Shown here: in pieces, positions 1-64,000 of the stretch | Numbering within the stretch: position 1 is the stretch's first letter | Layout: every line of letters starts with the position of its first letter | Assembly (NCBI GenBank): GCA_001314545.1 | Contig: LIHN01000001.1 | Span: 960,180-1,024,179, forward strand | Source: Bacteroidetes bacterium HLUCCA01 | GTDB lineage: Bacteria; Bacteroidota; Rhodothermia; Balneolales; HLUCCA01 | Reading direction: 5' to 3' | DNA: 64,000 bases | The notes under the pieces: model-generated | What the model was told of the DNA's origin: nothing | The model's input: the letters and a program-made list of their open reading frames with translations, nothing else | Databases searched by the model: none | Made by a program: the position numbers and the translations under genes

Positions 1-1160
1 AGGTCGAGGAACACGTCATCGCGGACCACCAGGGCAACGATGTCAGAAAAACGCAAAGAAAAGTCCTGCATTGAACCGTCAGCCCGTAACGGATATCGGC
101 CGGTATTGAAGGTCGAAAAGAACCGCTGCACACTCCAGTTTCCGCTTTCGGTGTAGATCAGCGTCTGGTCGGCAAGGGTACGGATGGCTTCAAGTTCGGG
201 CTGGGATGCATCGGCCTGACGGATACGCTCCCACAAGGTACCTGAGGGCGTATCCTGTTTGTACAAATCGAAGAGGTGCGGTACGATGGCATTGAATACC
301 TCCCGACTGGTCTCCACCTGCAGCGGCGACATACGGTCGTTCACAAACACCGCAGCCTGCTGCATCGCTTTGGTATTGTAGAGTACTTTTCGGGCAGAGA
401 CCGACCGGTTGGCCCGGTCCAGCGGGGTTAATCGGGCTTGCACTATGTTGCTCACCATAAATACGAACCACTGATTGTTGTAAAAAACAGGATCGGATGG
501 CGTGTTGATTTCGAGGTCTTGCAGATGTCCGAGTAATTCAGGATCCAGCTCAACGGCCGGCGTGCGGTCGTGAGTAAAAAACTCATCTACCTGATCTGGT
601 GAAAGGTTGAAAACGTCACTGGCATATCGGGCAGCAACGGTTTCGAAGGGTTCATCCCGCAGTTCATCGCGTAACTGCAGCGCCTGCAGCCGACCCGGAG
701 CCGGTAAAAACTTAAACTCGACCGAAACGGCCGACTTATTGACCTCGTGTTCAATTTCTTCGGGGGTGATTTCAATCTGGCTGAGAACAAAATGATTGAA
801 TACTTCCTCAATAATGCGCTCTTCCCGCAGGGTCTGTACGGCTCGTTGTACCGCGGCCACGGTATCCAGCTGCAGCTCATACCCACGCCGGGCCAACAGC
901 ACTTCGGTAATCATGTGGTTCAGGTAGGCTTCTCTGCGATGTTCGGCAGGCAAGAGATGAGGGTAGCCGAACTCGTAATTCAGCTGAAATTCCCGGGCAG
1001 TGATTACCTGATCGCCCACGCGGGCGAGTACCGGTTCATCCACGGGCTGCGGACCTGCCGGCGTACAGGACGTCAGCAGCCATCCGGCAGTCAGGAGTAC
1101 CACGTATCTCAAAATGACCCCTACAAAAGGCGCGTCATGCAGATTGTTTTTTGCAGTCAT
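1..1160 (-). CDS. SurA/parvulin-like lipoprotein (partial, runs off left edge)
   Basis: The reading frame is open from an ATG at 1160 to the window edge (about 386 codons), so the C-terminus is missing. The N-terminus is a lipoprotein signal (hydrophobic run ending LLTSC, Cys at residue 32). It is followed by VLARVGDQVITAREF, which is the typical opening of SurA/PrsA-type periplasmic peptidyl-prolyl isomerases and chaperones, and then a helical SurA_N-like region. Residues about 130-230 (EFKFLPAP ... FETVAARYASD ... QWFVFMVSNIVQ) have the layout of a parvulin domain but are divergent, so isomerase activity is uncertain. It lies downstream of a T9SS cargo gene but behind a strong hairpin at 1254-1285, so it is probably a separate or weakly coupled unit. 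A role in folding outer-membrane or secreted proteins is inferred from family and context. Confidence 0.72.
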   Translation of the reverse strand, partial: MTAKNNLHDAPFVGVILRYVVLLTAGWLLTSCTPAGPQPVDEPVLARVGDQVITAREFQLNYEFGYPHLLPAEHRREAYLNHMITEVLLARRGYELQLDTVAAVQRAVQTLREERIIEEVFNHFVLSQIEITPEEIEHEVNKSAVSVEFKFLPAPGRLQALQLRDELRDEPFETVAARYASDVFNLSPDQVDEFFTHDRTPAVELDPELLGHLQDLEINTPSDPVFYNNQWFVFMVSNIVQARLTPLDRANRSVSARKVLYNTKAMQQAAVFVNDRMSPLQVETSREVFNAIVPHLFDLYKQDTPSGTLWERIRQADASQPELEAIRTLADQTLIYTESGNWSVQRFFSTFNTGRYPLRADGSMQDFSLRFSDIVALVVRDDVFLD

Positions 1161-1253
1161 ACGGTGTTCGAACGTTGGAGGGACTACCACAACGATGCAG
1201 CCATCCCGGGCACTGCGCCCATCGGTGGATATACCCTGAATTATGAAACAGAT

Positions 1254-1285
1254 ACAGCCGGACCGCTTTCACACGGTCCGGCTGT
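1254..1285 (-). terminator. Rho-independent-type hairpin after PPC-repeat T9SS gene
   Basis: A perfect 12-bp inverted repeat (acagccggaccg / cggtccggctgt) encloses an 8-nt loop. It lies 21 nt beyond the stop codon of the upstream gene, read on the minus strand. The strand after the stem is moderately T-rich (atctgtttcat) rather than a clean T tract. Confidence 0.7.
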
Positions 1286-1306
1286 TAGTGTATTTAAGCT
1301 ATACCT

Positions 1307-4300
1307 TTATTTAATCAGCAGCATTTTGCGTGTGATTACAGTACTGCCAGCCTGCAGTCGGTACACATAAACGCCCGATGCCAGCGATGAGGCATCAAAA
1401 TTGACGGTATACTGTCCTGCTGTCTGCTGCCCCTGTACCAGCGTAGCTACCCGCTGACCCAGCACATTGTACACCTGCAGGGTGACTTCCGCATGCTCGC
1501 CGATGCTGTAGCGGATGTTCGTAGTCGGGTTAAACGGATTTGGATAGTTCTGATCCAGGCTGAATGAATACACCTGACCGGCTTCCTCATCAATGGAAAC
1601 CTCGGACGGACCAAGTCGGGTGATTGCAAATTTGTACTCACCACGCGCCGGGTCAACGATACGGTTTGATGAATCGTTTCTGGGCGGAACGTGGGCATCC
1701 TGACCAATTACCAGGAAGTAATAAGTACCACTCTCCGGAACGACGTAGGTGATTTTCGAGTGCCAGTCAAAACCGCCGTCATCGTTGGTGGCCAGCTGGT
1801 TGCCCTCAGCATCGTACAGATACATAAAGGCGTCAAAGTCTCTCGGCCACAGTGCCCCGTCAAACGGCGCCGTCTCTGCTATGAGGGTATCCCCGGCATT
1901 GGCCGTAACCTGATAGTAGTCCAGATCATCATGGAAACCTTCTACATCTTCGTCGTAGAGCATATAGGAGTAGAAAACACCATCGGTAGAGTGGTCACCC
2001 AATGCAGCGGCCTGCTCAATGGTGTTATTGGGCTCCATGGTGTCTTTCAATGCCGTGATGTCGTTGCTCTTCATGTATACCCGATAGACGGCACCGGACA
2101 GTGCTGCATTCGGTGTGAGCTGCAGGTAATAGTCCGCCGTTTCTTCAGGAATGAAGTTAATCTTGAAGTTATTACCGCCATAACGTGTGATGAAAGAACC
2201 GCCATCGGCCAGCAGATTGGTTGATGTGTCATCTACCCGGTATAATGCCACATTCATTCCGGCCTGTGCATCGTCAATCACGGAGCGCAGGTGATAGATA
2301 CGACCTTCCTGCATGGTTAAGCGGAGGATATCAACATCGTCCTCATCAGCGAACGTGGCGTTAACGAAGGACCGGTCGGCCAACGGATTGCTGTCCGCTC
2401 CGGCGAAGGTATTATTCGGCTCGTTCTCGTCGTAGGATGCAGCTACATTCAGGATGTAGTCACCACGACGCGGGGAACGGTCATCTCCACCGCCCGGACC
2501 ACGACTATTGGCCACCTGCAGGAAAAATTCCCCATCAGCTTCTGGAGTATAGCTCAGACGCGAATACCAGCCCATACCACCATCGTCATCGCCCAGGATT
2601 TCATTGCCTTCAGCGTCAAATAGTCGCAGACGGGTATCATTGTCGCGATCCCAAAGCTCCGGATTGGCACTGGACTGCGTATTTCCAGGTACCGGCTTGG
2701 TTTCGGCAACCATACGGATACCCGCTTTCAGATCCAGCATGAAATAATCCAGATCCCCATAAAACCGCAGGCTGTCTGCATTGAACTGCGCAAACATCTG
2801 ATCGGTACCGTCCATGAGATAAGCTCCCAAAGCACGGGCTTCTTCAATGGTGTTATCCGGTTCCCGTTTTTCGGCCAGTGCGGCAAAATCAGGCGTTTCA
2901 CGCGAAAGGATTTTATACGCACCAACACCGCCGCTTATGCGCAAATAGTAGGTTTTATCTTCGGTGGGGATGATACTGGCAATCTTGAAATTGTCGCCGG
3001 GATAGTTATTCGCCCAGCCACTTTCGTCCATGATGGTTTCCCCGTCGACTTCATCGAAGAAAGCAACACTCAGTGGCCCGCCGGTTTCATTGTCGACACT
3101 GCGGAAGGAGTACAGGCTGCCGGCTTTCAGGTCGAAGCGGAAATAATCCACATCGTCTGCAGTGAGGGAAGCCTCGTAGAGCTGACCAATAGCTGTACGT
3201 GTCGCGTTGGCGAAGGTATTGTTGGGCTCACGCTCTTCAAATGGCTCACCACCGGAGATAACGTAGAAACCTGCACCACCGGCATTGGCAGCTTCAACAC
3301 GCACCACGAAGGTACCCTGACCGGATGGGGTATGACTCAGGCTTCCGTTGTCCGAAGTTGCAATTTCCACCAATCCGTCCGTAAGCAGGGTGATGCGCGG
3401 AGCAAAATCTTCAACAAAGTCTTCCGACGTACCGCGAACCGTGATGGTGAATTCGTCGGACGTGGTGAAATGGTAATGATCAACATCACCCGCCGGGAAA
3501 ATCATGGCTCGTTGCGACGCTGCTCCGGGACCTACCGGAAGAACCGTCTGCGTAAGGGCATCGGCCAGGGTGTTGTCCGGCTCATTGGCAATGCGACCCT
3601 GAAAGATCTGCCCTTTGTCGATGGCGCCCATCTGGTAGTCGCCGGCTGAAGCGGAGGTCAGCTCAACGATATAGGCACCGGTTTTCTCCGGAACAAAGCC
3701 TTCAATGACAAAGTCATTGCCTTGTCGGCGAACCTGGATGTTATTGGCTGCTACCAAATCGTCGGAACGCGTTACCGTATTGTTCGGTCCATCGGCCGAT
3801 TCATGGAAAATTCGCACGTTAATATCGCTGCTTACCGTTGAGTTGGTTGTAAACAGGGTGTACATGCGCAGTTCATGCAGGAAAAACCGGTAATGATCAA
3901 CGTCGGAAGCACCGGAGAAGGAAGCGGTTTCCAGTGACAGTTGATTGGTCTCTGCATTCAGTACCGTTGCTGTTTCCGGTGTGTTGTTGGGCTCGAACTC
4001 AGCCCGGGTATTGGAATATTGGTAGGCATAAATTTTGTACATGCCCCGACCCGGATCACTGTTATCTACATTGCGGGTCTCCGGGTTGGCCTGTGTGAGC
4101 GTTCGGGTATTGGAAGCCCACATACCAGCCCAGACTACCAGGGGGCCGTCCACGTTGAGGTTGAACTCCGCCAGACGCTCCGGAGTGAGCACCAGTCTTG
4201 CATGGATATTATTGGGACCATCATGTGTCTCACGGGCACCGTCATCATCTTCAACCAGTATCTGGGAGAAATCACCGTTATAGATACGGTTACGCGTGTC

Positions 4301-5395
4301 CGTCATCCGACCGCTTCCCGGACCGATATCGCCACTATTGGTTCGGTACCAGCCAAAAAACGGAACAGTTTCCACAACCAGGGTGTGATCCTGCTTATAG
4401 TTCACAAAGAACAGATCTACATCTTCATCCCCTTCGTTGAGCAGCTGGGGGTATACCGCATTCGACTGCGAGGGCAATGCTGGGGTGGCTACCTTTACGG
4501 TATCCGGATTGTAAAGCATATAGGAACGCGGAACCCCGTCTGTTGCCAGTGTTGCCTGCGGATCTGCAATATTACCAATCAGACTTGAAAACGGGTAATC
4601 GGGCTCTTTAACGTCTACCCACGGCTCAAGGGGTACGGCATATGCGGTAATGTTGTACTGGCCCACCGCCTCGTCTTCATTGAACACCCACAGGTAGTAG
4701 GTACCGGTAATTTTCTCATTGGTAGCCGGATCAATAGGAGCTGTCCAGCCGGAGAGCCGGAACAGTCCCGCTCCGCCACGACCATCGGTATCCCGGCCCA
4801 GAATATCGCCGGACATCTGATCGTTACCGGTAATACCGTTGAAATCTTCTACCAGGGTTGTATCCAGATCGGATTCGTGAAACAGGCGCATACCCACCCC
4901 AATAGCACTGCCATCAGGTGCGGTACCGTGCAGGCCGTTGAAGTAGTACATCATGGTGGTGTCTACCGTAAATGCGTAGACATCAATATCGCCGGGGGTG
5001 TTGAACTCAGCGGTCACCAGCCTGCCGAAGTAGTCGGACTGCAGCAATCCGGGCTGCACAAGCACATCGTCCAGGTTGTCGGCCGTATTGAAAAAATCAT
5101 TGGGCTCACGCTCGGCACGGGCCACAAACGGCGAATCGATCCAGTTGTCCATATTGTTGATCAACGGACTTAACTGAATATATTTTGATAACGACGATGA
5201 TTTCTGGTGTTCGATGCGTGCCTGTTCCAGGGCTGCGGCGTCACCGCCGGTTTTATCCAGAATTTCGGCATAGTGTTCGCCGTAGATTTGCTGCAAATGG
5301 GCATCGGGGGCCGGAACTCGTTGGGCTAACGAGCTCTGGACACCGAACCCAAGGGTCAGCAGACCTGCAAGTGCGTAACGGTAGAGGGTTTTCAT
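1307..5395 (-). CDS. Large secreted PPC-repeat protein with T9SS sorting domain
   Basis: 1362 aa with an N-terminal Sec signal (MKTLYRYALAGLLTLGFG, cleavage near AQ). The body consists of about seven or eight bacterial pre-peptidase C-terminal (PPC) type beta domains. Each opens with an (R/N/M)EPN(N/D)T signature (near residues 97, 470, 600, 745, 860, 1000 and 1115) and continues with DVDYF-like strands. The last 85 residues are a T9SS type A sorting domain (YPNPFNPTT, VYNVLGQRVATL, SGVYVYRLQAG, terminal KMLLIK). It is therefore expected to be exported by Sec, moved over the outer membrane by T9SS and anchored at the surface. No catalytic domain is visible. It is last of four genes read in the same direction, 43 nt after the PorV-like gene. 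A binding or adhesive role is inference. Confidence 0.85.
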   Translation of the reverse strand: MKTLYRYALAGLLTLGFGVQSSLAQRVPAPDAHLQQIYGEHYAEILDKTGGDAAALEQARIEHQKSSSLSKYIQLSPLINNMDNWIDSPFVARAEREPNDFFNTADNLDDVLVQPGLLQSDYFGRLVTAEFNTPGDIDVYAFTVDTTMMYYFNGLHGTAPDGSAIGVGMRLFHESDLDTTLVEDFNGITGNDQMSGDILGRDTDGRGGAGLFRLSGWTAPIDPATNEKITGTYYLWVFNEDEAVGQYNITAYAVPLEPWVDVKEPDYPFSSLIGNIADPQATLATDGVPRSYMLYNPDTVKVATPALPSQSNAVYPQLLNEGDEDVDLFFVNYKQDHTLVVETVPFFGWYRTNSGDIGPGSGRMTDTRNRIYNGDFSQILVEDDDGARETHDGPNNIHARLVLTPERLAEFNLNVDGPLVVWAGMWASNTRTLTQANPETRNVDNSDPGRGMYKIYAYQYSNTRAEFEPNNTPETATVLNAETNQLSLETASFSGASDVDHYRFFLHELRMYTLFTTNSTVSSDINVRIFHESADGPNNTVTRSDDLVAANNIQVRRQGNDFVIEGFVPEKTGAYIVELTSASAGDYQMGAIDKGQIFQGRIANEPDNTLADALTQTVLPVGPGAASQRAMIFPAGDVDHYHFTTSDEFTITVRGTSEDFVEDFAPRITLLTDGLVEIATSDNGSLSHTPSGQGTFVVRVEAANAGGAGFYVISGGEPFEEREPNNTFANATRTAIGQLYEASLTADDVDYFRFDLKAGSLYSFRSVDNETGGPLSVAFFDEVDGETIMDESGWANNYPGDNFKIASIIPTEDKTYYLRISGGVGAYKILSRETPDFAALAEKREPDNTIEEARALGAYLMDGTDQMFAQFNADSLRFYGDLDYFMLDLKAGIRMVAETKPVPGNTQSSANPELWDRDNDTRLRLFDAEGNEILGDDDGGMGWYSRLSYTPEADGEFFLQVANSRGPGGGDDRSPRRGDYILNVAASYDENEPNNTFAGADSNPLADRSFVNATFADEDDVDILRLTMQEGRIYHLRSVIDDAQAGMNVALYRVDDTSTNLLADGGSFITRYGGNNFKINFIPEETADYYLQLTPNAALSGAVYRVYMKSNDITALKDTMEPNNTIEQAAALGDHSTDGVFYSYMLYDEDVEGFHDDLDYYQVTANAGDTLIAETAPFDGALWPRDFDAFMYLYDAEGNQLATNDDGGFDWHSKITYVVPESGTYYFLVIGQDAHVPPRNDSSNRIVDPARGEYKFAITRLGPSEVSIDEEAGQVYSFSLDQNYPNPFNPTTNIRYSIGEHAEVTLQVYNVLGQRVATLVQGQQTAGQYTVNFDASSLASGVYVYRLQAGSTVITRKMLLIK

Positions 5396-5438
5396 AGTAA
5401 GTGTGTGTGGTTATGGTGTTGCTGAAAGACGCGTTGTT

Positions 5439-6473
5439 CTATAATTGAATGCTCATGGATATGCGATGAGCACTTCCCAACATTCCCCACTCAGAGAAGG
5501 CATAGTCGAAGGCAAACCGTTGCCGGCTGTCCAGCATGTACTGTATGCCTAATCCCAGTGTGAGGCCGTTGATCTGATCTTTTTCAAAGAGGTTCTGATA
5601 CCCAGAACGGATGAAAAAGAAGTCTTTGAACCCGAGTTCGAGTCCAAGATTCATACTTTCGGTCGACCCGGTTGGGTGCATGAGATCTACGGCAGATACA
5701 CTGCTGAAATCCCCGAAGGTGCGTTCATACGCCAGTCCGAACCGAAAAATTTGTGGGAGCGGATAACTGTTGGTTATATAGCGTACCGGGATATCCGTAA
5801 CGCCCTGGTTGTTCGGATCCGGATCAATGATATCAACCAGATTCTTGCCATCCATCTGCAGGTCGCCCCCGAAATTGGAGATACTGGACCCCATCGTAAG
5901 ACCGTTCAACGGGGTTTGGTAGGTAACCCCGAAATCGAAGCCCAGACCGGTGGCGCGTTCACTCCAGATGCGCTGGTTGATGTATTTTACTGTGGCTCCG
6001 AAGGCAAATTCAGGAATGATCAGCAGTCCCACGGAAAGACCGGCTGCGTAATCACGGGCGTCATACATTTCCCCGGTCAGACTTCCGTCGTAAGATCGTA
6101 CCGGTTGCTCAGGAATCCCCAGGGTGGTAAAACTGCCTCCCAATACAAAACGGGTACCGGCCAGTGGCACGGCTACACTGGCATAGTTGAATTCCGTTTC
6201 AGCCAGCCATTGGGTATGGCTGACCGATACCGCAGTTGTGCGCAGAAAAGCTAATCCGGAGGGGTTCCAGTACATCATGTCCGGATTGCCCCGCATGGCG
6301 GTATAAGCTCCCCCCATGGCTTCAGCACGGGCATTCACGCCAACTTCCAGAAAAGCCGCCGCTACGGTGCCTTTGTTGCTGACATTGCTCACCAGGTCGG
6401 ACTGCGCTGACGCAGCAGTTGCAAAACTGAACAATCCGGTTGCAAGCAGTATGATTCTTTGAAAACGTTTCAT
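5439..6473 (-). CDS. PorV/PorQ-family outer-membrane protein
   Basis: 344 aa from the ATG at 6473. A longer frame from 6554 exists but overlaps the upstream gene and has no signal peptide. The protein starts MKRFQRIILLATGLFSFATA and is cleaved near AQS. It then has the family signature of UPF0164/PorV-PorQ proteins: AAAFLEVGVNARAEAMGGAYTA followed by NPDMMYWNPSGLA, and alternating beta strands up to the C-terminal SMSIQL. PorV is the outer-membrane shuttle that receives T9SS cargo and delivers it to the attachment complex, and PorQ-like paralogues often sit beside cargo genes. The start lies 7 nt after the stop of the 1266-aa cargo-like gene, so it is co-transcribed. It probably serves the two secreted products of this operon. 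Confidence 0.82.
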   Translation of the reverse strand: MKRFQRIILLATGLFSFATAASAQSDLVSNVSNKGTVAAAFLEVGVNARAEAMGGAYTAMRGNPDMMYWNPSGLAFLRTTAVSVSHTQWLAETEFNYASVAVPLAGTRFVLGGSFTTLGIPEQPVRSYDGSLTGEMYDARDYAAGLSVGLLIIPEFAFGATVKYINQRIWSERATGLGFDFGVTYQTPLNGLTMGSSISNFGGDLQMDGKNLVDIIDPDPNNQGVTDIPVRYITNSYPLPQIFRFGLAYERTFGDFSSVSAVDLMHPTGSTESMNLGLELGFKDFFFIRSGYQNLFEKDQINGLTLGLGIQYMLDSRQRFAFDYAFSEWGMLGSAHRISMSIQL

Positions 6474-6480
6474 GATTGGG

Positions 6481-9400
6481 TTATTTAATAAGTGCAAAAC
6501 GACCCACCTTCTCGCCGATACCGGGGGCATCAATGTGATAGATGTACACTCCAAAAGCTACATTCAGACCATCATCGCTTTTCAGGTCCCAGCTGGCCAT
6601 GCTGTTCACTCCATCGCCGCTGTGATGAATGGTTTTAACCAACCTTCCGCTGGTTGTGAAGATGCGGATGGTGCACACGGAAGGCAGTTTGCGGAAATCA
6701 ATGCGTTGTTCTCCCCGACCCGGTAAGGCTGTAGCCCGTGATTCCAGAGGATTCACGGCGATGTAGGGGTCAGGAGCAACATAAATCTCGTCCAGAACCC
6801 CGGGCTCCATACTTTCCTGCAGGCGGTTACCCGATACGGTAAACCGTATAATGTCCGAGCTGTTAAAGGGCTTGTCTGTGGTCATCAGGAAGCGGTCACC
6901 GGTTACGGGCATGACCTGCTCATAGAGCGTATTGAGCTCGTCACGGTAGGCCAGCGGACTCTGAAACCCGGCCAGGGCAATATTCAGCCCGGGCACATTG
7001 TTCAACGAGTCCTGTACAGACGGATACCAGTCGGCAATTCCGTTGAGGAAATCGCCTAGTCGCCTGCCGGTGAGGTTGTTCCCATAAGGACGATTTTGCA
7101 ACCCTCTTACCTGGTACACGGCCAGGGTATCATACAGCTCGCCGGCCTCCCTTCGGATGTCGGACACCCTGCTCAGCATGGCTTCCGGAGCATTGAACCG
7201 AAACCGCCAGGACGATCCGGTATATACCGTGCCAAATGGCGTATTTACCGAACTGATCCGCAGATCAAAGACGTCGCCGGGACTCAATACACCGGGTATC
7301 GTATCCTGCGGGAAGAGTACCGGACTCGATTCACTCACGGTCAGGGGTACCTTAAAGGCATTGTTGGGATTGGTCACATCCCAGACTTCATAGTTGACCG
7401 GAATACGGGTTGCAGCCGAAATCGACCGTGAGGTATCCGCGCCCAGCTCACCAACCCGCAGCTCATAATCACGCGGCACACGGGTATTACCGGATCCATC
7501 AACCCCAACCTGTACCTCCATAGACGGCCTGCGGGCACGGTCGACATTGCGTAACCACCCGGTTGTGGCCACTTCGGGCCTGGGCGGATTGGTTACCTTG
7601 ATTTTCATACCGTCATATACCTCCACATTCAGCGCGGGAATATTGAATATATCCGCATCCGTGTGGGCCGGATCATGGGTTGCCAGCACTTCATTCGTGG
7701 TCACATTCCGGAAGGTGAACCCGTTGGTCAGTCCGTGATCGAGCAGCAGCGAATCCAGATTACGGTATCGGTTATCATCGGTGAAGGTAAACTCGTAGGT
7801 GTGACCATCGGGGTTCACAAATTCAGGAAGCACAAAAGTGACATCCACCCTGCCGGTTCCGGTACCATCCACCCGTTCCACGCCCGGTCCGTCCAGTTCC
7901 GGCTCCACATACTGCACCGATGCAGGCTGAGGCGTTACAACTGCGGTATTTTTACCTTGTGTAATGACCCGTTCAAAAATATCTACTTCAATGACCTTGC
8001 CCGACTCCGTGGGCGAAATCGGGGTCAGATTGGGCAGCTGCGATATACCGTCGTCAAAGAAATTATCAGCATATCCATGGTCAACGGAAGCCACCGCATA
8101 GTAATACGTCCTGCCATTTTGCACATCCCGGTCAATAAAGGAATACTCCAGTCCGGAATCCGAGCCCATGTCATAACTGACACCGAACTCACCGATGGGT
8201 ACAGGATGGGCACCGGTCAACCCATTTTCAATGTCAAACTGTGCGATGGGCTCCCAAAGCAGCGGATTGCCAAAGGCATCACTTATCGTCTTGATGTCGT
8301 TAAATTCTGGATCCGTACTGCGATAGACCTTGTACATTTCAAAATCGAAGCCGTAAATCGGATCACGTGAACGCTCGGCAGCATCATCCCACACCAGCCT
8401 TACCTCACCATCGCCGGCTGAAGCCCTGAGAAACGGCTCGTTCGGGGGCTGGGCAAAATTGAAATCGGCATCATAGATATTCTGCATGGTATTTTTGCTG
8501 CGCAGGATATCATTGAAATCGTTACCGGCCAGGTAGGCAATGGCAAAGCGCTCGGTTTGCTCGCGGGGCAATTTGATTTTGCCGGAGCTGTATACATAGA
8601 TGATATCCGCTGTTTCGGAGGGAATGATGAACTGGGAGGGCGGTACGGGCTGGATGTAGTCATTCCAAAACACCTCGTCATCCTGGATGTCCCGGGTAAA
8701 ATCACCCGGCGTGCGGATCACCATATTCGTCAGGCCAATCTGGTCGATCTCATCATTGTCTGTGATTTCGAAATTGGGCTCGCCGAGATCAGGCCTGCCG
8801 TTGGCTTCAGTGCCGTCCGGATCCGGACCGGGCCAGCCTTCGTCCTCCGGACCCAGGCCGTCCGAGCCTACATCGTCCCAGATAATGTCAATCCCGATAT
8901 CAAATACGCCGTTGCCGTTCACATCCTCCCAGGCTCGCCAGTCACCATCGTTGTCAATACCGTCAAACTGGGATTCGTCTACCAGTCCGTTGCGGTCATT
9001 ATCGATGCCGTCTTCGGCATTTCCCGGACTCAGCAAAAAGCCGACAGCCCCGTAGCCAACCCGAAATCCATTGCGTACCAGCGGGGTCTTAAGCCATTGA
9101 TAGGTAATGTTTTCATTGGTATCAAAAAAAGCTTCGTTATTTCCGGTCTGCCCGGCAATGTCATAATCCACAATCTGAAACATGATGAGTTCATCAATGT
9201 CATTGCGGGATATGTTGGTTATGTCATAGGTAGCTATAAAAATATCTTCTGCCAGAATACTGGCCCACTGATACTGACGGGTTGACACTTCAAGCCCGAT
9301 TCCACGACGGCCGCCCTGTGCCCAGCTTCGGGTATCCGGTTCTGTTGTTCCAGGCAAATAAAAGGGATAGTAGGGGTAATTGTCATTGTCGCGATCGTCG

Positions 9401-10281
9401 GTGACATAGTAGGATTCCTGATCGGCGCGCACGAAAGCACCGTAAAATCCATTCCACCTGCCGGCACGTAATCCGGGACGTACCTCCCCGGGCATACGGT
9501 CATCCCCGGGATAGGAGCCCACCGGCCAGAAGGCAGGCCATGTTTCCGGCAGGTGCGACATGGCCGTGTACTCGATGCGGTTTTCGATGGGGAAGGTGAA
9601 CCCATCGGCTCCTGCCGACTGTACTGCAAAAGCGTCTTCGGTGAGCCCGCCTACAAAATAATACCCCGCAGCTTCCAGTCGGGCACGGTCGTCCGCGTTG
9701 TCGTTGAGCCGGTTAGCCGAATTTCGGCTCCCGTACATATTGTAGTAACCGGGCATGGGCGTAAAGAAATACTGGTGCGAACCCGACGGATCACGGTCGC
9801 CGCCGCCACGATTATAGCTCTCTGACAAGATGACAAACGTATCCCCGTTGTCATCGGTAACCCTGGCACCGATACCAAAGGTCATGGTATGACCATACCG
9901 AACCCCGGAACCCCTCGGCCAGATGATATTATTCGGGGTTACAAAGCTGCCCCAATATCCGGCGCTCACGTTCAGGTTGGTTACAAAGGGTACCTGCAGC
10001 AGGTTCCCGGTATGCAGACCCCCACGCAAAAAATTCCGGAACGAGAGGTTTCCCGTATTCTGAACACTGCCTGAGGAGGTTCCTGCCCTGCGCTCAAAAC
10101 GCTGCATATCGCGCTGTAAATCGTCCAGATCCCGATTCAGCCGGCGCTCTTCAGGCAGGTCATTTTTGATTTGTGCCAACGCTGCTGCCGGTTGATATGC
10201 GTGTGCAGATAGCATGAGCATCAGCATGCCGGAAAACAGACCTATGACGTGAAACGTACGAAACATGGGTTGGATATGCAT
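6481..10281 (-). CDS. Large secreted protein with C-terminal T9SS-like domain
   Basis: 1266 aa. The ATG at 10281 overlaps the TAA stop of the TonB receptor gene (TAATG), so translation is probably coupled. A second ATG at 10266 gives a cleaner signal peptide (MFRTFHVIGLFSGMLMLMLSAHA). Visible parts are a coiled, charged segment at residues 30-70 (EERRLNRDLDDLQRDMQRFE); an Asp/Asn-rich calcium-binding-like stretch at about 430-530 (DGIDNDRNGLVDE, DVNGNGVFDIGID); a fibronectin-III-like segment near 630 (GDGEVRLVWDDAAE ... YKVYRSTD); and a C-terminal strand set (IFTTSGRLVKTIHHSG ... GVYIYHI ... GRFALIK) that resembles a T9SS/FlgD-like sorting domain. No enzyme motif is recognised. Proteins of this size commonly lie between a TonB receptor and a PorV-like gene in related bacteria, and their function is not known. 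Confidence 0.78.
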   Translation of the reverse strand: MHIQPMFRTFHVIGLFSGMLMLMLSAHAYQPAAALAQIKNDLPEERRLNRDLDDLQRDMQRFERRAGTSSGSVQNTGNLSFRNFLRGGLHTGNLLQVPFVTNLNVSAGYWGSFVTPNNIIWPRGSGVRYGHTMTFGIGARVTDDNGDTFVILSESYNRGGGDRDPSGSHQYFFTPMPGYYNMYGSRNSANRLNDNADDRARLEAAGYYFVGGLTEDAFAVQSAGADGFTFPIENRIEYTAMSHLPETWPAFWPVGSYPGDDRMPGEVRPGLRAGRWNGFYGAFVRADQESYYVTDDRDNDNYPYYPFYLPGTTEPDTRSWAQGGRRGIGLEVSTRQYQWASILAEDIFIATYDITNISRNDIDELIMFQIVDYDIAGQTGNNEAFFDTNENITYQWLKTPLVRNGFRVGYGAVGFLLSPGNAEDGIDNDRNGLVDESQFDGIDNDGDWRAWEDVNGNGVFDIGIDIIWDDVGSDGLGPEDEGWPGPDPDGTEANGRPDLGEPNFEITDNDEIDQIGLTNMVIRTPGDFTRDIQDDEVFWNDYIQPVPPSQFIIPSETADIIYVYSSGKIKLPREQTERFAIAYLAGNDFNDILRSKNTMQNIYDADFNFAQPPNEPFLRASAGDGEVRLVWDDAAERSRDPIYGFDFEMYKVYRSTDPEFNDIKTISDAFGNPLLWEPIAQFDIENGLTGAHPVPIGEFGVSYDMGSDSGLEYSFIDRDVQNGRTYYYAVASVDHGYADNFFDDGISQLPNLTPISPTESGKVIEVDIFERVITQGKNTAVVTPQPASVQYVEPELDGPGVERVDGTGTGRVDVTFVLPEFVNPDGHTYEFTFTDDNRYRNLDSLLLDHGLTNGFTFRNVTTNEVLATHDPAHTDADIFNIPALNVEVYDGMKIKVTNPPRPEVATTGWLRNVDRARRPSMEVQVGVDGSGNTRVPRDYELRVGELGADTSRSISAATRIPVNYEVWDVTNPNNAFKVPLTVSESSPVLFPQDTIPGVLSPGDVFDLRISSVNTPFGTVYTGSSWRFRFNAPEAMLSRVSDIRREAGELYDTLAVYQVRGLQNRPYGNNLTGRRLGDFLNGIADWYPSVQDSLNNVPGLNIALAGFQSPLAYRDELNTLYEQVMPVTGDRFLMTTDKPFNSSDIIRFTVSGNRLQESMEPGVLDEIYVAPDPYIAVNPLESRATALPGRGEQRIDFRKLPSVCTIRIFTTSGRLVKTIHHSGDGVNSMASWDLKSDDGLNVAFGVYIYHIDAPGIGEKVGRFALIK

Positions 10282-13166
10282 TAGATGGATAACTGGATTG
10301 AAAAAAGTATTTGTCGGGGCGCTGAATACCAGGTGGGCCGAAGATCGGCATCCCGATCGGTGAACAATCCCACATACTCATTGACCGCATTGCGTTCGGC
10401 CTGGTCAAAAGGAAGGCGTATTTGCTGACCGGCCCTTCCCGAGGTACTGTACACAGTTCGCTCATTGAGCCGGTTGAGCAGGTTGTTAATCTGAACCCGG
10501 AAATTTATGTCGGTTCCGGCCATGGTAACCCGCTTGTCAAAGGTTGCATCGAGCGTCAGAATAAGCGGCTTGTTCTCGGTGTTGTCGAATATGTTGGCCG
10601 GGAATACCTTGTCTGTACTCACAAATGATGGCGTGTAGGGCTGCCCGGTAGCCAGCTGCCCTACCAGACCAATATTCCAGTTATTGCGAACCCCAACCGT
10701 CAGGTAGGTATTGGCCGTGAGCGTCTGGTCCCAGTTCAGGGGAATAATCTGCCGGTCAACGACAACATCCCCTACTTCCCCGGCCCTGCCCGCTACAATG
10801 ACATCGGCGATGAACGCGGGATTGGAGGAACTGCCCCGGGCATCCTCGTACGTGACATCAAAACCCAGGCTCTGGAGCATGCCGGAAGGTCGGGTCACCA
10901 GCGCTATGGTTCCTCCTTTAATCAGGCCGTAATCGCGGTTGACGGTTCTGAAATAGTCCGTTCCATCGGAGGTAGCCAGAATTTCAAGTCCCAGCAGATT
11001 GCGCACATTTTTGTAGTAGAGGTTGATATCGATTCCAATAAAGTCGGATAGTTGTTGCTGCAGCCCCATTTCATAGTTGACGGTTCGTTCGGGAAGCAGA
11101 TTGGGATTGCCCACGGTGGTCCCCAGCAACCTGCCCTGATTGGTGTTTTCATCCACCGGGTTCTGAAAGAGTCTGCTGTAGGCCGGCATCTGGGTAAAGT
11201 GCCCGTAGGCTACACGGAAAGCGCCGGATTCGGATATGGGGAAGGATATCCCGATACGCGGACTCACATACATTTTTGGCGACGACATGGCCAGGTTGTC
11301 GTCCCGGCCGATAAACTCTGATTGTTGACGGGTGTTGACGATGTAGGGCTGCCTGGTGTCGAAATACTCGAAACGCAGCCCGATTTTGGTGATGATATTG
11401 GAGCCAAGTTCCAGCTTATTCTGTACAAACCAGGCAAACTCCACCGGGTCCTGGGTAAATTCACGGGAGGTGCCGTTGATGTCCTGGGCTACCACACGCT
11501 GCAGCGGAATATCACGCAGGGCCTGCAGATAGGCATCGAAAAAGTCGTACCCTGCAGCGTTCGGGGGGCGCACGGCAACGGCCAGCTGATCCGGATTTTC
11601 CGGACGGACCCAGCCGATGGTAGTCAGCTTGTTGTAGAACTCATTCCAGCGGAACTGCATTCCTGTTTTCAGCTCTGATACGGTGTTCATCTGCCAGGTA
11701 AAATCGCCGGATACAATAAGCTGCTGCTCTTCAAATCGGTTTCGCGAATTCTCCGTACCACCGAAATACAATCCCGTAACCGCATCCGAAGCACTGAAAT
11801 ACTGGTAGCGGGGGTCATCGAAATCATCATAGGCTGCGGAGCCGGAACTGCTGAACTTGTAGGAAGCACGCACATTCAGAAACATATTACGTTCAAACGT
11901 ACGGTGGTACGACACGATTTGCGTAATGCTTTGCGAGGTGTTCTGAAGCCGGCCGTCAGGCGAAAACCGCTTTGCCGTGTTGAAACCCTGTCCTTCCGAC
12001 TGATTCAGCAGAGCACTGTAGACGAAGCGCGACGTGCTGGTAGGACGATACACCAATTTCGGATTGAGAAAGGCTGTGCGCGACCAGCTCATGGGTACAA
12101 TGGCGTTATCACCACTTCCGAAGGTAATGGGATTACCGTTGCTGTCCAGAATAAGCTCACCCGTCGGCGTTCGCGCCGTATCCAGGGCTATGAGGCGGGC
12201 ATCATCCGGACTAAACTGCTCGCGATACCAGAATCGATAGGCATCAATCACAAGTCCGTCATCAGCAATAAAACGACGCTGCCCTTTCAGGTACCCCGTT
12301 TCATCATTATATCTGCCCGTAAAAAAGAAGCCCAGCTTATCGTCACGACGAATAATCGGTCCGCTTGCGGTAAACGTTATTTCGTTGGATTCAAACGGGC
12401 TGTAGCCGGAACCGCCTGTAAAAACGCGGTCGGTACCGGCATGGTAGCCACTGGCCCGATACTGCAGCGTTGTTTCCAGCGATGAAGAAGGGTTACGGGT
12501 ACTGATACTGACCACACCGGATTGAGCACCGCCATGCTCCGCATCAAAAGTGCCGGTGAGAACCTGCAGCTCCTGAACGGATGTGAGTTCCACGTTCACC
12601 GTGTTTCCACCGGCCTGTGAATAGATATCCTGCACGGGGATACCGTCAATCACGTAGGCAACCTCCCGGGTCCGTCCGCCTCGAAAGCTAAAGCCGTCAT
12701 CGGTAGCCACAACCCCCGGCTGAAATCGAACCAGATCATTGAGTCGTTGAACAGGAAGCTCTTCAATAGTTTCGCGCTGCAGATAGGTAGCCGTAGAGGT
12801 ACGGTCGCGCTGCACGATGGGTCGCTCTGCCGTGAGTACAATTTCTTCGGCCTGAAAGGCCTCGGCCCGCATTTCTGAATTCAGGAAGGTAGTACGATTG
12901 GAAAACACCTCGACCTGTTCAATCACCAGGGTTCCGTAACCAACGTAGCTTTTACGAACGGTATAGATTCCCGGAGGAATATTCAGTAATGCAAATTCAC
13001 CGTCCAGATTTGCCACGGCACCACGCTCGAGTTCAACGATAAATACGGTGGCCCCGGTGAGCGGTTCATTCCGGTTGTCTGTGATAGTTCCGCTGATCCG
13101 GCCGGATTGCGCAAATGAACTGTGATACCCCAGTAAGGTCAGGAAAAGAACGAGGAAAATTTTCAT
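10281..13166 (-). CDS. TonB-dependent receptor with CarboxypepD_reg-like N-terminal domain
   Basis: 961 aa outer-membrane receptor. The signal peptide (MKIFLVLFLTLLGYHSSFAQ) is followed by a carboxypeptidase-regulatory-like domain (SGRISGTITDNRNEPLTGATV ... LDGEFALLNIPPGIYTV, residues 20-100). Next come a plug domain (IEELPVQRLNDLVRFQPGVV, FSFRGGRTREVAYVIDGIPV, residues about 130-240) and a long beta-barrel ending in LFSIQLSI with a terminal hydrophobic strand. It lacks a SusD partner and is followed by a TAATG overlap with the cargo-like gene, so the unit is TonB receptor / secreted protein / PorV / PPC protein. The substrate cannot be read from the sequence; the lack of a shared iron-box palindrome argues against simple iron control. 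An inverted repeat at 13269-13295 may be its operator. Confidence 0.9.
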   Translation of the reverse strand: MKIFLVLFLTLLGYHSSFAQSGRISGTITDNRNEPLTGATVFIVELERGAVANLDGEFALLNIPPGIYTVRKSYVGYGTLVIEQVEVFSNRTTFLNSEMRAEAFQAEEIVLTAERPIVQRDRTSTATYLQRETIEELPVQRLNDLVRFQPGVVATDDGFSFRGGRTREVAYVIDGIPVQDIYSQAGGNTVNVELTSVQELQVLTGTFDAEHGGAQSGVVSISTRNPSSSLETTLQYRASGYHAGTDRVFTGGSGYSPFESNEITFTASGPIIRRDDKLGFFFTGRYNDETGYLKGQRRFIADDGLVIDAYRFWYREQFSPDDARLIALDTARTPTGELILDSNGNPITFGSGDNAIVPMSWSRTAFLNPKLVYRPTSTSRFVYSALLNQSEGQGFNTAKRFSPDGRLQNTSQSITQIVSYHRTFERNMFLNVRASYKFSSSGSAAYDDFDDPRYQYFSASDAVTGLYFGGTENSRNRFEEQQLIVSGDFTWQMNTVSELKTGMQFRWNEFYNKLTTIGWVRPENPDQLAVAVRPPNAAGYDFFDAYLQALRDIPLQRVVAQDINGTSREFTQDPVEFAWFVQNKLELGSNIITKIGLRFEYFDTRQPYIVNTRQQSEFIGRDDNLAMSSPKMYVSPRIGISFPISESGAFRVAYGHFTQMPAYSRLFQNPVDENTNQGRLLGTTVGNPNLLPERTVNYEMGLQQQLSDFIGIDINLYYKNVRNLLGLEILATSDGTDYFRTVNRDYGLIKGGTIALVTRPSGMLQSLGFDVTYEDARGSSSNPAFIADVIVAGRAGEVGDVVVDRQIIPLNWDQTLTANTYLTVGVRNNWNIGLVGQLATGQPYTPSFVSTDKVFPANIFDNTENKPLILTLDATFDKRVTMAGTDINFRVQINNLLNRLNERTVYSTSGRAGQQIRLPFDQAERNAVNEYVGLFTDRDADLRPTWYSAPRQILFSIQLSI

Positions 13167-13268
13167 CGGGTTGGGTTTTCAGAGCAGGTGATAGATTACG
13201 TGCTCAAGCTACCCTTCCTGTGTTACCCGAGTATTATATCGCTGGTTTGTACCCCTTGCGGCCAAAAG

Positions 13269-13295
13269 TTTACAAATCAGTTGATTATTTGTAAA
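13269..13295. promoter_or_regulatory. Perfect inverted repeat upstream of TonB receptor operon
   Basis: TTTACAAAT, nine spacer bases, ATTTGTAAA: a perfect 9-bp inverted repeat centred about 115 bp upstream of the TonB receptor start at 13166. The size and spacing fit a dimeric repressor or activator site and not a terminator, because no T tract follows on the minus strand. The binding protein is unknown. Confidence 0.5.
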
Positions 13296-13502
13296 AAACG
13301 GCTCCAGTTTAGCATATATGCCAGAAAAGCGGGGTCGAAACGGGTATTCTCCGATGTTAAATTATCATTACAATAGAAAGATCACCGTACTTTGAGGATG
13401 TCAAGACTGTGCTGCCATGGTGCGTTCCCATTTAACTACAGCCCCCGGAACCGACCTTCGATTGCTATTTTCATTCCAGTCCCCCGGGTAGTTTTTTTGA
13501 CC

Positions 13503-13664
13503 CCCGATTTCATTGCGGTATTCCGGCTCCCCGATTCTGTCCGGTACACCCAGCAACGTGTTTTGACTGCCGATTTCATTGCGGTATTCCGGCTCCCCGA
13601 TTCTGTCCGGTACACCCAGCAACGTGTTTTGACTGCCGATTTCATTGCGGCACTCCGGCTCCCC
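13503..13664. repeat. 66-bp tandem repeat, two full copies plus partial third
   Basis: The unit begins near 13503, 13569 and 13635; the same base pattern recurs exactly 66 bp apart (for example the g of cgatttcattgcgg at 13506, 13572 and 13638). Full copies are nearly identical and the third stops after about 30 bases next to the stop codon of the truncated esterase. The core ccggtacacccagcaacgtg resembles the 24.0-kb repeat. The period is divisible by three, so all frames stay open through it, but no start, signal or domain supports a protein. The rest of 13167-13668 shows only the operator-like repeat at 13269. Confidence 0.9.
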
Positions 13665-13668
13665 CGTT

Positions 13669-14112
13669 TTACTCCAGTTCGCGCAGCAGAGCACGGATTT
13701 CCTCCTTTTCTTCCGGAGTGTACATTTCGGAAACCGGCAGGGCTTGCAGCAGGCGTTGCAGTACATCGTCATATTCACGCTGGGTTTCGTAGCGGGCCTG
13801 CATGGTTGACGTAATACCAACCAGTATCGCGGCCGGCATTTGTTCTGTACTGGTCAGATAATCGATAGAACGCAGGATGTATCCGAAACTGCGTTCATTT
13901 TGTCGATCGAATAGCAGAATCACCGGAAAGCGGGTTTGTGAATGGGCAGACTCATAGGCCGCGGGCACCCAGATATCAAGCGATTTTGCGTATCCCAGCG
14001 AGGCGGATACCATAGTAGTATCGGTCATATAACGATAGCTTTCCAGGGATTGCGACCATGCGTATGGGAGACTGCAGCATAATACAATCCATGCGAATAC
14101 GAAATATTTCAT
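13669..14112 (-). pseudogene. Truncated esterase-like secreted protein
   Basis: 147 aa from the ATG at 14112, with a signal peptide (MKYFVFAWIVLCCSLPYAWSQ). The region VSASLGYAKSLDIWVPAAY ... TRFPVILLFDRQNERSFGYILRSIDYL ... MPAAILVGI matches the N-terminal part of the putative esterase family (PF00756, esterase D/enterochelin esterase-like alpha/beta hydrolases). Those proteins continue for about 120 more residues with the GxSxG nucleophile elbow and the Asp/His of the triad, and none of this is present. The frame stops at 13669 right where the 66-bp repeat begins. The last EEKEEIRALLRELE is a helical tail not typical of the fold. Loss of the catalytic half by a rearrangement at the repeat is the simplest reading; a short secreted product cannot be excluded. 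Confidence 0.6.
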
Positions 14113-14327
14113 GGAGGGATGGTGTTCCGGTTTCGTAACGGTTTTGTCATAGTTTAGCATAAAAAACACCATAGTGAAAATGTTCATTCAATTGGTTGTC
14201 TGTGGGTGCAGAACCTCGTATTTTTGGTGTCTGTATTGAATAGCTGAGTAGCAGCGAGGATGTTCCTTAGCGCGAGTGGGACTTGTGTGGGACCAAAACA
14301 CCTGGTTGAAGCTCAAAAATACATTCA

Positions 14328-14403
14328 GGGCCCATAGCTCAGTGGTTAGAGCAGTCGACTCATAATCGATTGGTCGGGGGTTCAAGTCCCTCTGGGCCCA
14401 CCA
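14328..14403 (+). tRNA. tRNA-Ile2 (anticodon CAU, lysidine type)
   Basis: A 76-nt cloverleaf with encoded CCA: acceptor gggccca/tgggccc, D arm gctcagtggttagagc, anticodon stem gtcga/tcgat with loop ctCATaa, variable loop, and T arm ggggg-ttcaagt-ccctc. The anticodon CAT alone would suggest Met, but the surrounding gactcataatcgattggtc context and the non-initiator acceptor match the minor isoleucine tRNA whose C34 is changed to lysidine by TilS to read AUA. It is followed directly by a strong terminator. Confidence 0.92.
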
Positions 14404-14406
14404 ATG

Positions 14407-14440
14407 AAAACCCGCTTATTTAGCATAATAAGCGGGTTTT
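14407..14440 (+). terminator. Intrinsic terminator after tRNA-Ile2
   Basis: A 14-bp perfect stem (aaaacccgcttatt / aataagcgggtttt) with a 6-nt loop, followed by further T residues and a T-rich tail. It begins 4 nt after the tRNA CCA end and ends the tRNA transcript. Confidence 0.9.
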
Positions 14441-14617
14441 TTATGTTTTGTAAGTAGAACGTCGTTTTTGTTACAGAAATGGCTTTTTTAATTTTCGATT
14501 GCCCCACCTTCCGTAAGCTCCCAAAAACCCTAAAAAGCTTGATTTACAAATTCTGATTTCACTTTGATTTCACTTTTTTCTAATCAGCGTTCAGCAACCG
14601 CATATTAACAACCCGGC

Positions 14618-14806
14618 TTATGTCGATTCAGGCTTCTTCGCAGTAATATCCCCATTAGGAAGCTGATAGTAAATTTTCCCATCTTTTGAAAACACATTGG
14701 CTATCCCCAACCTGCGATTCTCATCGAGTGCTTTACGCACACCTTTATTACCCAGTCTAGTGAGTAGAGCCGATGTCTCTGCGCTATTGATTTGTGATTT
14801 ACTCAT
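14618..14806 (-). CDS. Small protein of unknown function (62 aa)
   Basis: Reads MSKSQINSAETSALLTRLGN and continues with an ENRRLGIANVFSKDGKIYYQLPNGDI core. The in-frame ATG at 14848 is also possible, but the ATG at 14806 overlaps the end of the preceding frame (ATGAGTAA), the usual mark of a translationally coupled pair. The pattern (short helix, then GIxNVYSxxGKIYYxLPNG) is that of a conserved family of roughly 60-residue proteins I have seen in Bacteroidota without known function, often second in a two-gene unit. The partner upstream here seems broken. It lies in the accessory stretch beside a tRNA and a HEPN/MNT pair, so a toxin-antitoxin-like role is a guess. Confidence 0.6.
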   Translation of the reverse strand: MSKSQINSAETSALLTRLGNKGVRKALDENRRLGIANVFSKDGKIYYQLPNGDITAKKPEST

Positions 14807-14930
14807 TGGATTCAACCATTTCTTTAAAAGTACCAAATAATTCGTCATTTAGCACGATATCCTGTACATCCCCTTGAAAGCTTTCATTATTAAGTTGTCT
14901 CTCAATCCTCCATTTACAACTGCTTGTTTT
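14799..14930 (-). pseudogene. Broken upstream partner of the 62-aa gene
   Basis: The frame that ends by overlapping the start of the 62-aa gene by 8 nt is open only from 14930 (after a TGA) and has no start codon. Its 43 codons end in DVQDIVLNDELFGTFKEMVESNE, which looks like real acidic protein sequence. A second frame (14849-15043, TTG start, containing GKRAIVSFPEKQAVVNGG) overlaps it. Together they look like one gene split by a frameshift, but I recognise no family. Confidence 0.35.
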
Positions 14931-15039
14931 TCAGGGAAGCTTACAATTGCACGTTTGCCGGTGTTAACGCCCACAGCATTCATCGAAACGAGATGAGATA
15001 ACCATCGGCATTCCTTACATGTCCATCCCGTTCCAAATT

Positions 15040-15366
15040 TCAATCGCCTCGCTCGTAAAACACGCTGCCAACCCGTTCAATGTGTTCGAGTAGGTCCTGA
15101 TTTTCGATTTTGTGATAAATAGACACATCCGTTTTATAGGGAAGAAGCAGGTCGTCGAGGTCGTTATCAATTTTATTGAGCACGGTGAGGGTAAGTTCAG
15201 CGCCTTTTAGTGTCAGGTCTATATCGGAGCCGTAACGGTAGGTTCCTTTGGCTCGGGAACCGTATAAAATGGCCTGCTCAACCTGTGGATATGCGGCAAA
15301 CACACCCTTGATTGCGATGATGGTCCCCGCTTTAAGGCCAGTATCCAGATTGGTTATCGCATTCAT
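15040..15366 (-). CDS. mntA: MNT-domain nucleotidyltransferase antitoxin (MntA-like)
   Basis: 108 aa, the usual length of minimal nucleotidyltransferases. The active-site motif GSX10DXD is complete: GS at residues 36-37 (LYGSRAKGTYRYGSDIDL) and Asp48/Asp50. In the MntA-HepT type VII toxin-antitoxin system this enzyme transfers AMP to a tyrosine of the HEPN toxin and so blocks its RNase activity. Here the ATG overlaps the TGA of the HepT-like gene (ATGA), so the order is toxin then antitoxin on the minus strand, as in HI0074/HI0073. All three catalytic-site acidic or Ser positions that can be checked by eye are present. It lies about 0.6 kb from a tRNA gene in a region with gene debris. Confidence 0.87.
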   Translation of the reverse strand: MNAITNLDTGLKAGTIIAIKGVFAAYPQVEQAILYGSRAKGTYRYGSDIDLTLKGAELTLTVLNKIDNDLDDLLLPYKTDVSIYHKIENQDLLEHIERVGSVFYERGD

Positions 15367-15785
15367 TGCTGATTTGCTTCAATAGTTTTCATCGTTGTGC
15401 TGAACATGTTAAATACATGTATATAGTCATCAACTATTTTTTGTGCGATATCCGAGGCAATTTCCTCATTGTAGGTATGACTGGTTAAGTTCCGACTTTT
15501 AATCATGTCCATCCAGATTTCACCCGCTTCAATCAATCCATTTGCAAACGCTTCTCTGGTCGCATCTCTGGAACCCATTATATCAGGATTGCCCTGATAG
15601 ATAAAGAAATCCTTCATGACCTGCCATGCCAGTTCATGCGTGTACTCAAATGATTGAATTAGGCCTTGCTGTTCCAATTTGCTTAAGTTACGCTCATTGG
15701 CAAGTTTAACAGCATCATTGAGCTGTTCAAGTGCTTTTACGTAATTCGATAATCGCTGAATCCAGCGTATGTCTTTACCTGTCAT
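15363..15785 (-). CDS. hepT: HEPN-domain toxin (HepT-like, HI0074 family)
   Basis: 140 aa, all-helical, with similarity to the nucleotidyltransferase substrate-binding family HI0074. The HEPN RNase signature RX4HXY is intact at residues 98-105 (RNLTSHTY); the final Tyr is the position that MntA modifies with AMP in studied systems. Other family marks are SFEYTHELAWQVMKDF and GSRDATREAF. It is the first gene of the pair and overlaps mntA by 4 nt. The predicted role is an RNA-cleaving toxin that acts in mobile-element maintenance or phage defence. Upstream (15786-16101) holds no gene. Confidence 0.88.
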   Translation of the reverse strand: MTGKDIRWIQRLSNYVKALEQLNDAVKLANERNLSKLEQQGLIQSFEYTHELAWQVMKDFFIYQGNPDIMGSRDATREAFANGLIEAGEIWMDMIKSRNLTSHTYNEEIASDIAQKIVDDYIHVFNMFSTTMKTIEANQQ

Positions 15786-16010
15786 CGATTAGTACTTTTG
15801 GAACGTTTTAGCACGTACTGATATTTGGTTCTGATTCGTATTCAAGCCGAGTTTTGGAAAATAATGCTAAAGTCAAGCTATCAAAACACGCTTCGAAATC
15901 AAAATTACACGTTCTCTCCACCATCCAGCAATGCAGCCAGAAATACTGATTTTTTTTCCTGCCAGTTGTATTGCGTCTTGAGCCTTTTTCGGCTCGCTTA
16001 TTGGCAATTT

Positions 16011-16041
16011 ATGAGCCGATTAGCGTCATTAATCGGCTCAT
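16011..16041. terminator. 12-bp hairpin between hepT promoter region and secreted-protein gene
   Basis: Perfect inverted repeat atgagccgatta / taatcggctcat with a 7-nt loop (gcgtcat). It lies 60 bp past the stop codon of the minus-strand gene ending at 16102 and could end its transcript, though no T tract follows. Apart from this hairpin I see nothing in 15786-16101. Confidence 0.5.
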
Positions 16042-16101
16042 AACTATGTTCCCTTAAGCCAGCATGGAACTACAGCGTCCCGGCACCCCGAACTATCGGG
16101 G

Positions 16102-16806
16102 TTACTCAGCACGCACAAAAGGAATTCGGGTATAGATTGCCCGCAAGGGGCGATTGAGCATTTCCATCCCGGTGGAATCCTCCTCAATCCAACCGGGCAA
16201 ATAGACCTCAATATTGTACTCATCCCCATCAAACGTTTCAATTTCGCTTGATACTCCCCCAAAACCCAGCCACATGATAACGGTTCCGTCCTCGTGCCTG
16301 ATATCAGGAATACGTAGTGAATCAAACGGTGGGATGTTGAATATACCGGCCTCCGTGGCTGCCTGGAGGATTTCGCCCCAGTCAGGTTCATATTCGAGCG
16401 GTTTACGGCAGGTTATGATGGTGGGCGCCATTTTAAACTCGACGCAGCTCTGCCCCATGATTTCCTCTAGCCTCGTACGTTCAAGGGCTACTTCATCCAT
16501 ATCAAAACTTAGATACGCCCAATAAAAATAGCTCCCTCCAATATAGGACGAGTCAATCTTCTGGATGAAGGTCAATTCATAGAAATTCGTGCTGCCGAAC
16601 TCTCCCCAGATTCGAATATGCCTGTCGCCGGGTTTCATGGTCGACTCGTTTATTGGCTCAAGCCCTATCAATTCCCGTGCAAGGGACTTATCATTGTAAT
16701 TCCGATACTGCTCTGAAACTGAACCTTGCTGCGCAATACCGGGAGGAACAAGCATAACGAGAAGTATTCCCGTCAGCACTGAAATCTTAGGAAGCAATCG
16801 TCGCAT
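16102..16806 (-). CDS. Secreted protein of unknown function
   Basis: 234 aa with a clear Sec signal (MRRLLPKISVLTGILLVMLVPPGIAQQ, cleavage after AQ). The mature part is acidic and beta-rich, with two cysteines (in QSCVEF and ITCRKP) about 15 residues apart that may form a disulfide. Motifs such as RHIRIWGEFGSTNFYELTFIQK and DGTVIMWLGFGGVSSEIETFDGDEYNIEVYLPG do not match a family I know. It stands alone: the genes on both sides read away from it or are remnants. Location is probably periplasm or surface, as no lipobox is present. Confidence 0.7.
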   Translation of the reverse strand: MRRLLPKISVLTGILLVMLVPPGIAQQGSVSEQYRNYNDKSLARELIGLEPINESTMKPGDRHIRIWGEFGSTNFYELTFIQKIDSSYIGGSYFYWAYLSFDMDEVALERTRLEEIMGQSCVEFKMAPTIITCRKPLEYEPDWGEILQAATEAGIFNIPPFDSLRIPDIRHEDGTVIMWLGFGGVSSEIETFDGDEYNIEVYLPGWIEEDSTGMEMLNRPLRAIYTRIPFVRAE

Positions 16807-16933
16807 ATCGAGAATAATCCGTTAGCATAATAGCTGACTTCATTTATATAGTGAACAAATCGACGAAATCAAAGCTTTCATCTACATTACACTTTTACCC
16901 TACATAGAATTCCCGGCATATTTTCTACATTGA

Positions 16934-17113
16934 CTCCTGACACTTTGCCATTGTGTTTCCCATTCCGGCGAGCCTTGGAGAAACAGCATTTTGCGCACCG
17001 ATCCGGCTATAGAGAATGGGTTACTTGATTACGAGATCTTCAGCTGGTACGGATCGGCCGCACTGCCGATGTACCTGCCCTATTCCGATCAAATCTGGGT
17101 AAAAAAACCGTAA
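16934..17113 (+). pseudogene. C-terminal remnant of an unidentified gene
   Basis: An open stretch of 59 codons without a start codon, bounded by TGA at 16931 and TAA at 17111. It reads like real protein: GEPWRNSILRTDPAIENGLL, then DYEIFSWYGSAALPMYLPYS and DQIWVKKP. The composition (Trp, Tyr, Pro, no rare-codon noise) differs from the surrounding AT-rich spacer. I take it as the 3' end of a gene whose 5' part was lost. The family is not recognised. Confidence 0.45.
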
Positions 17114-17147
17114 ATACTACACTCCAATAGCAATTTATTACAGCATT

Positions 17148-17489
17148 ATGGATTTCGACACGCTACGCGCTTTCTGCCTTTCTTTACCAAATACAGAGGA
17201 GAAAACACCGTTTGATGAAGATACGCTGGTGTTTTATGTTTCGGGAAAGATGTTTTGTCTCACGAGTATCAGCCGGTTTGAGAGCATCAATCTGAAGTGT
17301 GACCCGCTGCGGGCTATTGAGCTTCGCGAGGAGTATCCGGATGCTGTACTGCCCGGATATCATATGAGTAAGAAGCATTGGAACACGGTTCGCATGGACG
17401 CGGGTATCCGGCGCGAGATGTTGTTGCAGTGGGTGCGTGATTCGTACGACCTCGTCGTGGCAGGGCTGCCGAAATCTAAGCGGAAATAA
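17148..17489 (+). CDS. MmcQ/YjbR-family protein
   Basis: 113 aa, the usual length for this family of double-wing DNA-binding-fold proteins (CyaY-like fold). Characteristic points are the opening FDTLRAFCLSLPNTEEKTPFDEDTLVFYVSGKMFCL, the middle NLKCDPLRAIELREEYPDAVLPGYHMSKKHWNTV, and the closing RDSYDLVVAGLPKSKRK. Members are widespread and most have no assigned reaction; DNA binding has been proposed from structure. It is a single gene with a good ATG and lies 71 nt before a start candidate of the next gene on the same strand. Confidence 0.88.
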   Translation: MDFDTLRAFCLSLPNTEEKTPFDEDTLVFYVSGKMFCLTSISRFESINLKCDPLRAIELREEYPDAVLPGYHMSKKHWNTVRMDAGIRREMLLQWVRDSYDLVVAGLPKSKRK

Positions 17490-17577
17490 ATTCGGTGACT
17501 TGCTCCATCCCGATCACACCGAACGCTCAGGGGAGTGACGCGGTTCGGGAAGAAACCTATTGACCAATCCAACGTTC

Positions 17578-18075
17578 ATGCTCTACATCCTCCTGATTTT
17601 CCTGGCCGTTGCCGGCGTGTTCTACTACTTCCGGATGTCGGTTCCCAAACAAACATACACCGACCTGCTCGATGCGGAAATGGAGGGGTACCCAACGGGT
17701 ACGTCCGAGGCAATCAGTCACGTCACAACGATGCTGCGCAATCAGATCATTGCAACGTGCAACGATGCTCCGTTGCCCGAACGGGCCTATTCAAACTACT
17801 CGCTGGGCTATATGAACGGTCTGCTCACCGGTGCGCTGGACCAGGCAGATATCGATGACGCTGAGACTGCTATTTTTGCCATGAAATACTGTTACCAGGC
17901 CATTTTTGGCGGGGAACACACCTACGATCTGGTTAAACACACCTCGGCCCTGCTCAAGCATGCCGACGATGAATTCACCGATGGGGTCAATGATGGCATA
18001 ACGGAATACGTGCAGTACACCAACGGAGACATCAAGGCCCCGCTTGGTTGGATACACTACGTGTTCGACCGCTGA
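17578..18075 (+). CDS. Membrane-anchored protein of unknown function
   Basis: 165 aa from the ATG at 17578; a TTG at 17560 would add six residues. A single N-terminal membrane segment (MLYILLIFLAVAGVFYYF) is followed by a soluble domain rich in helices (TYTDLLDAEMEGYPTGTSEA, NYSLGYMNGLLTGALDQADI, EFTDGVNDGITEYVQYTNGD). Two Cys residues and several acidic patches are present but there is no recognised motif. It is 88 bp after the YjbR gene and may be co-transcribed. Orientation is likely with the domain outside the cytoplasm. Confidence 0.7.
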   Translation: MLYILLIFLAVAGVFYYFRMSVPKQTYTDLLDAEMEGYPTGTSEAISHVTTMLRNQIIATCNDAPLPERAYSNYSLGYMNGLLTGALDQADIDDAETAIFAMKYCYQAIFGGEHTYDLVKHTSALLKHADDEFTDGVNDGITEYVQYTNGDIKAPLGWIHYVFDR

Positions 18076-18498
18076 AACTTCGCGACCGACTCCGAAGTTT
18101 AGGTGCTTGTAATACAATACAGTCCCACAGCATTGCACGTGCAACAATTTAATGTGGATAGCTTGACGTCGTGTTGCTTCAGACCAGGTTCCTGCCACCG
18201 GACAGCCTGATCGAAGTAATAGGTGAAGTAGTTCGGTGTGTTTCGGTTTTCAGCAGGCAGGGGTTAAGCAACATCCTCCCAAACCAACGTTGGTTCGACG
18301 GCTTTTCGATGTTAAACGGATTGAAGTTCGTTCTTTCACCGTCAGCAGACTGTGATATAGTAAAGCACAACATTGGATCTGCACCACATATTTGTGATTA
18401 TATATTGAAAATCTAATATTAATCTTTAGTATTTCATTAATTCTATTATATTAACCTCATATACTTCGAAGAAACAATGATGTCACATTTCAAACCAG
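18076..18498. other. Non-coding spacer with a 14-bp palindrome
   Basis: No convincing gene lies here; the short frames on both strands lack coding character. The only structure seen is the perfect palindrome AACCAACGTTGGTT at 18282-18295. The last 80 bases are AT-rich and likely hold the promoter of the ATPase gene. Confidence 0.5.
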
Positions 18499-19665
18499 AT
18501 GCTTATAAACAGACCTTCATTCATCGATGAAATCAGAAAATCCATCAGGAATAATCCGGTAACGGCCATTATGGGGCCGCGTCAGTGCGGCAAAACCACC
18601 TTGGCCCGTTCAATAGCCAAAACAACGGATAGCATCATATTTGATCTTGAGGATCCCACCGATTTCGAATTGCTGTTGCAGAACCCCAAAATGATCCTTC
18701 AACAGCAAAAAGGGCTCGTTGTTATTGATGAAGTCCAGCGAAATCCGGATATGTTCCGGTTGTTGCGGGTATTGGCTGATGAAGCGGATGCTCCAAGAAA
18801 GTTTCTGATACTTGGAAGTGCCTCACCCGATTTAATTCAAAAGTCGTCGGAAAGTCTGGCCGGCCGGATCGGTTTCGTAAATCTGACTGGATTTAATCTC
18901 ATGGAAACAGGGATCAAAAGCCTGGATAAGCTCTGGAAGCGAGGTGGGTTTCCAAAATCGTTTCTTGGAACCGATGAAGAGCAAAGTTTTTCCTGGAGGG
19001 AAAATTTCATCCAGACATTTTTGGAAAGGGATATCTCAAATTTTGGGTTCAATATACCTGCGGTAACCCTCAGACGATTCTGGCTGATGCTGGCACATTA
19101 CCACGGCCAGATTTGGAATGGGGCCGAATTTGCACGTTCACTTGGGGTGTCGGAGCCGACCGTAAAAAGGTACCTCGATATTCTTACGGGCACATATATG
19201 ATCAGGCAACTTCAACCATGGCACGAGAACCTGAAAAAAAGGCAGGTAAAGGCGCCCAAAGTCTACATTCGGGACAGTGGTATAGTACACGCACTCCTGG
19301 GCATGGAGGCAGATGCCATTCTAACTAACGTGAAATCGGGTGCCTCCTGGGAAGGGTTCATTATTGAACAGCTGCTTTCCAGACTTTCGACGCGCGACTT
19401 TTATTATTGGAGGACGCATACCGGTATCGAGCTTGACCTTATGGTTCTGAAAAGCGGTAAAAGACTGGGGTTTGAGGTTACGTTTTCTGAAACACCAAAA
19501 ATTACCCGGTCGATGCTTTCTGCCCGTGAAGATTTAAAACTGGATCAGTTATTCATCATTTATAACGGGCACAGGCTGGTTGCGCTGGAGCATTCTATCA
19601 TTGCCGTTCCGGCGTCGAATATCGTTGATTTCGATTTCTTGAGTTCAGGTTGCAAAGGGTCATGA
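18499..19665 (+). CDS. AAA-family ATPase with DUF4143 domain
   Basis: 388 aa, typical for this family. Walker A is GPRQCGKTT (residues 26-34) and Walker B is GLVVIDEVQ (72-80, Asp77/Glu78); a sensor-like LGSASPDL follows, then the RIGFVNLTGFNLMETG turn that is conserved in the AAA_14 family. The C-terminal half carries the DUF4143 winged-helix/nuclease-like region (SLGVSEPTVKRYLDILTGTYMIRQLQPWHENLKKR, and ELDLMVLKSGKRLGFEV, where the E-x-D pattern resembles restriction-like nuclease cores). Such proteins are patchily distributed, are often in accessory regions, and have no settled function; a link with toxin or defence modules has been suggested. The ATG at 18499 follows an AT-rich spacer. 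Confidence 0.87.
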   Translation: MLINRPSFIDEIRKSIRNNPVTAIMGPRQCGKTTLARSIAKTTDSIIFDLEDPTDFELLLQNPKMILQQQKGLVVIDEVQRNPDMFRLLRVLADEADAPRKFLILGSASPDLIQKSSESLAGRIGFVNLTGFNLMETGIKSLDKLWKRGGFPKSFLGTDEEQSFSWRENFIQTFLERDISNFGFNIPAVTLRRFWLMLAHYHGQIWNGAEFARSLGVSEPTVKRYLDILTGTYMIRQLQPWHENLKKRQVKAPKVYIRDSGIVHALLGMEADAILTNVKSGASWEGFIIEQLLSRLSTRDFYYWRTHTGIELDLMVLKSGKRLGFEVTFSETPKITRSMLSAREDLKLDQLFIIYNGHRLVALEHSIIAVPASNIVDFDFLSSGCKGS

Positions 19666-19711
19666 TGCAAGGACGCCAGCAGTTCAGTTCAGCGATTTGT
19701 GTTCTGACAGG

Positions 19712-19725
19712 CTTAGACGGCTAAG
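19712..19725. promoter_or_regulatory. CTTAG-CTAAG inverted repeat upstream of iron-binding protein gene
   Basis: CTTAG, four spacer bases (acgg), CTAAG, followed by a further GCCTAA half-site at 19732. It lies 133-146 bp upstream of the start at 19858 and resembles the half-site TTAG of the DtxR-like box at 19790; it may be a second operator. Confidence 0.35.
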
Positions 19726-19789
19726 TTATATGCCTAAATACCAATATAATGACGGTTTCTTTTGTGCGTCGGTCTGCGTATTATTTGGT

Positions 19790-19800
19790 TTTAGTCTAAA
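19790..19800. promoter_or_regulatory. DtxR/IdeR-like iron box
   Basis: TTTAG-T-CTAAA, a perfect 5-1-5 palindrome 57 bp upstream of the ferric-iron binding protein start. The core TTAGnCTAA matches the centre of the DtxR/IdeR consensus (TTAGGTTAGsCTAACCTAA). A nearly identical element (TTTAGACTAAG) lies in the heme operon promoter at 34390, which supports a shared iron regulator. Confidence 0.55.
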
Positions 19801-19857
19801 TTAGCACAAGATGATTTGTGCAGTTCTATCCCCCATCGAATAAACCCCATATTTGCC

Positions 19858-20877
19858 ATGAAATTTACCCGACTCTTACTGTTTGTTTTCACCATCGCCT
19901 TCGTGGCCGGAGCCTGCTCCGATGCGAAAGAAGTCAACATCTACTCGGCCCGGCACTATGATACCGATCTGGAACTCTACGAGAAGTTCACCGAACAAAC
20001 CGGCATCAAGGTCAACCTGCTGGAAGGTCGCAGCGATGAACTCATCGAACGCATTTCCAGCGAAGGTACCAACTCCCCGGCCGATATTCTGATTACCGTG
20101 GATGCAGGTCGACTGTGGCGGGCCAAGGAAGCCGGTATTTTCCAGCCGCTCGACTCGGAAATGCTGACCTCGCTGATTCCCGCTGAACTGCGCGACCGTG
20201 ACGATATGTGGGTTGGATTCTCGAAACGAACCCGGGGCATAGTCTACCACAAAGACCGCGTTGATCCGGCCAATTTCCGCGGATACCGCGAGCTGACCGA
20301 CGAGCAGTGGCGAGGCCGGCTGTGCATCCGCTCGTCCAACAACATCTACAATCAGTCGCTGGTGGCATCGGCCATCGAAACCTACGGCGTGGAAGCAACC
20401 GAAGCGTGGGCCGCGGGCATGGTGGCTAACTTTGCACGAAGTCCGCAGGGCGGCGATACCGACCAGATCCGCGCTGTGGCGGCGGGCGAATGCGATATTG
20501 CCGTGGTCAATCACTACTACCTGGCCCGACTCATGGCCTCTGAGCGCGAGGAAGATCAGCAGGTTGCTGCGGCTGTGGATATGTATTTCCCTTCGGCTGC
20601 GTTCGGCGGCACCCACGTGAACATCAGTGGTGCAGGGATTACAGCCAATGCCCCGAACCGCGACCATGCCATTGCGTTTCTGGAATTTCTGGCTACCGAA
20701 GAAGCCCAGGCCATTTATGCCATTGCCAATAACGAATTCCCCATCCTGACCGATATGGAAGTATCCGGTGTTCTGGGCGATTTCACCGATTTTGATACCG
20801 ACGCAGTGAACGTGACTTCGTACGGTGAAAACAATCCGGAGGCCATACGTCTGATGGACCGTGTAAACTGGCCGTAA
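19858..20877 (+). CDS. Ferric iron ABC transporter substrate-binding lipoprotein (FbpA/FutA family)
   Basis: 339 aa from the ATG at 19858 (an upstream in-frame ATG at 19816 would precede the signal with a polar leader). The lipoprotein signal ends FVAGACSD (Cys20). Family marks are VNIYSARHYDTDLELYEKFTEQTGI at the N-terminus, ADILITVDAGRLWRAKEAGI, the conserved IRSSNNIYNQSLVASAIE region, and CDIAVVNHYYLARL, whose paired tyrosines are the usual Fe(III) ligands. The role is capture of Fe(III) in the periplasm or at the outer leaflet for an ABC permease. The permease gene lies convergent downstream (21115-22812); no dedicated ATPase gene is in the window. An iron box at 19790 suggests iron repression. 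Confidence 0.92.
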   Translation: MKFTRLLLFVFTIAFVAGACSDAKEVNIYSARHYDTDLELYEKFTEQTGIKVNLLEGRSDELIERISSEGTNSPADILITVDAGRLWRAKEAGIFQPLDSEMLTSLIPAELRDRDDMWVGFSKRTRGIVYHKDRVDPANFRGYRELTDEQWRGRLCIRSSNNIYNQSLVASAIETYGVEATEAWAAGMVANFARSPQGGDTDQIRAVAAGECDIAVVNHYYLARLMASEREEDQQVAAAVDMYFPSAAFGGTHVNISGAGITANAPNRDHAIAFLEFLATEEAQAIYAIANNEFPILTDMEVSGVLGDFTDFDTDAVNVTSYGENNPEAIRLMDRVNWP

Positions 20878-20928
20878 AGAGACCGTCGTTTGCCGTACAG
20901 ACGATCCTGAAGGCATTACACCCTGTCC

Positions 20929-20963
20929 AGCCCTGTCGGTTTACTGCCGGCAGGGCTTTTTTT
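20929..20963 (+). terminator. Intrinsic terminator between convergent iron-transport genes
   Basis: Stem agccctgtcgg / ccggcagggct (one mismatch) with a 7-nt loop and a run of seven T residues on the plus strand. It ends the binding-protein transcript. Confidence 0.85.
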
Positions 20964-20970
20964 GTACTTC

Positions 20971-21122
20971 GTTGGTTGCCCTACTCCGCCTTAACGGGAT
21001 CCTGAGTCGAAACCCGGCACGATGCCGGTCGGCCGTTCGCTGCGCTGCCCCGGACACCCGGTACGATGCCGCTTCTGCATCCACCCGCCCGCAGTGAACC
21101 TTAATGTTGCTGCCCTACTCCT
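20971..21122. repeat. Degenerate repeats at the 3' end of the permease gene
   Basis: The bases around the permease stop codon (gttgctgccctactcc, 21106-21121) recur almost unchanged at 20971-20987 (gttggttgccctactcc). A second pair, acccggcacgatgccg and acccggtacgatgccg, lies between them about 44 bp apart. The pattern is a gene 3' end copied into the adjacent spacer. Confidence 0.55.
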
Positions 21123-22812
21123 CGTCGGTCTGCCTCGACCGGGCGATGGATCGGCTGAGTATAATCACCGGAATGAGTCCGACCAGCACAATGGCCAGGG
21201 CTGCACCGGACGACTCGGCAAGCCGTTCATCAGACGCCAGCCGGTACACCTGAATAGCCAGGGTATCAAAGTTGAACGGCCGTATGATCAGCGTAGCCGG
21301 CAATTCCTTGATGATATCCACCACCACCAGCATGATGGCGGCAAACAGGCTGCCTGAAAGCATGGGAATGTGGACCTTACGCAGCACCTTGGTAAAACTA
21401 TAGCCCATCCCCCAGGCCGCCTCGTCCATATTCGGAGTAATCTTATTCAGGCTGGACTCCACCGTATTGAACGCCACGGCCAGAAATCGTACGAGGTAGG
21501 CAAAAACCAGGGCAAAGACGGTTCCGCTGAACAGCAGTCCGGTAGAGAAACCGAACAGCTCGCGCGACTTCCCGTCGATGAAATTATCCAGCCACCCGAA
21601 CGGGATCAGGATACCTACTGCGATGACGGTACCCGGAATGGCGTACCCCATCGTACCGATTTTCGTGGCAGACTGAATCAATCTGCCCGACCTTCGGCGA
21701 TTTCCATAGGCCAGGACCATGGCCACCAGAACCGTAACAACGCCACCGATGGTGGCCAGAATGAAGGTGTTACCCATGAGTCCCAGTATCCGGGTATTGA
21801 CGGCGGACCCGAAATTGGCCACCAGCATATTTACCAGAATAACTACCGGTACCAGGAACCCGAACACCACCGGAACCGAGCAGAATGCGGTGCTGGCCCA
21901 GGCTTTCCAGCCGGTCAGTTTGAACAGTTTTATGCGTTTGTACCGGCCGGCCGTGGACTGGCGGGTGTACATGTTCTTGCGCGACCATTGTTCCAGCAGG
22001 ATCAGCACAAGAATAAAAAGCATAAGAAAGGCCGACAACTGGGCGGCGGCCACGCGCTCACCGAGTCCGAACCAGGTTCGGTAGATCCCCGTGGTGAAGG
22101 TCTGCACCCCGAAATAGTCCACCGTCCCGAAGTCGTTCAGGGTTTCCATGAGGGCCAGGGCCATCCCCGCGGCAATGGAGGGTCGGGCCAGGGGCAGGGC
22201 GATGCGGTAGAAACAGGCGGTGGGTGAGCTGCCCAGACTCCGGCCGGCCTCCAGCAGGGAAATCGATTGCTCCAGAAAGGCGGTGCGTGTGAGCAGGTAC
22301 ACGTAGGGGAAGAACACCAGCGACATCAGTACGATGGCGCCTTCGATGGAGCGAATTTCCGGGAACCAGTAGTCGACCGCTTCCCATCCGGTTACCGCGC
22401 GGAGGTAGCCCTGCACCGGTCCTTCAAAGGCCAGCAGGTCGGTGTAGGTATAAGCCAGCAGATAGGCCGGCATCGCCATGGGCAAAATCAGCAGCCACTG
22501 AAAATGCCGGCTGCCCGGGAAGGAACACATCGTAACCAGCCAGGCCGTTCCCACCCCGATGACCAGTACACCGGTACCCACGCCCACCATCAGCAGCAGG
22601 GAGTTGCGAACATACCCGGGAAGAACCGTGGCCGCCAGATGCCCCCAGATATCGCCGCTGGAGGCAAAGAACACGTTGGATATCACCGAAAGTATAGGAA
22701 TGGAGACCAGCAGGGCGATGGTGACCGTGACCCAGCTCCATGCGCGTGAACCCGATCGGGCGGGCCGTCGCGTGAGCCGGGTGCGGGTGATTTCGAGGAG
22801 GTTTTTGAGCAT
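21115..22812 (-). CDS. Fused iron ABC transporter permease (FbpB-type)
   Basis: 565 aa with about twelve hydrophobic segments in two homologous halves, as usual for fused FbpB/HitB/CysTW-type permeases. Each half carries an EAA loop: LEAGRSLGSSPTACFYRIALPLARPSIAAG in the first and MDEAAWGMGYSFTKVLRKVHIPMLSGSL in the second, which contact the ATPase. It translocates Fe(III) delivered by the binding protein at 19858, whose gene is convergent with this one, an unusual split of one transporter over two transcripts. The matching ATPase is not in the window and must be elsewhere. No palindrome like that at 19790 was seen in its own upstream region. Confidence 0.9.
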   Translation of the reverse strand: MLKNLLEITRTRLTRRPARSGSRAWSWVTVTIALLVSIPILSVISNVFFASSGDIWGHLAATVLPGYVRNSLLLMVGVGTGVLVIGVGTAWLVTMCSFPGSRHFQWLLILPMAMPAYLLAYTYTDLLAFEGPVQGYLRAVTGWEAVDYWFPEIRSIEGAIVLMSLVFFPYVYLLTRTAFLEQSISLLEAGRSLGSSPTACFYRIALPLARPSIAAGMALALMETLNDFGTVDYFGVQTFTTGIYRTWFGLGERVAAAQLSAFLMLFILVLILLEQWSRKNMYTRQSTAGRYKRIKLFKLTGWKAWASTAFCSVPVVFGFLVPVVILVNMLVANFGSAVNTRILGLMGNTFILATIGGVVTVLVAMVLAYGNRRRSGRLIQSATKIGTMGYAIPGTVIAVGILIPFGWLDNFIDGKSRELFGFSTGLLFSGTVFALVFAYLVRFLAVAFNTVESSLNKITPNMDEAAWGMGYSFTKVLRKVHIPMLSGSLFAAIMLVVVDIIKELPATLIIRPFNFDTLAIQVYRLASDERLAESSGAALAIVLVGLIPVIILSRSIARSRQTDEE

Positions 22813-23216
22813 GCTGGGGTTCCGTCGGGGGTGATTGAGGCCTCCGGGCGGTAAGCGTATTTGAAATATGGGGTTCGAATGCGGTATGGGTCAGGCGGAA
22901 GGCAGGTACGGTGACATCTGCGGGGCCGCCTATCCAACAGACTTGCAAAAATACCAATAATGCCGCAGGGATTAAACGATTCTGCGCAGCGAGATGGATA
23001 AATATTGGGGTATGGTCTGTCCGGGTATTCGCAGAACATCCGGCATTCCCGGCACGTGCGTCACCGGCACGTGCGAGTCACCGGCAGCGGATCCGACACG
23101 TGCGTCACCGGCAGCGAATCCGGCACGTGCGTCACCGGCAGCGTCACCGGCACGTAGGGCAACCCCGGATTATCCGGCGTATGCGGCATGCATTGCAGCC
23201 TGGCGGCACGTGCAGG
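22813..23216. other. Spacer with GC-rich repeats, no gene
   Basis: Between the permease start and the end of the response regulator gene. The part 22813-23030 should hold the permease promoter (read on the minus strand); 23048-23160 is the 27-bp repeat block. No open frame in it has a plausible product. Confidence 0.5.
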
Positions 23217-23221
23217 TCACA
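23048..23221. repeat. 27-bp degenerate tandem repeat rich in CACGTG
   Basis: Units of the form ggcacgtgcgtcaccggcag followed by cgaatcc recur four to five times between about 23060 and 23155, with truncated copies (ggcacgtgcgtcacc) at the edge. The same words appear at the stop codon of the response regulator gene itself (ggcacgtgcaggtcac, 23206-23221), so the block looks derived from that 3' end. CACGTG is self-complementary, so units can pair with each other. Confidence 0.75.
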
Positions 23222-23861
23222 GTCCCAGGATGTGCTTGTTTTCCAGTACGAAACGGGTGAGTGCGTTTACACCGTTGAGTCCCAGTTTGCTGCAGATGTT
23301 GTTACGGTGATTTTCAACCGTGCGATAGCTTACCCCCAGTTTTTCGGCGATTTCCTTGCTGGACAGCGATTGGCTGACCCCTTGCAGAACAGCCTTTTCC
23401 ATTCGGGTGAGATTGTCCAGATTGGAACGCAGTTGCCGTTTATCCGGAGCTGCCTCTGTGAGGCTTTCGGTGGCCTGGGCGTTGAAATATTTCTTCCCGC
23501 TGAGAATGGTTTTCAGGCAGCGTTCAATTTCCTCCGGAGCCGACTCCTTCGGCAGATAGGCGCTTACACCCAGCAGAATAGATTCCCTGACCAATAAACG
23601 GTCGTTGTACATGGTCATCAGCACAATCCGGTTGTTTTGCACGATGTCCGGATGATCGCGCAGAAACTGAATCCCGTTGCCGTCGGGCAGGTTCACATCC
23701 AGAATCACCACATCCGGCGTACGTTCAGCCAGGATGTCCAGCGTTTCCCTGATATTACTTGCCTGAAGGACGGTTGAGTCAGGATACAGCAGGGTTATAA
23801 TCTGCTGCAGTCCTTTCCGAAACATCGGATGATCGTCCACTAAAACGAATACATTACTCAA
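23217..23861 (-). CDS. NarL/FixJ-type response regulator
   Basis: 214 aa. Receiver domain: acidic pair DD at 9-10 (VLVDDHPMF), phosphoacceptor Asp55 (VVILDVNLPDG), switch Thr in VLMTMYND and Lys in AYLPKE. The LuxR-type HTH lies at about 150-205 (LTRMEKAVLQGVSQSLSSKEIAEKLGVSYRTVENHRNNICSKLGL). All phosphorylation residues are present. It lies downstream of the sensor kinase gene on the same strand, after 286 bp of spacer that contains a 66-bp-period repeat, so the two form the obvious pair but may have separate promoters. Targets are not evident. Confidence 0.93.
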   Translation of the reverse strand: MSNVFVLVDDHPMFRKGLQQIITLLYPDSTVLQASNIRETLDILAERTPDVVILDVNLPDGNGIQFLRDHPDIVQNNRIVLMTMYNDRLLVRESILLGVSAYLPKESAPEEIERCLKTILSGKKYFNAQATESLTEAAPDKRQLRSNLDNLTRMEKAVLQGVSQSLSSKEIAEKLGVSYRTVENHRNNICSKLGLNGVNALTRFVLENKHILGL

Positions 23862-23989
23862 AATTACGTCCCTGTTGCGGTTTTCATAAGCACGAATCCA
23901 CGATGATTGGCCGGTGCATTGCCATAGTCGTATAATAAAAGAATTTACGAGGGATAAAACTTGAGTAGAAACGCACGGTTACAAAGTAT

Positions 23990-24092
23990 TGTGTAAGCAC
24001 CGCAGTTTGCTGGGGGTACCGGCAACCGGCCGCGGCCGGACCCACATTGACCTGCTGTGTAAGCAACATAGTTTGCTGGGGTACCGGCAACC
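23990..24092. repeat. Two 37-38-bp direct repeats with 66-bp period
   Basis: Copies at 23990-24027 and 24056-24092 share tgtgtaagca, agtttgctgggg and taccggcaacc. The offset is 66 bp, the same as the repeat at 13.5 kb, whose complementary strand carries the related core acgttgctgggtgtaccgg. No gene is seen in 23862-24147. Confidence 0.75.
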
Positions 24093-24147
24093 AATTCCCG
24101 CAAAGATACTTAGTGCAGGGTATGTCAGCAACACCCGGGTTACCCGG

Positions 24148-27100
24148 TCACACCGTGGACGACAAGGGCTTCCGCAATCGGATTATCGTTCCGCCCTCCG
24201 CCGGACTATCCACAGAAAACACCGCCTGAAGATGGGCGGCCCGCTCTTCGAAAGACCGAAACCCCATGGTTTCAGCCGGTTCGTTCCGGTTCACATGGCC
24301 AATTCCGATCCCGTCGTCACGGATTTCCGTGAGCAGATAGCCCTCCACACGATCTGCCTGAATCAGCACATGGCAGTTACGGGCCTGAGCGTGTTTGATA
24401 ACATTGGTGATACTTTCCTGCACAAAACGGTAGAACAGCAAGGCTTCATCGGGTGTGATTACATCGTCAATGGGATCGATAGACCATGTAAAGCGCACCT
24501 GTGCCATGGGCTGCAGCGATTCCAGCAGGGCTTGAATCGACTTGGAGACGCCTATTTTTTCGAGCAGATGCGGGTGAATATTTTGGGAGATTTCACGGAT
24601 TTCGGCAACCGTATCGGTGATAAGGTCGTTAATTTCCTGGTATTTCTCCTCGGCGAAATCGTCCTTTACGGTCATGAGCACCTGCCGGAACGAGAGTTTG
24701 ACGAGCATGAGCTTGCTGCCGATACTATCATGCAGCGCTTCGGCAACCCTGCGACGCTCCTCGTCCTGAAAGAGCATGAGCTGACGGGAGTACTTCCGTG
24801 ACATGGCTATGGTATGACGCAGTTTCTGCAGGTAGCTGTTCACACTGAAGGCAACCATTCCGGCAATCAGCAGGATGGCACCCAGCTGAACATACCATAG
24901 CTGGTAGAATGGACTTTGAATGCGGAACCACACCTCCGACACCGGGGCCTGATGCAGGCTTGCTTCGGTCGATCGGACCAGCTGCAGCTGGTAGGTACCG
25001 GGCTGCAGTCCGGCCAGGATCAGTTCATTCTGGATGGGATTTCGCCGCCAGGTGGTGTCAATGTTGGCAAACCGGTACCAGTACGATGACGCCCTGGGAT
25101 TGTAGAAAACGGGCGAGGCAAACTGGATGTTAACCTGGTTGTCTGTATAAGGCAGCCGCAGCATATCGGTTGCATTCAGCCGATAGGTTCCGGAGGAGGC
25201 AGACAAGGTTTCGATGTACACGGTATGAGAGCGGTTTTCGGAGGTGATCTGCTCCGGACGGAAGAAGTTCACGCCTTGAATTCCACCCAGAAACAGGATT
25301 TCACCACGGTAACTGGCATAGGACTTCCGGTTGAACTCGTTAGACTGCAACCCGTCGACGTTTCGAAAATTGGTGAAGGATTCATTTCGGACATCCATCC
25401 AGCTGATACCCAGGTTGGTGCTCATCCACAGGTTCCCCAACCGATCGAACTGTACGGAGTAGATGGTGTTATTGGGCAGTCCCGACTCCGTGGTATAATT
25501 TTTCAGCAGGCGAAAGTCCGGATCCAGGTGCAGCAGTCCGTTATCGGTACCCATCCAGAAATCCCCGTTGGTGTCCTTTGTCATGCTCAGAAACCGAACA
25601 GCGCCGTAATCGCGGTTTAGCAGGTACGCTGCCTGAACAGCCTCGCCGGAAAAACGCAGGTGTACCAGCCGTCCGTCAAAGGTTCCTGCATAGAAGTCGC
25701 CATCCCCGAATTCCCTGACAAAACTGAATTGGATTCCGGACCATGGTGTCAGTGCAGGATGTATGACCTCGCGCAGGGCGGATGTATCAAAAATACGCAG
25801 GCCGTTCGAGGTGGACAGCAGCAAGCGCACCGGGTCAATCCAGGTAAGATCCTGAACCAGATTACTCAGGTAATCGCCGTTATTGAACGAAAACAACTGG
25901 TACGCATTGGTGGTCAGGTCCAGCGTGATCAGTCCGTTTCCTTCAGTACCTATCCATAGCTGCGTTTCATCTGCGGGATCGGCTGTTATAGAAAAAGGTA
26001 TGTAGGCGTTGTTACCGGAATTACCGCCCAGCAACGCTTCCGACTGCATGGTCCCGAAATTATAGCGTTCCAGTCCGCTGTACCCGCCGATGAGTACTTC
26101 GTGGGGGCTGAGCGGGTAGATAGCGCGGATACTACTGCTCTGCAGGGCATCCGGGGCGTTTTCGCGATGCGAAAGCAGCCCGAACCAGGTGCTTGTGTTG
26201 TAGATCCGGCTCAGGCCGAACCCGATGGTACCCAGCCAGAGTATGCCATCCTGACTCATGGTGATACTCCGGGCCATGACTACATTATCACCCATATTGG
26301 ACACTGAAGCTGCTAACTCGGGTTGGGATCCGGTGCCGTCAGGCGACCAGACGTACACGCGGTTACCTTCTCCTGAGGCCCAGAGCCTGCCGTCCTGGTA
26401 GGTAATAGCCGCAATCGGCTCGGGGTAGCGGGCCATGTAGCAGACCTGCTGCAGGGCGGCATCGTACACATAAACCCGTTCCTGCAGGGCCAGGGCGTAG
26501 CGATTGTTGCCCAGCGATGTGTAGTCCAGTACTGCGCCCTGGTTCACGTTGCTGTAATCGGCCAATTTTTGGAGCTGTCCTGAGGCGAGGTGATATCGGT
26601 GAACGGTACGCTCGAAGGAGAATAAAACCAGGGTTGAATCGGCTTCCGGGAATACGGCCCTCAGACCGGGAATCTCGCGCGGAAGGGGCAGCTGATCGAA
26701 GCGGTCGAGGCTGGCATTGTAGGCGAGCAGGTCTTTGCCCGCCACGGCGTAGATCCGGCCATCATCGGTGGCAGCAATATGGTAAACACCCTCACTGTTT
26801 CCGTTGGGGTTAAGCATGCTATGGTTGGTGTACCGTTGAAACCGGCCTTCATTCGGATCATAGATACTGATCATGGATGCATTATGACCGACTATGATGC
26901 GATGGTCATGCGTTTCGGCCAGCGCATAGATATCGCTGGATGCAATGGTGGTTGAATCGGTGATACTTCGACGGAAAATTCGGTTTTCGTGGCCGTCATA
27001 GCGGTTAAGTCCGTCGTTGGTACCAATCCACAGAAATCCGTGTGAGTCGGTCATCAGGGTCGTGACCACGTTTTGCGACAGGCCTTCATCAACAGTCAGG

Positions 27101-27186
27101 GCGTTCAGGTCGACCTGGTACTGGGCTGCCAGCGGGCTCCATGAGGCGCCAAGCCATAGTACTATGATGAATATGTTGCGGATCAT
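24148..27186 (-). CDS. Membrane sensor histidine kinase (beta-propeller, Y_Y_Y, HisKA_3)
   Basis: 1012 aa from the ATG at 27186, which begins a signal peptide ([22 protein letters not shown]); a frame from 27312 would add 42 residues with no such feature. Periplasmic part: two-component-regulator propeller repeats ([36 protein letters not shown], and later [23 protein letters not shown]), then a Y_Y_Y domain ([29 protein letters not shown]). A membrane helix ([22 protein letters not shown]) leads to a HisKA_3 core with H-box His near 819 ([10 protein letters not shown]), N-box [13 protein letters not shown] and G-box DDGIGIG. It has no receiver domain and hands phosphate to the NarL-type regulator downstream. 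The ligand is unknown; propeller sensors in this group often respond to polysaccharides. Confidence 0.93.
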   Translation of the reverse strand: [1012 protein letters not shown]

Positions 27187-27312
27187 GCTGCACGGGTGAT
27201 GAGTACATTTAGTGCGGCAATCTAAACAATTAGTTGTAATTATCTGAATTTGGGTGGGGATAATTTGAAATACCGGATGTAACCGGGTTGTTTCGGCCAG
27301 GGAAACCGTCAA

Positions 27313-27335
27313 GGCACAATTCGGAGTAAGCGGCC
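27313..27335. repeat. Dispersed 23-bp repeat abutting the hmuV stop codon
   Basis: ggcacaattcggagtaagcg followed by gcc matches 35206-35228 in 22 of 23 positions. It ends at the base next to the hmuV stop codon at 27336. In the 35-kb copies this sequence is the 3' end of a sugar dehydrogenase gene. Confidence 0.75.
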
Positions 27336-28175
27336 TTAGCGCACTGCGGCCGCGACCCTATTCCCTGTCGAAGGCATGGTCTTCCCGTGCAATGCAGTGG
27401 ATATAACCAAAGGGCAGTCAAATTCGGGGTGACGAAGGATGTGAACCGGGCAGTCAAAGGCATCACCGATAAGTTCGGGTCTGAAGACCTCATCCGGTGT
27501 TCCCAGCGCATAGAGTCGTCCGTCTTTGAGTATGGTGACTTCATCGGCATACTGGGCAGCCAGATTCAAGTCATGGAGTATCATCAGGACCGCTACATTG
27601 CGTTGCGTCAGTCTTCGGATGTGATGCATAAGGGTGTGCTGGTGCGACATATCCAGACTTGACAAGGGCTCGTCCAGCAACAGGTAACACGGATCGGCAT
27701 TTTCAATGGCATCATGCAGCTGAGCCAGTATGCGGGCGAGTTGAACCCGTTGTTTTTCGCCACCCGACAAGGTCGGATACGAACGGGAAGCCAGGTGATC
27801 TACGCCGGTTTCAGCCATACACGACATCGCGATACGCCGGTCATCGTGCGTTTCAAACCCTCTGGTATGGGGTGTTCTGCCCATCAATACTACTTCAAAG
27901 GCCGTAAATGCGAAGGGTAGCTGCGTATTTTGCATCATAACGGCCCGTTTACGAGCCAGTGTAAGCGGTTTAATATGGCTCAGGAGGGTACCCTCCATGC
28001 AGACCTGCCCGCTGATTGGATGAATATCACCGGTAAGTGTTTTCAGCAAGGTAGATTTGCCTGCTCCGTTTTTGCCCAGAACCGCGCAGAAACTCCCGGG
28101 CTCCAGTTTCAGGTTCACCCTGTCTACCAGTGTTTTGTCTCCAATCTGAACGGTAATATCCCGGGCTTCAAGCAT
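27336..28175 (-). CDS. hmuV: Heme ABC transporter ATP-binding protein
   Basis: 279 aa from the ATG at 28175; a longer frame from 28310 runs into the permease gene and is rejected. Walker A is GKNGAGKST (34-42), the Q-loop lies at MMQNTQLPFAFTAFEVV, the ABC signature is LSGGEKQRVQLARI (136-149), Walker B is CYLLLDEPLSSLD (163-175), and the switch His is in MILHDLNLAAQYAD. Order and length match HmuV/BhuV. It sits 16 nt after hmuU as the last gene of the operon, providing ATP hydrolysis for heme import through the inner membrane. Confidence 0.94.
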   Translation of the reverse strand: MLEARDITVQIGDKTLVDRVNLKLEPGSFCAVLGKNGAGKSTLLKTLTGDIHPISGQVCMEGTLLSHIKPLTLARKRAVMMQNTQLPFAFTAFEVVLMGRTPHTRGFETHDDRRIAMSCMAETGVDHLASRSYPTLSGGEKQRVQLARILAQLHDAIENADPCYLLLDEPLSSLDMSHQHTLMHHIRRLTQRNVAVLMILHDLNLAAQYADEVTILKDGRLYALGTPDEVFRPELIGDAFDCPVHILRHPEFDCPLVISTALHGKTMPSTGNRVAAAVR

Positions 28176-28191
28176 AATTGTGGGTTTAGTG

Positions 28192-29286
28192 TTAAAGATA
28201 ACCTTCCTGATCCCGGTTTCTGAGCAGTAACCAAAGGAAAAACGGCGCTCCGGCAGCCGCAGTAATGACCCCGATGGGTAATTCCGCCGGTGCAGCAAGT
28301 GTGCGGGCAAGAAGGTCTGAAACCAGCAGCAGCAGTCCGCCGAGCACGGCTGATCCCGGCATCAGGAAGCGGTGATCCGGACCAATCCACAGCCGGAGAA
28401 TATGAGGAACGACCAGGCCCACGAATCCGATCATTCCACTGACCGAAACCGCCGCGCCGACAGCCAATCCTACAAATACGATGATGGTTTTTTTCAGCAG
28501 TTCTACGCGTACGCCAAGATGACGTGCTTCCGCCTCTCCCAGAAGTATGGTATTCAATCCCCGTGACAAGGCCGGCAGAATCAGGATTGCAGCCAGTAAG
28601 AAGGGCAAGACAATCCATATGGAGGACCACATAGCCCCTCCCAGACTCCCAAGCGTCCAGAAGGTCAGATCCCGTAATTGATCATCATCGGCCAGGAAAA
28701 TCATAAAGCCGATAATGGCGCCGGCCAACGCATTAACGGCAATACCGGCCAGGAGCATGGTTGTGACCTGCGTCTGTCCGTTTCGGGTAGCCAGGGTATA
28801 GACCAGTACGGTTGCCATCGTTCCTCCGGCAAAGGCGGCCATGGGAACCAGAGCCGGACCGAGGTACGTGATGACCGGCAAGGTTATTTGTGAGAGTACA
28901 ACCATAGCGATGGCGGTTGCCAGTGCGGCTCCGCTGGAGACACCGATAAGACCCGGATCGGCCAGCGGATTGCGGAAAAGTCCCTGCATGGCGGCTCCTG
29001 AAACAGCCAGTGCTGCGCCAACCAGAACCGCCAGAACAACCCGGGGAAGCCGGATGGTTAGCAGGATAGCTTCCTGAACCGGCTGATGCCCGGTTTCCGT
29101 ACTGAATCCCAGCAGATGGGCGAAGATTGCCAGTACAGCAGACGGCGGAATGTTTACCGCACCGATTCCAACGGACAGCACCATCACCCACCCAAGGACG
29201 AGGGTCAAGATCAGCAGTACCCAGATCGACGACATGAACCGGGGGACGGTTCGCCACACGTAAAACCACTGGACCAGGGTGCTCAT
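28192..29286 (-). CDS. hmuU: Heme ABC transporter permease (FecCD family)
   Basis: 364 aa with about ten hydrophobic helices. FecCD landmarks are IRLPRVVLAVLVGAALAVSGAAMQGLFRNPLADPGLIGVSSGAALA in the first half and GEAEARHLGVRVELLKKT plus VSGMIGFVGLVVPHILRLWIGPDHR near the C-terminus. It forms a homodimer in the inner membrane with two HmuV subunits. It starts 6 nt after the hmuT stop. A second ATG 17 codons downstream (MSSIWVLL) also gives a complete first helix. Confidence 0.94.
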   Translation of the reverse strand: MSTLVQWFYVWRTVPRFMSSIWVLLILTLVLGWVMVLSVGIGAVNIPPSAVLAIFAHLLGFSTETGHQPVQEAILLTIRLPRVVLAVLVGAALAVSGAAMQGLFRNPLADPGLIGVSSGAALATAIAMVVLSQITLPVITYLGPALVPMAAFAGGTMATVLVYTLATRNGQTQVTTMLLAGIAVNALAGAIIGFMIFLADDDQLRDLTFWTLGSLGGAMWSSIWIVLPFLLAAILILPALSRGLNTILLGEAEARHLGVRVELLKKTIIVFVGLAVGAAVSVSGMIGFVGLVVPHILRLWIGPDHRFLMPGSAVLGGLLLLVSDLLARTLAAPAELPIGVITAAAGAPFFLWLLLRNRDQEGYL

Positions 29287-29292
29287 GCTATT

Positions 29293-30240
29293 TTAGTTGG
29301 ATGCTTTTTCGTGTGATAGTTCGGCATCGGGGTGCAGCAGTTCGATGAGATCCAGAACAGCCCGGCCCAGTCGCGGACCGAAACCAAGCAGGTAAGCACC
29401 GTCCATGCTGTGAATACGTCCGTTTGATGCCGCATTGGTCAGGGCAATTCCCGGCGTTTGCAGAATGGCCGACCTCCCCCCTGCGCTGCGGAGTCCGGAG
29501 TCCATCATCAGAATAATATCCGGATTGGCTGCGACTACCGCTTCCGGGGTCAATGGTTTATACCCGCTGAAATCGCTGAAGGCATTTATTCCGCCGGCCA
29601 GTGCGATCATCGTACTGGCAGAAGTCTGATCTCCGGCAACCATGAGGGTGTTGGGTCCGCGGGCATAAATGAACAATACAACAGGTCTGTTGCTGATCTG
29701 TTCACGAAGCATAGCTGCCGTATCCAGTTCCGCGCGTATAGCCTCACTGAGGGCGCGGGCCTGCTCTTCCCTGCCAAGAACCTGACCCAGTACGGAAATA
29801 CGTTCCAGGGCCGCATCCACGCTCTCACCGGCCGGCAGCATCAGCAAGGGTGTTCCCGTATTTCGGATCTGCTGTATCGCGGTTTCAGGACCGGCAGCAC
29901 CACTGGCCAGCACCAGTCCCGGAGAAAATGAAAGGATGCCTTCTGCATTCAGATTTCGGGTGAACGACACCTTGGGCAGACCGGCGGCAGCGCCTGGATA
30001 CATGCTGGATTCGTCAACCGCTATCAGATTGTCACCCGCATCCAGAGCAAAAATGGTCTCAGTAACCGCGCTGCCAACCGATACAATGCGGGATGTATCC
30101 GCAACAGAAACCCGGACCCCGTCGGTGCCCGTGATTTCTGTCTGAGCAGCGGTGAACTGCGTTACGGTGAACAATAGCAAGGCCAAAACCATAGAAAATA
30201 GTATTGCCGGGTTCGCTTGATATACGCTACGCTGGTTCAT
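29293..30240 (-). CDS. hmuT: Periplasmic heme-binding protein
   Basis: 315 aa, class III (helical backbone) substrate-binding protein with an N-terminal signal (ILFSMVLALLLFTVTQFTAAQ). Family points are RIVSVGSAVTETIFALDAGDNLIAVDESSMYP, LPKVSFTRNLNAEGILSFSPGLVLASGAAGP, and the C-terminal GFGPRLGRAVLDLIELLHP. The Tyr in DESSMYP is at the position of the heme ligand in HmuT-like proteins. It receives heme from the outer-membrane receptor and passes it to HmuU. The start overlaps the hmuS stop (ATGA), so the two are coupled. Confidence 0.92.
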   Translation of the reverse strand: MNQRSVYQANPAILFSMVLALLLFTVTQFTAAQTEITGTDGVRVSVADTSRIVSVGSAVTETIFALDAGDNLIAVDESSMYPGAAAGLPKVSFTRNLNAEGILSFSPGLVLASGAAGPETAIQQIRNTGTPLLMLPAGESVDAALERISVLGQVLGREEQARALSEAIRAELDTAAMLREQISNRPVVLFIYARGPNTLMVAGDQTSASTMIALAGGINAFSDFSGYKPLTPEAVVAANPDIILMMDSGLRSAGGRSAILQTPGIALTNAASNGRIHSMDGAYLLGFGPRLGRAVLDLIELLHPDAELSHEKASN

Positions 30241-31307
30241 GCTGTCATTTGTTTTTTTAGTTCGGATGTCAGGTCGGTCCAGGATGCAAGTTCTGGTTTA
30301 CCCGGTTTACGGGCTCCAAAGAAGGTTACAATCTGTGCTCCCTCCGCATCGAAAAGCTCCAGGGAGGTGACCGGTCCATCATCGGTGGGTTTTTCAACAA
30401 TCCAGGTCTCTGCTATCAGGTCTTCGCGAAGATGCAGATTAAAACGAGGGTCCATGATATTGACCCAGTTTTCCATGACCTTAATTTTTTGTACCGGACC
30501 GGAGTGTATCTGAATCATTCCGCTGTTGCCCACAAAAACCATGATGGGTATCTGCCGACCGGAGGCAAGGAGGAGCATTTCCTGTGTAGTTTCACGCTTT
30601 ACCTTCCAGCTGAAGCTGCCTTCGGCCAGTTTGAGCGCATCGGTTCGACCGATTTCAAAGTCGCGGAGCATGGGAAAGAAGTCGTGCGTATCCCGTAAAG
30701 CAGACCAGGTACGAAGCAGGGCATCTTTATCAATATGCTCTGCCGGCCGTGTGGTATCCTTTTCCAGATGCCTGGTAATTTCGATAAAGGGCGATTGATC
30801 AGGATGCCGGAATTCCTCCACCAGGTCATTGAACTGCCTGGCACGGTCAGCATCTTTCAGATAAATTTTATGAACCGCATGACCTTCTTTGTCGAAGAAT
30901 TGCAAGCTCAGCAATGTTCCGCGAGCGTTTTCGACGGGAAGGGCGAACGCGAAGCCCCATCGTTGGTGGAATACCCGCAGGTCAATTTCTTCATCGAGCA
31001 CCAGTCCGGCGAATCCCTTGAAGGATACGTTTCTGTAAACGCCCGTTTTTTCGTGTACAGCAGCCTCATTGCGGGTTAGTGCCATTACTTCGCCCAGCCG
31101 CTCAAGCTTGCTGAACAGTACGCTCCAGTCGGTGTTCAGCCGGACCGTCTGCTTTCCGTCGCAGGCTGAGGCAACCAGTTCTGCTTCGCTGACTCCCAGC
31201 GTGCGGGCTATCTGCAGGGCGCGCATGCGGGGATTAGCCTGTTTGGTCTGTTCCCATCGTTGCCGTAGGCTTTCAGCTGCCGACATCGGTTGAATGGTAG
31301 TTTCCAT
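30237..31307 (-). CDS. hmuS: Cytoplasmic heme-handling protein (HemS/HmuS family)
   Basis: 356 aa, two repeated halves as in HemS/ChuS/PhuS. The first half has the heme-ligand motif TRNEAAVHEKTGVYRNV (His about residue 90) and EEIDLRVFHQRWGFAFAL; the second half has the related MVFVGNSGMIQIHSGPVQKIKVMENWVNIMDPRFNLHL. The N-terminus ARTLGVSEAELVASACDG is typical. No signal peptide, so it acts in the cytoplasm, receiving imported heme for storage or opening of the ring. It follows hmuY after an 82-nt gap that holds a strong hairpin (31335-31375). Confidence 0.93.
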   Translation of the reverse strand: METTIQPMSAAESLRQRWEQTKQANPRMRALQIARTLGVSEAELVASACDGKQTVRLNTDWSVLFSKLERLGEVMALTRNEAAVHEKTGVYRNVSFKGFAGLVLDEEIDLRVFHQRWGFAFALPVENARGTLLSLQFFDKEGHAVHKIYLKDADRARQFNDLVEEFRHPDQSPFIEITRHLEKDTTRPAEHIDKDALLRTWSALRDTHDFFPMLRDFEIGRTDALKLAEGSFSWKVKRETTQEMLLLASGRQIPIMVFVGNSGMIQIHSGPVQKIKVMENWVNIMDPRFNLHLREDLIAETWIVEKPTDDGPVTSLELFDAEGAQIVTFFGARKPGKPELASWTDLTSELKKQMTA

Positions 31308-31334
31308 AGGGTAGAGTTCAGGTGTTGATATTGA

Positions 31335-31375
31335 GCGGGTGCTGTCCGAGCGTCTGGACTTAGGACAGCACCCGC
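31335..31375 (-). terminator. Intra-operon hairpin between hmuY and hmuS
   Basis: A perfect 13-bp stem (gcgggtgctgtcc / ggacagcacccgc) with a 15-nt loop and no T tract. Its position inside the operon suggests an RNA-processing or attenuation point that raises hmuR-hmuY mRNA over hmuSTUV, or a 3'-stabilising structure. Confidence 0.6.
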
Positions 31376-31389
31376 GTTGGTTGATGAGG

Positions 31390-32028
31390 TCAGTTCAGAT
31401 CGCGCAGGCCTTCCGTGCGCTGTAAGGCGTAGCGAAAGGTGTAGTAACGACTTTCAGGCCGAGTCTGCAGATTGGCGAACGCTTCACTGGACGTATCCGG
31501 ATTGTCGTAGTAGTAACTGATGATTTCAACTTTTGCAAAGTGATTGGCATCGGCGGTTTGTAATACGATGGTGACGTTTTCACGGGGCAGGACGGCGAAA
31601 GGCGGCATGGCCTGCGCCGGATTGTAGGTATACCACCCGTTGCCGCTGCCGTCTGGAATGGCCAGCACCTCTGCTGAATCGGTATTATATCCTGCAGACG
31701 GAGCGATGGTCACCTGCTGAAACGGAACATCCAGCACTACTGCTCCAGCGCTTCCGGGTCCGCTCACTCCGCTGTTCACCAGAATAGTGGTACCCCGGAA
31801 GGCCAGGTCCCAGTTTGCGGATGCCGAATCGCTGCGCGGAACAACGAGTCCGCTGCGGAGACTGAAAAAAGTAAACTCGCCGTTATCACCCACGGCGGAA
31901 AGGTTCTCGATGGTTTTAACATCAATCTCAGATTCCGGTACGTCTGCGCCGGTGGAGCTATCGCTGCATGCAGTGATAACGATGGTGGTGGCTGCAAGCA
32001 GCATCGGAAGGATAAATCGATAGTTCAT
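31390..32028 (-). CDS. hmuY: HmuY-family heme-binding lipoprotein
   Basis: 212 aa from the ATG at 32028. The lipoprotein signal ends VITACSD (Cys21). The body fits the HmuY family: EFTFFSLRSGLVV, SANWDLAFRGTTILVNSG (the W-D-(I/L)-AFRG turn is the family hallmark), GWYTYNP and HFAKVEIISYYYDN, then RYYTFRYA at the C-terminus. HmuY is surface-exposed, takes heme from host or environmental hemoproteins and passes it to its TonB receptor, here encoded 34 nt upstream. The His pair used by the Porphyromonas protein cannot be assigned by eye; H-F in ANHFAKVE is one candidate ligand. Confidence 0.88.
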   Translation of the reverse strand: MNYRFILPMLLAATTIVITACSDSSTGADVPESEIDVKTIENLSAVGDNGEFTFFSLRSGLVVPRSDSASANWDLAFRGTTILVNSGVSGPGSAGAVVLDVPFQQVTIAPSAGYNTDSAEVLAIPDGSGNGWYTYNPAQAMPPFAVLPRENVTIVLQTADANHFAKVEIISYYYDNPDTSSEAFANLQTRPESRYYTFRYALQRTEGLRDLN

Positions 32029-32062
32029 AATGGGTATTATTGTTGCGTGTTGTTGGATTTGT

Positions 32063-34348
32063 TTAAAGGTTAAGTTCCGCCTGGATATACCACAGTCGAC
32101 CAGGTAGATGCGGTTGAAAAACATGGGTGTAGTCCAGGGCGTTGTCCAGGCCCAGCTGCACATTCAGACTGGATCCAAGTTTTCGGGAGACCGCCAGATT
32201 CCATACCGTAAAGCCGGATTCAAACTCGTTGTCGTCGGCATAACCGTTTCCATTGCGGTCAATCATGGCGTAAGGGCCCCGATAAATCCCTCTGAGGCTT
32301 CCTCCCCAATTTCGATGGTTGGCAAATACACGCAGACTCAGGGCGTGACGGGAACGGTTAAACAGGGGTTCATAGCGGACACTGCTGCGTTGCACCAGTT
32401 CGCCCTGTGCATCCTGCAGCGTTTGGGTCTCACTGATCCTGGAGCGGGCGTCCAGAAGCTGGTAACCCAGAGAGCCCCCCAGGGATTCACGATAGGTGAA
32501 CTGGATGGCCGACTCCAGGCCCTGTATACGGACCTGATCAACATTGAAATAGGTAAATACAGACTGGCCATTGGTCCGCCGTGCAACAGGTGCCACCTCG
32601 ATGAGGTCTTGCACAGCATTATGAAACATATTTACGCGCAGACGAACCGAGGGGGTCATATCCACATCAAAGCCCGAATTTACGGCCCAGGACGACTCGG
32701 CTCTGATGTTATCCAGGTTGTCTGCTGGGATGAGAATTTCTGCTAACGTTCCCTCGGCAGCGAGTCGCCGGATACCATCGGCAACGGTAGCCGATCCGAA
32801 AACGCTGTATCCGGACGTGGAATTCGTGAAATCCAGGAATAGCTGTCGGAATTCCGGGGCTTTGAATCCCCGGCCCAATGAAGAACGAATCTGAATCCAT
32901 GATGCCGGACGGTACCGAAATGATACCTTGGGACTTACCTGATTACGGTATTCACTGTGGCTATCATAGCGTAGTCCGCTGGTCAGGTTGAGGTCGCCTG
33001 ACGGGGACCAGGTATGCTGAAAAAAAGCAAATTGCGTCTGAAAATCAGGCTGCGACGGATAACGCTGTGCGTTGAGACGTTCATCGATCAACCCGAAGCC
33101 GCCCAGGAATTGATGGGCTGTACCGGAGTTATAGGCAGCACGAATCTCACCGCGCTGATGAAATTGTCTGAAGCGATCGGTCGAAAACAGGGTGCCCGTT
33201 TCTTCGGCTCTGGACGTTGTCTCCATAACAAAATAGGCATACATCCAATCGGCCATGAGCTCCAGTCCTGCTGCGGTGCGATAGACGATTTCAGTGCCCA
33301 GGGTCAGATCTTGCTGTTGGTCTCGGGTGACAAGCAGTACGGAACGGTTTTCAGGCTGTTGAATCAGGGTGTTATTGGAGAGCTGCTCGTCAAACCAGCG
33401 TGCACGAGCTGAGACCGTCAGGTTATCGGAAACGTCCAACGATCCGCGGTAATTAAGTGTATAGTTGGCAAAATCAGGAATGGTTTTAGAGACTGCCCCG
33501 GAGTTGCGACGATAACCGTCTGAGCGATGGTGGTTTACTGAAATTTTATTGCCAATCTGGCGGGTATTGTACGTGATATCGCCACTGAGGTCCGAGGTAT
33601 TATGAGTTCCGTAGCGGGTGGTTAGACCGGCACTCAGGGTTTCATCACCTGCGGTATCCGTAATTATGTTGATGACACCGGCCAGTGCGTCACTGCCCCA
33701 CAGCGCTGACGAAGGGCCTTTGACAATTTCGATTTGCCGGACGTTGCGTACGCTTATTCGCGTAAGGTCCAGGGTACCTGCTGTTCGACCGATTACCGGG
33801 TTGCCATCGATGAGAATCAGGGTGTATTCCGGATCAAAACCCTGCATTTGTACGCCGGTACCATGATTATTGACAAGCTGAAGTCCTGCCTGTTCACCCA
33901 GAACATCACTAAGCCGCATGTTGCCGGATTGCCGTATTTCAGCCTGTTCAATAACCTGAACCGGTATGGAAACATCTTCAAGGTCGCTGCGGGTACGGGT
34001 TGCGGTGACTACAAGGGTCTCACTTCGATGTCGGACAGGCTGCAGTGTGACATTCAACGTATCAGCGGACGACCACGGCTCAGGTATCGTTGCTGTGTGT
34101 TCCTGGTAACCGTGCCGGGTAAATGTGAGCTGAATGGGTGAACGGGGATGACCGGAGGTGTCAACGCGAAATTGACCGTTTCGATCCGTGTACTGCATAA
34201 ACTCCGTTTCCACCAGGTTAACCTGCACGTTCCGGAGTGGCTGATCATCGGTGTCGCGTACATACCCTGTAATATGTTGTGCTGCCGCAGGCATCGCAAG
34301 GACGCCACACAGCAGCACCTGTAAAATAATCCTGAACATTAACGGCAA
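32063..34348 (-). CDS. hmuR: TonB-dependent heme receptor
   Basis: 761 aa, first gene of the heme operon. Signal peptide MFRIILQVLLCGVLAMPAAAQ (starting at the internal Met4 or the ATG at 34348), a carboxypeptidase-regulatory-like domain (HITGYVRDTDDQPLRNVQVNLVETE, 24-105), a plug with ETLVVTATRTRSDLEDVSIPV and VKGPSSALWGSDALAGVINIIT, then a 22-strand-type barrel. The barrel contains SLGRGFKAPEFRQLFLDFTN, the counterpart of the FRAP/YRAP box found in heme receptors; the usual NPDL/NPNL box is not obvious. Neighbours hmuY and hmuSTUV settle the substrate as heme. A DtxR-like palindrome lies 42 bp upstream of the start. Confidence 0.9.
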   Translation of the reverse strand: MPLMFRIILQVLLCGVLAMPAAAQHITGYVRDTDDQPLRNVQVNLVETEFMQYTDRNGQFRVDTSGHPRSPIQLTFTRHGYQEHTATIPEPWSSADTLNVTLQPVRHRSETLVVTATRTRSDLEDVSIPVQVIEQAEIRQSGNMRLSDVLGEQAGLQLVNNHGTGVQMQGFDPEYTLILIDGNPVIGRTAGTLDLTRISVRNVRQIEIVKGPSSALWGSDALAGVINIITDTAGDETLSAGLTTRYGTHNTSDLSGDITYNTRQIGNKISVNHHRSDGYRRNSGAVSKTIPDFANYTLNYRGSLDVSDNLTVSARARWFDEQLSNNTLIQQPENRSVLLVTRDQQQDLTLGTEIVYRTAAGLELMADWMYAYFVMETTSRAEETGTLFSTDRFRQFHQRGEIRAAYNSGTAHQFLGGFGLIDERLNAQRYPSQPDFQTQFAFFQHTWSPSGDLNLTSGLRYDSHSEYRNQVSPKVSFRYRPASWIQIRSSLGRGFKAPEFRQLFLDFTNSTSGYSVFGSATVADGIRRLAAEGTLAEILIPADNLDNIRAESSWAVNSGFDVDMTPSVRLRVNMFHNAVQDLIEVAPVARRTNGQSVFTYFNVDQVRIQGLESAIQFTYRESLGGSLGYQLLDARSRISETQTLQDAQGELVQRSSVRYEPLFNRSRHALSLRVFANHRNWGGSLRGIYRGPYAMIDRNGNGYADDNEFESGFTVWNLAVSRKLGSSLNVQLGLDNALDYTHVFQPHLPGRLWYIQAELNL

Positions 34349-34385
34349 TTGTGCTTTGGAGATATTTTGTTAACTTGGTGCTGAA

Positions 34386-34404
34386 TTTATTTAGACTAAG
34401 TATA
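34386..34404. promoter_or_regulatory. DtxR/IdeR-like iron box in the heme operon promoter
   Basis: TATTTAG-A-CTAAGTA, an imperfect palindrome with one mismatch in seven arm positions, between the divergent starts at 34348 and 34516. It shares TTTAGnCTAA with the box at 19790. Confidence 0.55.
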
Positions 34405-34515
34405 AACAAAAAGAAAATATGCCGTTTCTTGCCTAGAACAGCCGTTTTTCAAGCGAGCTGTTTAGGACAAGACTATATAAGCCCATCGATACGCTCACTA
34501 AACAACTGCCGGACA

Positions 34516-35097
34516 ATGAAAAACAAGTATGTCAAACGTTCACGAATTAGCGAGGCCAAATTCAGGGAATTGCTTCGCTTCTTTTCCCTGGATCTGACTT
34601 CAACGCAAATTGCCAAAATCACCGGTCTGAACAGAAACACTGTGAACCGGTACCTTCATGAAATCCGTTGCCGAATCGAGCATACCAATCACGTAAAATC
34701 AAGCAGTATAATTTCCCCGGAACCTGATACTGCGGATGACCCGATCTGTATGCTGATCAGGGAAGAGCGTGGTGTTATCTTTACCGCAGTTATCGGTTCA
34801 AATACCCTGTTTTCGTTGGATTTACAGGACATAGGATTTGATTTGGTAATCAATACAGCAGACGAGTCGCACCGCTTTATCGGTTTTAGAAACCCGGATC
34901 CGGAAATGCATCGCAAGAAAATAAACCGGATCGAAAACTTCTGGGGTTTTGCCTGTTTACGCCTGAGTAAATTCAAGGGGCTGCACCCTGCAACGGTACG
35001 TTTACATGTTGCTGAGTGTGCTTTCCGTTACAATCATCGAAAAGATGATTTATATCCGATTTTGCTGCAGATTATCCGTAATAATCCGCTGTTTTAG
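34516..35097 (+). CDS. Degenerate IS1595-family transposase (193 aa)
   Basis: The ATG at 34516 begins MKNKYVKRSRISEAKFRELL, the usual opening of IS1595/ISXO2-like transposases, with an HTH at 25-50 (TSTQIAKITGLNRNTVNRYL). The C-terminal KKINRIENFWGFACLRLSKFKGL ... CAFRYNHRKDDLYPILLQIIRNNPLF is also typical, and Glu140 is the last DDE residue. Full-length members are near 230 residues; here the segment with the first catalytic Asp (EVDExYFG) and most of the second (TDGWxxY) is missing, leaving a short linker. Transposition activity is therefore unlikely. No terminal inverted repeats were found. Its divergent position to hmuR makes either an old IS remnant or a recruited DNA-binding protein possible. 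Confidence 0.75.
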   Translation: MKNKYVKRSRISEAKFRELLRFFSLDLTSTQIAKITGLNRNTVNRYLHEIRCRIEHTNHVKSSSIISPEPDTADDPICMLIREERGVIFTAVIGSNTLFSLDLQDIGFDLVINTADESHRFIGFRNPDPEMHRKKINRIENFWGFACLRLSKFKGLHPATVRLHVAECAFRYNHRKDDLYPILLQIIRNNPLF

Positions 35098-35171
35098 TCA
35101 TGTACCAGTAACAGTCACGAAAAATAATGTGTGGTTCTTGACTACTTTTCTTCTCAGAGGGGACGTTCGAG

Positions 35172-35315
35172 TCCGCAGTAACCGGCCGCTGTTTTTTACG
35201 ACGCCGGCACAATTCGAAGTAAGCGGCCGCTGGTTTTTACGGGGCCGGTACAATCCGAAGCAACCGACCGTTGGTTTTTACGACGCCGGCACAATTCGCA
35301 GCAGCCGGCCGTTGG
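35172..35315. repeat. 41-bp tandem repeat of a gene 3' end including its stop codon
   Basis: Copies at 35172-35212, 35213-35253, 35254-35294 and the source copy 35295-35315 plus coding bases. Read on the minus strand each unit gives (N/S)GRLLRIVPA(S/P) and a TAA stop, which is the C-terminus of the sugar dehydrogenase that ends at 35278. The differences between units are mostly at third codon positions. The period of 41 is not a multiple of three, so the copies are not in one frame. Confidence 0.9.
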
Positions 35316-36573
35316 CCTCGTCTGTGAGTACATACAGGTGACCGTCAGGACCCTGGCGCACATCGCGCACCCGCGCACCTATGGTCAGCTTTTCCTCACC
35401 GGAAATGCTCGTCTCGTTGAGTATAATCCGGCGGATCTCGCCACTGACCAGCCCACCGCTGAACAGATTCCCCTGCCAATTCGGAAAATCATCGCCGTAA
35501 TAGAAGGTTAGTCCGCTGGGCGCCTGGGCGGGCGTCCACACGATGAGGGGGTCTTCCATACCGGTTTGGGTAGTGGTGCGGGTGATGCGGGGGTAGTGAT
35601 ATTCCCGGCTATACGTAGCTTCCGGCCATCCGTAATTACCCCCGGCTACCAGCAGATTCAGCTCGTCTCCGCCCCGGGCGCCGTGTTCACTGGCCCAGAC
35701 CGTGCCGGTAACCGGGTCAACGGCAAGTCCCTGGATGTTCCGGTGTCCGTACGTCCAGATTTCGGGCAGGGCGTCGGCGGGTAGGGCATCGGTGCGGGGT
35801 GCCGGTGAGGACGATGCATCACCGGTGGACGCTGAAACCGGCGCGGGTGATACACCGTTTGTATGTTCGGAGGTTGAACCGTAGGACACATCCCCGGAGT
35901 GTTCTGTGCCGGTTGCGGTCGATGCCGTTGCCGGCGGCACGGGTTGCCCCCTATCGGTCAGATGCACCACCGTACCCAGGTGATTGGTCGTATTCTGGGC
36001 CTGCTCTCGGATCCATTCCCCGTCGAAACGCAGGTAGTTTCCGCCATCGGCCACACTCATAAGCAGGGTGCCGTCCGGCAGCCAGGCCAGTCGGGAGCCG
36101 AAGTGCTGGTTTCCGGTCTTGGCTACGTTGGTTTCGAAGAGTACCTGTACATCGGTTAGCTCCCCCTGGCGGAATTGCCCGCGGGCCAGGGTGGTGCGGT
36201 TGGCATCGTCATTGCCGGCGGCATAGGTCAGGTAAACCAGGTTGTTTTCCGGGAAGTCCGGATGCAGGGACACGTCCAGCAGTCCGCCTTGTCCGCTGGC
36301 GAAGACCTCGGGCACATCGGATACCGGTTCGGGCTGCACGACGCCATTGCGCACCCATCGCAGCCGACCCGGTCGTTCCGTGATGAGCATATCGGCATCG
36401 TTCAACCAGACCATAGCCCAGGGGTGTTCCAGACCATCGAGGACAGGCTGCAATTGCCATCCTGCGGCTTCCGGTACATCGACTGACAGTCGTACCGGTC
36501 CTTCCGGAGCTTTGCAGGCAACTAAAAGCAGAAGCACTCCGGCGAGGGTGAGGGTTAATTTAGCGGGCATCAT
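35278..36573 (-). CDS. PQQ-dependent sugar dehydrogenase-type lipoprotein (YliI/GDH-B family)
   Basis: 431 aa. The lipoprotein signal ends LLLLVACKA (Cys20). The six-bladed propeller of soluble aldose dehydrogenases is clear: LEHPWAMVWLNDADMLITERPGRL, GQGGLLDVSLHPDFPENNLVYLTY, NQHFGSRLAWLPDGTLLMSVAD, the active-site-like WTYGHRNIQGLAVDP, SEHGARGGDELNLLVAGGNYGWP and VRDVRQGPDGHLYVLTDEANGRLLRIVP. The conserved His of the first and second motif groups is present. It oxidises sugars or related compounds with PQQ at the membrane surface; the substrate is unknown. Residues about 208-262 are a Ser/Thr/Ala/Pro-rich low-complexity insert not found in the family. The 3' end is the source of a tandem repeat. 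Confidence 0.9.
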   Translation of the reverse strand: MMPAKLTLTLAGVLLLLVACKAPEGPVRLSVDVPEAAGWQLQPVLDGLEHPWAMVWLNDADMLITERPGRLRWVRNGVVQPEPVSDVPEVFASGQGGLLDVSLHPDFPENNLVYLTYAAGNDDANRTTLARGQFRQGELTDVQVLFETNVAKTGNQHFGSRLAWLPDGTLLMSVADGGNYLRFDGEWIREQAQNTTNHLGTVVHLTDRGQPVPPATASTATGTEHSGDVSYGSTSEHTNGVSPAPVSASTGDASSSPAPRTDALPADALPEIWTYGHRNIQGLAVDPVTGTVWASEHGARGGDELNLLVAGGNYGWPEATYSREYHYPRITRTTTQTGMEDPLIVWTPAQAPSGLTFYYGDDFPNWQGNLFSGGLVSGEIRRIILNETSISGEEKLTIGARVRDVRQGPDGHLYVLTDEANGRLLRIVPAS

Positions 36574-36986
36574 TGGTTTTCAGATTAGTTCACAATTGAC
36601 TGTTAGTCTGGCGCATAGCCCTGCATCGTTACGGGTGGCAGCACAGGAACATAACACCGAAGCCACGCTTTGGGTTTCCACAATCCACCCGTTCAGCGGC
36701 ATGGTCCTCTTTACTTCAGAAAGGTACACTCAACTGAGTTTATCAGTTTTGTTAGCATGACTTAATATTAAAGTGGCAAAAAGTCAGTGAACGACACTAC
36801 TTCGACTCTGAAGTTAATCTATTCTAACTCTTTTCAGAAACGGGGTTTCGTAGCTTATTTTGACAAGTAAAAGTAGAAATTCGGTTTGTTACGTTCCAAT
36901 AACGACCCCGACAAATCATCTATCATACCGGCAGAAAAAATACTGTCACTTTGCTGATTTACAGCCGCTTTTGAAGTTTCCTATCC
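36574..36986. other. Divergent promoter spacer, no gene seen
   Basis: Separates the sugar dehydrogenase (minus) and the 1593-aa T9SS protein (plus). The sequence becomes AT-rich from 36740. No repeat, hairpin or coding stretch stands out. Confidence 0.5.
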
Positions 36987-39900
36987 ATGTTCAGAGTTTT
37001 CTTTTTATTACTGATTACCACAACATTGCGTGCGGAATCGCATTCGGTGAGTTTTACGGCAGCCCTGGCTGACTCTCAAGCAACAGCCATGGTTACGGTA
37101 TCAGGAAATGAGCGCATTCACGTTGCACCTCCCGCCTTCCTTACTTCGCATACCCGGGTCAAAAAAAACGATCTGATGCCCGGACTACCAGAAACCACCA
37201 TGGCGTTCAATACAATTGGCTTTCAGGGCTCATTTACGCCATCTGCATGGACTTTCAGCAACAATGGCGGCGATGGTACGGTTGATTCCGGTTCAGCGCC
37301 AACCTCAATTAGTCTGACCAATTCCAATGTGGGATCAGGAGGTAACAATACAACGACCTATTGTATAGCAATACCTGGAAGTAATGCTGTAACGCTTTCA
37401 TTTGACTGGAATTACTCGACGAGTGATCAGGACGGACCACAATGGGATCCGTTTTTATATGCAATTAACAGTACCACAACCCAACTCACTGACGACGGTG
37501 GTCCCAATACGCAATCCGGCTCGGTTGCTTTATCGCTTCAGGCGGGTGATGAGTTCTGCTTTGGTGCAAACTCCATTGACCAGCAGTTTGGAGCCGCAAC
37601 TACAACCATTACCGAGTTCACCGTAATTCCCGTGGTCATTGTAAGCGCTTCAAGTTCCGGCAGCTGGTCGGCCCCTGCCAGTGTGACCGAAATAACAGTT
37701 GAAGTCTGGGGCGGCGGTGGTGGCGGCGGAACAGGCGCCACCGGTAAAGGCGGTGGAGGTGGGGGTGCTTACGCCAGGACAGTAATCCCCGTTACGCCAC
37801 TAACCACGTATAACTATACCGTCGGTTCAGGCGGAACACCCGGCAACGATGGTGGCGACTCCTTTTTCGACACTGGAACGCAGGTACTGGCACGGGGTGG
37901 TGGCGCTGGCTCATCGAACTCTGGTGGGGGGGGCGGCAACGCAGCAACGAGTACCGGAACAGTGGTTTTTGGCGGAGGAAATGGCGGTAACGGAACCAAT
38001 TCAGGATTCAGCAGAGCAGGCGGGGGCGGTGGAGGATCAGCATTTTCAATCAGTGTTGGCAGCAACGGTACGAATGCATCTGGAAACACACCGGGTTCGG
38101 GCGGAACTGGAAGCGGTGATGGCGGCGATGGTGCTACAAGTGCCAATACTGGCAGCAACGGACTGGTACCTGGTGGTGGTGGAGGTGGCGGAGGCCGAAC
38201 CGGAACCAGCGGTAATGGTGCCGACGGTCGAATAATCATATCCTATGAGCTGAACAGCCCAACTGATCCGGACCTGCAAAACAGCACAATTGCTGTTCAG
38301 GATGGTGTTTTGCCGGCAGACGGTGTTTCCACAACCGTTATCACAGTTACACTTCGGAATATAAACGGCGATATACTCATATTCGGTGGAGAAACTGTCA
38401 CATTGACCACAACCCAGGGAAGTATAGGTTCTGTAACAGACAATAGTGACGGAACCTATACAGCGGTATTTACCACAACATCAACACCCGCAACAGCCGT
38501 CATCAACGCTGAAGTAAATGGTGACCCGTTGAATGCACAAAGTTTCATTCTGATAACCAATGATCCCATTGTGCAACGTTACTATCCCGGTGGTCTGGAC
38601 CAAACGTCACTTGTTATGTGGCTGGATGCAGCAGATCAATCAACCGTCCAGTTGAACTCGGGAAATGTATCACAATGGACTGACTTATCATCGCAGCAAA
38701 ATTCAGCTATTCAAGTTAATGCTTCCATTCAGCCCGAATTTGTGCTCAATGCACAAAATGGCCGACCTGTATTGCGATACAGTTCGGGAGATCGTCTGAC
38801 TACTACCTTTACACCCACTGCAGCTGACTTGGGCTCCGGTGCCAGTGTTAGCATCGCCGTTCGAACTACGGACTCAGATGTCCGGTCATACTTCGGTTCC
38901 TGGGGTGCTCCACGCTTATACTTGCAAAATCGCAGCGGCGTACTCCAAACCGGGTTCGGCAGCGGATGGGTTAACAGCGGCACATTCCCGGAAGATCAGT
39001 TTATCATTTCCGGTTTATACGCAACCTCCTCCGAAGGAACGGGTCGGATAGACGGAGAGCAGGTACACAACTACGCTGCCACGTTTACCGGTACAAATAG
39101 CAATCCCATTGGAATAGGATTTACCAGTGGATTAAGTCCTGACCGACCGTTCATCGGCGACATCGGTGAAATCGTATTCTATCAGAGTGCGCTATCCCTT
39201 ACAGCCCGACTCATACTAGAAAATTATCTGTCAACGAAATGGGATACCCCGCTCGACAATACCATAGACCGATTTAGCAGCAGCTCCGGATTTGATCATC
39301 AACTTGCCGGTATAGGCAGATTGACCGGTTCAGACTTCGTTTCAGAAACTGTATACTCCTCCGGCGGTCTGGGCCTGAACAGTACCTCTGCAGCCGGAAA
39401 TTATCTCGCGTCTGACAACCATTTTCTGCTTGCAGCGCACAATAACCTGAATGGTATCAATCAAAACTTCATTGTAGATCCAACAGAGGGACTAATTGAC
39501 CGATGGTCCCGGGTCTGGTACCTTGACAAAACCAATCCGAGTGGCGATGGTACGGTAACGGTGTATTTTGATTGGCAGGACTATGCTGTACCTGCACCCG
39601 ACCCGGAATACACCTTCATCCTGTTGTATCACCCAAGTGACCCCAGCATGCCAACCGGATCAACCGTTTTTGTAGATGAATCCTCCATAATATCAGGGAA
39701 CAGGATTCTGTTTACCCTGAACAGCAGCGACTTGGCAGACGGATTTTACACACTGGGTATACGTACGGGTCCGCCCATATTTTACAGCCGGTCTGACGGT
39801 AACTGGAACGATGGGAATACATGGTCACTGTTAGGCCACAGCGGTGCAGCCATTGGAAGTACGCCGGGTACAACGGCAACCGTTTTTATAGGATCTTCGC

Positions 39901-41768
39901 ACCAGGTTACACTTACGGCCAATGAAACTGTGAACGGTACACTGGAGGTAAATACCGATGGAATCCTGGCAACAGGAGCGTTCAATCTTTCCGGAACAGG
40001 GTCGGTCACAATTGCATCCGATGGAGGACTGCACATAGGTTCCGCGTCCGGTATTACCTTAAGTGCAAGCACGGGAGCGATTCAAACTTCAACCAGAAAC
40101 TACCATCCCGATGCAACATACCGATATACCAGTGTTGTTGCTCAACAGACCGGCGATGGATTACCGTCAGAACCCTTTAATGTACAGGTTGCTGTTGGTG
40201 AGACGCTCACAGCGTCGGCTTCATACCGTGTACGGGGTACACTCAGCCTGATCAGCGGACAATTCCTCATATCCAATGGATTATCACTGATTGCCGATAC
40301 TCAGAGCATTAGTGGTGGCGAGCTTCGCTATCAGTTGATAATGGACGGTCAGCGAGGCTACCGGCAATTGGCGTCACCGTTACTGGTGTCCTACGATAAT
40401 TTTCTCAGTGGAATTTTAACACAAGGCTTTCCCGGGGCTTCCCTCGCAGGCTCTCAGCAACCCAATGTTTTATGGTACGATGAAACCTTTGAAGGGACTG
40501 TAACCCAGCGCTGGCGTGCGCCGGCTGCTGCAAGTGATCTGATTACTCCCGGTCGTGGATACATGGTCTATCTGTTTGGTGATGCACCCGATGACAGCAG
40601 GTACAACGACCCTCTTCCTTATACACTTGATGTGAATGGACAGGAAAACACCGCAGCGATGTCTGGGTTCGATTTTGACATCACCTATACCAGTACCGGT
40701 GACCAGGGCTGGAATTTAATCGGGAACCCTTTTGGTGCAGCACTTGATTGGGAACATCCATCATGGTCAAAAACCAATGTAAGTCCCAATATTTATGTTT
40801 GGAATCCAAATACCAATCAGTATGATGCCTGGAATGGTACAACAGGCGATATTACGGATGGCATTTTGGCTCCATTTCAAGCCTTTTGGATTGAAGCTAC
40901 CGATAACTCCCCGGAACTCATCGCGCAGCGATCGGCCCTGACTATGGGTGGAAGTTTCATAGGTAAACAGCAAAGGCAACCCCCGCCTGTTTTTGCGCTT
41001 AAAGCCATTTTCAGTGATAGCCTGTACTCAACAGCCTACCTGTCCTTTAATCAGGATGGCTCTGCTGATACCGATGCATATGATGCAGAACGACTGATAA
41101 CTACCTCCGATATTGGTTCTTTTCTGGAGTTATACTCGAGAAACCCAAGCGGTAAGCGACTGGCTATAAACAATGTGCCTGCTTACTTTGACACATCGCT
41201 GCGAATACCCTTTGAAATTAACGCTTATCAAGATTTCAGACCGTTAACAGGTAGCGTCACCCTCGTTGCAGATAATCTATCTGCTATACCATCTGACTGG
41301 CAAATCCGAATCATCGATGCAACAGGAAAGGAATATCCAATCGAACAATCGGGCGATTCTTTACGAATTGAACTGCCACTCAGAAGTAGTGACAACCGCA
41401 GATTCTTCACCACGGCACATGTTGGGAAAACAACGCGATTACCGGCTCACCATTACCGGTTTTACCTGGATATTTACTCGGAAAACAGTCTTTCCAGCTT
41501 ACCTACAGAAATAAGTCTGAGTCGCGCATACCCGAATCCATTCAATCCAAGCACAACAATAACAGTAAACCTCCCCTCACAGCAACCTATACAGCTTGAA
41601 ATCTTCGATATAATGGGGCGTCTCGTTGAGGTTCTTGCAACCGGAGAACGGCCGGGGGGTGCGCACGAATTTACCTGGAATGCACGCGCACATGCATCCG
41701 GTGTTTATGTTTTTCGATTGATTACAAATTCAGGTGTTCATACCCGCAAAGTTACCCTTGTGAAATAG
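36987..41768 (+). CDS. Giant T9SS cargo protein with Gly-rich, Ig-like and LamG-like domains
   Basis: 1593 aa. Signal MFRVFFLLLITTTLRA. Residues about 75-230 are a beta domain with two Cys (TYCIAIPG, DEFCFGAN). Residues about 245-412 are a glycine-rich segment (VWGGGGGGGTGATGKGGGGG and many GGxGG repeats). A Big_1/invasin-like domain follows (VLPADGVSTTVITVTLRNIN ... DNSDGTYTAVFTT, about 433-530). Then comes a LamG/concanavalin-like domain (SLVMWLDAADQ ... WTDLSSQQNSAIQ ... ILENYLSTKWD, about 545-760), a long beta region shared with the RCC1 protein at 58196 (GYRQLASPLL ... LTQGFPGASLAG ... WNLIGNPFGAALDW ... YDAWNGTTGDITDGILAPFQAFWIEA), and a T9SS sorting domain (YPNPFNPSTTI ... FDIMGRLVEVL ... 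SGVYVFRL ... VTLVK). Surface attachment or adhesion is likely. Confidence 0.88.
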   Translation: MFRVFFLLLITTTLRAESHSVSFTAALADSQATAMVTVSGNERIHVAPPAFLTSHTRVKKNDLMPGLPETTMAFNTIGFQGSFTPSAWTFSNNGGDGTVDSGSAPTSISLTNSNVGSGGNNTTTYCIAIPGSNAVTLSFDWNYSTSDQDGPQWDPFLYAINSTTTQLTDDGGPNTQSGSVALSLQAGDEFCFGANSIDQQFGAATTTITEFTVIPVVIVSASSSGSWSAPASVTEITVEVWGGGGGGGTGATGKGGGGGGAYARTVIPVTPLTTYNYTVGSGGTPGNDGGDSFFDTGTQVLARGGGAGSSNSGGGGGNAATSTGTVVFGGGNGGNGTNSGFSRAGGGGGGSAFSISVGSNGTNASGNTPGSGGTGSGDGGDGATSANTGSNGLVPGGGGGGGGRTGTSGNGADGRIIISYELNSPTDPDLQNSTIAVQDGVLPADGVSTTVITVTLRNINGDILIFGGETVTLTTTQGSIGSVTDNSDGTYTAVFTTTSTPATAVINAEVNGDPLNAQSFILITNDPIVQRYYPGGLDQTSLVMWLDAADQSTVQLNSGNVSQWTDLSSQQNSAIQVNASIQPEFVLNAQNGRPVLRYSSGDRLTTTFTPTAADLGSGASVSIAVRTTDSDVRSYFGSWGAPRLYLQNRSGVLQTGFGSGWVNSGTFPEDQFIISGLYATSSEGTGRIDGEQVHNYAATFTGTNSNPIGIGFTSGLSPDRPFIGDIGEIVFYQSALSLTARLILENYLSTKWDTPLDNTIDRFSSSSGFDHQLAGIGRLTGSDFVSETVYSSGGLGLNSTSAAGNYLASDNHFLLAAHNNLNGINQNFIVDPTEGLIDRWSRVWYLDKTNPSGDGTVTVYFDWQDYAVPAPDPEYTFILLYHPSDPSMPTGSTVFVDESSIISGNRILFTLNSSDLADGFYTLGIRTGPPIFYSRSDGNWNDGNTWSLLGHSGAAIGSTPGTTATVFIGSSHQVTLTANETVNGTLEVNTDGILATGAFNLSGTGSVTIASDGGLHIGSASGITLSASTGAIQTSTRNYHPDATYRYTSVVAQQTGDGLPSEPFNVQVAVGETLTASASYRVRGTLSLISGQFLISNGLSLIADTQSISGGELRYQLIMDGQRGYRQLASPLLVSYDNFLSGILTQGFPGASLAGSQQPNVLWYDETFEGTVTQRWRAPAAASDLITPGRGYMVYLFGDAPDDSRYNDPLPYTLDVNGQENTAAMSGFDFDITYTSTGDQGWNLIGNPFGAALDWEHPSWSKTNVSPNIYVWNPNTNQYDAWNGTTGDITDGILAPFQAFWIEATDNSPELIAQRSALTMGGSFIGKQQRQPPPVFALKAIFSDSLYSTAYLSFNQDGSADTDAYDAERLITTSDIGSFLELYSRNPSGKRLAINNVPAYFDTSLRIPFEINAYQDFRPLTGSVTLVADNLSAIPSDWQIRIIDATGKEYPIEQSGDSLRIELPLRSSDNRRFFTTAHVGKTTRLPAHHYRFYLDIYSENSLSSLPTEISLSRAYPNPFNPSTTITVNLPSQQPIQLEIFDIMGRLVEVLATGERPGGAHEFTWNARAHASGVYVFRLITNSGVHTRKVTLVK

Positions 41769-41936
41769 GGAGCAGGATTTACTAAATGAACCGTTAACTC
41801 AATGAAGTATACCGTTCAATAGCCATTCCAGTCTTAGAAATAAACCCGAGGGTGTATTTACAGTTTCTTTGGGCGTCTGCACAGACATCAGGTGCAGCTA
41901 TGTAACACGCATAACCCCAAAAAACGAAGAAAACTC

Positions 41937-42409
41937 ATGCTTAGCGTTCGATTCCGTCTCATGTTGCTAGTGCTTGCCACTCCGTTCATTGCTTTAGCAC
42001 AGTCGTTTGGCGGTGGTGCCGGATCCGATACCAATCCCTGACTGGTAGCGACGGCCGCCCAGCTCGAGAATGTGGTGATCGAAGAAGCCTTTGTTTCAGG
42101 CCGGTTCGACACGGGCGGGCTGGTGGGTTTTGTGACCAACAATGGGCAGTCAACCGGAGCGCAGCCCGTGATTAACTACAGTTCCTTCAAAGGTCACGTG
42201 AGAGGTCACGGTAATCAAACCGGCGGACTTGCAGGCCGCGTCTGGGGTGGAAGCATTAACTATAGTAGAGCCTTAGCCATTGTTGTCTCCACGGCGTACG
42301 TGCCGGCGGATTGGTTGGTATGAATGGCGACATTTCCAATAACTTTGCGCCCGGCTTTATCTGGAACAGCTATGCCAAAGGATATACCGAAGGGCGATCA
42401 GCACGATAA
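41937..42409 (+). pseudogene. Broken GLUG-repeat surface protein
   Basis: Begins with an intact signal peptide (MLSVRFRLMLLVLATPFIALAQ) and the usual GLUG protein entry SFGGGAGSDTNP-stop-LVATAAQLENV, where a TGA replaces the aromatic codon expected in DPYL(V/I)ATA. Downstream frames contain GGLVGFVTNNG, NYSSFKGHVRG and TGGLAGRVWGGSI, then the frame shifts and continues as RAGGLVGMNGDI and WNSYAKGYTEG, the classic GLUG repeat. It has one nonsense and at least one frameshift, so it is dead or produces only a 29-aa stub. The T9SS end that such proteins carry is absent. Confidence 0.75.
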
Positions 42410-42556
42410 CGGCACTCCGGGCGCGCATGGTGTCGGACTCATGGGTAACGCGGCATTTCAGCAATCCTCCTACTTGATATAATTGCCACTTTCTCCAGAT
42501 ACAATCACTTTAATAGCACACATTATTGAGCTTAATCAAATTACTTCTTGCAAAAA

Positions 42557-42569
42557 TGAACAGCGTTCA
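42557..42569. promoter_or_regulatory. TetR operator candidate upstream of tetR
   Basis: TGAAC-agc-GTTCA, a perfect 5-3-5 palindrome 31 bp upstream of the tetR start, in the context aaaatgaacagcgttca. Matches the site at 43229 in all but the central base. Confidence 0.65.
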
Positions 42570-42599
42570 CTAAATTTTCATCGTACTCAAATAAATACC

Positions 42600-43211
42600 A
42601 TGACCATAGAAGACCGAAGAGAACGAGAAAAGCGGGAGCTTCATGAGCTCATATTAAAAACAGCTGCTGAAATGTTTCGCAAGCACGGATACGAAAAGAC
42701 CAGCATGCGTGCAATCGCTCAGGCTATTGACTATAGTCCCGGTACGATATATCGGTATTTTAAGGACAAAGACGAACTGATGTTCGCCATCAGTGTGAAT
42801 GGGTTTCGGATATTTTATCAGTATCTGAGCGTTGTAAGGCATATTGACAATCCGATGGAGCGCCTGCAAGTACTTGGAAGACAATACATACGATTCGCCA
42901 TCGACCATCCGGCTTACTACGACTTAATGTTCATTATGCCCGATCCGATTAAAGGTATTGGTGAGGGCGAACACTGGGAAGATGGGCATCGAAGCCATAC
43001 TGTTCTTGTTGACGTAATCAAAGAATGTATGCAGGAAGGACATTTCAAAGGACATGATCCCATTGACTTGTCGCTCATGATCTGGGGACAAGTTCACGGA
43101 ATTCTGGCCCTTTACCTCAGACACAGAATGGAAATGTACACTGATAAGAAACACGAAGTTCTGCTTAATGATGCCCTGGAGGCATTTAATTCAATCATCC
43201 GAAACAGCTAA
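42600..43211 (+). CDS. TetR-family transcriptional regulator
   Basis: 203 aa from the ATG at 42600; an upstream in-frame ATG at 42483 would include the operator and a leader without domain. The N-terminal HTH lies at about 20-62 (KTAAEMFRKHGYEKTSMRAIAQAIDYSPGTIYRYFKDKDELMFAI). The C-terminal ligand domain includes a WHG-like dimer segment (HPAYYDLMFIMPDPIKG ... LMIWGQVHGILALYLRHRM) typical of the TetR_C_13/WHG group. It lies 16 bp before the efflux operon with palindromes on both sides, so it likely represses itself and the pump and is released by a pump substrate. Confidence 0.92.
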   Translation: MTIEDRREREKRELHELILKTAAEMFRKHGYEKTSMRAIAQAIDYSPGTIYRYFKDKDELMFAISVNGFRIFYQYLSVVRHIDNPMERLQVLGRQYIRFAIDHPAYYDLMFIMPDPIKGIGEGEHWEDGHRSHTVLVDVIKECMQEGHFKGHDPIDLSLMIWGQVHGILALYLRHRMEMYTDKKHEVLLNDALEAFNSIIRNS

Positions 43212-43227
43212 AAAAATTTGCTTAAAA

Positions 43228-44676
43228 ATGAACATCGTTCAGATTATATATTGCGTTCAGCGTAAAGCCCGATACCTGTTGATTATGTTGAGCTTGACGG
43301 TCTTTAGCGAGGCATTGGCTCAAAATGGGGATTCCTCCACAAATACCTCACATAGCGGGATGCAGATACAACCAGCCAGCGATACAGATTACACCGTACA
43401 CGACTATGTACGCATAGGAGTTGAGCATAACCGTGGATTACTCTCTGCCAAACTCAATCGCGAAACGGCCGCATCAGAGCTTCGATCCTCACGCGGACGG
43501 TTTCTTCCGGAAGTCACCTTTGATGCGACCTACACATTCGCCAATGGAGGCAGAACAATCGAATTTCCCATTGGCGACCTCCTGAATCCTGTCTACGGTT
43601 CGCTGAACAGCCTTACCGGGTCCCAGCAATTCCCTACTGATTTACAGAATGTGAGTCAGCAATTGCTTCCCGATAACTACCACGAAACACGGGTTCGCGT
43701 GATTCAGCCCCTGTTTAACTCCGATCTGTACTTCAGCTACAGAGCACGCAGGGATCTGGTAACAGCTGAAGATGCCCGGATTCAGGCTGTTACCGATGAG
43801 CTCACAAAAGACATCAAGCTCAGCTACATCGCCTACTTCGCGGCTAAGGACCAGATCACCATCTGGGAATCAAACAAAGTCCTGATTCTTGAGCTGATTC
43901 GAACGACCGAATCGCTGGTAAACAACGGCGCCTCCACCATCGACCAGCTCTATGCAGCACGTTTCGAACTCACCGAGGTTGAAAGCAGATTAGCCGATGC
44001 CCGCAGGCAAGCCCAGACCGCCCGTGCCTATTTCAACCTGCTTCTCAACCGAGAGCTGAACACCCCCATCCAAAGAGACCAACTCTTTTTAGAATCCCGA
44101 TCAGATTATTGGTCCACAGAGGAATTACAACGCAATTCCACGCTGAACCGAGCCGAATTCGGACAACTTTCGGCAAGCTCCGCAGCCGCCCGCAACAATC
44201 TGGCATTGAGTCGGGCAAGAGCAATGCCGGATGTATTCGTTGTTGGCGACCTGGGTTTTCAGGGGACCAATTACACCTTCAACTCTGAACAGGAATACTG
44301 GCTGGTACAGTTTGGTCTACGTTGGAGCCTGTTTAGAGGATTTCAGAATCGGGAAAAAATTGAACGCGCACAGATTCAACTTCGTCAGCTGGATAACCAG
44401 TACGCCGATTTGCAGCAGAACATCCAATTGCTGGTCGATGACGCCTGGCAAGGATGGATGGCGGCCAAAGTGAAAGAACAAGCCGCCCTTGACGGACTAC
44501 AATCTGCCGAATCGGCCTTTCGAATCGTCAAACGACGCTACGAGGAAGGCAATGCACTGATGGTTGAATACCTTCGCGCTCAAGACAATTACATCCGTGC
44601 TCAACTCAATACCAGTCTGGCCGCCTACCAGTTGAAATCGGCTGAGGTCGTCGTCGAACGGGAAGCAGGGTTGTGA
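43228..44676 (+). CDS. TolC-family outer-membrane efflux channel
   Basis: 482 aa from the ATG at 43228; a longer frame from 43168 overlaps tetR. The signal peptide ends FSEALAQ. TolC repeats: VRIGVEHNRGLLSAKLNRETAASELRSSRGRFLPEVTFDATYTF in the first half and RAEFGQLSASSAAARNNLALSRARAMPDVFVVGDLG in the second, each followed by long coiled helices (YIAYFAAKDQITIWESNKVL; VDDAWQGWMAAKVKEQAALD). It forms the trimeric exit duct for the RND pump encoded downstream. The predicted TetR site covers this start codon, so repressor binding would block initiation or transcription directly; a later ATG at 43285 is possible but leaves a poor signal. Confidence 0.9.
   Translation: MNIVQIIYCVQRKARYLLIMLSLTVFSEALAQNGDSSTNTSHSGMQIQPASDTDYTVHDYVRIGVEHNRGLLSAKLNRETAASELRSSRGRFLPEVTFDATYTFANGGRTIEFPIGDLLNPVYGSLNSLTGSQQFPTDLQNVSQQLLPDNYHETRVRVIQPLFNSDLYFSYRARRDLVTAEDARIQAVTDELTKDIKLSYIAYFAAKDQITIWESNKVLILELIRTTESLVNNGASTIDQLYAARFELTEVESRLADARRQAQTARAYFNLLLNRELNTPIQRDQLFLESRSDYWSTEELQRNSTLNRAEFGQLSASSAAARNNLALSRARAMPDVFVVGDLGFQGTNYTFNSEQEYWLVQFGLRWSLFRGFQNREKIERAQIQLRQLDNQYADLQQNIQLLVDDAWQGWMAAKVKEQAALDGLQSAESAFRIVKRRYEEGNALMVEYLRAQDNYIRAQLNTSLAAYQLKSAEVVVEREAGL
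43229..43241. promoter_or_regulatory. TetR operator candidate over the efflux operon start codon
   Basis: TGAAC-atc-GTTCA, a perfect 5-3-5 palindrome. Its TG is the second and third base of the ATG at 43228. Shares aaaaatgaacancgttca with 42552-42569. Confidence 0.65.
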
Positions 44677-44870
44677 TAAACCCGCTAGGAAACCTTTATC
44701 TGAAGCATCAACTTCGCGCCGATTCTACATCCATAGCAGCAAACCTGCCCGTCAGGTATTCATCTGGATGTACAAACTAAAACCAACTGTACCAGATCCA
44801 CATCTTTAGCAACACTTCAGATACGGATTACCACTTTGAATTTCCAATAAATCAACAAATATCAATCACT

Positions 44871-45977
44871 ATGCTCTCCCCCTACAACATCTTTTACAGC
44901 TTTAAGAAATTCACCGGATTCTATCTGGTCACCTTTGCACTCGCCGCCTGCGGATCACCGGAACCCAGCAACACCACAACTCCTCCGCCAACACATACAT
45001 CCCCACAGGAAACAATATTCGTACAGACACAACCGGTTTCCATACAGGATACGAGTATTCCCGTTCAGGTTATAGGACAGGTCAGCTCGGCAACCTCCTT
45101 CAACTTATCGTTCAGAACGGGGGGATTCATCGATGAAATTCTGGTAGACGAAGGCGACCGGGTCAGCGAAGGTCAGCGCCTGGCCAAATTAAACCAACGC
45201 GAGACCGAAGCCCTCCTGCTTCGTGCGGAGGCCATGTTTGCACAAAGTATGCGTGAAATGAATCGCATTCAGAACCTGTATAACGATAGCGCCGCCACGC
45301 AACAGCAGCTCGACAACCAGCAAACCGTGGTGGATGTGTCCAGGGCTGAGCTCGAACTGGCACGTTTCAATGCCGAAAAGTCGGAAATCATCGCCCCGCA
45401 GGACGGAATCATACTTCGAAAAATGACCGAAATAAATGAACAGGTTCGACAAGGCGATGCGGTCTTCACCATGGGAACACGTGGAAATGAGGCTACAGTG
45501 GTACTGGCAGGAGTAAGCGATCGCCACATATACAGGCTAAAAACGGGCGATACAGCATTATTTAGTTCATCCGCATATCCGAATAAACAATTTGAAGGAA
45601 AAGTTACACGCATCCCGTCCCAGGCTAATAACAGAACCGGAGTTTTCGACATTGAAATCACCCTGAACGGATCAGCGCATGAGCTCAAAAACGGTTTCAT
45701 CCTTCGCGGCAGCATTCTACCTCAAACCACCGAACCCCTGATTGCCATACCCATTGCAGCGCTGGTTGAAGCCGATGGAAATGCGGTTTGGATGTATACC
45801 CCGGATGCATCCGGTCAATCCGCCAATCGGATCAGGGTTCAACCCGTTCACATCGCCAATGAACACTTCTATGTCCGCAGCGAAGACCTGAACGGCATCA
45901 CCCGCATCATTACCAGAGGATCAGCCTACGTGCGACCTGGCTCCGCTATCAACATATCAGAAGAGACAGTCCGATGA
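44871..45977 (+). CDS. RND efflux periplasmic adaptor (membrane fusion lipoprotein)
   Basis: 368 aa. Lipoprotein signal ending TFALAACGS (Cys27). Adaptor architecture: barrel-sandwich half VIGQVSSATSFNLSFRTGGFIDEILVDEGDRVSEGQRLAKLNQRE (60-110), a helical hairpin (LLLRAEAMFAQSMREMNRIQNLYNDSAATQQQLDNQQTVVDVSRAELELARF), the second lipoyl half IIAPQDGIILRKMTEINEQVRQGDAVFTM, then the beta-barrel and membrane-proximal domains. It links the inner-membrane pump to TolC. The gap of 194 bp after the TolC gene has no gene, and the stop overlaps the pump start (ATGA). Confidence 0.93.
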   Translation: MLSPYNIFYSFKKFTGFYLVTFALAACGSPEPSNTTTPPPTHTSPQETIFVQTQPVSIQDTSIPVQVIGQVSSATSFNLSFRTGGFIDEILVDEGDRVSEGQRLAKLNQRETEALLLRAEAMFAQSMREMNRIQNLYNDSAATQQQLDNQQTVVDVSRAELELARFNAEKSEIIAPQDGIILRKMTEINEQVRQGDAVFTMGTRGNEATVVLAGVSDRHIYRLKTGDTALFSSSAYPNKQFEGKVTRIPSQANNRTGVFDIEITLNGSAHELKNGFILRGSILPQTTEPLIAIPIAALVEADGNAVWMYTPDASGQSANRIRVQPVHIANEHFYVRSEDLNGITRIITRGSAYVRPGSAINISEETVR

Positions 45978-48900
45978 AACTCCCTGAAATCGCCATCCGA
46001 AACTATCAGTTTATACTGGTTATCGTATTTATCGCGTGTATTGTGGGCATTTATGCCATACAGGTTATGCCACGTACCGAAGATCCCGACCTCTCACTGC
46101 CCAGCTTTAACATAACGGCAGTGTTACCGGGCACCAGTCCGCAGGACATGGAAGAACTTATCGTAAAACCCATCGAAGATGCCCTCGAAGATCTGGATGA
46201 TGTAGTGGATGTGATCACGGTGATCGACGAGGGCATCGCCATTTTCGAAATCGAAGCCCGATTTGGCATCGACTATGAGCGGAAACTCGATGAAATCAGT
46301 CGGGAGGTTAATGCTATTCGCGGGGACCTTCCCGACAACCTCCTCGAATTGAACATTTCCCAGTTCAAACCCGAGGATGTTACCAGCATCATGCTCATTA
46401 CGCTGGTTTCCCCAACCGCCTCCTATCGCGAACTGAACATCATTGCCGAAGACCTCGAGCGTCGCCTCAGTCGCATCGATGGCGTGAAAAAGACCACCAA
46501 CGAAGCCGTACCGGAAGAGGAAATCCGCATTGCCGCCGATTTCGAGCGTATGGCAATGCTCGGAATCTCGATTGATATGCTGCTGGGCGCCTTGTCCGAC
46601 AACAACGCCAACATTCCGGGCGGAAGCATGAAAGCCGGAACCCGCACCTTTACAGTGCAAAGCAGCGGCAGCCTGAACTCCCTCGAAGCCATTCGCCAGA
46701 TTCCCGTCGCAGCCGGCGCCGGTCATACCGTGACCATCAACGACATAGCACAGGTGTACTACGCTCATGAAGACATCCGCTGGATGGCCCGGCACAACGG
46801 CGAACGGGCAGTTTACGTCACAGTGAAGCGCGAGGCCAGCAAGAATATGGTACAGGTAACCGACAATGTGATGCACTTATTGGATGCATACCGCAGTCAG
46901 CTGCCGACCGACATCACCCTCGAAGTTGCCTTCGAACAGGCTTCCGCGGTGCAGGAACGCATCAGCGATTTCTTCTGGAACCTGGTACAGGGAATGCTGC
47001 TGGTTTCGCTGGTTATACTGGTCTTTCTGGGATTTAGGTCTTCCCTGATTACCGTAACCGTAATCCCGATTGCCATGATTATCGGAATCGGTTTGCTCTA
47101 CTTTGCCGGATACGGACTCCAGCAGATCTCCATCGCAGCACTGGTCATAGCCCTGGGACTCCTCGTTGATAACGGTATTGTAGTCGTTGAAAACATCGTC
47201 CGTTATCAGAAAAAAGGTCTTCGATTAGCTGAGGCTGCCGTTAAGGGGACATCTGAGGTAGGCTACGCCATCATCAGCTCGACCATAACCACCCTCCTGG
47301 CTTTTGCTCCCCTGGCCATGATTCAAAGCGGTCCCGGTGAATTCCTGCGCACCCTGCCGTTAACTGTGATTTTCGTACTCTTCGTATCACTGATTCTGGC
47401 CCTTGTACTCATCCCCATCCTGGCCACGCGTATTCTCAAAGAGTCGGCTGATGCCGGGCGAAACGATTCCGCGCAAGAAGCATCATCGGCAGGAAACATC
47501 CAAAATGTAATTCCGATTGCTTCAGCACCTGCCGAGGTCTCTGTAAGCACCTCAGTGTTGACCCAGAATCCCGCCCAAAACGAATCGGCCGGACTCGTTG
47601 ACCGCCTCATCCAGCGTTTCATCCGTCGGATTTATCGTCCATCACTGGATACGGCCCTACGCTTCAAAGGACTCGTTTTCGCAGCGGCCATCGCATTGTT
47701 TATCGGAAGCCTGGCTTTGTTCCCGTTCATCGGCGTGAGCTTCTTCCCTACCGCCGACAAGCCGCTGTTATTGATCGAGGTCGACCTCCCGGCCGGATCC
47801 AACATCGATGAAACCGATCGAGCTGTTCGCTTCGTAGAGAGCGTGCTGGACACCACATCCTACGTTCGGTCGTACACCTCAAACGCCGGACATGGAAACC
47901 CTCAGGTGTATTACAACCGCATTCCAGAGGCCTACAAAACGCACCACGGTCAGCTGATGGTGAACTTTCACGATTGGGATGCGCCTACGTTTTACCGGAC
48001 ACTGACCGCATTACGCCATGCCTTCGGTTCATACCCCGGAGCCAAAATCACCTTCCGGGAGCTGGTAAACGGCGCCCCATTCAACGCCCCCATCGAAATC
48101 CGGGTCATTGGCGAGCAAATTGAAACCATCGCGGCGCTTGCAGCAGAAGTCGAACAAATCATACGCTCGGCAGACGGCACCATCGATGTTGAAAATCCAC
48201 TTGCACGAAACCGAACCGAACTGGTGGTCAGTCTGGATCTGGACAAAGCCGCAATGGCCGGAATTTCCACATCCTCCTTCGACCGCGCCGTACGAGCGGC
48301 AACCGCTGGGATCAGCACCGAAAGCGCCGTAATGCAAGACGGGAAGGAGTATCCGCTGGTGGTACGACTCAGCGCCGACGGCGAAACCCGTATCCGTGAT
48401 CTTGAACGCATCTATTTATCCGGTTCTTTTGGTGATTTCATACCGATGCAACAGGTAGCCGCGTATCGATTTGCACCCTCGGTTAACGGATTTCAGCACT
48501 ACAACTTCGAACGAAGCAGTTCGGTTACAGCCAACGTCATCGATGCCGATGCCACCACACGCATCACCGAAGAAATCATCCGTGGACTGGAAAGCATGAG
48601 CTGGCCGGAGGGATATCGGTTTTATGTGGCCGGTGAGTACGAAACTCAGCAGGAAGCCTTTGGCGACCTGCGAAACCTGCTTATTCTGGCCATGATTGGT
48701 GTTTTTGCGGTGTTGGTCTTGCAGTTCAGGTCGTTCCTGCAACCGGCCATCATCTTCTCAGCCATTCCCATGGCCATAACCGGATCGTTTGTGGCCCTGT
48801 TCATCACCGGCTGGTCCTTCTCGTTCTTCGCCTTCGTCGGATTCATAAGCCTAATTGGAATCGTGGTTAATAACTCCATCATTCTAATCGATTACGCCAA

Positions 48901-49162
48901 TCAGTTGCGCAATGAAGGTCGCTCCGTGGTAGAATCCATCACCGAGTCGGCCGAAACACGCTTTACCCCCATCATCCTGACAACCATCACAACGGTGGGA
49001 GGACTGCTTCCGCTCACTCTGTCGAACTCCGGACTTTGGTCGCCCCTGGGCTGGACCATCATCGGAGGGATGATTACCTCAACAGCCCTCACGCTACTCA
49101 TTGTCCCCATCCTGTACATCTGGTTCACACGTGAATCGGACCTCGTAACGAAAACCAGATAA
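45974..49162 (+). CDS. RND efflux pump, AcrB/HAE1-like permease
   Basis: 1062 aa with the twelve-helix, two-large-loop RND plan. Landmarks are the opening IAIRNYQFILVIVFIACIVGIYAIQVMPRTEDPDLSLPSFNI, GTSPQDMEELIVKPIEDAL, TM4 with LVIALGLLVDNGIVVVENIVRYQKKGL, and the second half RNLLILAMIGVFAVLVLQFRSFLQPAIIFSAIPMAITG and FVGFISLIGIVVNNSIILIDYANQLRNEGRS. In TM4 the second proton-relay Asp of AcrB (DD) is Asn (DN), as in some other RND subgroups. It exports hydrophobic compounds using the proton or sodium gradient. Overlap with the adaptor gene shows co-translation. Confidence 0.94.
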   Translation: MKLPEIAIRNYQFILVIVFIACIVGIYAIQVMPRTEDPDLSLPSFNITAVLPGTSPQDMEELIVKPIEDALEDLDDVVDVITVIDEGIAIFEIEARFGIDYERKLDEISREVNAIRGDLPDNLLELNISQFKPEDVTSIMLITLVSPTASYRELNIIAEDLERRLSRIDGVKKTTNEAVPEEEIRIAADFERMAMLGISIDMLLGALSDNNANIPGGSMKAGTRTFTVQSSGSLNSLEAIRQIPVAAGAGHTVTINDIAQVYYAHEDIRWMARHNGERAVYVTVKREASKNMVQVTDNVMHLLDAYRSQLPTDITLEVAFEQASAVQERISDFFWNLVQGMLLVSLVILVFLGFRSSLITVTVIPIAMIIGIGLLYFAGYGLQQISIAALVIALGLLVDNGIVVVENIVRYQKKGLRLAEAAVKGTSEVGYAIISSTITTLLAFAPLAMIQSGPGEFLRTLPLTVIFVLFVSLILALVLIPILATRILKESADAGRNDSAQEASSAGNIQNVIPIASAPAEVSVSTSVLTQNPAQNESAGLVDRLIQRFIRRIYRPSLDTALRFKGLVFAAAIALFIGSLALFPFIGVSFFPTADKPLLLIEVDLPAGSNIDETDRAVRFVESVLDTTSYVRSYTSNAGHGNPQVYYNRIPEAYKTHHGQLMVNFHDWDAPTFYRTLTALRHAFGSYPGAKITFRELVNGAPFNAPIEIRVIGEQIETIAALAAEVEQIIRSADGTIDVENPLARNRTELVVSLDLDKAAMAGISTSSFDRAVRAATAGISTESAVMQDGKEYPLVVRLSADGETRIRDLERIYLSGSFGDFIPMQQVAAYRFAPSVNGFQHYNFERSSSVTANVIDADATTRITEEIIRGLESMSWPEGYRFYVAGEYETQQEAFGDLRNLLILAMIGVFAVLVLQFRSFLQPAIIFSAIPMAITGSFVALFITGWSFSFFAFVGFISLIGIVVNNSIILIDYANQLRNEGRSVVESITESAETRFTPIILTTITTVGGLLPLTLSNSGLWSPLGWTIIGGMITSTALTLLIVPILYIWFTRESDLVTKTR

Positions 49163-49174
49163 TCCAACAGAGTT

Positions 49175-49687
49175 ATGAAAAATGCACTCGTTCTCTTTGT
49201 TTTTGTGTTGGTAAACATGTTTATGTATAACTCGACACATAATCCCGCAGTAGCCTCTGAAAAGATAGCTATGTACACATCGGGCGGCACTTCCTCTTCG
49301 GAAACAGAATCAGAAGAAGGCTACGGAACCATCATGCTCCAGGTAGAAGGGCTGCGTCAGGACCTCGGCGGAGCCATTTCGGCCGGAATCTTTACCCGTG
49401 ATTTTTTCCCACAGGTCGGGAAAGCCTCCTATGAACAATATGTCACCTTTGACGGGACTACCAGAACCATCGTTTTCGATTTCGTTCCGTCTGGTGTTTA
49501 TGCTGCAGCCGTATTTCAGGACGTTGACATGGACGGCGACCTCCGCACCAATTTTGTCGGATTACCGCGAGAACCCATCGGTTTCTCGAATGATGTGCGT
49601 ATTCGGTTTGGTCCGCCCGCCTTTTCCGACGCGGCATTCAATGTAGTTAACGGAGACACCGTTAGAATGAGGATTATTCTGCGATGA
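49175..49687 (+). CDS. DUF2141 secreted protein
   Basis: 170 aa with an N-terminal hydrophobic segment (KNALVLFVFVLVNMFMYNS). The body matches DUF2141: GTIMLQVEGLRQDLGGAISAGIF, IVFDFVPSGVYAAAVFQDVDMDGDLRTNFVGLPREPIGFSNDVRIRFGPPAFSDAAF. The acidic D-x-D-x-D-G segment could bind calcium. The family is common in Bacteroidota and Proteobacteria and has no known role. It starts 12 nt after the pump gene and ends with an ATGA overlap to the next gene, so it belongs to the efflux operon. Confidence 0.88.
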   Translation: MKNALVLFVFVLVNMFMYNSTHNPAVASEKIAMYTSGGTSSSETESEEGYGTIMLQVEGLRQDLGGAISAGIFTRDFFPQVGKASYEQYVTFDGTTRTIVFDFVPSGVYAAAVFQDVDMDGDLRTNFVGLPREPIGFSNDVRIRFGPPAFSDAAFNVVNGDTVRMRIILR

Positions 49688-50460
49688 GTTTCGTGCGTGA
49701 CTTCATATCAGAAGTTCATCATCGAAACGAGCTGCTGTTTTGGTTTGGACTGGCATGCCTTGGGTTTGCGGTTTGCCTTGCCATCGTGAGTACGGTGAGT
49801 AATACGCAAGTCCTTGGTGTGAATGCCTGGTTCAAGCCCATCAAGTTCTCGCTTTCTACAACACTGCTGGTTTGGGCAATGGCCTGGTACATGTTCTATT
49901 TGGATAAGCCTGGCCTCACCTCGTGGTATAGCTGGTCGGTCACGCTGCTGCTGGGATTCGAAATTCTGTACATAGCCTGGCAGGCCGGTCGCGGAGAATT
50001 GTCCCACTTCAACGATTCGACCGCCTTCACATCAGGGATGTTCTCGCTGATGGCCATTGCAGCAACCGTTGTGAGCCTGCTAACTGCCTACATCGGACTG
50101 GAATTCTTCTGGGGGCGTTTTGAGGAGCTGCCTCGACATTATCTGTGGGGAATCCGAACCGGGATCATGCTCTTTGTGGTCTTTTCCTTGCAAGGATTTC
50201 TGATGGGATCGTCCAACGCTCATACCCTGGGCGGAGAAATGGGCGGTCCCGGACTACCCTTCCTGAACTGGAGTACCGTGGTCGGCGATGGAAGAGTGGC
50301 ACATTTCATAGGGATGCACGCCTTGCAGGTTCTTCCCATCCTCTCCTTTAATGTGCTTAAAACCACCCGATTGACGTTGCTGGCGGCAATATTTTATGGA
50401 ATTCTTGCCTTTTTCACCCTAATGCAAGCCATTCAGGGCAAACCATTTATAAAAATGTAA
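49684..50460 (+). CDS. Seven-helix membrane protein of unknown function
   Basis: 258 aa with about seven hydrophobic helices (LLFWFGLACLGFAVCLAIVS, FSLSTTLLVWAMAWYMFYL, MFSLMAIAATVVSLLTAYIG, GIMLFVVFSLQGFLMGSS, LTLLAAIFYGILAFFTLMQ and others). Conserved-looking polar spots are WFKPIKFSLS, GWSxxT-like loops and FIGMHALQVLPILSFN with His inside the membrane. No family is assigned by eye; similar proteins are annotated only as hypothetical membrane proteins. It is translationally coupled to the DUF2141 gene, the last of the TetR-controlled operon. Confidence 0.8.
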   Translation: MSFVRDFISEVHHRNELLFWFGLACLGFAVCLAIVSTVSNTQVLGVNAWFKPIKFSLSTTLLVWAMAWYMFYLDKPGLTSWYSWSVTLLLGFEILYIAWQAGRGELSHFNDSTAFTSGMFSLMAIAATVVSLLTAYIGLEFFWGRFEELPRHYLWGIRTGIMLFVVFSLQGFLMGSSNAHTLGGEMGGPGLPFLNWSTVVGDGRVAHFIGMHALQVLPILSFNVLKTTRLTLLAAIFYGILAFFTLMQAIQGKPFIKM

Positions 50461-50926
50461 CCCTTCTGCATTACTAGTGTCTCGAAACATGGCCCTTGGT
50501 CGCGAATACCGTCCAATGCACCACGACACTAAATCAGATTTTCAGCTACAAATTAACATCCATCGCCTCAACAAAAAACAAACAAGTAGATCTACTTCAA
50601 CCGCTTAAAAGCAACCAACATGATAAAATCAATCATACAAACGATGCTGACCCTGGTCCAGATGGGCGAAAGTACGGATAATGGCTCAGATTATGGGCGA
50701 AATGAGCGGATCTCAAAAACACCACATACATACTTAGCAGGGGCAAACGTGACAGATTTCCGGGAAAATAAACCCGCCGGGGAACCCTTCGACAGCAAAA
50801 GAGGCTTATATTTGAAATACCTGCTTTGAATATCATCAAGGCGTGCAAGTACCTACCCGTTACCAGCACGAAACAGAACAGATAGGTAAACGGTCATCAA
50901 CAAACATTCGAAAACGAATCACACCT
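50461..50926. other. Spacer after efflux operon
   Basis: No supported gene. A weak frame of about 60 codons near 50620-50829 lacks signal, domain or coupling. A TATATTTG word at 50807-50814 fits the Bacteroidota -7 consensus (TAnnTTTG) and may serve the CDGSH gene 113 bp downstream. Confidence 0.4.
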
Positions 50927-51175
50927 ATGCAAACACCCGAAATCGGCGGAAGAAAGTCCATCAAAATTGAAGAAGAAACCGGAAAGGAGTACTACTGGTG
51001 CGCCTGCGGGAAGAGCAGCAATCAGCCCTTCTGCGACGGCTCGCACGCCGGTACCGCTTTTGAACCGATGTGCATCGTACCGGAGAAGACCGGTCGTGCT
51101 TTCCTGTGTACCTGCAAGCAGACAGCCAACCCGCCCTACTGCGACGGAGCCCACCGGAATCTGCCGACGGAATAA
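50927..51175 (+). CDS. CDGSH iron-sulfur domain protein
   Basis: 82 aa from the ATG at 50927 (MQTPEIGGRKSIKIEEETGK). Two CDGSH motifs are intact: CACGKSSNQPFCDGSH and CTCKQTANPPYCDGAH, each with three Cys and one His that hold a [2Fe-2S] cluster. This double-motif form is the bacterial type related to mitoNEET-like and Miner2-like proteins. Likely functions are electron or cluster transfer or redox sensing in the cytoplasm. It stands alone. Confidence 0.93.
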   Translation: MQTPEIGGRKSIKIEEETGKEYYWCACGKSSNQPFCDGSHAGTAFEPMCIVPEKTGRAFLCTCKQTANPPYCDGAHRNLPTE

Positions 51176-51381
51176 CAAGGTAAACTGAGACCCTGACGTG
51201 GATTGACCGGTATGAAACAAGCATAGACATACCGCAATCAAGGATTACATAAAATGCGCGAAATTTCCGATTTCATTTGGGATTCCGGATAGGAGTCCGC
51301 ATTTTAGCCCATCCTAAATAATCATCATCTGAGAGTGGATCAGTGTAAAATGTGCTTCCATCTCACCTCTAACCAAACGTT

Positions 51382-53568
51382 ATGCCTAGACTACAATTCC
51401 TGAGAACAGCTTTTGTACTGTTCTTTGTTATGACAATTGGCAGCCCTGCATTCAGCCAGGACCAGCCAGCCACTTCCGTATTAGATGCCCGTGTCGAAAT
51501 GTTCATGCAGCAATCCCTGCAGAAACGTGCGGCCGGACAAGAACAGACACCCCGCATGCTCGATGCCCTGATACACAGCCGCGATCAGCAAAATCGACTG
51601 CTGCTCCATCTGTTTATCCGCACTACCGACCAGGGAGCAAGCCTGTCGGCTCTTGAGGGTGTGCAGATTACCGGTACCTACGGCGATATTATCGCTGCCC
51701 GGGTTCCTGCAGACCACCTTTCACAACTGGCCACCATGCCTGCGGTACAGCGGGTGGAGGCTATGAACCGGCTGCGTCCCGGCAATAATGAGGCCAACGA
51801 AGATACCGGTGTCAACCAGCTTCATGCCGTTGAATCGGCCGAATTTCCAAACGGATACAAGGGCGAGGGGGTCATCATCGGGGTCATTGATACCGGTATT
51901 GACATCCGTCACAACGACTTCCGCGATGAAAACGGTACCCGAATCATCTACCTCCGTGAAACCAATGATGAAGGCACCACGGTATGGTCGGCCGACGATA
52001 TTGACAACAACCCGGAATCGGTCACCCAGGTGGATACTGACGGCCACGGCACCCACGTAACAGGTACCGCTGCCAGCAGCAACCCCGAGTTTCTGGGTGT
52101 GGCTCCCATGGCTGAAATCATCGCCGTTAAAACCGACTTTTCCGATGGCGATATTGTAGCCGGTGTGGAATTTGTGTTCAACAAGGCCGACAGCCTGGGT
52201 ATGCCGGCCGTAGCCAACCTGAGTCTGGGCGGTCATTATGGTCCGCATGACGGCACCTCGCTGTCTGACCTCGCCCTCTCCTCTCTTACCGGTCCGGGCA
52301 AGGTGATTGTAGCCGCTGCCGGCAACGAGGGCAGTGACATGCTGCACACCACCCATGACGCACAGGGTAACGCTCCGGACTCCGGCAGCTATACCCTGCT
52401 GGATTACTGGGAAGGCTACTCGGTTATTGCCGCCTACTTTGACGATCCCGCAGACGTTAACCTCGGTATTCATGTATATTACAACGGACAGGATTTCTAC
52501 TCAGAATCCTGGGGCGCCGGTGACGGATTTAACTCCGAGGATATTGCCATAACCGACGATTTCAGCGTCGCGGTAAGCGGTGAGACCGCTACCACGGAGG
52601 GAATTCACGAAATTCTGATCCAGGCTGAGTACGAGGTGACTGAGGAATCCGGTATCGATCAGGACAGCCTGGAAGTCTACCTGTATGCCTACGGCAGCGG
52701 ACGATTCAACGCATGGGTTTTACAGGGCGACTGGTTCAGTGAGTACGAAGATGCCAATCTCAATATCATTGGCGGCAATACCGACCTCACCGTTGGCCAG
52801 CCGGCCACTTCACGCAGTGTGATTGCCGTAGGTTCCCACGTCACCCGGGCATCCTGGACCAGCGCGTCCGGTGACAACTGGGGGGGCGACGCTTCCGTTG
52901 GTGATATTTCCGGATTCAGCAGTATCGGTCCGTCACGGGATGGCCGGATTTTGCCCCACATTACCGCTCCGGGTCAGTTCATCGGCTCAGCTATGTCGCA
53001 AGACATCCCTGCGGAAGACATCGATGACCGCTTCACCCTGGATGGCGGCCTGCACATGATTCAGCAGGGAACCAGTATGGCTACCCCGCATGTGGCAGGA
53101 ATTGTTGCGCTGATGCTGCAGGCCAATCCGCTGCTCAGCTCCCTGGAAGCCCGGGATATCCTGCAGACCACCGCCCGAAATGACGAGTTTACCGGTGCGG
53201 TACTCCCCAATAACATCTGGGGAGCCGGCAAGGTTGACGCCTTCACGGCCGTTACTCAGACGGCGACCTCCATTGACGAGGGATACCTGGAGACCTCGCC
53301 GGTTGTGGCTCAGCTCTATCCGAACTACCCCAATCCGTTCAACCCGGCCACCGTCATTCGTTACGACATTGATGCTCCCGGCGAAGTTACCTTGTCTGTG
53401 TATAACAGCATCGGACAACAAGTGGCTACCCTGGTGCAGAACTCCCTGCAGTCGGCCGGCTCTTACCGCGTCAGCTTCGATGGTTCGGCGCTGAGCAGCG
53501 GTGTGTACATGGTGAAACTCCAGACCTCCGGCGGCATTCAGACACGGATGATGACCCTCCTGAAATAA
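51382..53568 (+). CDS. Subtilisin-family serine protease with T9SS sorting domain
   Basis: 728 aa. Signal peptide (FVLFFVMTIGSPAFSQ), then an I9-like propeptide at about 65-133 (RLLLHLFIRTTDQG ... GTYGDIIAARVPADHLSQLATMPAVQRVEAMNRLRP). The catalytic triad is complete: Asp170 (GVIDTGIDI), His222 (GHGTHVTG), Ser565 (GTSMATPHVAG), with oxyanion Asn315 (AAAGNEG). About 130 residues of beta structure (330-470) are inserted between Asn and Ser, as in larger subtilases. Residues 645-728 are a T9SS domain (YPNYPNPFNPATVIRYDI ... YNSIGQQVATLVQ ... SGVYMVKLQTSG). The enzyme is an extracellular or surface protease. A lipoprotein with propeptide-like sequence follows it. Confidence 0.94.
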   Translation: MPRLQFLRTAFVLFFVMTIGSPAFSQDQPATSVLDARVEMFMQQSLQKRAAGQEQTPRMLDALIHSRDQQNRLLLHLFIRTTDQGASLSALEGVQITGTYGDIIAARVPADHLSQLATMPAVQRVEAMNRLRPGNNEANEDTGVNQLHAVESAEFPNGYKGEGVIIGVIDTGIDIRHNDFRDENGTRIIYLRETNDEGTTVWSADDIDNNPESVTQVDTDGHGTHVTGTAASSNPEFLGVAPMAEIIAVKTDFSDGDIVAGVEFVFNKADSLGMPAVANLSLGGHYGPHDGTSLSDLALSSLTGPGKVIVAAAGNEGSDMLHTTHDAQGNAPDSGSYTLLDYWEGYSVIAAYFDDPADVNLGIHVYYNGQDFYSESWGAGDGFNSEDIAITDDFSVAVSGETATTEGIHEILIQAEYEVTEESGIDQDSLEVYLYAYGSGRFNAWVLQGDWFSEYEDANLNIIGGNTDLTVGQPATSRSVIAVGSHVTRASWTSASGDNWGGDASVGDISGFSSIGPSRDGRILPHITAPGQFIGSAMSQDIPAEDIDDRFTLDGGLHMIQQGTSMATPHVAGIVALMLQANPLLSSLEARDILQTTARNDEFTGAVLPNNIWGAGKVDAFTAVTQTATSIDEGYLETSPVVAQLYPNYPNPFNPATVIRYDIDAPGEVTLSVYNSIGQQVATLVQNSLQSAGSYRVSFDGSALSSGVYMVKLQTSGGIQTRMMTLLK

Positions 53569-53580
53569 GATTTCATTATA

Positions 53581-53624
53581 TCCTCTGATTCGGCCGTATG
53601 CGCCGGATCAGAGGAAAAATTTTT
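53581..53624 (+). terminator. Intrinsic terminator after the subtilase gene
   Basis: Stem tcctctgattcggc / gccggatcagagga (13 of 14 paired, one G-T) with a 7-nt loop, followed by aaaaattttt. It lies 12 nt past the stop codon. Confidence 0.85.
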
Positions 53625-53630
53625 GACAAT

Positions 53631-54197
53631 ATGCAATCCAGAACAACAAAACGGTCGCCATCGGCAACCCTACCGACCGTTCGCAGGGGTATCTTCGTGG
53701 CATTGGCGGCCATGATGCTGCTGTCCTGCGCCCAAAAACAAGATCCTGCCATGTCGCAGCCTGACGATAATGAATCGCACACCAACCACGTCCAGCGGGA
53801 TGCACATACTGGTGCGGGGGACCCGGCCGAAGCTCCTGCCAACCATACGTCCACATCGGCCGGCGATACGGATAGCGCATCGGCGGGTACAACGCCATCG
53901 GATAGCCCGTATACGGCTGAGGAAGGCTCCGTCAACTGGGATAAGATGGACGTAGCCTTGCGGGGTGAGCTTCGCACCCTGCTTCCCGACAGCAGTACTG
54001 CCGTTCGGGTGGTATTTGCACAAGTGCGGGAGAACAGTGATCCACTGGCTGCAGCGCTGGATGCACAGGGTATTCAGATTCAGACCCGGGCGGGGACGGT
54101 ATGGACGCTTCGCGGACAGGCCGGGGCACTGGCTCAGGCTTCATCCCATCCGGGCATCCTGCGTATGGAACTCAGTCAGCAGCGACGCATTCCCTGA
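53631..54197 (+). CDS. Lipoprotein with subtilisin-propeptide-like domain
   Basis: 188 aa from the ATG at 53631; an earlier ATG at 53598 lies inside the terminator. The lipoprotein signal ends AAMMLLSCAQ (Cys33). Residues 40-95 are a Ser/Thr/Asp/Gly-rich linker with no fold. Residues about 118-188 (AVRVVFAQVRENSDPLAAAL, DAQGIQIQTRAGTVWTLRGQ, AGALAQASSHPGILRMELSQ, QRRIP) follow the beta-alpha-beta-beta-alpha-beta plan of I9 propeptides and align by eye to the propeptide of the preceding subtilase (LSALEGVQITGTYGDIIAARVPADHLSQLATMPAVQRVEAMNRLRP). I infer a membrane-anchored inhibitor or folding helper for that protease. The family link is visual and not tested. Confidence 0.65.
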   Translation: MQSRTTKRSPSATLPTVRRGIFVALAAMMLLSCAQKQDPAMSQPDDNESHTNHVQRDAHTGAGDPAEAPANHTSTSAGDTDSASAGTTPSDSPYTAEEGSVNWDKMDVALRGELRTLLPDSSTAVRVVFAQVRENSDPLAAALDAQGIQIQTRAGTVWTLRGQAGALAQASSHPGILRMELSQQRRIP

Positions 54198-54236
54198 GTA
54201 GCAGTACATTACCTGGCAACCGGGATTCGCAGAGAC

Positions 54237-56393
54237 CTACCGGATCCCGATTTTCTGCACGTTTTTGGTGATTTCAATACGGCGGCTGAAGGAGTCGATG
54301 ATCTGGTCATAGAGACGGTCGCCCAGCACCAGGTCTTCAATGCCGGCATCGATATTCGGATTATCATTGACCTCCACCACATAGACTTTGCCGTTAACCA
54401 GTTTCAGATCTACACCATAGAGCCCATCGCCCATGAGCGAGGCTGCCTTTATGGCCGTTTTCAGCACATTTTGGGGCACGGCATCAATGCTGAACGTCTC
54501 GGTGTCACCCACATGCTCTTCCTCCTCGCCCTTCCAGTTATAAATCTGCCAGTGATTTTTCGACATGTAGTACTTGCAGGCAAAAATCGGTGTGTTGTCA
54601 ATCAGACCGATTCGCCAGTCGAAATCGGAGTATAGAAATTCCTGACACACAATCATATCCGATTTGCGGAACAGCTGCCGGATGACCGTTTCAGCTTCTT
54701 CCCGCGTTTCAACCTTGGTAATCCCCAACGAGAACGCGCTATCCGGCTGCTTGAGTACCAGCGGAAATTTCATAGAGGCAAGTAAGGACGGGTCGAACAG
54801 ATTCTTGGTAAAGATGGTGGTTTGCGGAGTCAGCAGCTTGTGTTTACGGAACACCTCGTTCTGATAAATCTTATTGGAACATCGCAGAATGGACCAGGGC
54901 TCGTCAATGACCACCAGTCCTTCGGCGTAGGCCATGCGTGAAAACTCGTAGGTGTGGTTGCTCACGCTGGTGGTCTCGCGGATAAACAGCGCATCGAATT
55001 CATTGATCCGGTCGAAGTCGGCCCTGGTGATCAACTCGGCATACAAACCCTTCCGCGCGGCGGCACGCTTGAATTTCTGCAGGGCCTGCGGACAGGAAGG
55101 TGCGTTGGCTTCATCGGGATTGACCAGTATGGCGATGTCATATTTATAACTGGTGAGTTTGGAGCTCCGGAATTTTTTCTTGTCGAAATAGCGTCGGGCG
55201 AACTCGGCCAGCCCGGCCGATTCCGACTCCGGGATGTGATTCAGCGTCAGGATCTTGAGTTTTTTGATAATCCATTTCTCGTTTCGGATAAAATCGACCC
55301 GAAACAGGGGCACTTCGAAAAGCTGGTAGAGTTTCATGGCCAGCGAGGAAAACCCGCGCAGATGGGTCTGTCCGAAATACACATTCAGGCTGAACTGGTT
55401 GCCCGTTTCCCGGCTCAGAACCTTGTTGGTGAGCTCATCGATTTCGGAGGCTACCGATTGAATGACGTTGATGAGGCGGAAATCGCGGATGGATACCGAA
55501 GTGGGGATGACGCGTTGTCCGCGGGCGGAGGCCAGCAGGGAGACATAGTACCCGTAACTCTGATACTTGTAGGAGCTGCACAGGTTAAAGACCCGGTAAT
55601 CGGCGTTGTTCTGGTACTCCGGATTGCTGATATACTCCTTGACGGTGACCACGCGCGCGTTTATCGGTCCGAACGACCATTTATGCGGATGGTTGATGAC
55701 AATCAGGTTGTGGTTTTTTTCCTGTGGGATAACCGGCATATTCAGCACCAGTTTCACGGCGTCTTCACCCGGGGCATAGTAATTGTGCAGGGTGGTCGTA
55801 GCCTGAAATCCGTGATTCGTGTACCAGGTAATCAGTGCCGTATTGGAAGCATGCGCCTCAGCGGTCAGAGAAGCATAGCCCTCGGTGCGGGCTTTGTTCG
55901 TGATAAAATGCAGCAGTGTATTGCCGATGCCTGCTTTACGGAATTCGGGGGCCACGGCGATGGAGTAGAGTCGCAGGGATTTCGGGTAGCGGAAGATGAT
56001 GGCTGCCCCGGCAGGTTGGGGCGCGGTGCCGGCATCCGTTTGATGATCCGGTTGCGGGGTAGCATCAGCATCTGTTTGATGATCCGGTTGCCGGGTAGCA
56101 TCCGTTTCCTGTCCCGGTTGCCGGACTGATTCCGTTTCCTGTCCCGGTTGTCGGACTGATTCCGGTTCAGATTCCCGGGCTTCCTGCAAGCCTTGTGGCG
56201 CCGGTACTATCTTGCCCGTCACGGGAGTCGTTAGCGTATCTGTTTCAGCGATGTACACCTCCTGAAAGGTGCTGTTAACGGCACGCTGCAGGCTTCGGAC
56301 CGAACTGCGCTGAAATTCGGGGAAGGAAAGGGTTTCGAGTTGTTGAAGAAAAGGGAGGTCGGCAGGGGTGGATTTACGAATCCGGATATTCAT
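54237..56393 (-). CDS. GNAT acetyltransferase fused to RimK-type ATP-grasp ligase
   Basis: 718 aa. Residues 1-215 form a GNAT domain with acetyl-CoA loop RKAGIGNTLL (152-161) and LRLYSIAVAPEF before it. Residues 230-400 are a RimK-like ATP-grasp N-terminal domain (NLIVINHPHKWSFGPINARVVTVKEYI ... ARGQRVIPTSVSIRDFRLINVI). Residues about 425-700 are an ATP-grasp core (VIDEPWSILRCSNKIYQNEVF, FPLVLKQPDSAFSLGI, VVEVNDNPNIDAGIEDLVLGDRLYDQII). The product should be an amide or peptide bond to an acetylated or amino-acid substrate; the substrate is unknown. Residues about 54-129 are a Gln/Pro/Asp-rich repeat insert inside the GNAT fold (units such as SVRQPGQETE, TRQPDHQTDA), not usual for the family. 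Confidence 0.87.
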   Translation of the reverse strand: MNIRIRKSTPADLPFLQQLETLSFPEFQRSSVRSLQRAVNSTFQEVYIAETDTLTTPVTGKIVPAPQGLQEARESEPESVRQPGQETESVRQPGQETDATRQPDHQTDADATPQPDHQTDAGTAPQPAGAAIIFRYPKSLRLYSIAVAPEFRKAGIGNTLLHFITNKARTEGYASLTAEAHASNTALITWYTNHGFQATTTLHNYYAPGEDAVKLVLNMPVIPQEKNHNLIVINHPHKWSFGPINARVVTVKEYISNPEYQNNADYRVFNLCSSYKYQSYGYYVSLLASARGQRVIPTSVSIRDFRLINVIQSVASEIDELTNKVLSRETGNQFSLNVYFGQTHLRGFSSLAMKLYQLFEVPLFRVDFIRNEKWIIKKLKILTLNHIPESESAGLAEFARRYFDKKKFRSSKLTSYKYDIAILVNPDEANAPSCPQALQKFKRAAARKGLYAELITRADFDRINEFDALFIRETTSVSNHTYEFSRMAYAEGLVVIDEPWSILRCSNKIYQNEVFRKHKLLTPQTTIFTKNLFDPSLLASMKFPLVLKQPDSAFSLGITKVETREEAETVIRQLFRKSDMIVCQEFLYSDFDWRIGLIDNTPIFACKYYMSKNHWQIYNWKGEEEEHVGDTETFSIDAVPQNVLKTAIKAASLMGDGLYGVDLKLVNGKVYVVEVNDNPNIDAGIEDLVLGDRLYDQIIDSFSRRIEITKNVQKIGIR
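56008..56170. repeat. Coding tandem repeat inside the GNAT domain
   Basis: GC-rich units of about 30-36 bp (gtttcctgtcccggttg, ggactgattccg; tgatccggttg variants) occur four to five times. They translate on the minus strand as (S/T)(V/R)(R/P)QP(G/D)(Q/H)(E/Q)T blocks. The frame is kept, so the repeat expands a loop without breaking the protein. Confidence 0.75.
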
Positions 56394-56449
56394 GGGTTGG
56401 TGCCGGGAGAAGTGGATAGTAGCCGTTTTTCAGAACCCGTTGGCAGACC

Positions 56450-56592
56450 GTGTTGACAGCGGCAGTACACCAAAGTTAGATGCAATTTCAACCACTTCCA
56501 ATGGGGCGGCGGCAATGGTGGCGATTGTCGTTCATGAATTAGGGCATGTGCTGGCCGGGCTTTGGGTCAGAATGGACTTATGGTCGGTTTAA
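56450..56592 (+). pseudogene. Fragment with HELGH zinc-peptidase motif
   Basis: A short frame ends with MVAIVVHELGHVLAGLWVRMDLWSV and a stop. HExxH in a hydrophobic helix followed by more hydrophobic residues is the first motif of M50 (site-2 type) membrane peptidases, but only this segment exists; the second motif and membrane helices are lacking. It is likely a remnant. No other gene lies in 56394-56681. Confidence 0.35.
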
Positions 56593-56681
56593 TAGTTCTT
56601 TTGCTGGCAACGCACACCTTTAAAGCAGGTTTGACACTCCTTTAATTTCTAGCTAATTTAGCTAAGATAAATTACTATACA

Positions 56682-56957
56682 ATGAAACACAATCCGAACA
56701 TAACAACCGTCAATATGCATGAGGCTAAATCAAGTCTCTCGCGCCTTGTACAGCTTGTACTTGATGGAAAACGAGTCCAAATTGCAAAGCACGGCAAACC
56801 GGTAGTTGAGCTGCGTCCTGTAGAAAAAGAAGTTATGAGAGAGCCTGGCTCTATGAAAAATCTCATTTGGGTATCGGAGGATTTTGATGCTTATGATGCC
56901 GAGATATCCGAGCTATTCGAGGATAAGCCTGAAAATGAAATCAATTCAAAGAACTGA
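56682..56957 (+). CDS. Phd/YefM-family antitoxin
   Basis: 91 aa. The N-terminal Phd fold is clear: NITTVNMHEAKSSLSRLVQLVLDGKRVQIAKHGKPVVELRPVEK, where the NMHEAK and IxKxGKPVVxLxP blocks are family hallmarks. The acidic C-terminus (DFDAYDAEISELFEDKPENE) is the part that binds and blocks the toxin. It pairs with the PIN-domain gene at 57066, and should bind operator DNA of its own promoter. Confidence 0.9.
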   Translation: MKHNPNITTVNMHEAKSSLSRLVQLVLDGKRVQIAKHGKPVVELRPVEKEVMREPGSMKNLIWVSEDFDAYDAEISELFEDKPENEINSKN

Positions 56958-57065
56958 CCACTGTATTGTCAGGAATACAATAAAGAGACCAACCCACTGA
57001 ACGAATCTTTCAGAATACCATCATGAAGTGTAATTCCATACAGGTATTTCAGCCATACTAAACCC

Positions 57066-57446
57066 ATGCAAACAAATTACTTAATCGATACACATGTATT
57101 ACTCTGGTGGCTAACAGACAACCCCCGACTAAACAAGCAGTGTAGGGATATTCTAACGTATCAAATTATATGGTGTAGCGTTATTTCTTTGTGGGAGATA
57201 GCAATTAAGGAGCAAATCGGAAAAATCAGGGTTCCAAAAACGTTCTTCGAGGAGGTGAAAGGGCACGGATTTATTTGGCTTGATGTGCAATTCAATCACG
57301 TTGAGGCATTGCAAGAGCTACCCCACCATCACAAAGACCCTTTCGATCGAATGCTGATAGCGCAGGCTCAGACCGAAGCACTGACATTTATTTCTGCTGA
57401 CAAAAACATCAGCACGTATAATATACCCATACTTCGACCAGACTAA
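57066..57446 (+). CDS. PIN-domain toxin (VapC family)
   Basis: 126 aa. PIN acidic residues are present: Asp8 (YLIDTHVLLWWL), Glu44 (SLWEIAIKEQIGK), Asp91/Asp94 (KDPFDRMLIAQA) and Asp112 (SADKNI). The subgroup is the DPFDR type that usually pairs with Phd/YefM antitoxins and cleaves RNA. The gap of 108 nt to the antitoxin gene is longer than the usual overlap; a few bases before the ATG do not show a clear ribosome site. It seems intact. Confidence 0.9.
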   Translation: MQTNYLIDTHVLLWWLTDNPRLNKQCRDILTYQIIWCSVISLWEIAIKEQIGKIRVPKTFFEEVKGHGFIWLDVQFNHVEALQELPHHHKDPFDRMLIAQAQTEALTFISADKNISTYNIPILRPD

Positions 57447-57963
57447 GTGAATAGGATTAGGGTATATATAAAACCTTGAGCAGTTTACTGATCTTTACTA
57501 TTTCGTACCGACCAGCTCAAAACTCATCGGGATGTGTTACATTGGTTTATAGCATCTATTATCAACCCAGCCTGTCTCCTAATGAAACCTCATACCCTTC
57601 ATACCCTGTGCAAGAACAGAACGAGCATGCGGGAAAGCTCATCCCCTTCGAAATCGTATACTGATAGTCATGGCGTTATCAGCAAGCGCGAGCGTGGCCT
57701 GGATACCATGAAACGACCGGCGGTGTACCGGGATTGATTGCCAGATTGGAGTCGGGTTAGGTCGCCGCACGCCACAACCTATACCCGCTTGCGGGTGTTG
57801 ACCCGGGTTGCCATCATGCTTCAGGAAAGGGTGGCAAAAAGCCGTATTCTGCACGATAAAAACATTTTTTTGGCACATCTGCGCATAAAGTTGACACGTT
57901 TGCGCAGGACGTTTTAGATAATTTTTGGACTGAACCACTCCCGGAACGTATCTCATTCATCGT
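57447..57963. other. Spacer, no gene seen
   Basis: 517 bp between the toxin gene and a small secreted-peptide frame. Weak frames on both strands have no signal, domain or coupling. The end (57850-57930) is AT-rich and may hold a promoter. Confidence 0.4.
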
Positions 57964-58125
57964 ATGTGTGCAATCGTCGTATTCAGGTCATTTCTGATCA
58001 GCATTATGTTGGTTTTCGCTGCCCTGCCCTTATCGGTTCAGGCGCAGACCGTACCCTTATCGGCTAAAGCGGAAGGCAATTCGGTATTCCTTGGCAACGA
58101 AGTGGCGCAAGAAAACTTCATATGA
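57964..58125 (+). CDS. Small secreted peptide or N-terminal remnant (53 aa)
   Basis: ATG at 57964 and TGA at 58123. The first 28 residues are a good signal peptide (LISIMLVFAALPLSVQAQ) and only 25 residues follow (TVPLSAKAEGNSVFLGNEVA and QENFI). It lies 70 bp before the RCC1-repeat protein gene. It may be the stub of a larger surface protein or a real short peptide; no family is recognised. Confidence 0.4.
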   Translation: MCAIVVFRSFLISIMLVFAALPLSVQAQTVPLSAKAEGNSVFLGNEVAQENFI

Positions 58126-58195
58126 GGGTACGCTCTACAACAAAGAATCAATAGACAACCACTTTTTCCCTAATCATTGTTAAAAATCTCAGCCT

Positions 58196-61100
58196 ATGTT
58201 TTTGCCTGTCTACCGCCACCGATTTCTTTACCTGTTTCTTACCCTATTGGCTTTAGTGCATACCGCCCTGGGGCAACAAATCACTCCGATGGTCTCCGCC
58301 GGAAATCACCATAGCCTGATTCTCAACGAAAAAGGCGAGGTGTACGGAATGGGTCGCAATGACCTGGGCGCCCTTGGATTGGGCAACACCAACCGAATTG
58401 ATATTCCCGGGATTGCCACTCACCCCAACCTGGCCGGCAAAACCATCGCGGATGTGGAAGTCGGCCAAGATCGACTACATTTGCTGATTCTCACCACCGA
58501 CGGGCAGGTGTTCTGCATGGGCGATAATGATCTGGGCCAATGTGGACATCCCACCACACAAAGTTATATTTCCGAACCTACCCGCATCACCCAATCCGGG
58601 CTGGACACGGTAATTGTACGTGATATTGCAGCAGGCTTCAAAAATAGCTTTTTGGCCACCAACCGTGGGCTTTTTGTTTTTGGAAATAATCAAAATGGAG
58701 TACTGGGTGTCGGCAATACGATCAGCACGGTCAGTGTACCTACCCGCCTCACCCAAGCCAATGTGGATCTGTTGCCTTTCAAACACATTGTATCCAATGA
58801 TAAGTCAACCTGGGCAATCGCGGATAACGACTCCATCTACGTGTGGGGACAAAACGGAAATGGTCAGCTCGGTTTAGGCGATTTTTCTAGCAGGATAAGT
58901 CCGACCTTGCTAACCCAAAGCCGCTTTGGAGACAAAAAAGTGACCAAGTTCTCATCGCAGGGATCCTCAGTGTTGGCCCTCACTGAAGATGGGAAAGTGT
59001 ATTTTTGGGGGTTTCGGCGGAATTTTGAAGTGACCAGTGACTTGTCGCGAGATATTAGCATTCCGGCTTTGGTCAATCACGCCAATGTGGCCGGAAAAAC
59101 CTTCGTGGATGTTGCATTGGGTAGTAATGATGGCTTGTTGGTAACCTCCGATGGTACCGTGTTTGGATTTGGATATAATGAAAATGGACAATTGGGGCTT
59201 GGGGATAAAACCCAACGAACTGTTCCCACCCCACTGAATAACACCCATTTCCAGGGGAAAACGATTACAACGGTGTCTTTGGCATCAAATCAATCGTATT
59301 TCCTGGCCTCCGATGGAACCGCCTTTACCGCCGGTTATTCTGATAATCCCTTAGGTAATGCCTACTCTAAGGAAGCCCTGCTGCCCATGCCAATCAGCAT
59401 GGAAAATGTTCCAGGTGAATCCATTGCCATGATTCATGGGAAAGCGAGTTATGCTTATATGATTACCCAAAGCGGGAAACTCCTATCTTTAGGTATCTCA
59501 TTTTACCAAAGTTTTAATACTTCTTTCGCCTCATCATTTATTCTTCGTGATAGTCCTTCCTATTCCCGCCCAACGAAATTACCCTTAACCAACCTGGACG
59601 GAAAAACGGTATCCAGGGTCCGAGCCGGTGATCACAAAAGCTTTTTTATTACCACCGATGGCAATGTGTATGGCACGGGTCAGGCCTCTTTTGACGGATT
59701 AGGCATTGCTGACACACTCGACGTGTTCGAGCCGGTACTACTGGATCAAACCCATATTGCGGGTAAAAAGATCATCGAAGTAGCCACCTCCGGCAACGGT
59801 AGATTTAGGGAAACATCCGCTTTCCCCTTACGCTCCCATACCCTGCTACTGGCCGATGATGGCACGATCTACGGATTTGGAAGCAATAATAATGGTCAGC
59901 TGGGTCTTGGCGACCTTACCAACCGGCGTATTCCAACCCCGATTACCACCAACCTGAGTGGTAAAACCATTGTCCATATTGCGGTAGGCGCCGAAAACAG
60001 CATGGCCATCGCCTCGGATGGGTCGGTCTATCTTTGGGGCCGTGGTGGCAATGGAGAAATGGGTTTTGGAAATACCAACGACCTGAATGTTCCCACCCTG
60101 GCCACCCATCTGAGCTCATTGGGCAAGACTTTTGTAAAAGGAGCGATTGGTCAAAGAGATGGAAATCCTCATTTTATCGTACTGGCCGACGATGGAACCG
60201 TGTTTGGCTTTGGAGAGAATTCGGACGGACAACTGGGGATTAATAATGGCAGACTGGACCAATACACGCCTACACAGATCACGGCAGCTGTCCTCTCAGG
60301 TAAAAAGATCGTGGACGTAATCGCATCGATTGATGCTACCACCCTGTTGCGGGCCGAAACCGGCGAGGTGTACGGGATGGGAAGGGCCTATACGATGGGT
60401 TTTACGGAGGCAGCTTTCAGAGATTATGAAGCCCCGACCTTGATTAACAGCGCCGAAGTAACGGGGCGTCGAATAGCAGGCATGAGTTTGTTTAGTCAGC
60501 ATTCTATGCTCTTGCTGGAAGATGGACGGGTATTGACGGCCATCGCGAGCTCTTCTTTACTGAACCTTAGAACCGGGGTGTTAGGCAATACCACTGTCCC
60601 GTCAGAAGTACGACTGCATCTACCGGTGCTGGATTTCACCACCTACGCCAGCCCGGTTCCCATGGGCAATCTGGCGCTGCATCTGGATGCGGGTCGGATT
60701 GGGTTTATCCCTTCCAACGATTCAGTGAGTACGTGGAGCAACCTGGCCAATTTTTCGCAAAACGCGGTGCATCCGGGCTTGGGATTTCGTCCTTTACGTG
60801 CCGATTCAGCTATTAACAACCGCCCGGCTCTTCGGTTTAACGGAACAAGCAGTTATTTCACGCTACCCACCGCCGCGGATTTAGGGATTCAGAACAACGA
60901 TTATGAAGTGTTTATCGTGGCTAAATCGGCTACAACTACGACTACGCCTATGTTTCTTTTGGGCGGAGCGAACAACGAATTCGAGCTCAAGATGAATATC
61001 GGTGTCGGATTGCGTTTTAACCCAAGAAACGGATTCTGGGAAGACCGCGGAGGAGACGGAGCGTTTACGGATGGAACCGCACAACTCTTTAACGCCTGGG

Positions 61101-62743
61101 CGAATGCAAGTCAAATTCAGGTCAATGTAAACCGAACAGGATCGACACAAAATGTAGGAGGACAAAGTTCCTACGCCGGCAATCTGAATCTCGGTATTGG
61201 TTTGGGATACACACCGCAATATCACTTCGCCGGCGACATCGCCGAGGTGATCATCTACAACAAGGTGCTCAGCCCGGCAGAGCGCGATAGTGTTGAAAAG
61301 CACTTATTTCGCAAATACGCGATTCAGAATTATCAGGAGCGTACGGCACAGCTCACCGGAACCGAAGGCTGGCGCCTGTTGGCCTCCCCCGTTGCCGATT
61401 CTTCGTATACATCGTTCTTCCGCGGACTGTGGACGCAAGGCTTCTCCGGCGCGTCGGTATCACACGGTACCTCGAATGTATATACCTGGCCAATTAACAG
61501 CTCCGGTCGTGAATCCACCCAATGGGAGCCGCTAACGGATGCATCCACCACGTTCACACCCGGCCGGGGCGTGCTGATGTATGTATTCAGCGACGATGAC
61601 GGTCCGGACAACGAAACCAACGCCGGTTTCCCCAAAACCCTGCGCGCGGATGGTTTTGTGCCGAATACGCATCAGAATCTAAGCTCCCTGCTGAATCCGA
61701 ATCCGGAAGGCTGGACGCTGCTGGGAAATCCGTTTTCGCAGCGCATCGACTGGGACCTGTTCACATCCGAACATATGTCCGGATCGGTCTATGTGTGGGA
61801 TCCCAATGGCGCGGAGTGGAAAACCTGGAACGGCACTACCGGCGGTCTCACCGATGGTTACATTGCCCCATTCAATGGCTTTTTTGTAGAAACCATGTCC
61901 GAGAATCCGACCCTTTCGGTCCCCACAACCGCAATTGCTGAAGGAGAGGGCACTTTCTATGGAAAATCTGCCGGAATGGCACCATCCGTGGTGTTTTCGC
62001 TGGAAGTTGAACACCCATCCGGACTGCGTAACCGCGCCTGGTTTGAATTCTCCGAGGAGGCGGAGTCCGGTAAAGATGCACGAGATGCCTATAAAATGGC
62101 CCCACTCTCGACCGAATTCGTGCAGCTGGGAAGCCTGCTTCCCGACGGGAAGGTGCTGGATATCAACCACCTCCCCCTGCTCGACGGTACTGTTCAGATT
62201 CCCCTGCATCTGAACACCTCACACAACGGCGTGCACAGCATAAACATCAATCGGGAAAACATACCGGGTGACTGGACAGTCACGCTGATTGACAACGAGC
62301 TGCAAACACAAACCCGTCTGGATGCGGCCTACGAATTCTACGTGCAAGGATCTGCTGCAAAACGGCGCGTATCGGTCGACCTGGTCCCTGAGGCGGAGCT
62401 GCAATATGCTACAGCATCCCGATTTATGCTGCACATCGAGTTAAACGCCACCTCCGTGGATGTTGAGCAGCTGCCCACGCGCTACGAACTCGCCCAGAAC
62501 TTCCCGAATCCGTTTAATCCGAGCACTACGATTGGGTATGCTCTGCCGGAGGTGGCCGATGTACGGCTGGAGGTCTTCGACATGCTGGGGCGTCGTGTGG
62601 CCACGCTGGTGCGCAACGAAACGCATCCGGCCGGAAATCATGCAGTGACGTTTGATGCGAGTATGCTCACCTCGGGTGTATATGTGTATCGCCTGCAGGC
62701 CGGCAGCACCACCATCACCCGCAAACTGACGCTTATTAAGTAA
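58196..62743 (+). CDS. Giant T9SS cargo protein with RCC1 repeats
   Basis: 1515 aa. Signal MFLPVYRHRFLYLFLTLLALVHTALGQ. Residues about 30-790 contain a dozen or more RCC1/ATS1-type propeller blades, each with a G-(E/T)-V-(Y/F)-x-(F/W/M)-G-x-(N/G)-x-x-G-(Q/A)-LG-(L/I)-G core (for example EVYGMGRNDLGALGLGNTN and GTVFGFGYNENGQLGLGDKT). A LamG-like domain follows (LALHLDAGRIG ... WSNLANFSQNAVHPG ... AEVIIYNKVLSPAERDSVEKHLFRKY, about 820-1040), then a module shared with the protein at 36987 (GWRLLASPVADSSY ... LWTQGFSGASVS ... GWTLLGNPFSQRIDWD ... WKTWNGTTGGLTDGYIAPFNGFFVE). It ends in a T9SS domain (FPNPFNPSTTIGYALPE ... DMLGRRVATLV ... SGVYVYRLQAG). Surface binding is likely; a role cannot be given. 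Confidence 0.9.
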   Translation: MFLPVYRHRFLYLFLTLLALVHTALGQQITPMVSAGNHHSLILNEKGEVYGMGRNDLGALGLGNTNRIDIPGIATHPNLAGKTIADVEVGQDRLHLLILTTDGQVFCMGDNDLGQCGHPTTQSYISEPTRITQSGLDTVIVRDIAAGFKNSFLATNRGLFVFGNNQNGVLGVGNTISTVSVPTRLTQANVDLLPFKHIVSNDKSTWAIADNDSIYVWGQNGNGQLGLGDFSSRISPTLLTQSRFGDKKVTKFSSQGSSVLALTEDGKVYFWGFRRNFEVTSDLSRDISIPALVNHANVAGKTFVDVALGSNDGLLVTSDGTVFGFGYNENGQLGLGDKTQRTVPTPLNNTHFQGKTITTVSLASNQSYFLASDGTAFTAGYSDNPLGNAYSKEALLPMPISMENVPGESIAMIHGKASYAYMITQSGKLLSLGISFYQSFNTSFASSFILRDSPSYSRPTKLPLTNLDGKTVSRVRAGDHKSFFITTDGNVYGTGQASFDGLGIADTLDVFEPVLLDQTHIAGKKIIEVATSGNGRFRETSAFPLRSHTLLLADDGTIYGFGSNNNGQLGLGDLTNRRIPTPITTNLSGKTIVHIAVGAENSMAIASDGSVYLWGRGGNGEMGFGNTNDLNVPTLATHLSSLGKTFVKGAIGQRDGNPHFIVLADDGTVFGFGENSDGQLGINNGRLDQYTPTQITAAVLSGKKIVDVIASIDATTLLRAETGEVYGMGRAYTMGFTEAAFRDYEAPTLINSAEVTGRRIAGMSLFSQHSMLLLEDGRVLTAIASSSLLNLRTGVLGNTTVPSEVRLHLPVLDFTTYASPVPMGNLALHLDAGRIGFIPSNDSVSTWSNLANFSQNAVHPGLGFRPLRADSAINNRPALRFNGTSSYFTLPTAADLGIQNNDYEVFIVAKSATTTTTPMFLLGGANNEFELKMNIGVGLRFNPRNGFWEDRGGDGAFTDGTAQLFNAWANASQIQVNVNRTGSTQNVGGQSSYAGNLNLGIGLGYTPQYHFAGDIAEVIIYNKVLSPAERDSVEKHLFRKYAIQNYQERTAQLTGTEGWRLLASPVADSSYTSFFRGLWTQGFSGASVSHGTSNVYTWPINSSGRESTQWEPLTDASTTFTPGRGVLMYVFSDDDGPDNETNAGFPKTLRADGFVPNTHQNLSSLLNPNPEGWTLLGNPFSQRIDWDLFTSEHMSGSVYVWDPNGAEWKTWNGTTGGLTDGYIAPFNGFFVETMSENPTLSVPTTAIAEGEGTFYGKSAGMAPSVVFSLEVEHPSGLRNRAWFEFSEEAESGKDARDAYKMAPLSTEFVQLGSLLPDGKVLDINHLPLLDGTVQIPLHLNTSHNGVHSININRENIPGDWTVTLIDNELQTQTRLDAAYEFYVQGSAAKRRVSVDLVPEAELQYATASRFMLHIELNATSVDVEQLPTRYELAQNFPNPFNPSTTIGYALPEVADVRLEVFDMLGRRVATLVRNETHPAGNHAVTFDASMLTSGVYVYRLQAGSTTITRKLTLIK

Positions 62744-62912
62744 CCGAGATCGAATTTGGGGCGGATTTGACAGTAGTTCTGTCAGTAACGCTCCAGCATT
62801 TTCGGGTTGTTTGCGATGAAAGCTTGTTAGTTGTATGTCACAAATCTAAACACAGTACCAGGTTCTAAGCTTAAAACAGCCAATTTAACACGAATATCCC
62901 ATACATAACACG

Positions 62913-63113
62913 ATGAACACCCCTATGAAATCCATCCTTATTCTGCTTACTGCTATCGCGCTGATGCTTCTGTGCTCCACCGAACTTCTGGCGCAGCCAC
63001 CCGGCTTACCCACTGAACCGGATCAGGCGCCTCTGGGCGGACTGGGTTTGCTCGCCGCCGCCGGCGGAGCTTATGCCTGGAATAAACTCCGGAAAAAACA
63101 AGATGTTGAATGA
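62913..63113 (+). CDS. Small protein with PID-CTERM-like C-terminal sorting signal
   Basis: 66 aa. Signal peptide ILILLTAIALMLLCSTELLAQ, then a short Pro-rich mature part (PPGLPTEPDQ) and a C-terminal tripartite end: APLGG, a hydrophobic stretch LGLLAAAGGAYAW, and a basic tail NKLRKKQ. This resembles the PID-CTERM proteins of Bacteroidota (PIDGG + helix + basic tail), with PLGG in place of PIDGG. Such short proteins are presumed substrates of a sorting enzyme or small membrane-anchored peptides. The gene has its own ATG and is 57 bp before the next gene. Confidence 0.6.
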   Translation: MNTPMKSILILLTAIALMLLCSTELLAQPPGLPTEPDQAPLGGLGLLAAAGGAYAWNKLRKKQDVE

Positions 63114-63169
63114 TGATTGGATGCGCTGTATTATCTGTTTTTAAATCGTAGTCTTTTGTCGCCTGTCGC

Positions 63170-64000
63170 ATGAAAAAACCTGGTCAGTTCGTCGCGGTTG
63201 TTGTAACCTGCCTGATGCTCGTATCCGCTGTTTCCGTACCCCGTGTGGTTGCGGAACCGGCAGCGGGGGAACCGGATGGCACGATGAAGCCCGGAACGAC
63301 TATACCGGGTGCGGGGATTTCAACCCAGGCGGCAGAGCATACAGCAGCATTGGGTACAGGGATTTCAACCCCGGCGGCAAAGGACGTATCGGCACCAGGG
63401 ATTTCAGGCCCGACAACAGAAAACACATCCGCGCCGGGCTCCGTCATTCCCGTCGATGTACTCCACATCAGCCTGGCCGATACCAACCAATTCGGTCATT
63501 TTCCGCTGTTGACGTTTCCGGGATGGCAATTTTCCTTTGAAGCACCGGCTGCAATCCGGGATCAGCAAAACCTGTCGGACACCCTGCCCGTACGCCTGCA
63601 GGATTTTTCTGAAATCAAACGCGATCCGCGCTGGAAACAGTACGGGTGGTTTGAACTAATCCTTAACATCGATACGGAACTGGCAGGTCGATCGTTCCTT
63701 ATGAATCACCGGGGGCATAAGCCCGTGCGTGTATGGCTCAACGGTGTTTTGGTATTGGAGAATGGCAATGCCACGGCCGACCCCGACCAGGAAGTGTTGT
63801 CCCGGTTTATCAATCAGAAACAAACCGGCATCATGTTCCGGGAGGGTATCAATTACCTGCTCGTCGAGTATTCCGAACACACCGCACCCCGATTTTTCAC
63901 GCATTTCAGCGGCCCGCCCAACGGGATATTCCTCTACCTGATGCCGCATTACGAGCCCTTTCAGCGCAGGCATCGCGCCTTTATCTTCGGCGGTGCGTTT
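63170..64000 (+). CDS. Membrane sensor protein N-terminus (partial, runs off right edge)
   Basis: Open from the ATG at 63170 (MKKPGQFVAVVVTCLMLVSA signal) to the edge, about 277 codons. Residues about 28-88 are low-complexity and repeat-built (PGAGISTQAAEHTAA, GTGISTPAAKDVSA, PGISGPTTENTSA). Then a beta-sandwich domain follows (PGWQFSFEAPAAIR, RWKQYGWFELILNIDTELAG, KPVRVWLNGVLVLENGNATA, GINYLLVEYSEHTAPRFFTH), after which FIFGGAF begins a likely membrane helix. This looks like the periplasmic jelly-roll sensor domain that precedes seven-helix (7TM-DISM type) signalling proteins with kinase, cyclase or SpoIIE output. The output domain lies outside the window. Confidence 0.6.
   Translation, partial: MKKPGQFVAVVVTCLMLVSAVSVPRVVAEPAAGEPDGTMKPGTTIPGAGISTQAAEHTAALGTGISTPAAKDVSAPGISGPTTENTSAPGSVIPVDVLHISLADTNQFGHFPLLTFPGWQFSFEAPAAIRDQQNLSDTLPVRLQDFSEIKRDPRWKQYGWFELILNIDTELAGRSFLMNHRGHKPVRVWLNGVLVLENGNATADPDQEVLSRFINQKQTGIMFREGINYLLVEYSEHTAPRFFTHFSGPPNGIFLYLMPHYEPFQRRHRAFIFGGAF

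Follow-up and report, generated by a model that had tools for sequence, protein, structure and literature searches.

Copies of a dehydrogenase gene end on both sides of a heme-uptake locus as a candidate insertion footprint

Within the 64-kb window (i.e., the whole stretch of DNA that was analysed), which belongs to a 1.07-Mb contig of a 3.37-Mb genome, the 3' end of an intact glucose/sorbosone dehydrogenase (GSDH)-type gene is repeated in tandem directly downstream of the gene. A further copy of this end lies beyond a complete heme-uptake locus, which is absent from two sibling genomes, and the copies have diverged from each other in the manner of coding sequence. We consider it probable, with moderate rather than high confidence, that array and remote copy together are the footprint of a DNA insertion at the GSDH 3' end. 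The same-genus relatives of the source genome (G000) used for comparison are Balneolales/Bacteroidetes MAGs.

The array, the remote copy and the locus between them

TRF reports the array at 35177-35315 with a period of 41, 3.4 copies and a score of 187. The first-pass annotation had described it as a 41-bp tandem repeat of the GSDH 3' end including the stop codon, and both this description and its coordinates are confirmed by TRF and by reading the minus strand. Of the three additional complete copies it had listed, however, two are complete with a TAA stop, while the third is partial and has no stop. The GSDH gene itself is intact (431 aa) and shares its C-terminus GRLLRIVP with the same-genus relative G002. 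The gene, the array units and the remote copy are listed below.

35278..36573, minus strand: GSDH-type gene, source of the repeat (ORF; Pfam PF07995, E=2.2e-115)
35273..35313, minus strand: unit 1, the GSDH gene's own end, NGRLLRIVPAS and stop plus 5 bases, with the TAA at 35280-35278 (TRF, minus-strand reading)
35232..35272, minus strand: unit 2, NGRLLRIVPAP and stop plus 5 bases (TRF, minus-strand reading)
35191..35231, minus strand: unit 3, SGRLLRIVPAS and stop plus 5 bases (TRF, minus-strand reading)
~35172..35190, minus strand: unit 4, partial, SGRLLR without stop, unrelated sequence beyond, near the junction of the insert (sequence)
27309..27335, minus strand: remote (fifth) copy, GGCCGCTTACTCCGAATTGTGCC followed by TTGA, i.e., GRLLRIVP and a TGA stop (genome search with the array; pattern match)

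Translation of the array as one protein was rejected given that its period is not divisible by three and that each full copy carries a stop, which agrees with what had been noted in the first pass.

The remote copy, which the first-pass annotation had missed, was found at 27313-27335 when the genome was searched with the array. It is located 7.9 kb from the array on the same strand and matches unit 3 at 22/23 positions (96% over 23 bases). Furthermore, it is in frame with the gene of the heme ABC ATPase and directly abuts the stop codon of that gene. A coding-degenerate pattern for GRLLRIVP matches the 3.37-Mb genome at four positions only, i.e., units 1-3 and the remote copy; all four lie within 8 kb on one strand, and they flank the heme locus. 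Among 40 relatives, the pattern is observed in only two genomes with a single match each, namely in G002, where it is the GSDH gene's own end, and in G024. The reversed pattern, used as control, has no match in the 41 genomes. A viral-contig match (L143), the only one of its kind, falls in a reading frame antisense to a viral gene and was discarded as a chance hit.

Between array and remote copy, the following genes are encoded.

34516..35097, plus strand: IS1595-transposase-derived gene, divergent from hmuR (NF033547 match below cut-off, last ~45 residues)
32063..34348, minus strand: hmuR-like TonB-dependent receptor (Pfam Plug, TonB_dep_Rec)
31390..32163, minus strand: HmuY-like lipoprotein (Pfam PF14064)
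30237..31307, minus strand: HemS/ChuX heme-handling protein (Pfam PF05171, E=1.5e-79)
29293..30240, minus strand: heme ABC periplasmic binding protein (Pfam PF01497)
28192..29286, minus strand: FecCD-family permease (Pfam PF01032)
27336..28310, minus strand: heme ABC ATPase with a tail a bit longer than that of its homologues (NCBIfam NF010068, above cut-off)

That is, the locus (~7.8 kb) holds a complete set of hmuR, Y, S, T, U and V together with the divergent IS1595-derived gene. The layout from the IS1595-like gene through hmuR to hmuV is identical in three other Balneolales genomes (G073, G095, G098); two more (G051, G005) have the receptor, HmuY and the divergent IS1595-like gene in common with it and differ in the remaining genes. 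HemS is present in 35 of the 245 genomes of the class and was found neither in the two same-genus genomes G001 and G002 nor in G003 and G004 of the same family. Given the shared hmu layout and the patchy occurrence of HemS, we regard the insert as a functional unit with patchy distribution. On plasmids, only relatives of the locus with less than 60% identity were found.

The inner edges of the insert are tight, i.e., the ATPase stop touches the remote copy on one side, and on the other side a TAGTCA...TGACTA inverted repeat ends ~30 bases or less from unit 4. Conserved in the homologues L161-L163, this inverted repeat (35097-35144) starts within the IS1595-like gene's stop codon and may be a terminator.

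Five other Balneolales genomes have a homologue of the IS1595-derived gene, 37-52% identical, in the same divergent position beside hmuR. The gene retains an N-terminal helix-turn-helix-like part; the DETY and YTDE catalytic motifs that L165, an intact IS1595 homologue, carries have no counterpart in it. It does not qualify as an IS1595 insertion sequence, whose transposase requires DDE/DDN catalytic residues, as these motifs are missing; nor were the boundaries of such an element recognised around it. Judging from its sequence and position, the gene is likely a domesticated transposase that regulates heme uptake.

Divergence of the copies

Pairwise comparison of units 1-3 yields ratios of synonymous to non-synonymous differences of 6:1, 4:1 and 6:2, and the changed positions are distributed over the three codon positions as 2, 1 and 7. 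This bears out the earlier statement that the copies keep the amino-acid pattern and differ mainly at third positions. The synonymy statistics draw on few sites only: 8/10 changed positions of units 1-3 are synonymous, compared to one-third expected (P = 0.003 from simulation), and in the 23-bp core, which was compared over all copies, the seven variable sites (3, 6, 7, 9, 12, 15 and 21) are synonymous throughout (hypergeometric P = 1.5e-4; if synonymous sites are defined as widely as possible, P = 1.3e-3). Within this core, 6/7 third positions vary, and first and second positions are otherwise constant. When neutral change was simulated, none of 200000 runs retained GRLLRIV in all copies, a figure that is too strict since a star tree was assumed. 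With respect to the gene end of G002, unit 2 shows 3 differences in 27 and unit 1 shows 5 in 27. Since change has nearly saturated the third positions and has left the other positions almost untouched, it is unlikely that the copies were non-coding through most of their divergence.

The alternative that survives best, although we consider it rather doubtful, is replication slippage at the GSDH 3' end followed by neutral decay, with the remote copy being a target duplication or a chance remnant of a separate event that inserted the heme locus. Slippage or unequal crossing-over is expected to produce a constant 41-bp period with 5 non-coding bases in it, and gene ends do duplicate in tandem: in Runella sp. 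MFBS21 (L088, ~11585-12045), the last codons and the stop of a small c-type-cytochrome-like gene form, together with a GC-rich hairpin, a 121-bp tandem repeat of 3.8 copies. Both repeats consist of head-to-tail copies with stop codon. The Runella copies, however, are near-identical, and the differences in their coding part are largely non-synonymous, which matches the prediction for slippage. The GSDH copies, in contrast, show synonymous divergence, i.e., nearly saturated third positions next to barely changed first and second positions, and have a distant fifth copy. With differences concentrated at synonymous sites in units 1-3 and at all seven variable core sites, slippage with subsequent neutral decay fits poorly; the first-pass annotation, which had disfavoured simple slippage, is supported in this regard. 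Furthermore, slippage gives no explanation for the 22/23 copy across the heme locus.

We deem improbable a second alternative, by which population-level unequal recombination created the array, i.e., many strains of this species would carry gene-end arrays, and exchange between diverged strains would mix ends that are coding in one and non-coding in another, such that no insertion is needed for the array. Coding-type divergence and exact period would both follow, and synonymous states are indeed partly shared between units. However, the array is found in 0/128 other genomes of the order, i.e., neither in the two siblings nor in the 126 others, and the remote copy remains unaccounted for.

Insertion at the GSDH 3' end

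With the remote copy and the heme operon that separates it from the array taken into account, the copies are interpreted as an insertion footprint rather than as a local repeat. Following this explanation, the heme-uptake locus would have entered at the last codons of GSDH. The incoming DNA would have provided GSDH with a new in-frame end, and the older end (GRLLRIVP with TGA stop) would have ended up beyond the insert, which would thereby be flanked by direct repeats of the GSDH end. The tandem ends beside GSDH would be more such ends, each of them recently a working GSDH end in some lineage, and they probably derive from diverged lineages. Later unequal exchange between the tandem ends may have set the 41-bp period.

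Two agents are conceivable for such an insertion. It may have been a site-specific recombinase that acted in trans or has since been lost. Alternatively, imported DNA may have recombined homologously, anchored at GSDH, and may have been joined illegitimately to the recipient's old end. Either agent would leave the imported end beside GSDH and the old end past the cargo. While the arrangement of the copies is directly observed, we infer that it was the insertion that made the flanking repeats. Several points count against this explanation. Integration alone gives no account of three ends exactly 41 bp apart, the remote copy has just 23 bases in common with unit 3, and the synonymy statistics draw on few sites; the results given below on recombinases, on gene order in the siblings and on other GSDH ends weigh against it as well.

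With regard to mobility genes, the family search covered the tyrosine recombinases (PF00589), which have nine matches in the genome, none of them in or near the window. No recombinase is among the annotated genes of the insert and its neighbours, the ORFs of the insert are the heme genes plus the IS1595-like remnant, and no tRNA is located near the array. Since no integrase was found, the proposed insertion works like an integrative element and is not assignable as a member of this class.

Streptococcal ICEs that reside at the 3' ends of rplL, guaA and rpsI are flanked by direct repeats of 12-54 bp, some of which are exactly the gene's 3' end (PMC4701971). Similar to integrative elements in general (ICEs, IMEs, islands), the insert beside GSDH has copies of the target 3' end as direct repeats at its two edges (23 bp here vs. 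12-54 bp in the streptococcal ICEs), with units 1-4 on one side and the remote copy in direct orientation on the other; the target gene is intact and the cargo consists of adaptive genes. In contrast to such elements, the insert shows no match to a tyrosine recombinase or another mobility gene, its ends have diverged in a coding-like way, and three to four ends are lined up in tandem with a period of 41 bp.

Homology-anchored illegitimate recombination during DNA uptake would leave an imported gene end with its cargo beside the recipient's old end and would do so without an integrase; multiple ends are not its usual outcome. The GSDH locus likewise would have an imported end and cargo placed by an old end, with no integrase needed. 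It differs in its multiple ends, and no donor turned up in which the heme locus adjoins GSDH.

A more far-reaching version, to which we give little credence, is that integrase-free cassettes dock repeatedly at the GSDH 3' end, each one arriving with a synonymous variant of this end. The array would then record successive acquisitions, with the heme locus being one of them.

If the insertion explanation is true, a whole heme-uptake locus came to lie next to a metabolic gene and left it undamaged, with a short intergenic repeat as the mark of this process, and the synonymous differences among the stacked ends preserve, like a fossil record, the origin of each end. Integrase-less islands could then be scanned for by looking for gene-end peptides with stop that are repeated downstream, at a distance and with synonymous divergence.

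It is very improbable that the array is under selection as a regulatory RNA or as a bidirectional terminator for the IS1595-like gene and GSDH, which converge here. The array does occupy convergent intergenic space and, read on the plus strand, shows GCCGGC inverted repeats as well as short T runs. However, on neither strand does it fold better than shuffled sequences (z-scores of 0.08 and -0.07), it contains no terminator-like site and no Rfam match above gathering score, and its variation tracks codons rather than a stem. Least likely of all is an assembly artefact from collapsed or mis-joined strain variants, given that the copies are distinct, span ~140 bp in total inside the 1.07-Mb contig and are accompanied by a remote copy that represents independent sequence.

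Relatives and further gene-end repeats

Both siblings, G001 and G002, have a single GSDH end and no array. The first-pass annotation had named a longer gene in related genomes, whose C-terminus spans the copies, as the case that would speak against a repeat; no such gene is present among the relatives examined, where orthologues end with GRLLRIVPD and stop, GRLIRIVPE and stop, or similar. Its suggestion that the copies were recruited from a paralogue did not hold for the source genome, in which no other gene has a GRLLRIVP end and the other listed GSDH homologue is only ~50% identical. No empty site of the insert was identified in the siblings, which have a single end and no HemS, since the neighbours of GSDH are arranged differently in both of them and the downstream sensor kinase is without clear orthologue in G002.

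Of the 81 GSDH loci checked, none outside the window shares this arrangement at the 3' end; a general or recurrent insertion hot spot at this gene end is thus unsupported over these loci. Our literature search found no relevant report on tandem gene ends with synonymous divergence.

A partial gene-end duplication was observed in a proteobacterial MAG (L120), where ~22/24 bases of the GSDH end are repeated 61 bases downstream. Two further tandem repeats are located within the window. One has a 66-bp period (13495-13664, 2.6 copies, 96%) and begins a few bases past the stop of the ORF at 13669-14187 on the minus strand. The other is an intergenic 27-bp repeat rich in CCGGCACGTGCGTCA (23049-23155), with genes for a response regulator and an ABC permease on its two sides.
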